Shown: positions 1 to 20,471 of the stretch, piece by piece
Layout: every line of letters starts with the position of its first letter
Position numbering within the stretch: the first letter of the stretch is position 1
IMG/VR virus record: IMGVR_UViG_3300009159_000415
Location: 1-20,471 of that record
Strand: one strand, 5' to 3'
Length of the DNA stretch: 20,471 bases
DNA from: a virus
The notes under the pieces: generated by a model
Database searches by the model: none
What the model was told of the DNA's origin: nothing
Seen by the model: only the letters and a program-made list of their open reading frames with translations
Translations under genes and position numbers: made by a program

Positions 1-48
1 ATGAATAAGATGAAAAATCTTATTGGATATAACAGAAAAACACAATAA
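1..48 (+). CDS. C-terminal end of an upstream gene (partial, uncertain)
   Basis: Frame 1 is open from the first base to a TAA at 46-48; the other two forward frames hit stops within the first few codons. The 15 residues are basic (MNKMKNLIGYNRKTQ) and would be the tail of a gene that begins before the window. A terminator hairpin 28 bp downstream supports a transcript ending here. It could equally be chance reading of intergenic DNA. Confidence 0.3.
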   Translation: MNKMKNLIGYNRKTQ

Positions 49-76
49 AAATTCACATTTACTAAAAGTATATTAT

Positions 77-113
77 ATTCTCCATAGATTAATCTTCTAT
101 GGAGAATTTTTTT
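77..113 (+). terminator. Rho-independent terminator hairpin
   Basis: Perfect 12-bp stem: 77-88 (ATTCTCCATAGA) pairs with 96-107 (TCTATGGAGAAT) around a 7-base loop, followed by a T-run at 107-113. It would end the transcript of the gene finishing at 48. The right arm contains the ATG at 99, which argues against that ATG being the true start of the next gene. Confidence 0.8.
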
Positions 114-119
114 GATTGG

Positions 120-557
120 ATGGCAAAGCCGATACCTAAAGATGAAGTGATAATATGGTTCAATGTTCATAATATGATTTATGAAAAAATTGAATTGTAT
201 GGAGACATTTTCAAATCACTTAATGCAATAATTGTTGACACCTATCTTGGTAATAGTAATTCTGAGACTAAGATTAACTTATCAGATGACGATAAAATAT
301 CTCACTTTGATTGGTGCTGGAAAAAAATGGTAAAAGACTTTGAAAAGGAAAATGTGAATATCAAATTCAAAGGAGACCATAAAGAGTATTTTCAGTCTTT
401 TTTTATGGATAGTTTTTACAATCAACGAGAAAATAAAATCAAAGAATCAATATCAAGATTTTTAAATGAAATATTTGATACTAACATGGTATATTCCAGA
501 CCTGACTTAGATTTGCTTACAGAATTATATAAGTTAATGGAAAAAAATATGGAATAA
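120..557 (+). CDS. Conserved phage-type hypothetical protein
   Basis: An open frame runs from ATG 99 to a stop at 557. ATG 99 sits inside the 3' arm of a terminator hairpin, so the in-frame ATG at 120 (MAKPIPKDE) is the preferred start, giving 145 residues. The protein is soluble, with no signal peptide or membrane segment, rich in aromatic and charged residues, and carries blocks such as WFNVHNMIYEKIELYGD and HFDWCWKKM. These look like a small conserved protein family seen in large tailed phages, but I cannot name a function. No Shine-Dalgarno sequence precedes either start. The next gene begins 79 bp downstream on the same strand, across an AT-rich gap with no clear signal. Confidence 0.75.
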   Translation: MAKPIPKDEVIIWFNVHNMIYEKIELYGDIFKSLNAIIVDTYLGNSNSETKINLSDDDKISHFDWCWKKMVKDFEKENVNIKFKGDHKEYFQSFFMDSFYNQRENKIKESISRFLNEIFDTNMVYSRPDLDLLTELYKLMEKNME

Positions 558-636
558 AACCTTGATTCTATTTACACCAGCAAGGAAAAACTTAACTTTT
601 TAATATTAAAATAAACAACTATAATTAATTATTCAA

Positions 637-819
637 ATGGAAACTTTAGAAAAAATTAAAGAATGGACTGAGTTACTTTCAGTTGATACTACAAAATTCT
701 ATAAAGGAAACAAAAGTGCTGGAATTAGAGCTAGAAAAACATGTCAAGATTTAAAGGCTTTACTACAAAACTTAAGAGGAGAAATCCTTGAACACAAAAA
801 GACAGAAGAGAATGCATAA
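637..819 (+). CDS. Histone H1-like (Hc1-type) DNA-binding protein
   Basis: A 60-residue lysine-rich protein. Residues 20-58 follow the pattern of the Hc1/H1-like small histones common in Bacteroidota: a KFYKGNKSAGIRARK block followed by QDLKALLQNLRGEILEHKK, an amphipathic basic helix. The family binds and compacts DNA without sequence specificity; a phage copy could act on phage or host chromosome structure, which is inference. The length matches the short bacterial members. The 3' end overlaps the next gene by 8 bp (ATG at 812 inside the last codons), so the two are probably co-translated. Recognition is from memory of the family pattern; a Pfam Hc1 (PF07432) search would settle it. Confidence 0.72.
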   Translation: METLEKIKEWTELLSVDTTKFYKGNKSAGIRARKTCQDLKALLQNLRGEILEHKKTEENA

Positions 820-1000
820 TATTGACACAATATACCTTTTTATATTTATATTTTCAATATTGGTGTCATTGAAAAATGTCACAAAATTTATAAGTGCTCT
901 GTTACAAAAAGAACCAAAACCTTTGTTTTACAGTAACAGAGAACTTATATTTTTAGGAATATCAATTAGTTATATTATAACCTATCTATTACAAAAATGA
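812..1000 (+). CDS. Small two-helix membrane protein
   Basis: The frame is open from ATG 788, but the ATG at 812 gives a compact 8-bp overlap with the preceding gene (ATGCATAA) and removes a basic N-terminal extension, so 812 is preferred (62 residues). Two hydrophobic stretches, roughly residues 6-20 (IYLFIFIFSILVSL) and 46-60 (LIFLGISISYIITYL), predict two inner-membrane helices joined by a lysine-containing loop. Small phage membrane proteins of this kind can be involved in lysis, superinfection exclusion or host takeover, but nothing here identifies one. The stop codon overlaps the start of the next gene in an ATGA arrangement, which indicates a translationally coupled operon. Confidence 0.65.
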   Translation: MHNIDTIYLFIFIFSILVSLKNVTKFISALLQKEPKPLFYSNRELIFLGISISYIITYLLQK

Positions 1001-1467
1001 GTTTTTATAAAGAATTAGTGCCATTTATTGATTATATCCATTCAATTAGAAGATTGGAGACATATTTAAGTTTTGATATGAAATTCCCAACAAAATGGTC
1101 TTTACCAAAAAGTATTGTTGAGGAAGGACAAGTCGTTGGATTTGAAACAGACAATCAAAATTTAAAAGGTATTTCATTTGTTTCGCAGATAAATGAAAAA
1201 GAAATTTCAACAATCTTGGTTAAGATTGGTAAAATTATTAAATTGAATAAAGAAAAAGAGTTAAAGGAAAGATTGTTTAAACAAACTGTTGAACAACTTA
1301 AACAGACTTTTGAAAAAACAGATTTAGATAAACTACAAAGTTTATACTTTGATTTTGAAAGTGCGGAGATTAGTCCTGAATTGGATATAAACGAAGATTT
1401 AATTGATGACGAAATAGAAGATGAGCAAGACGGACAGGGGCCAACAACTACTGAATTGGTTCAATAG
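997..1467 (+). CDS. Hypothetical protein with acidic C-terminus
   Basis: A 156-residue soluble protein starting at the ATG of an ATGA overlap with the gene before. The N-terminal half is mixed alpha/beta (it begins MSFYKELVPFIDYIHSIRRLETYLSF). Residues about 75-118 are lysine/glutamate-rich and likely helical. The final 35 residues are strongly acidic (EDLIDDEIEDEQDG). The family is not recognised. It lies in a run of small overlapping genes, and its last 47 bp are also read in another frame by the gene starting at 1421. Confidence 0.72.
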   Translation: MSFYKELVPFIDYIHSIRRLETYLSFDMKFPTKWSLPKSIVEEGQVVGFETDNQNLKGISFVSQINEKEISTILVKIGKIIKLNKEKELKERLFKQTVEQLKQTFEKTDLDKLQSLYFDFESAEISPELDINEDLIDDEIEDEQDGQGPTTTELVQ

Positions 1468-1615
1468 CGAAAAGTTGAAAGACCAACGGGAATTGGACAG
1501 AAACAAAGAAAAAATTGTTAACGAAATAAAAAAAATAACTAAAGAGGACTTATTTCCCAAACCTAAAAAACTAACAATATGGCAGAAAATAAAAGTGATA
1601 CTTTTGGGGAAATAG
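1421..1615 (+). CDS. Small basic hypothetical protein
   Basis: A 64-residue open frame overlapping its upstream neighbour by 47 bp and its downstream neighbour by 37 bp. The protein is highly charged and likely helical up to residue 45 (EKLKDQRELDRNKEKIVNEI), followed by a short hydrophobic, basic end (IWQKIKVILLGK) that could touch the membrane. Both overlaps are longer than usual, so the true start may be later, although no other ATG is available in frame. Coding is supported mainly by its place in a collinear gene chain and by protein-like composition. No function is recognised. Confidence 0.55.
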   Translation: MSKTDRGQQLLNWFNSEKLKDQRELDRNKEKIVNEIKKITKEDLFPKPKKLTIWQKIKVILLGK

Positions 1616-1815
1616 AAAAATTGGCATTAATTGCAGAATCAGTTCAAACTATGTTTAGTGGTAAGGGAACAATTATTTTTGAATTACCTAAAGGTGAATA
1701 TAATAGTGTCCTTAATCATTTCAGAGAAATTGATAGACACCACAAACAATTTTCAATTGATATATCAGGAACCGAGTTTCATTTTATTTTGAATGACCTT
1801 GAGGATATGTCGTAA
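1579..1815 (+). CDS. Small hypothetical protein
   Basis: A 78-residue soluble protein (it begins MAENKSDTFGEIEKLAL), predicted to be a helix followed by beta strands (GTIIFELPKGEYNSVLNHF, then FSIDISGTEFHFILND). It is the last gene of the overlapping forward chain that starts at 637. Its final 32 bp overlap the end of the convergent gene 1784-2434, with no terminator hairpin visible between the two. No family is recognised. Confidence 0.65.
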   Translation: MAENKSDTFGEIEKLALIAESVQTMFSGKGTIIFELPKGEYNSVLNHFREIDRHHKQFSIDISGTEFHFILNDLEDMS

Positions 1816-2434
1816 ATTTTCTATACAATATTTTCTTATCAACACCGTTAGATTCTAACAAAGTGTATAAGTATTTTCTTTGGGCTGAGGAGTAGTCTTT
1901 GATAAAAAGACAATCTCCTCTTTTTATTTTAAAGAAGTATGAGGATATTGAATCTATAAAACGAGCACATTCAATTTCATTTTTTAAAGAAAATAATTTA
2001 AATGATTCATCTTCTTGCAAAATAACTTTATTATTTAATACTGACATCATTTTCAATCCATCACCTTTTAAATAATTTTTAATTAATTCTTGGCTAGTAA
2101 TCTTTTTATTTTTCTGTAGGTCATAAATTGTTTCTTCTTTTTTGTATGGAGATATTTCAAATAAAGTCATTCCTTCGTCCTCTAGTTTAACCCTGACACT
2201 TCTACCAATGTCATCTGTCATATAGATAGGTATTAGTTGATTAGAACTCAATTCTACTATACCCAGCTCAAGCGTACATTTTTTGCCACTCTCAACAAGA
2301 ACGTTAAAAATAACTTCACTGGATTCTTTAAGTTTCTTATTGTAAAAAGATTTCGCTTTAGATAAAGTTACAAATTTCTTTATAATTCTTTTTCTTTTTT
2401 TATTCTTAAACAATACTACCAAGTAGTTTTCCAT
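1784..2434 (-). CDS. Hypothetical protein, divergent from DnaJ
   Basis: A 216-residue protein with a basic N-terminus (FKNKKRKRIIKKF, residues 9-21), followed by alternating beta-strand-like and charged segments. No signal peptide, membrane helix or catalytic motif is visible. It is the only reverse-strand gene in the first 3.3 kb. Its ATG (2432-2434) lies two bases from the ATG of the forward DnaJ gene (2437), so each gene's promoter must lie inside the other's coding region unless one start is misplaced. The 3' end overlaps the gene 1579-1815 by 32 bp. It resembles proteins of unknown function from other large phages, but I cannot assign a role. Confidence 0.75.
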   Translation of the reverse strand: MENYLVVLFKNKKRKRIIKKFVTLSKAKSFYNKKLKESSEVIFNVLVESGKKCTLELGIVELSSNQLIPIYMTDDIGRSVRVKLEDEGMTLFEISPYKKEETIYDLQKNKKITSQELIKNYLKGDGLKMMSVLNNKVILQEDESFKLFSLKNEIECARFIDSISSYFFKIKRGDCLFIKDYSSAQRKYLYTLLESNGVDKKILYRKFTTYPQGHSK

Positions 2435-2436
2435 AT

Positions 2437-3354
2437 ATGAAAGATTATCACAAAATTTTAGAAATTGAAGAGAATGCGACTGATGACCAAATAAAAAAAA
2501 GTTATCGTGCCTTATCTAAGAAATATCATCCCGATGTAAATCCTGAAGGCACTGAGAAATTTAAGGAAATTGCAGAGGCGTATGACGTATTGAGTAATAA
2601 GGAAAAAAAAGAAAAGTATCTTAATTCAAAGAACAATCCATTTGCAGATTCTCCATTTGCGGATATGTTCAGCCAAATGTTCAACAATCAACAAAGACAA
2701 CAACCAAAAAGAAAATCGGCACCAGATAAAATTATCAAAGTTCAGGTCTCCCCTTTTGAATCTTATATAGGTGTTGAAAAAAAAATTCAATATCTAAAAG
2801 ATAATCATTGTGATACTTGTGCTGGCAAAGGTGGTGAACAACAAAGTTGTAATACTTGTAATGGTGTTGGATTCCAAATCAAATCGTTTGGTACTGGATT
2901 TATGGTTCAACAAATGAGAGTTGCTTGCCCCTCATGTGGTGGTAGGGGTTATACATTAGTTCATAGATGTTTCAAGTGTGATGGTAGAGGAGTTAAACCT
3001 GTAACTCATGAAGTTAAGGTTAAACTTCCAGTTGCTGTTGACAACGGACAATTCTTGAAACTGGAAAACTTAGGTGATTTTAGAAATGGTGAATATGGAG
3101 ATTTAGTAGTTCAAATTGAATTGGTAAACAAAGACGGATTTGAAAAAATGAACGATGACTTAATCTATAATTTATATTTGGATTTGGAGCAACTCAAACA
3201 AGAAAAATATGTAATACCTCACCCTAATGGAGAATTAAGTATTAATGCACCAAAAATATTTGATACCTCAAGACCTTTGAGATTAAAAAACAAAGGTTAT
3301 AACAATGGGGATATGTATGTGAAGTTAAACGTTAAGTTTGAAAGGCTTAGTTAA
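2437..3354 (+). CDS. dnaJ: DnaJ-like co-chaperone (class A) with zinc finger
   Basis: A 305-residue J-domain protein. The J domain covers residues 1-65 with the HPD motif at 31-33, which stimulates Hsp70 ATPase. A short linker rich in F, N and Q (about 66-95) replaces the Gly/Phe region. The cysteine-rich zinc domain is complete: four CxxCxGxG repeats begin at C125, C138, C164 and C178. The C-terminal substrate domain ends with RLKNKGY...GDMYVKLNVKF, like DnaJ domain II. Compared with bacterial DnaJ (about 375 residues) it lacks roughly the last 70, the dimerisation end. No DnaK or GrpE gene is in the window, so it presumably works with host DnaK, perhaps in replication-complex disassembly or virion protein folding (inference). 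The last 8 bp overlap the small reverse gene 3347-3493. Confidence 0.93.
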   Translation: MKDYHKILEIEENATDDQIKKSYRALSKKYHPDVNPEGTEKFKEIAEAYDVLSNKEKKEKYLNSKNNPFADSPFADMFSQMFNNQQRQQPKRKSAPDKIIKVQVSPFESYIGVEKKIQYLKDNHCDTCAGKGGEQQSCNTCNGVGFQIKSFGTGFMVQQMRVACPSCGGRGYTLVHRCFKCDGRGVKPVTHEVKVKLPVAVDNGQFLKLENLGDFRNGEYGDLVVQIELVNKDGFEKMNDDLIYNLYLDLEQLKQEKYVIPHPNGELSINAPKIFDTSRPLRLKNKGYNNGDMYVKLNVKFERLS

Positions 3355-3493
3355 TCAAACTAATAATTAATTGAAACAATTTAACTGAACCATAGATAGA
3401 TGTTGATAGGACATAAAACCCTAATGCTATAGACCCAATTTGAATTGGACCTGGTCCTTTTTGTTTACACGATTTACAAGTAGATTCTGCCAT
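3347..3493 (-). CDS. Small CxxC plus membrane-helix protein
   Basis: A 48-residue frame on the reverse strand, ATG at 3491-3493, stop TAA at 3347-3349, overlapping the DnaJ end by 8 bp. The N-terminus holds a C6-x-x-C9 pair (TCKSCKQKG), then a Gly/Pro turn, then a hydrophobic stretch from about residue 18 to 46 with few charges (IGSIALGFYVLSTSIYGS, then LFQLIISLI), likely one or two membrane helices. The cysteine pair could bind a metal or be redox active. It fills a gap otherwise without a gene and has a clean start next to a divergent small gene, which supports it as real. Function unknown. Confidence 0.6.
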   Translation of the reverse strand: MAESTCKSCKQKGPGPIQIGSIALGFYVLSTSIYGSVKLFQLIISLIN

Positions 3494-3506
3494 ATTTATA
3501 AGTATG
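3492..3506 (+). promoter_or_regulatory. ATATTTAT element abutting a start codon
   Basis: ATATTTATAAGTATG contains the RTATTTAT core found before other genes in this window and runs straight into the ATG at 3504. The same 15 bases, apart from one, occur at 19769-19783 before the LAGLIDADG gene. The element sits in the 10-bp space between two divergent starts (3493 - and 3504 +). Promoter function is inferred. Confidence 0.4.
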
Positions 3507-3680
3507 TTATTAGAACAAATTATTAAGAGAGTTCTTTATCAATATCTTGATGAGAAAGAACAAGGAAAATATAAGAAACCTCGCAAGTATAGTAAATCAT
3601 ATTGCAAATCAACTTCATGCAAAGATATGGGGTTCACACAGAAAGCTTCGTGTAGACCTTATAAAAATTGTTATAAGTAA
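3504..3680 (+). CDS. Small cysteine-rich basic protein
   Basis: A 58-residue frame from ATG 3504 to TAA 3678-3680. It begins with a helical stretch (MLLEQIIKRVLYQYLDEKEQ) followed by a basic region and four cysteines at 34, 39, 50 and 56 within SYCKSTSCKDMGFTQKASC and RPYKNCYK. The pattern C-x4-C-x10-C-x5-C suggests a small zinc- or disulfide-stabilised fold. I recall similar KMGFTQKASC-type short proteins in T4-like phages, with no known function. A longer overlapping frame from 3547 lacks such features and is rejected. Only 10 bp separate its start from the divergent gene ending at 3493. Confidence 0.72.
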   Translation: MLLEQIIKRVLYQYLDEKEQGKYKKPRKYSKSYCKSTSCKDMGFTQKASCRPYKNCYK

Positions 3681-3711
3681 TTTGCCTTTTGGTTTTTTTT
3701 TACTATATTTG
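3681..3711 (+). promoter_or_regulatory. Bacteroidota-type sigma promoter of the methylase gene
   Basis: TTTG at 3681-3684, a 19-bp spacer, then TATATTTG at 3704-3711: an exact match to the Bacteroidota housekeeping consensus TTTG-N19-21-TAnnTTTG. Transcription would begin a few bases after 3711, that is at or just before the methylase ATG at 3716, so the mRNA would be leaderless or nearly so. The upstream box begins immediately after the stop codon of the preceding small gene. Confidence 0.78.
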
Positions 3712-3715
3712 AACT

Positions 3716-4555
3716 ATGCTAAGTTATATAGGGGGTAAATCAAAAATCGGTAAGTGGATAGTTCCATATTACCCGAACAACATGGAAACATATGTGGAAA
3801 CATTCGGTGGAATGTTTTGGTGTTTCTTTAACATGAATTTGGGTCAATACTCAAATCTTAAGAAAGTTGTATACAACGACTTTAATTCATTAAACTATAA
3901 TCTATTTCAATGTGCTCAGAATCCAAGTGAGTTACAACGAGTTATGGACGAGATTCCTGTTCAACAATTAGGGGTAAGTAATACACCTGATGAATTTCGT
4001 GAAAAATTCAAACAATATCAAGCTGAGGTATTCTCAGAGAATGTAATTGTTCAACCATTCAATTATGAGATGGCAGCAAAATACGCTTATGTTTTAACTC
4101 AAGTTTTTAGTGGTAGTAAACCTGAGACATCTAACTTCATTGATTTAAAGGGTAAGTACAGATGTAAGTATCTTTCATTCAGAGACAAGTTGAGTAAACC
4201 TGATTGGGTTGAACATTTTTTAAAGATTACTGATGTTGAAAATATGGATTTTCAAGAAGTAATTGAGAAGTATGATTCTCCATCTACTTACATTTATTTG
4301 GACCCACCCTATTGGAAGACTGAAAACTACTATAACAACCATGACTTTGATAGTAGTGACCATCAAAGATTGGCTGAAGTATTAAATAATGTTGAAGGTA
4401 AATTTAGTTTATCATATTATGATTTTGATTTATTACACGAATGGTTTCCAAAAAATAGATTTAGATGGGAGGAAAAAGAATTTGCTAAAGCTGCGGCAGC
4501 AAAAAAAGGTAAAAAACAAAATATGGGAAAAGAGCTGTTAATTCTAAATTATTAG
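3716..4555 (+). CDS. dam: D12-class DNA N6-adenine methyltransferase
   Basis: A 279-residue Dam/D12-family methylase. The SAM-binding motif is at the N-terminus: YIGGKSKIGKWI (residues 4-15) followed by YVETFGGMF. The catalytic motif IV DPPY is at residues 196-199 within YIYLDPPYWKTENYY. Length and motif order match the family (about 270-290 residues). It transfers a methyl group from SAM to adenine N6 in DNA; in phages this usually protects against host restriction or marks phage DNA. The recognition site cannot be read from sequence. The start is fixed by the motif that begins at residue 4. A consensus host-type promoter ends 4 bp before the ATG. The C-terminus is lysine-rich (KAAAAKKGKKQNMGK). 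Confidence 0.93.
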   Translation: MLSYIGGKSKIGKWIVPYYPNNMETYVETFGGMFWCFFNMNLGQYSNLKKVVYNDFNSLNYNLFQCAQNPSELQRVMDEIPVQQLGVSNTPDEFREKFKQYQAEVFSENVIVQPFNYEMAAKYAYVLTQVFSGSKPETSNFIDLKGKYRCKYLSFRDKLSKPDWVEHFLKITDVENMDFQEVIEKYDSPSTYIYLDPPYWKTENYYNNHDFDSSDHQRLAEVLNNVEGKFSLSYYDFDLLHEWFPKNRFRWEEKEFAKAAAAKKGKKQNMGKELLILNY

Positions 4556-4574
4556 TTATTTTTGTATCGGCATT

Positions 4575-4589
4575 ATATTTATTAAATAA
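4575..4589 (+). promoter_or_regulatory. RTATTTATNAAATAA element (candidate late promoter/operator)
   Basis: ATATTTATTAAATAA, 11 bp upstream of the ATG at 4601. The same 15-mer pattern occurs before the genes at 8080 and 15295. Here the dyad is nearly ideal (TATTTA-T-TAAATA). It could be a phage-specific promoter, an operator or a leader element. A TATTTTTG at 4557-4564 just upstream resembles a host -7 box but lacks a good upstream box. Confidence 0.55.
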
Positions 4590-4600
4590 AAAACACGGAA

Positions 4601-5923
4601 ATGAAATTTACGTCCTTATTAAAATCGGTTATCCTAGAACAGTCAAGATTTGAATTGTTATTTGACGCTTTAACAAAACCATCAGTTGACAAACAGGGTA
4701 ATAAGAGTAAGCCTAAAATGACAAAGAAAGAATTTATTGAATTGGTTAAGGCTGACCCTACAACAAGATTAAACAATATTGATATTGATACCGCAAATTC
4801 TAAAGAACTTGAAAAAGTTAAGGCTGGTAAATATGTTCAATGGTTAATCAAAAATTACTTAAGTCCTAAGACAGAAAGACAATTTGGTGACAATGGTTAC
4901 GAAAAAGAAGTTCAAGCTGTGAAAGAAACTTTCATGGAGGACTTATACAAAATAACTGATGACCTTAAGAAATTCGAAAGGTTCAAAGGAAGACTTCCTG
5001 AAAACCAAAGAGATATTAATAAAATAACTGCAGATGAATTATATAATGCAGTTAAAGACTTTGACTTAACACTAGCATCTACAACTAAGGCAGAAAGAAA
5101 AACTGCTGAGGTTTACCCTGGTTCTAAAATTGTTTATGATGGTAAGAATTTGAGAGTAATTGAAATTAGTGATAAAGGTCAAATTGGTAAAGAGGCGGCA
5201 TGTTTCTACGGTGGTCATAACCAAGAGACAAGATGGTGTACATCTGCACCTGGATTATCTTACTTTGAAAGATATATCAAGGACGGTCCTTTATATGTAA
5301 TCTTCAATCCGAATGATTCTAACATTGCGCCAAAAACGGGATTACCTATTAACAGATACCAATTTCACTTCCCATCCAACCAATTTATGGATAAGGATGA
5401 CCGTCAACAAGACTTGGTTGCTTTATTGAACGGGCCAATGAATGAATTGAAAGATTTCTTCAAACCTGAGTTTGCGAAAGGTTTAACAGTTGGTGGTGAG
5501 AAGTTAGTAATTGATAGTTTCTCTCACGGAGCGATTGGTAAGTTCATTGCGTTATATGGTTTAGATGATTTAATTGGAAACTTACCTGATACATTGAAGG
5601 AGTTCCAAATTCAAAACAGAGACCAAAAAGATTTAACTATTACTATCCCTGAAGAGATTGGTCGTTTCAAAGATTTGAACATGATTTTACTTGACAACTG
5701 TATTGAGAGTATTCCTGATTCAATTTGTACATTACCTAAGTTAAGATTCTTAGCGTTAATTAATAACCCTAAGTTGACTACAATCCCTGATTGTATTGCT
5801 GACTTACCAAACTTGTACTTCTTGAATTTAAAAGGAAGTCCAAATGTTGAAGTACCTCAGTCTATCAAAGACAAAGGAACTGACTTTGGTAACGGAATGT
5901 GGGATTTAGAAGGTGGTGAATAA
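4601..5923 (+). CDS. WCT-domain protein with C-terminal leucine-rich repeats
   Basis: A 440-residue protein with three parts. Residues 1-180 are lysine-rich and helical, beginning with MKFTSLLKSVILEQSRF. Residues about 183-275 form a domain shared with the gene at 15295: a VYDGKNLRVIE strand, an ACFYGG turn, the signature TRWCTSA (W212 C213 T214), then YFERYIKDGPLYVIF. Residues about 315-425 are leucine-rich repeats (LNMILLDNCIESIPDSI, LRFLALINNPKLTTIPDCI), a protein-binding scaffold. Function is unknown; the WCT domain resembles conserved unknowns in large phages. The shared upstream element and shared N-terminal ILxxSR motif suggest late expression and possibly packaging in the head (inference). 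A reverse-strand frame over its 5' end is a shadow. Confidence 0.85.
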   Translation: MKFTSLLKSVILEQSRFELLFDALTKPSVDKQGNKSKPKMTKKEFIELVKADPTTRLNNIDIDTANSKELEKVKAGKYVQWLIKNYLSPKTERQFGDNGYEKEVQAVKETFMEDLYKITDDLKKFERFKGRLPENQRDINKITADELYNAVKDFDLTLASTTKAERKTAEVYPGSKIVYDGKNLRVIEISDKGQIGKEAACFYGGHNQETRWCTSAPGLSYFERYIKDGPLYVIFNPNDSNIAPKTGLPINRYQFHFPSNQFMDKDDRQQDLVALLNGPMNELKDFFKPEFAKGLTVGGEKLVIDSFSHGAIGKFIALYGLDDLIGNLPDTLKEFQIQNRDQKDLTITIPEEIGRFKDLNMILLDNCIESIPDSICTLPKLRFLALINNPKLTTIPDCIADLPNLYFLNLKGSPNVEVPQSIKDKGTDFGNGMWDLEGGE

Positions 5924-5945
5924 TTAAACTTTAAACATTTATATT

Positions 5946-6275
5946 ATGAGTGTTGATGTTGAAATATACATGAATAATATAACTAAATTTTTTAGGGACA
6001 ATCCAAAAGACCTATTAAACTTAGTTCCCAAAGATAAAGAGAATGAGTTCTATCTGAAAATGAAAGAACAGGCTTTTGAGAATTATGAGAAAGGTGAAGA
6101 GATACCATTAACTCAAAAACAGATTATTTTAATTTGTGTTGAGTTAAATCAAACCCAACTTGAACCTCCAAAGATGACCATGAGTGATTTGTTGAATGAG
6201 AAATCAAAGATTTACGAAGCACAGATGAAGAACTCAATAGTGGACACCAAAGTTGGAAAAACATATTTAAACTAA
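5946..6275 (+). CDS. Hypothetical protein, second gene of WCT/LRR operon
   Basis: A 109-residue soluble, mainly helical protein. It has a recognisable block NNITKFFRDNPKDLLNLVPK (residues 10-29) and a LTQKQIILICVELNQ segment, which resemble a short conserved unknown family in T4-like phages; this is memory, not a search result. It starts 23 bp after the WCT/LRR gene, with ACATTTAT three bases before the ATG, and ends 3 bp before a strong terminator, so it is the last gene of that transcript. Confidence 0.75.
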   Translation: MSVDVEIYMNNITKFFRDNPKDLLNLVPKDKENEFYLKMKEQAFENYEKGEEIPLTQKQIILICVELNQTQLEPPKMTMSDLLNEKSKIYEAQMKNSIVDTKVGKTYLN

Positions 6276-6277
6276 TC

Positions 6278-6306
6278 ATGGAGGACATAGTCCTCCATTT
6301 TTTTTT
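6278..6306 (+). terminator. Strong Rho-independent terminator
   Basis: ATGGAGGAC (6278-6286) pairs perfectly with GTCCTCCAT (6290-6298) around a 3-base loop, followed by an unbroken run of T to 6306. It ends the transcript carrying 4601-6275. Confidence 0.9.
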
Positions 6307-6364
6307 ATATTCTATTTAAAATGGGTAAACAAATCTTATTATTTAGTACAGATAATAAATTAAA

Positions 6365-6703
6365 ATGAAAAAACCAAAGTGGCTCAAAGATATTGAAAAG
6401 AATGATAAAGTATTATCATTGTCAAAATTGTATAGTTTACCTAAAGAGTTTGATGACTTTATTAACAAAAAAGTTACCATACTTTATAGTAAATCGGACA
6501 TTGACACTGATAGTGGAAAATTTATTTTTAAAGAAAAACTTTATAAGACAATGCAAGGATTTTACTTATATTTATCATTTAGAGGGGACGAGATTGATGC
6601 TGACATTTATTACAAACAAGAACAACACAACGAACTTATTATCTTTATAACACAATTATTAAAACAATTCAAAAATGCAACAACTAACAGCAGAAGAAAT
6701 TAA
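6365..6703 (+). CDS. Hypothetical protein upstream of thioredoxin
   Basis: A 112-residue protein with a basic N-terminus (MKKPKWLKDIEKNDK) and a central beta-rich section (KVTILYSKSDIDTDSGKFIF, FYLYLSFRGDEIDADIYY). No recognised family, signal peptide or membrane helix. Its last 29 bp overlap the thioredoxin start, which implies co-translation. A competing frame at 6393-6650 lies entirely inside it and has no supporting context. The 58-bp gap after the upstream terminator must contain its promoter, but I see no consensus there. Confidence 0.7.
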   Translation: MKKPKWLKDIEKNDKVLSLSKLYSLPKEFDDFINKKVTILYSKSDIDTDSGKFIFKEKLYKTMQGFYLYLSFRGDEIDADIYYKQEQHNELIIFITQLLKQFKNATTNSRRN

Positions 6704-6995
6704 AGGAAAAATTGAACAAGGTGAAAACTTTGTATTAGACTTATTTGCAATATGGTGCGGGCCATGTAAAGTTATGTTACGTAACTTAGAAGAGGTGAAT
6801 ACATCTTTAATAAAAGAATCTAATGGTTCGCCAAGTTATAATATCTATAAGTTTGATGTGGATTCAGACCTTGGATTTAGTAGAGAATTAGGGGTTAGAA
6901 GTGTACCAACAATAAAAATTTACAAGGAGGGGAAAGAAACATTCTCTAAGCCAGGTGTTATGATGCCAGCTGAAGTTCTTAAGTTATTAGTTTAA
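6675..6995 (+). CDS. trxA: Thioredoxin
   Basis: A 106-residue protein with a classic thioredoxin fold. The redox motif W27-C28-G29-P30-C31-K32 follows a VLDLFAIWC strand, and the conserved cis-proline lies in VRSVPTIKIY (about residues 72-81). Length equals that of bacterial thioredoxins. It reduces protein disulfides; in phages, thioredoxins commonly supply electrons to ribonucleotide reductase or act as polymerase processivity factors (family knowledge; the partner here is unknown). It lies between an unknown gene and glutaredoxin in one operon. The 3' end forms the first half of a 32-bp tandem duplication, so its last codons reappear downstream out of context. Confidence 0.95.
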   Translation: MQQLTAEEIKGKIEQGENFVLDLFAIWCGPCKVMLRNLEEVNTSLIKESNGSPSYNIYKFDVDSDLGFSRELGVRSVPTIKIYKEGKETFSKPGVMMPAEVLKLLV

Positions 6996-7046
6996 ATAAT
7001 ATGAAAAATTTAAAGTTATTAGTTTAAATAATATGAAAAATTTAAA
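6981..7046 (+). repeat. Perfect 32-bp tandem duplication at the thioredoxin/glutaredoxin junction
   Basis: Bases 6981-7012 are repeated exactly at 7013-7044, and the match runs on for 2 bp. Each copy holds the last codons and stop of thioredoxin, the spacer, and the ATG plus first codons of glutaredoxin. The first copy therefore yields an 8-codon mini-ORF (MKNLKLLV) from 7001, a chimera of the glutaredoxin start and the thioredoxin end. Confidence 0.97.
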
Positions 7047-7332
7047 TGTGATTGTCTATACAATGCAAGGTTGTCCCTTCTGTGTAGAATTCAAAGAGTT
7101 ATTACAAAAAGAAGGTATTGAATTCTTTGACAGAGATATTGACGAAAACAAAGAAGAATATGATTTGTTTGTTGAGATAACTAAAAATGATATGGTCCCA
7201 TCTTTGTTAATTATTGAAGGGGACGGTGATAACTATAAGTCATTCTTATATGCACCTGAAACAAATTATGATGAACTAACTGAAGCAGTTCAAATTATAG
7301 ACATACACAGAAAAAAAATGGGAATCATATAG
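7033..7332 (+). CDS. grx: Glutaredoxin
   Basis: A 99-residue glutaredoxin-family protein. The active site C14-P15-F16-C17 follows the first beta strand (VIVYTMQGCPFC), and MVPSLLII holds the conserved cis-proline. It would reduce disulfides using glutathione or a thioredoxin-reductase system; in phages, glutaredoxins usually serve ribonucleotide reductase, which is not in this window. The ATG at 7033 is the second copy within the 32-bp duplication; the first copy's ATG (7001) reaches a stop after 8 codons. The stop codon lies inside the loop and stem of a bidirectional terminator and overlaps the convergent gene by 8 bp. Confidence 0.92.
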   Translation: MKNLNVIVYTMQGCPFCVEFKELLQKEGIEFFDRDIDENKEEYDLFVEITKNDMVPSLLIIEGDGDNYKSFLYAPETNYDELTEAVQIIDIHRKKMGII

Positions 7333-7344
7333 ATTCCCTTTTTT
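7320..7344. terminator. Bidirectional terminator between convergent genes
   Basis: GGGAATC (7320-7326) pairs with GATTCCC (7332-7338) around ATATA. T6 follows on the forward strand, and the A8 at 7312-7319 gives a T-run on the reverse strand. The hairpin contains the stop codons of both the glutaredoxin gene and the convergent 7325-7969 gene. Confidence 0.88.
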
Positions 7345-7969
7345 GTTTTAATACTTCAAATTCTTCAAGTGGGTTGGTTAATTCAACAAACCAATCTAAC
7401 TTTTCCATTTCAGTTTTTAGTTCAGACATATTATTTTTGTCCTTCGACACATCATATGTTATCGGGTCCACTGAGTTATCATTATAACGTAAATTCTTTC
7501 CGTAATAGTAAAGTAAACGACCTTGGCTTAATGAATAACCGTGAGGAAATTCAGAGATATGTGCTAATTCATTATCATCCATTTCAACAACTTCACCATT
7601 ATAATTGTAAGATGATGGTTCTTTCTCAAATTGAATTATTTGGCTTTCATGGTACGAACAATTAACCGTATTATATAGGGTCATTTTTAATGATGATTGT
7701 TCCAACATATGACCATTATATTCAATCAAATCAATTGTGCTAGTAATTTTTTTATCTCCAAGAAATTCTGAAAACTTTTCAGAAAATTCTGTAATTAGTT
7801 CTGAAATTTCTAATGGTTCTTTATGAGTTGTTTTTGCTTTAATTAAATAAAAGTTTCCACAGTCAATTACTCTGATTATTGAATGTTCATTTTTTGGGAT
7901 TTTAAACAATATAAAATCTGCAAGTAAGTTAGTTAGGAAAATTTTACTACCTGGGTTTTTTAAAATCAT
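7325..7969 (-). CDS. Hypothetical protein
   Basis: A 214-residue soluble protein with alternating beta and charged segments. Recognisable blocks include CGNFYLIKAKTT, NTVNCSYHESQII, and an aromatic run GYSLSQGRLLYYYGKNLRY (about residues 144-162). I do not recognise the family. The gene has its own Bacteroidota-type promoter at 8000-8030, giving a leader of about 25-30 bases without a Shine-Dalgarno sequence, and ends in the hairpin shared with glutaredoxin. A single gene with a host-type promoter, facing away from the late tail-fibre operon, is more likely expressed early or constitutively (inference). Confidence 0.75.
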   Translation of the reverse strand: MILKNPGSKIFLTNLLADFILFKIPKNEHSIIRVIDCGNFYLIKAKTTHKEPLEISELITEFSEKFSEFLGDKKITSTIDLIEYNGHMLEQSSLKMTLYNTVNCSYHESQIIQFEKEPSSYNYNGEVVEMDDNELAHISEFPHGYSLSQGRLLYYYGKNLRYNDNSVDPITYDVSKDKNNMSELKTEMEKLDWFVELTNPLEEFEVLKQKRESI

Positions 7970-7999
7970 AGATTTATTTATTAATGTTTATTCTTGACG

Positions 8000-8030
8000 C
8001 AAATATAGTAAATTTTATGTTATAAACAAA
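8000..8030 (-). promoter_or_regulatory. Bacteroidota-type sigma promoter, reverse strand
   Basis: Read on the reverse strand: TTTG (8030-8027), a 19-bp spacer, then TATATTTG (8007-8000), an exact match to TTTG-N19-21-TAnnTTTG. It points at the gene starting at 7969. The same bases on the forward strand contain TTGACG at 7994-7999, which is considered coincidental. Confidence 0.8.
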
Positions 8031-8050
8031 CAAAATAAAGAACCTTCGTT

Positions 8051-8065
8051 GTATTTATAAAATAA
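8051..8065 (+). promoter_or_regulatory. RTATTTATNAAATAA element before the tail-fibre operon
   Basis: GTATTTATAAAATAA, 14 bp upstream of the ATG at 8080. It shares all fixed positions with 4575-4589 and 15273-15287. The inverted repeat is TATTT-ATA-AAATA. The gene it precedes encodes a virion tail fibre, so a late-expression role is plausible. Confidence 0.55.
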
Positions 8066-8079
8066 CCGAAATATTTTAC

Positions 8080-10041
8080 ATGGGTAAGAATATATTAATA
8101 GTACCGAGCAATAGTCTTTTTGTAACTCCAGATAGAATACCTTTCATTAATTTTATTAATGACCCTGCTACGGATTTACCGTTAAAATGGAATGTTCAGT
8201 CGGGAGATTCAAGTCCAATATTTAATATAAGTGCAAATACTTCATCGTCTATTCTAACGGTCAATCCTGGACTTTCAAGAGTCACATTTGACAAACTTCA
8301 TATTGGAAATTATTTTGCGGTTGGTTCTCCTGGAGTTCAAGTTTTCAATGGTACATTAGATTGGGTAGGGCCTACAACTAACTTGGCAGGAGCTCAAGGT
8401 GCTATAGGAGCCAAAGGTTCATCAGGAGATATAGGCTCAACAGGATATCAAGGAGGTGCTGGAAACATGGGTAATAAAGGACCTCAAGGTGTTCAAGGGG
8501 CGCAAGGAAACGGTGGGCCTGCAGGAAATGCTGGACCAACAGGTATTACAGGTGCTCAAGGAAATATTGGTCCTCAAGGGAACACAGGAAATACAGGAGC
8601 TCAAGGGGCAATAGGATTTCAAGGTGCCCAAGGTCTTGCTGGCGCTATGGGTAATAAAGGCCCACAAGGGGCTCAGGGTGTTCAAGGTTCACAAGGAAAT
8701 ATAGGACCGACAGGAAATACAGGTGCTCAGGGCAATACAGGTAACCCTGGTGCCCAAGGTACTCAAGGTGCCCAAGGTAATACAGGTGCTCAAGGAAGTA
8801 CAGGAATTAAAGGTGATACGGGTTTTACAGGGCCAACGGGTAATACGGGAGCTCAAGGTAACTCAGGTAATCCAGGTGCTACAGGTCCTTCTGGTCCAAC
8901 AGGATTTTCGGGGCCAATAGGTGCTCAAGGTGCTCAAGGTAACAAAGGAACAATAGGGCCAACAGGTAATACAGGTGCTCAAGGCGCAACAGGTAATGCA
9001 GGTGCGACAGGTACCACAGGACCAACAGGTAATACAGGTGCTCAAGGCGCGACAGGTGCTACGGGAGCAACAGGTACCACAGGGCCAACAGGCAATACAG
9101 GTGCACAAGGCAATGTAGGGTTACAAGGACCTCAAGGGCCAACTGGTTCACAAGGTGGTTCAGGTGCAATAGGTACAACTGGGCCAACAGGTGCTCAAGG
9201 AGCCGCAGGACCTCAAGGTACAAGAGGGCCAACAGGAAATTTAGGTCCTCAAGGGCCAGCAGGACCATCAGGACCAACAGGTGGAGCAGGGCCGCAAGGT
9301 CCAACAGGTGGAACAGGCGCTCCAGGTCCAACAGGTCCTCAAGGAGGTCAAGGGCCACAAGGAGCCACAGGTAATACAGGTCCACAAGGTGTTGTAGGTC
9401 CACAAGGCCCTCAAGGTGCATACGGTCCTCAAGGAGCTACAGGACCTGAGGCGGTTACTTGTTATAATATTGGATTTATCTATGGTGCACAACCATCTAG
9501 TTTATGTGGAAGTTTTCCCTCTTTTGGTAGTGGATGGGCTCAGTCAAGTGGTTGTGGGTCAAAATATTTTTATTCATCAGAAGCTTATTGTCAGACGAAT
9601 AATACTTGTTGTTGGAATTATGCATATCAATATGCGAGTTGTACTTATGGCGATGATTATGGACAATTTGATAGTGCTGGTTACCTCAGTATTTACAGTT
9701 CTTGTTTTTCTGACAATAGAACTAAACAAGGTATTGAAACTTTAACTAATTCATTAGAAAACTTAATGAAAATAGATTCGGTTGAATATGATTGGAATGA
9801 AAATGTTGGTTCAGTACCTTACGAAGAAATGAAAAAAGATGGTAGACTACACGCTATCGGATTAATTGCTCAAAATGTTAGACAATACTATCCTGAAGTT
9901 GTTGGTATCAATACTGAAGGTTATTATTTTATTGATTATATTAAACTTAATGCTGTATTGGTCGAAGCCATAAAAGAACAACAAGTATTTATTGAAGATA
10001 TTGATAAAGAACTTGATTTTATAGAATCTAAATTGAATTAA
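8080..10041 (+). CDS. Collagen-like tail fibre with cysteine-rich tip and S74 chaperone
   Basis: A 653-residue fibre protein. Residues 1-103 form a non-collagen head (MGKNILIVP start, LDWVGPTT junction) that probably attaches to the virion. Residues 104-457 are 118 uninterrupted Gly-X-Y triplets, rich in GAQ, GPT and GNT, forming a trimeric collagen stalk. Residues 458-543 are a Gly/Ser/Tyr-rich domain with eight cysteines ([18 protein letters not shown]), the likely receptor-binding tip. Residues 544-653 are a Peptidase_S74 intramolecular chaperone: S544-D-N-R-T-K549 gives the expected Ser/Lys self-cleavage site, then [16 protein letters not shown]. The family folds the trimer and is then cut off before the serine. 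It is the first gene of a three-fibre operon. Its stop overlaps the next start by 1 bp. The antisense open frames over it are shadows of the repeats. Confidence 0.93.
8956..9114 (+). repeat. 63-bp higher-order repeat inside the collagen region
   Basis: Copies start at 8956, 9019 and 9082 (the last partial), each encoding [13 protein letters not shown](x)2G(x)2GTT, seven Gly-X-Y triplets. The first two copies differ at about 8 of 63 bases, mostly at third positions. This indicates growth of the stalk by unit duplication. Confidence 0.8.
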
Positions 10042-11759
10042 TGGCAAATGTAATAATATTTCCTCGGGGTAATACAGGGAGTACACTTCCTCATTTATTG
10101 TTTGATGACGGAACAAATAAGTTGCAATTTAATGTTAATAATAATTCCATATTATCATTATCATCTACAACTTCTACAGGTTCTTTAACAATTGGTAGTG
10201 CTGGAGTTTTTAGTTCAGGGGCAACAGCTACAGGAGGTCTTGCTATTACTGGTACAACATATGTTGATTCAACAGGAACGTGGGTTGGACCAACCACTGG
10301 AATTAAAGGGTTTCAAGGTGCTCAAGGTGCACAGGGTGTTAATACAGGAGCTCAAGGAGGACAAGGTGCACAAGGTGCCCAAGGTAACCAAGGAGACGAT
10401 AGCATCGTTGTAGGACCAACAGGTTCACAAGGTGCTCAAGGAGGTTCACAAGGAGCTCAAGGAGTACAAGGTTCACAAGGTTCACAAGGGGCTCAAAGTA
10501 CGGTGGCGGGTGCTCAAGGTGCCCAAGGGCTTGCTCAAGGAGCCCAAGGAGGACAAGGTAATACAGGAGCACAAGGTTCCCAAGGAGATATTAGTTTAAT
10601 TCAAGGACCTACAGGTTCAATAGGTGCCCAAGGTACTCAAGGTGGACAAGGTGCTCAAGGTGTTAATACAGGAGCCCAAGGGGCTCAAGGAGCATCACCT
10701 CAAGGGGCTCAAGGTGCTCAAGGTGCTAATACGGGGGCTCAAGGTGCAACAGGTGCTCAAGGAGCCCAAGGTGGACAAGGAGCTCAAGGAGCCTCTCAAG
10801 GTGCTCAAGGTGCTCAAGGTGATACAGGATTCTTTGGACCAACAGGTGCTCAAGGTAGTATACAAGGGGCTCAAGGTCCCACAGGTTTCCAAGGAGCAAT
10901 TGGAAATCAAGGGGCTCAAGGTGTTGCTCAAGGGGCACAAGGACCACAAGGAGCACAAGGAGCCGCAGGTTCTCAAGGTGCACAAGGAGCCGCTCAAGGG
11001 GCACAAGGACCGCAAGGAGCACAAGGGGCTGCAGGTGCTCAAGGAGCACAAGGTGGCTCCCAAGGAGCGCAAGGTAATATAGGAAATCAAGGGCCACAAG
11101 GTTTAACTGGGCCACAAGGAGCACAAGGTACTGCGGGTGGACAAGGTGCTACAGGTGCACAAGGACCTCAAGGTACTGCCAATACAACTCAAGGAGCTCA
11201 AGGAGCACCTGGACCTCAAGGAAATCAAGGAGCGGCAGCACAAGGAGCACCAGGACCTCCAGGACCTCCAGGTGATTCAGGGGCTCAAGGTTTTCCAGGT
11301 CCACAAGGTGGTGGTGGGGCAACAGGAGCTCAAGGACCAGGAGGAGACCAAGGTCCAGCAGGAGGCCCAGGTGTACAAGGGGCACAAGGAGCCACAGGTG
11401 CTCAAGGAGCGCCATCAGATAGAAGACTTAAAGATAATATTACCAAACTTGAAAACGTATTATCAACCACTAAAAAAATTGAAGGTGTTAGGTTCACATG
11501 GAATCCTGAACATCCTAAAATTAAGAATAATAAATCAATTGTCGCTAAACATGCGTTTAAAGGAGATGCAATTGGTGTAATTGCTCAACAAGTTGAAAAA
11601 ATTATTCCTGAAATAGTATCAACAGATATGGATGGATTTAAATCTGTAAATTATGGTTGGATGGTTAGTTTAGGTGTTGGTAGTGTTCAAGAACAACAGA
11701 GAAGAATTGATTCAATATATAAAAGAATAAACAAACTAAAAGAAGTAATAGGTGGCTGA
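10041..11759 (+). CDS. Collagen-like tail fibre with regularly interrupted triplets and S74 chaperone
   Basis: A 572-residue paralogue of the preceding gene. Residues 1-86 form a virion-attachment-like head (MANVIIFP, junction TWVGPTT). Residues about 87-458 are Gly-X-Y repeats dominated by GAQ, GPQ and GSQ. Unlike its neighbours, this stalk is broken at 16 places by insertions of one residue (GVNT, GGSQ, GLAQ, GAAQ), two (GASPQ, GAAAQ) or four ([21 protein letters not shown]). Residues 459-572 are the S74 chaperone: S459-D-R-R-L-K464, then [16 protein letters not shown]. There is no separate tip domain, so the mature fibre should end in collagen after self-cleavage. The start codon overlaps the previous stop (TAATG), and the end overlaps the next gene by 8 bp. 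Confidence 0.92.
10920..11051 (+). repeat. 66-bp tandem repeat inside the second fibre gene
   Basis: Two copies (10920-10985 and 10986-11051) encode a 22-residue unit: one interrupted quartet (GVAQ or GAAQ) plus six regular triplets. They differ at about 8 bases. The unit carries its own triplet interruption, so duplication spreads interruptions at fixed spacing. Confidence 0.8.
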
Positions 11760-13404
11760 GAATATTATAATAACTCCTGGTTTAGGTAAAATTGATTTTT
11801 ATGATGTTAGTAGTAGAATAATTACTACTGTCATTGAAACAGGTACACTTAATTTTAAGTATGCAAGCGCGATTTATTTATCTATAGATACAAGTTATCC
11901 TAATCTCCGAGCAACTAATAGTTCTATTAATATTTTAACTTCAATTGCTAGTAATGCTGGAGACTTAATTACCGCAGCTTCAGGATGGGCAGGAACAAGA
12001 CAACCTCAAGGGGCTCAAGGAACTGCGGGTGCGCAAGGAGTACAAGGAGTTTTAGGTGCCCAAGGAGCTCAAGGAGTTCAAGGTTCACAAGGTGCTCAAG
12101 GTATTCAAGGAGGACAAGGAGCCCAAGGAGGACAAGGAGGACAAGGTGCACAAGGACCAAAAGGAGGACAAGGTGCCACAGGGGCTCAAGGTGCTCAAGG
12201 TTTTCAAGGAGTTCAAGGTTCCGCAGGTGCCGCAGGGGCTCAAGGTGCCCAAGGAGTTACAGGGTCACAAGGTGCCCAAGGTATTCAAGGAGGACAAGGT
12301 GCACAAGGGAATACAGGAACAACAGGTCCTGCGGGTGGACAGGGAGCACAAGGAACTCAAGGAAATATAGGTTCAACAGGAGCACAAGGTGTTCAAGGAG
12401 GACAAGGAGCACAAGGAGTACAAGGCACACAAGGATTAAACGGTAATCAAGGCACTCAAGGAGGTCAAGGAGCACAAGGTGCTAAAGGTGTACAAGGTGC
12501 TCAAGGAGTGCAAGGAACACAAGGAGGACAAGGTTTACAAGGTTTTTCAGGTAATCAAGGGGCACAAGGTGATACAGGGCCATCAGGAGGACAAGGAGCA
12601 ACAGGAAACCAAGGTGCTCAAGGGCCTAAAGGAACTACAGGGCCAACAGGAGGACAAGGTCTTCAAGGAGGACAAGGCGCTCAAGGTACTAAAGGAACTA
12701 CGGGTGGAACAGGTGGTCAAGGAGCTCAAGGATTTCAAGGGCCTCAAGGAGGACAAGGTCCTCAAGGTGCAACAGGAGCCCAAGGTCCAACAGGGCCATC
12801 ACCTCAAGGTGCAACAGGTCCTCAAGGACCAGCAGGTGCTGTAGGAGCTCAAGGTTCTCAAGGACCCTCAGGACCTCAAGGAGGTCAAGGAGCTCAAGGA
12901 GGGCCAGGTGGAACAGGAGGTCAAGGAGCTCAAGGTGGACAAGGTACAACAGGTCCCCAAGGTCCACAAGGTTTTACAGGACCACAAGGTGCTCAAGGTC
13001 CTCAAGGACCACAAGGTCCTACTGGTTTTCAAGGGGCACAAGGAGCTCAAGGAGGTACTGGTCCTTCAGATATAAGATTTAAAGAGAATATAACTCCGAT
13101 GACAAACTCAATTAATCTATTAACTAAATTGAGAGGTGTTAGGTTCTTTTGGAAAAAAAATCATTTGGTTGATGTATCTCAATTACAAAAAGATAATATA
13201 GGTTTTATTGCCCAAGAACTTAGAGAAGTTATACCTGAAGTTGTTTATGGTAATGAAACTGATACTGAGATTTTGAAAGTCAAGTATAGTGATATTGTTA
13301 CATTATGTATTGAGGCAATCAAAGAACAATCAATCTTATTAGATTTAAAAGAACAAAGATTGGAAAGTTTAGAAAATAGAGCAAAAGAAAAGGGACTAAT
13401 TTAA
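11752..13404 (+). CDS. Collagen-like tail fibre with S74 chaperone (third paralogue)
   Basis: A 550-residue protein that begins with GTG at 11752, inside the end of the previous gene (8-bp overlap); the N-terminus AENIIITPG matches the other two fibres. Residues 1-86 are the head, ending SGWAGTRQ. Residues 87-438 are Gly-X-Y triplets dominated by GAQ, GGQ and GVQ, with one interruption (GPSPQ) near residue 350. Residues 439-550 are the S74 chaperone: S439-D-I-R-F-K444, then [17 protein letters not shown]. As in the second gene, collagen runs straight into the chaperone with no tip domain. The gene ends in a bidirectional terminator. Three fibres in one operon could assemble as different stalks, or as alternative fibres of one virion (inference). 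Confidence 0.92.
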
Positions 13405-13417
13405 AGTCCCTTTTTTT
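13388..13417. terminator. Bidirectional terminator ending the fibre operon
   Basis: AAAAGGGACT (13388-13397) pairs with AGTCCCTTTT (13405-13414) around a 7-base loop. T7 follows on the forward strand, and the A-run on the left gives T's on the reverse strand. It overlaps the last codons of the third fibre gene and abuts the stop of the convergent gene at 13416. Confidence 0.9.
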
Positions 13418-14396
13418 ATATGTATTCTGAAAATAATTCGTTGATTAGTTTGTCAACTTTTCTAGCACTTGGATAATCAGGCGGATAAACTTTCAAACAT
13501 TCATCCATTTGACTTCTGAGAAGTTTAATATATTCACCGTAATAATCTAAATTATACATGTCATCTTTTAGGAATTGTAAAATTTCATATTCAAAATTTG
13601 CAATTTCAATTTTAAAAAATTGTACTTCTATATTTTTTCCGTATTTGTGAGGTCTTGAAATCCACTCACCCTGACCAAAAAAATATTCGTTTAATTTATC
13701 CCAAACTCCTTCGTATAAATCATCTTCATATGCCATGTTGTATGCCGCATTATGAATATTACCTAATTCTGGTGTTAATGTGTCATTTAATTCATTTTCT
13801 AACAAATGATTCATTGTATCTTTATCATCAACAATATAGTCAATACTTTCGGAATCTACGGTAACGTATTCAGGATGACCTTGTTCTCTCGCAATATCCT
13901 CAAGCAAAATAGTATTAGTTGATAGTTGAACGTTTTTTAATGTATCAATAATATATTCTTTAAGTCGTAATAAATTTGATTTTGTTAATTCCAAAACAAT
14001 ATCTCTATAAAGACTTTCGGTATAATAATCTCCCCAAAAATCATTATCACCTTCACCACTTAATAGTGCTTCAACAGTTTCTGTTGGTAAACTATTTCTT
14101 GTTTCACAAAACAAATGAACTAATTCGGATTTATTATTTACTATTAAATAATACTTACCATTTTCATATACTACGTCATCAAGGTAGTGAGTAATCCATT
14201 TTGCAAATTTTTCTTTATCTTCTTTTTGTAAATAAATTAATAAAGGATTTTGATATTCATAGTTGTTTGGGTCCAAGAACTTCAATGCACCTCTTTTTTC
14301 TAAAAACTTAAATAAAAGTTGGTAGTCATTGTCAAAGTATTTTAAAAAATTATGGTCGCCCTCGTTAAGGCCGTCTATTATTTCTTGAACATTCAT
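13416..14396 (-). CDS. Large acidic hypothetical protein
   Basis: The frame can be extended upstream to a TTG at 14423, but the ATG at 14396 (MNVQEIIDGLNEGDHNF) is preferred: it is followed by normal protein sequence, while the extra nine residues are translated leader and terminator DNA. The protein has 326 residues, is strongly acidic, mainly helical, and has no membrane segment. Blocks include GKYYLIVNNKSELVHLF, EGDNDFWGDYYTESLYRDIV and EDIAREQGHPEYVTVDSES. I do not recognise a named family. The start is preceded by GTATTTATATGTTATG, a short form of the element seen before other genes. The gene shares a bidirectional terminator with the fibre operon. Confidence 0.75.
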   Translation of the reverse strand: MNVQEIIDGLNEGDHNFLKYFDNDYQLLFKFLEKRGALKFLDPNNYEYQNPLLIYLQKEDKEKFAKWITHYLDDVVYENGKYYLIVNNKSELVHLFCETRNSLPTETVEALLSGEGDNDFWGDYYTESLYRDIVLELTKSNLLRLKEYIIDTLKNVQLSTNTILLEDIAREQGHPEYVTVDSESIDYIVDDKDTMNHLLENELNDTLTPELGNIHNAAYNMAYEDDLYEGVWDKLNEYFFGQGEWISRPHKYGKNIEVQFFKIEIANFEYEILQFLKDDMYNLDYYGEYIKLLRSQMDECLKVYPPDYPSARKVDKLINELFSEYI

Positions 14397-14401
14397 AACA
14401 T

Positions 14402-14409
14402 ATAAATAC
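14402..14409 (-). promoter_or_regulatory. GTATTTAT element before the 14396 gene
   Basis: On the reverse strand, GTATTTAT is followed by ATGTT and the ATG at 14396. It lies directly after the terminator that closes the 15220-14463 transcript, so a promoter is expected in this short space. The assignment is by similarity to other upstream elements. Confidence 0.4.
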
Positions 14410-14439
14410 AAAAAAAGGAACAATTTTCATGTTCCTTTT
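14410..14439 (-). terminator. Terminator on the reverse strand
   Basis: TGTTCCTTTT and AAAAGGAACA arms (14430-14439 and 14413-14422) form a perfect 10-bp stem with a 7-base loop. On the reverse strand the stem runs into T7 (14416-14410). It would end the transcript carrying the GIY-YIG and 49-residue genes, just before the 14396 gene. Confidence 0.72.
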
Positions 14440-14462
14440 AATAATTTGTAACAAAATAAGGT

Positions 14463-14612
14463 TTAGTTGGAAGTCTTATTTACATTGTAATACTTCTCAA
14501 TAGTCTTTTTAATAGCTGACTTAACACTTTCAGTTGTCTGTTGTGGTTGAGCTTGGACTTGTTGAACTGAAGGTTGAGCTTGATTTCCATTATTTTTGCA
14601 GCCGCATGCCAT
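14463..14612 (-). CDS. Small Cys/Gln-rich protein (MACGC start)
   Basis: A 49-residue reverse-strand gene, ATG at 14610-14612, stop TAA at 14463-14465. The N-terminus MACGCKNNGN has two cysteines (C3, C5), followed by a Gln/Pro/Ala/Thr-rich linker (residues about 11-27) and a basic amphipathic helix (ESVKSAIKKTIEKYYNV). The order of cysteine tip, flexible linker and helix suggests a short adaptor or metal-binding peptide; function unknown. It fills a 200-bp stretch between the GIY-YIG gene and a terminator, has protein-like codon use, and is a credible small phage gene. The GIY-YIG gene stops 17 bp upstream of its start. Confidence 0.65.
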   Translation of the reverse strand: MACGCKNNGNQAQPSVQQVQAQPQQTTESVKSAIKKTIEKYYNVNKTSN

Positions 14613-14629
14613 AGTTTTTAAATTTTAGG

Positions 14630-15220
14630 TTAGTTTATTGTTTTGAATGTGTGTTTGTAACAAGTTTTTCGTATAGACCCGTTACTACCGTTATTTATTT
14701 TTTTCATTCGTAATGAACTTGAAAGTTTTTGTCTAACATTTCTTGGGCTTCCTTTTGTATATCCATTTTGTATTAAATAATTAGCACCATCAACCAAATT
14801 ATCAAACATAAAACTTTCGTCAGTTAAAATATTAGTTAATACAAATTTATTAATATTACCATTTTTATTTAAATTATATTTAGATAATTTAATTTTAACC
14901 TCACTATTATAAGTGTTTCTTCTAAATTCATTCACAGACGCTAAATTATAGCCATAATTTGAATTATTAGAATTATAGGATGTTATGTAATAATTTTCTT
15001 TTTCAATTAATTCATGATAGTTACAATATTCAATTACTTCAAAATTAAAAAAAATATCTCCATGTTTATTAAAAGATTTTTGTAAATATTCATTATCATG
15101 AATACCTTTTTTTAACATCCAAAAATGTTTATATTCTCTGTTAGTTATATTTGTACTACTACCAACGTAAACTTTATTGGTTAATATATTAGTTATTTTA
15201 TAAATTCCAGAGTCAATCAT
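14630..15220 (-). CDS. GIY-YIG homing endonuclease
   Basis: A 196-residue GIY-YIG family nuclease. G5-I6-Y7 and Y18-V19-G20 form the name-giving strands. R28 in the following helix fits the catalytic arginine, and the HELIEKENYYI segment holds the conserved glutamate. The segment from about residue 120 on (KFVLTNILTDESFMFDN...ANYLIQNGYTKG) resembles the NUMOD/IENR-type DNA-binding modules that follow such nuclease domains. These enzymes cut a specific site and spread their own gene by repair; the site cannot be read here. It is free-standing, with no intron signs, placed between the MACGC gene and the divergent WCT gene. Upstream on its strand is GTATTTATTATT (from 15243). Its DNA is more AT-rich than its neighbours, which is typical of mobile genes. 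Confidence 0.88.
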   Translation of the reverse strand: MIDSGIYKITNILTNKVYVGSSTNITNREYKHFWMLKKGIHDNEYLQKSFNKHGDIFFNFEVIEYCNYHELIEKENYYITSYNSNNSNYGYNLASVNEFRRNTYNSEVKIKLSKYNLNKNGNINKFVLTNILTDESFMFDNLVDGANYLIQNGYTKGSPRNVRQKLSSSLRMKKINNGSNGSIRKTCYKHTFKTIN

Positions 15221-15235
15221 CTTTGTTTCTTAATA

Positions 15236-15243
15236 ATAAATAC
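15236..15243 (-). promoter_or_regulatory. GTATTTAT element before the GIY-YIG gene
   Basis: On the reverse strand, GTATTTAT is followed by TATTAAGAAACAAAG and the ATG at 15220. It has the core of the 15-bp element but not the AAATAA half. The divergent full element at 15273-15287 lies 30 bp away. Confidence 0.35.
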
Positions 15244-15272
15244 TATTTTTAACGAAATATACACTTAAAAGA

Positions 15273-15287
15273 ATATTTATCAAATAA
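15273..15287 (+). promoter_or_regulatory. RTATTTATNAAATAA element before the second WCT gene
   Basis: ATATTTATCAAATAA, 7 bp upstream of the ATG at 15295. It is the third full copy of the element, with the inverted repeat TATTT-ATC-AAATA. Confidence 0.55.
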
Positions 15288-15294
15288 AAGTTAC

Positions 15295-17049
15295 ATGGAA
15301 TTTTCAAATATATTACAAGAAAGCCGATTATCTGATTTTAAGACAAAGTATACACAAAAATTAGGAGCCGAGAATGTGGATAAGATTACGAAAGAAATCT
15401 CACCAAAATATTTGGAATGGGCTGGAAAGGTGTTGGACTCAATTAATTTTGATGAAAACTTCGCTAAAGTTAATGAGGCAATAAAAATATTTGATAAGAT
15501 TTATAGTAACCTTCCGATGACTGACTTATATCAATATAAAAATATTGGACAATTATTAAATGCCATAAGTGAATATAGTAATAAACAAAGAAGAACTGTA
15601 AGGAAAGTTGAAGGTGGGAATGTTGTTTATGAAGATGAACGATTCTTTGTTGTTAATCCACTAACATATAAATCATCATGTTATTACGGTAAAGGTACAA
15701 AGTGGTGTACCGCTTCAGATACCGATAGTCAATTCAACAAATATAATATTGATGGAAAGTTATTCTATATTATAGACAAAACACTTCCAACTAATAATAA
15801 GTTATACAAAGTTGCTCTCCTTAAGAAATTTGATGGGGACAAAACTTACTATGACTCTATAGATGAAATTATCAAAGGGGGATGGATATTCAATACAAAT
15901 AAATTGAATACAATACTTCAATCAATTGACGACTATATCAATACTGAATTTGAAGAACAAGTTAAAATATTCCAAAACAAAGAGGAGGCGGAAAAAGAAA
16001 AACGTAGACAAGAAAGAATATTAATACAAAGAGAATTACAAGCAGAAAGAGATGCTGCAGATGGAAGAAGATTAGACAACGAATGGGTTTTAGGACCTAA
16101 CACTCCTGAAGTTGGTTTGAGAGCACATGCAGTACTTAAGTTTTTAATTGAGACTGGAGAAATAGAGGGAAAAACTCAAGAAGATTTTGCTGAACTAAAC
16201 AGATTGAAGGGTGAACTAGAATCTACAAATGCCGAATATGAAAGAGAAGGTGAAGGAAGAGAAGATTTGGTTATTAAAATTGGGGAACTTGAAGATGAAT
16301 TAAAAGAATTAAATAATAAGATTGATGTTTATAATATAATTCCTGATGGAGAATATTATGACCTAACAAAATTTAAAGTTATTGATGTTGGTTTAGAAGG
16401 TAATAGATACACCGCTGGAACTGACGATGAAATGATGGAAAGTTCAAAGAAAAATCTTGAAGATTTAATAGATGATATTGGTGTTGAAGGATTTAACAAA
16501 AATTTTATTAGAGATTATATAGATGTTGAAAGTGTTGTTGATGATATTACTGATTATCTATATAATGATTTACATGATAGTCCTGAAAGTTATTTTGAGG
16601 ATGACCAAAAAATGTTATCTCCACAACAAAATGAAAATATTGAAATTATGGAACAAAGAATTAATTCTATAAAAAATATTATAAAAAAATTATCTGAACA
16701 AAGTCAAGGAAATAATGACCCAACCATTACTTCAAAAATAAAAGAGTTTGAAGGAATGATAAGTGATATTATAGAAGAAATTCAATTTATTAAAGACGAC
16801 CCACAAGGTGATTACCCTACTGAATTATATGATGAAAAATATTTGGAGTTAAAGAGAAATGCTGAAAATGATTATGAGTTTTATATGGATATGTTTGGAC
16901 TTGAAACAAATAGTTACATAGATAATGATAAACTAATTTTGGGAATCATTGATTCGGATGGATACGGGCCAACACTTAATAGTTACGATGGAGGTGCAGA
17001 AGAAGAATATGTAGAAGGTGAGTTATTTTACGTAATGAGAATTGATTAA
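15295..17049 (+). CDS. WCT-domain protein with acidic coiled-coil C-terminus
   Basis: A 584-residue protein related to the 4601 gene product over one domain. The N-terminus MEFSNILQESRL carries the same IL[QE][EQ]SR motif. Residues about 1-100 are helical (YLEWAGKVLDS). Residues about 108-200 are the shared domain: VVYEDERFFVV, SCYYGKGTKWCTAS (W137 C138 T139), FNKYNIDGKLFYII. Residues about 215-255 and 285-335 are highly charged and predicted coiled coil (EKEKRRQERILIQRELQAER). The remainder is acidic, with a second helical segment near 440-500, and has no leucine-rich repeats. LQE/S at residues 7-10 fits the T4 prohead protease rule [LI]xE/[AGS]; internal head packaging is a hypothesis. Function unknown. 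Confidence 0.85.
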   Translation: MEFSNILQESRLSDFKTKYTQKLGAENVDKITKEISPKYLEWAGKVLDSINFDENFAKVNEAIKIFDKIYSNLPMTDLYQYKNIGQLLNAISEYSNKQRRTVRKVEGGNVVYEDERFFVVNPLTYKSSCYYGKGTKWCTASDTDSQFNKYNIDGKLFYIIDKTLPTNNKLYKVALLKKFDGDKTYYDSIDEIIKGGWIFNTNKLNTILQSIDDYINTEFEEQVKIFQNKEEAEKEKRRQERILIQRELQAERDAADGRRLDNEWVLGPNTPEVGLRAHAVLKFLIETGEIEGKTQEDFAELNRLKGELESTNAEYEREGEGREDLVIKIGELEDELKELNNKIDVYNIIPDGEYYDLTKFKVIDVGLEGNRYTAGTDDEMMESSKKNLEDLIDDIGVEGFNKNFIRDYIDVESVVDDITDYLYNDLHDSPESYFEDDQKMLSPQQNENIEIMEQRINSIKNIIKKLSEQSQGNNDPTITSKIKEFEGMISDIIEEIQFIKDDPQGDYPTELYDEKYLELKRNAENDYEFYMDMFGLETNSYIDNDKLILGIIDSDGYGPTLNSYDGGAEEEYVEGELFYVMRID

Positions 17050-17074
17050 TAATAACCTCTAACTATTATTAGTT

Positions 17075-17857
17075 ATGGCAAGAAAAAAGAAACTATCTTT
17101 CAAGTTGAATCCTGAGTGGATGTTGAAAGAGCCCTTAGATTTTGAATACAACAAATACACACTTTTGGATTATCTTCAGAAGTGTGAGAAGAACTATGAC
17201 AATTTTGAATTATATCCAGATTTTGTTGAGATATCATTACATTTAGCAAACATTCAATCTTTAGTTAAAGAAAATATTTTATTATTAACGGACAAAAAAT
17301 TTGAATTTTGTGACGACGAAATTTTAGTTAAGGATTTATATCCAAAAAAATTACCTAATTTATCTATAGAAGATAAAGATGAACTAGAAAAAACTATTAA
17401 TTATTCTAATGGTAAATTGTATGATGTTTTTAATACATTCAAAACTATTTGGAATATTGCCTTCGATAGTATAGAAATTAATATCAAAAAAAACAAAGGA
17501 GCATTAATATCTGGCTCTGGATACATTTTTTATTATGAAAAGAAAACTGAAAAACTTTTTGTGTGGGAATATCAAATACGAAATGTAAAAAATGAACCAA
17601 GTAACAACAAAACTTACTTAACAAAGATATACGAAGATACAATTGAAGATGTTACTTTAACATCAATTATTGAAAAACATTCAAAATTAAATAATACTAA
17701 TTACTACAAAGACCTTCCTGTTTTTGAAATGAAATGTAGTAATCAAAATTTTCCTATGGAACAAACAATCGTTCCAATCATGAAAAGAAAAATTATGTCA
17801 TACATTTTTCAAATTATTAATTTTGAAAAAACAAAAGACTTTGACTCTGAATCTTAA
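17075..17857 (+). CDS. Hypothetical protein
   Basis: A 260-residue protein beginning with a basic peptide (MARKKKLSFKLNPEWMLKEPLDFEY). It is soluble and mixed alpha/beta, with a central GALISGSGYIFYYEKKTEK strand pair and a C-terminus ending KTKDFDSES. It has no recognised domain, signal peptide or membrane helix. It follows the WCT gene by 25 bp with no terminator or promoter between them, so it is probably on the same transcript. The upstream box of the next promoter lies inside its last codons. No function can be given. Confidence 0.72.
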   Translation: MARKKKLSFKLNPEWMLKEPLDFEYNKYTLLDYLQKCEKNYDNFELYPDFVEISLHLANIQSLVKENILLLTDKKFEFCDDEILVKDLYPKKLPNLSIEDKDELEKTINYSNGKLYDVFNTFKTIWNIAFDSIEINIKKNKGALISGSGYIFYYEKKTEKLFVWEYQIRNVKNEPSNNKTYLTKIYEDTIEDVTLTSIIEKHSKLNNTNYYKDLPVFEMKCSNQNFPMEQTIVPIMKRKIMSYIFQIINFEKTKDFDSES

Positions 17858-17871
17858 TTCACCTATATTTG
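17840..17871 (+). promoter_or_regulatory. Bacteroidota-type sigma promoter of the 17876 operon
   Basis: TTTG at 17840-17843, a 20-bp spacer, then TATATTTG at 17864-17871. As at the methylase gene, the -7 box ends 4 bp before the start codon (here GTG 17876), again predicting a leaderless or near-leaderless mRNA. It would drive the five-gene run ending at 19690. Confidence 0.72.
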
Positions 17872-17875
17872 AGTT

Positions 17876-18088
17876 GTGGGTCTCAATAAACAATACATCA
17901 ATTTTAAGTCAACATTAAACTCATTGTCAACCAATGGGTTAGAATTGTATTATAGAAAAGGATATGCCCTTATGTTCGAGGACCTTGAAAGTTCTATGGT
18001 TCATGATTTACATATTGATGGAAAGTCAGACAAAGAAATTTTAACAATAATAAACGATAAACAAATCACGGAGAAAAAAAAACTATGA
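17876..18088 (+). CDS. Small hypothetical protein with GTG start
   Basis: A 70-residue protein starting with GTG (VGLNKQYINFKS, read as Met). The promoter -7 box ends 4 bases before it, and no ATG is available before codon 33, so GTG is the best start. The sequence is mixed charged and aromatic (LELYYRKGYALMFEDLESS) with a lysine-rich end. No family recognised. Its TGA stop overlaps the next ATG (ATGA), so it is the first gene of a coupled operon that leads into DUF3310, APS kinase and the nucleotidyltransferase fusion. Confidence 0.65.
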   Translation: MGLNKQYINFKSTLNSLSTNGLELYYRKGYALMFEDLESSMVHDLHIDGKSDKEILTIINDKQITEKKKL

Positions 18089-18312
18089 AGTGTATTAAGT
18101 CAATCAAAGAAACCAAAACGGTTAAGTTAGGAACTATTCAAAGAGTAGCAGATAAAGACGCAGACGTAAGAGTCAAAACAGGAGAATGGAAGTTTATTCC
18201 AAAATCTGAGTGGAAAGAAGTTAGTAGAAAAAAAACTGAAAAAGTTGTTACAGTTGCTGTTGAAGGTGATGAAGTTAAAAAAATAAGAAGAGGAAAGAAC
18301 AAAACTAATTAA
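18085..18312 (+). CDS. Small basic hypothetical protein
   Basis: A 75-residue lysine-rich protein. The segment TVKLGTIQRVADKDADVRVKTG followed by WKFIPKSEWKEV looks like a small beta-barrel (SH3- or KOW-like) built around two tryptophans; this is a guess from pattern. The end is strongly basic (KKIRRGKNKTN) and could bind nucleic acid. It overlaps the previous gene by 4 bp and is 2 bp from the next. Similar short proteins occur in other large phages, with no assigned role. Confidence 0.65.
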   Translation: MKCIKSIKETKTVKLGTIQRVADKDADVRVKTGEWKFIPKSEWKEVSRKKTEKVVTVAVEGDEVKKIRRGKNKTN

Positions 18313-18314
18313 AA

Positions 18315-18542
18315 ATGGGTGAGGAAAAAGATTGGATAAAGCCTACACACTATGGTGGAGAACAAAATCCATATGAAGTCATAAAGGTATGTGAGGAATG
18401 GGGATTAGACAAAGATGCCTATTTGTTTAATGTAGTAAAGTATGTTGCAAGAGCGGGTAAAAAACACCCTGATAAAGAACTTGAAGATTTAAAAAAAGCT
18501 GCGTTCTATTTGGATAGGAAAATTAAAAACTTAGAAAAATGA
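18315..18542 (+). CDS. DUF3310 family protein
   Basis: A 75-residue protein that matches the DUF3310 pattern almost end to end: THYGG near the start, a YEVIKVCEEWGL helix, then FNVVKYVARAGKK and ELEDLKKAAFYLDRKIKNLE. The family (PF11753) is common in phages and is related to the T7 gp1.7 nucleotide-kinase region, but isolated domains such as this are uncharacterised. It lies directly before APS kinase with an ATGA overlap, which may link it to nucleotide metabolism. Confidence 0.85.
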   Translation: MGEEKDWIKPTHYGGEQNPYEVIKVCEEWGLDKDAYLFNVVKYVARAGKKHPDKELEDLKKAAFYLDRKIKNLEK

Positions 18543-18976
18543 TTTATTGGTTAACAGGACAACCTGGTTCGGGTAAAACAACAATTGCAAAAGAACTATG
18601 CAGGATAGGAAGAGTTGGACTATACTCCAATTGGTTCAACATAGATGGTGATGACATCAGAAATTTATTTGATAATAAAGATTACTCTGAACAAGGTAGA
18701 CGTAAAAACATTGAGGTTGCCCAACAAATTGCAAAATATTTGAATACTCAAGGAAAAGATGTTGTGGTATCTTTAGTATCTCCTTATAAAGACCAAAGAG
18801 ATAACTTCAAAGAAAAGATGGGTGATGATTTGAAAGAAATTTATATTCATACAAATGAAGTTAGAGGTAGAGAACAATTCTTTGTTGAGGATTATCAAGC
18901 TCCAAAGGAAAATTATTTGTATATTTGTACTGATAATATGACGGTTAATGAATGTGCTCGAAAAATATTAAATTAA
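18539..18976 (+). CDS. cysC: Adenylylsulfate (APS) kinase family protein
   Basis: A 145-residue P-loop kinase. Walker A is at residues 7-15 (GQPGSGKTT). The APS-kinase signatures follow in order: D36-G-D-D-I-R41, YSEQGRRKNI (49-58), VVVSLVSPYKDQR (75-87), and a REQFFVEDY lid region. The canonical enzyme phosphorylates APS to PAPS with ATP. The protein is shorter than bacterial CysC (about 200 residues), mainly around the lid and C-terminus, so it may act on another adenylylated or hydroxyl substrate. No ATP sulfurylase is present in the window. It overlaps DUF3310 by 4 bp and abuts the nucleotidyltransferase-DUF59 gene with no gap, so the three are probably one functional unit. Confidence 0.88.
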   Translation: MIYWLTGQPGSGKTTIAKELCRIGRVGLYSNWFNIDGDDIRNLFDNKDYSEQGRRKNIEVAQQIAKYLNTQGKDVVVSLVSPYKDQRDNFKEKMGDDLKEIYIHTNEVRGREQFFVEDYQAPKENYLYICTDNMTVNECARKILN

Positions 18977-19690
18977 ATGAAAAAAATACATGTTGAAGGT
19001 GACCCCAAACTAAAAAATACGGGAGGAAAACAATATTCCATGTTTGTGGGAAGATTTCAACCTTTTCACGCTGGTCACAGATGGGTTCTTGACAAAATGT
19101 TAAATGAAGGTAAGAATGTTCTTATTTGTATTAGAGATATTGAACCTGATGAGAATAATCCCTTTACTGCTAAAGAAGTTGAGAATAGTCTTAATGGACA
19201 ACTTATTGATTTGATAATGGAACTCAGAGTTAAGGTAATGGTAATACCTGATATTGAATCGGTTAATTTTGGTAGAGGAGTTGGGTATGATATTATTGAA
19301 CACATACCGCCCCAAGAAGTAAGTGAAATATCTGCAACCAAAATTAGAGAACAATTAAAACAAAATTCGGACAAACATATAACGGAAAGAGAACTTAAAG
19401 AAAAAGTTATTACTGCTATAAAAACAATTTATGACCCTGAGATACCTGTTGATGTATATGAATTAGGTTTAATCTACGAAGTGAAAATATTCCCTGTTAA
19501 CAACGTCTATATCCTAATGACTTTGACTTCTCCAAATTGTCCATCTGCGGAAAGCATTCCTGTGGATATAGAAAAAGCAATAAGAAAAGTAGAAGGTGTA
19601 GAAGAAGTTACAGTTGAATTAACATTTGAACCACCTTATGAACAAGATATGATGTCAGAAGTTGCAAGATTAGAGTTAGGGTTTATGTGA
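18977..19690 (+). CDS. Nucleotidyltransferase fused to DUF59/SufT-like Fe-S domain
   Basis: A 237-residue two-domain protein. Residues about 18-128 are a HxGH-type nucleotidyltransferase: V-G25-R-F-Q-P-F-H31-A-G-H34 binds ATP, NPFTAKE lies in the middle, and I118-S-A-T-K-I-R124 closes the site. This is the pattern of NadM/NadR NMN adenylyltransferases and cytidylyltransferase-like proteins, though the segment before ISATKIR is short. Residues about 135-237 are a MIP18/DUF59 (SufT-like) domain: YDPEIPVDVYELGLIY, TLTSPNCPSAES with the conserved C188, and a PPYEQDMMSEVARLELGF end. There is no stop, frameshift or internal Met between them, so this is a true fusion. DUF59 proteins take part in Fe-S cluster maturation. 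The substrate is unknown, and I know of no standard protein with this architecture. Confidence 0.88.
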   Translation: MKKIHVEGDPKLKNTGGKQYSMFVGRFQPFHAGHRWVLDKMLNEGKNVLICIRDIEPDENNPFTAKEVENSLNGQLIDLIMELRVKVMVIPDIESVNFGRGVGYDIIEHIPPQEVSEISATKIREQLKQNSDKHITERELKEKVITAIKTIYDPEIPVDVYELGLIYEVKIFPVNNVYILMTLTSPNCPSAESIPVDIEKAIRKVEGVEEVTVELTFEPPYEQDMMSEVARLELGFM

Positions 19691-19710
19691 ATAAATAATA
19701 AAATAATAAA

Positions 19711-19761
19711 ATGTTAGAAACAGGAAAAATATTTAATGGGAATTGTGATGACTTCCCCTAA
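19711..19761 (+). pseudogene. 16-codon stub resembling the start of a DNA methyltransferase
   Basis: ATG 19711 opens a 16-residue frame ending at TAA 19759-19761. Its sequence, MLETGKIFNGNCDDFP, resembles the N-termini of N4/N6 DNA methyltransferases (a strand followed by NGDC then a helix). It begins 20 bp after the previous stop, a normal gene spacing, and the frame is broken immediately before the LAGLIDADG gene. It may be the 5' exon or fragment of a gene split by the endonuclease insertion, or simply a chance short frame. Confidence 0.35.
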
Positions 19762-19768
19762 CTAACAG

Positions 19769-19783
19769 ATATTTATTAGTATG
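19769..19783 (+). promoter_or_regulatory. ATATTTAT element abutting the endonuclease start
   Basis: ATATTTATTAGTATG differs by one base from the element at 3492-3506 and runs into the ATG at 19781. Both would give very short leaders. The function is inferred from position only. Confidence 0.35.
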
Positions 19784-20471
19784 GAGAAGTTATTATTAAA
19801 TGAAAAAGACGTTATTAATCAATATAATAAACTAAAAAATATTCATAAAGTTGCGGAATATTTTAAAGTGTCTGTGTCCCCAATCAGTAGGATTATTAAG
19901 TCAAGTGGTATTAAACTAACTAATCGTAGATATTCAGTCAATGACAGTTATTTTGATATTATTGATAGTGAGGAAAAGGCTTATTGGTTAGGATTTTTAT
20001 ATGCCGATGGGTATATCAGGGAAAGAAAATCAGGTAATTCGCTCGAGATGAAATTATCAATTAAAGATAAACATCATTTAGAATTGTTTAGAGATACAAT
20101 AGGGTCTAACCATAAAATTATTGATGGGTTTAATCAAGTAAAATATAAGGGAGGTATTTCAATTTCACACATGTCTTCACTTGCGATGTATTCAACTAAT
20201 CTTGTTAAATCTATTAAATCTCAAGGATTTCATTCAAGAAAAACATTTACAATAGATTTACCAAATATTAATGAAGATTTTATTCATCATTTTATTAGAG
20301 GATATTTTGACGGAGACGGCAGTTTTTCATTCAACCCTATTAAACATAAAATACATACTAATATAGTATGTGCTTCTAAAAATTTTAGAAATAATTTACT
20401 TAAAATTTTAAATAAAAATGGTATAGATGTTAAATATTATTCAGACATTTCATTACATATCCAAGATAAAT
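19781..20471 (+). CDS. LAGLIDADG homing endonuclease with N-terminal HTH (3' end outside window)
   Basis: The frame is open from ATG 19781 to the end of the window (230 codons, no stop). Residues about 8-45 look like a helix-turn-helix (IHKVAEYFKVSVSPISRIIK). Two LAGLIDADG helices follow: W69-LGFLYADG77 and F171-IRGYFDGDG180, each with the acidic residue that binds the catalytic metal. Spacing of about 100 residues is normal for a single-chain enzyme, so the C-terminal part of the second domain is still to come. The family cuts a long specific site and promotes its own insertion. It lies directly after a short broken frame, which suggests insertion in a gene. There is no clear group I intron core in the 20 bp between the stub and this ATG. 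Confidence 0.9.
   Translation, partial: MEKLLLNEKDVINQYNKLKNIHKVAEYFKVSVSPISRIIKSSGIKLTNRRYSVNDSYFDIIDSEEKAYWLGFLYADGYIRERKSGNSLEMKLSIKDKHHLELFRDTIGSNHKIIDGFNQVKYKGGISISHMSSLAMYSTNLVKSIKSQGFHSRKTFTIDLPNINEDFIHHFIRGYFDGDGSFSFNPIKHKIHTNIVCASKNFRNNLLKILNKNGIDVKYYSDISLHIQDK

Follow-up and report, generated by a model that had tools for sequence, protein, structure and literature searches.

What function can be assigned to a nucleotidyltransferase that is fused to a DUF59 domain and encoded directly after a compact APS kinase? The question is raised by the window, the whole stretch of viral DNA analysed here (20,471 nt). Its fusion ORF (18977-19690, 237 aa) starts directly after the stop codon of the kinase ORF, which overlaps a DUF3310 gene by 4 nt. 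Motifs and Pfam matches bear out the original prediction of a HxGH nucleotidyltransferase domain (NT) joined to a complete DUF59 domain with cysteine C188, and the predicted coordinates and gene order were right. The conserved unit is the pair of APS kinase and NT, not the DUF59 fusion. With a probability of about two in three, this pair is a sulfate-activation (PAPS-synthesis) module, in which NT is a compact, non-orthologous ATP sulfurylase and PAPS is provided for sulfotransferases.

Organization of the locus

The features of the locus are listed in Table 1. The Pfam match of DUF59 covers residues 141-213 of the fusion protein, and C188 lies in the motif TSPNCP (codon 19538-19540). A 16-codon remnant of a DNA methylase start (MLETGKIFNGNCDDFP, then a stop) is located 3' of the fusion gene at 19711-19761 and is followed by a homing-endonuclease-like ORF from 19781 onward; in the corresponding region of the related contig L001 (L001:4809-6435), a complete methylase comes next. 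The methylase start is interrupted by an insertion in the window and in L001. Thioredoxin-like and glutaredoxin-like genes (6675-6995, 7033-7332) and three large collagen-like repeat proteins (8080-13404) are encoded upstream in the window.

Table 1. Features of the kinase-NT locus, in coordinates of the window
Feature	Position	Strand	Basis and remarks
DUF3310 gene, 75 aa	18315..18542	+	PF11753, 2.1e-13; conserved upstream neighbour
APS-kinase-like P-loop kinase, 145 aa, substrate lid shortened	18539..18976	+	PF01583, 1.5e-18
Kinase P-loop GQPGSGKT (residues 7-14)	18557..18580	+	Sequence; G, P, G and GKTT invariant in alignment
NT domain (residues 1-128), HIGH nucleotidyltransferase, proposed compact ATP sulfurylase	18977..19360	+	PF01467 (CTP_transf_like), 3.4e-7
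GRFQPFHAGH motif (residues 25-34)	19049..19078	+	G, R, Q, P, H, G, H invariant in NT alignment
FGRGVGY motif (residues 98-104), family signature replacing the NMN-binding half of NadM	19268..19288	+	G, R, G, Y invariant
ISATKIR motif (residues 118-124)	19328..19348	+	T and R invariant in NT alignment
NT/DUF59 junction (residues 129-140)	19361..19396	+	Site where sister NTs terminate, in EGKL or a similar sequence
DUF59/SUF-associated domain (residues 141-237 and stop)	19397..19690	+	PF01883, 3.8e-22; lineage-specific addition

DUF59 tail

The fusion is genuine. It is whole in L001 (99.87% over 5,499 bp, 7 mismatches to the window), and in L002 (99.96% over 4,460 bp, 2 mismatches) the junction is read through to residue 156, where the contig ends. 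Assembly or sequencing error is ruled out, because both contigs differ from the window by SNPs yet read through the fusion; this disposes of the hidden stop between residues 125 and 135 on which the prediction was to have failed. The three sequences are near-identical and so represent one virus population. A search for the same fusion in other phages, as had been suggested, yielded these two contigs only: among the best 80 of 283 relatives from the IMG/VR protein search, DUF59 was found in no locus beyond L001 and L002, and all sister NTs readable to their end stop at about 130 aa. Related DUF59 proteins are separate genes of about 102 aa in four other viral contigs. With the fusion found in one virus population only among these loci, a recurrent NT-DUF59 architecture is rejected.

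The domain itself is complete. It scores 78.8 bits against PF01883 (gathering score 23.5) with the conserved cysteine present, falls narrowly below the cut-off of TIGR02945 (5.3e-41; 139 bits, cut-off 143.4) and matches the structure of TM0487 at 1.7e-23. The tail is an in-frame, lineage-specific acquisition seen in the population of the window only. It is dispensable for the kinase-NT module, and the fusion is an isolated curiosity.

Kinase and nucleotidyltransferase

The window kinase reaches 67.7 bits against PF01583 (gathering score 21.1) and possesses the P-loop and DGDxxR. Against TIGR00455 it gives 7.7e-21 and 74.6 bits, below the equivalog cut-off of 138.7, and its APS-binding lid (KGLYKKA, FTGI) is shortened and not complete. 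The canonical lid is gone from the kinases of phages, SAR11 and Casjensviridae. Bacterial partner kinases in L159, L158 and L165 pass the equivalog cut-off and have the complete lid; a canonical kinase with the APS-binding lid is adjacent or fused to NT in L158, L159, L160, L165, L166 and L167.

Across 26 diverse NT members, 17 alignment columns are invariant; among them are those of GRxQPxHxGH, an Arg, NP and GRxxGY, together with the T and R of ISATxIR. The window NT is 49-51% identical to the NTs beside canonical APS kinases. The NT domain was folded alone, the full-length alignment having misaligned the DUF59 rows. The model has a pLDDT of 84.5, and its nearest fold is an archaeal NMNAT; a structural comparison with NadM had been proposed.

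The NadM-type N-terminal HIGH half (GRxQPxHxGH) is present in NT. Matches to NadM stop short of FGRGVGY, the one in the PDB at profile position 76 of 114, and full-length NadM models are not reached (TIGR01527, 36.5 bits, cut-off 181.2; PRK01153, 40.1 bits, cut-off 127). As judged from its sequence, NT is not a full NadM, because similarity stops at the start of the NMN-binding half. The Sat-family domain PF01747 has no match in the window NT or in the other NTs scanned. Direct homology of NT to Sat was looked for and not found: comparison of the NT profile with the Sat of one SAR11 genome (hhalign) gave a probability of 10% and no detectable profile similarity. A SAR11 Sat carries GRDHAG and ISGSQFR at places comparable to the NT motifs, which is a lead only.

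Occurrence of the pair

The IMG/VR protein search returned 283 relatives and the profile search at least 527; counts are given for 83 nonredundant phage loci. The kinase adjoins NT in 81 of these, and a DNA methylase is present in 79 and DUF3310 in 77, the recurrent order being DUF3310, kinase, NT, DNA methylase. Only in L131 and L135 was no APS kinase recognised next to NT. The pair is common to hundreds of freshwater viruses. A single ORF encodes both kinase and NT in phages of Stenotrophomonas and Xanthomonas (PHROG 10255). Genes for a sulfotransferase, a NADAR protein and the fused kinase-NT lie in a row in Stenotrophomonas phage Bhz60 (L082:3564-5327). A DHH-like protein of about 467 aa, encoded about 2.8 kb 3' of NT (e.g. 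L007:8042-9445), is present in 64 of the 83 loci; a role as PAP phosphatase was considered, but its Pfam match to the DHH family is below the cut-off.

The NT family is also found on cellular chromosomes, in SAR11, Marinimicrobia, marine Bacteroidota, Omnitrophota, Acidobacteria, candidate-phyla bacteria and one haloarchaeon. Where cellular loci were examined closely, an APS kinase lies next to NT or in the same protein, and both orders occur.

A small HAD phosphatase-like gene lies between kinase and NT in L151, L152 and L153, with DUF2061 directly downstream. In one marine Bacteroidota locus a small TagD-like cytidylyltransferase gene is located between APS kinase and NT (L163:7594-7992). 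In SAR11 genomes, NT is present at L207:7570-8351 and L227:7977-8351; the L207 copy comes after a reduced APS-kinase-like gene and has Rieske-type oxygenase-like and enoyl-CoA-hydratase-like genes as neighbours.

Displacement of CysD

An APS kinase requires APS and hence an ATP sulfurylase. The displacement test covered 148 genomes from the order to which the Flavobacteriales genome L162 belongs; completeness is unreported for the genomes searched. Of these genomes, 64 have APS kinase and 5 have NT, in each of the five next to the kinase. The ATP sulfurylase CysD occurs in all 59 genomes with kinase and without NT, but in none of the five with both (Fisher p = 1.3e-7, an overstated value, since the five NT genomes are likely to be relatives). 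In L242, which has CysD, the kinase gene is followed by CysD and CysN, and a DeoC-like gene stands alongside; in the NT genomes L237, L239 and L241 it is kinase, NT, then DeoC-like and CysQ-like genes downstream (the DeoC calls and the CysQ of L237 by inspection only). NT therefore occupies the place of CysD beside the kinase.

Sat is absent from 19 of 19 NT genomes of one test set. In a set of 24 NT genomes, Sat occurs in one (SAR11) and a convincing CysD in one (Omnitrophota). Repetition of the CysD test in Omnitrophota was uninformative, with two NT genomes among 145, one of them also with CysD. The evidence for displacement is confined to one order and scattered single genomes.

Sulfotransferases and other linked genes

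Of 14 NT genomes, 11 gave no match to PF01507 (PAPS reductase and CysD family), so assimilation is unlikely as the main use of the product. Sulfotransferases were found in 14 of 16 NT genomes. In four Flavobacteriales they form clusters that share a contig with kinase-NT, at a distance of about 3-14 kb, and Pfam sulfotransferase matches stand beside the pair in L154, L157, L165, L167 and phage L082. CysQ removes PAP, the by-product; in L162 it is encoded 3.4 kb downstream of the pair and scores above the curated cut-off. Of the 35 genomes of the same Flavobacteriales order that possess DUF2061, 24 have it no more than 1 kb from APS kinase or CysD.

A phage protein family of about 200 aa is encoded 5' of DUF3310 (L140:870-1517, L044:4675-5259, L078:4720-5346 and related loci). 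In an independent IMG/VR search with this family, the kinase-NT module was located no more than 3 kb downstream in 33 of 41 loci. Its model is of high confidence (pLDDT 87.9) and has sulfotransferases as top fold matches, but weakly (E 0.063, probability 0.60), and its sole PDB profile match is a sulfotransferase, also weak (E 0.024). The Pfam sulfotransferase domain has no match in the L140, L044 and L033 members. On its predicted fold and profile match, the family may be sulfotransferase-like, an assignment that is weakly supported. The gene was not found in the window, a 20-kb fragment.

Proposed function and alternatives

As judged from gene displacement only, NT would convert ATP and sulfate to APS and PPi. 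The APS-kinase-like protein would phosphorylate the 3'-OH of APS (APS + ATP to PAPS), and sulfotransferases, host- or phage-encoded, would use PAPS to sulfate some target. We infer both the NT reaction and the retention of the APS to PAPS activity by the reduced phage kinase. Of the functions first considered, an adenylation-then-phosphorylation route fits well with the conserved NT-kinase pairing and resembles the conversion of sulfate through APS to PAPS. It is also probable, with slightly less confidence than for the module, that NT is a further, unrecognised class of ATP sulfurylase with a minimal NadM-like fold, which replaces CysDN or Sat in several bacterial and archaeal lineages, and that, among the hundreds of phages carrying NT with APS kinase, the subset with a sulfotransferase possesses a complete sulfation cassette.

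Under NAD salvage, NMN would be adenylylated by NT and ribosylnicotinamide phosphorylated by the kinase, the two acting like a NadR split into separate proteins that rebuilds NAD+ against NAD-depleting defences. NadM-type NMN adenylyltransferases are the closest sequence and fold relatives of NT, NadM, NadR and NadV are known in phages (PMC9503650), and phage Bhz60 has a NADAR gene ahead of its fused kinase-NT. This reading is improbable: similarity to NadM is confined to the N-terminal 76 or so of 114 positions, with other sequence in place of the NMN-binding half, and NT is partnered by an APS kinase, which is of canonical type in several lineages. In Bhz60 a sulfotransferase gene also stands next to NADAR. 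CysD displacement, CysQ and the sulfotransferases would be left unexplained. The suggestion of NAD or cofactor synthesis coupled to Fe-S maturation is not supported: the fusion is private to one virus population, and the genomic context points to sulfate activation and not to NAD. A fusion acting as a functional unit, with the adenylyltransferase coupled to Fe-S cluster maturation, is very improbable; the frame is intact and the C188 motif is kept in three near-identical assemblies, but these are one virus population, DUF59 is not in the other loci examined, and its relatives are separate genes in other phages.

The molecule that is adenylylated and then phosphorylated by the pair might instead be another small one, perhaps within a nucleotide-linked surface modification pathway, and the likeness to sulfate activation would then be superficial. 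The loss of the canonical lid from the phage, SAR11 and Casjensviridae kinases and the HAD phosphatase-like gene between kinase and NT in L151-L153 agree with this; because the phage kinase lid is shortened, a related but different substrate is possible for the phage version. As a reading of the pair as a whole it is unlikely, since lid-bearing canonical APS kinases are paired with NTs 49-51% identical to that of the window and the displaced gene is CysD.

In virome studies, phage cysC is assigned to the sulfur pathway and phage nadM to nicotinate and nicotinamide metabolism, as both are in a Lake Baikal study (PMC8066274). If the two form one PAPS module, these assignments are misleading for many freshwater phages. 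Sulfate activation by the pair would make virus-driven sulfation a testable idea, explain chromosomal APS kinases without a known ATP sulfurylase, and suggest a role for the gene pair on SAR11 chromosomes. Within the papers searched, nothing relevant was found on a non-orthologous or alternative ATP sulfurylase, on clusters of APS kinase, nucleotidyltransferase and sulfotransferase, or on DUF2061 with sulfate adenylyltransferase.

Comparison with known systems

The same adenylylation-then-phosphorylation logic is followed by CysDN-CysC and by animal PAPS synthase. The kinase-NT pair resembles the CysC-CysD-CysN operon and the bifunctional PAPS synthases in that an adenylyltransferase and an APS kinase are adjacent or fused, with NT at the position of CysD. 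It differs in that NT is a single HIGH domain of about 115 residues, neither CysDN nor Sat. PHROG 10255, annotated as 'kinase', has kinase and NT domains in one ORF and shares the family motifs; it differs in being fused, in its more reduced kinase and in an annotation without function. NadM-type NMN adenylyltransferases (MJ0541, 1f9a; 1m8j) share GRxQPxHxGH, NPFT and SxTxxR with NT and are its best sequence and fold match, whereas NT is shorter, has (F/Y)GR(G/D)VGY in place of the NMN-binding C-terminal half and is partnered by an APS kinase. The SUF-associated DUF59 protein (TIGR02945; TM0487, 1uwd) has the same complete domain with conserved DPE and TSPxCP cysteine; in the virus of the window, this domain is instead the C-terminal tail of NT.
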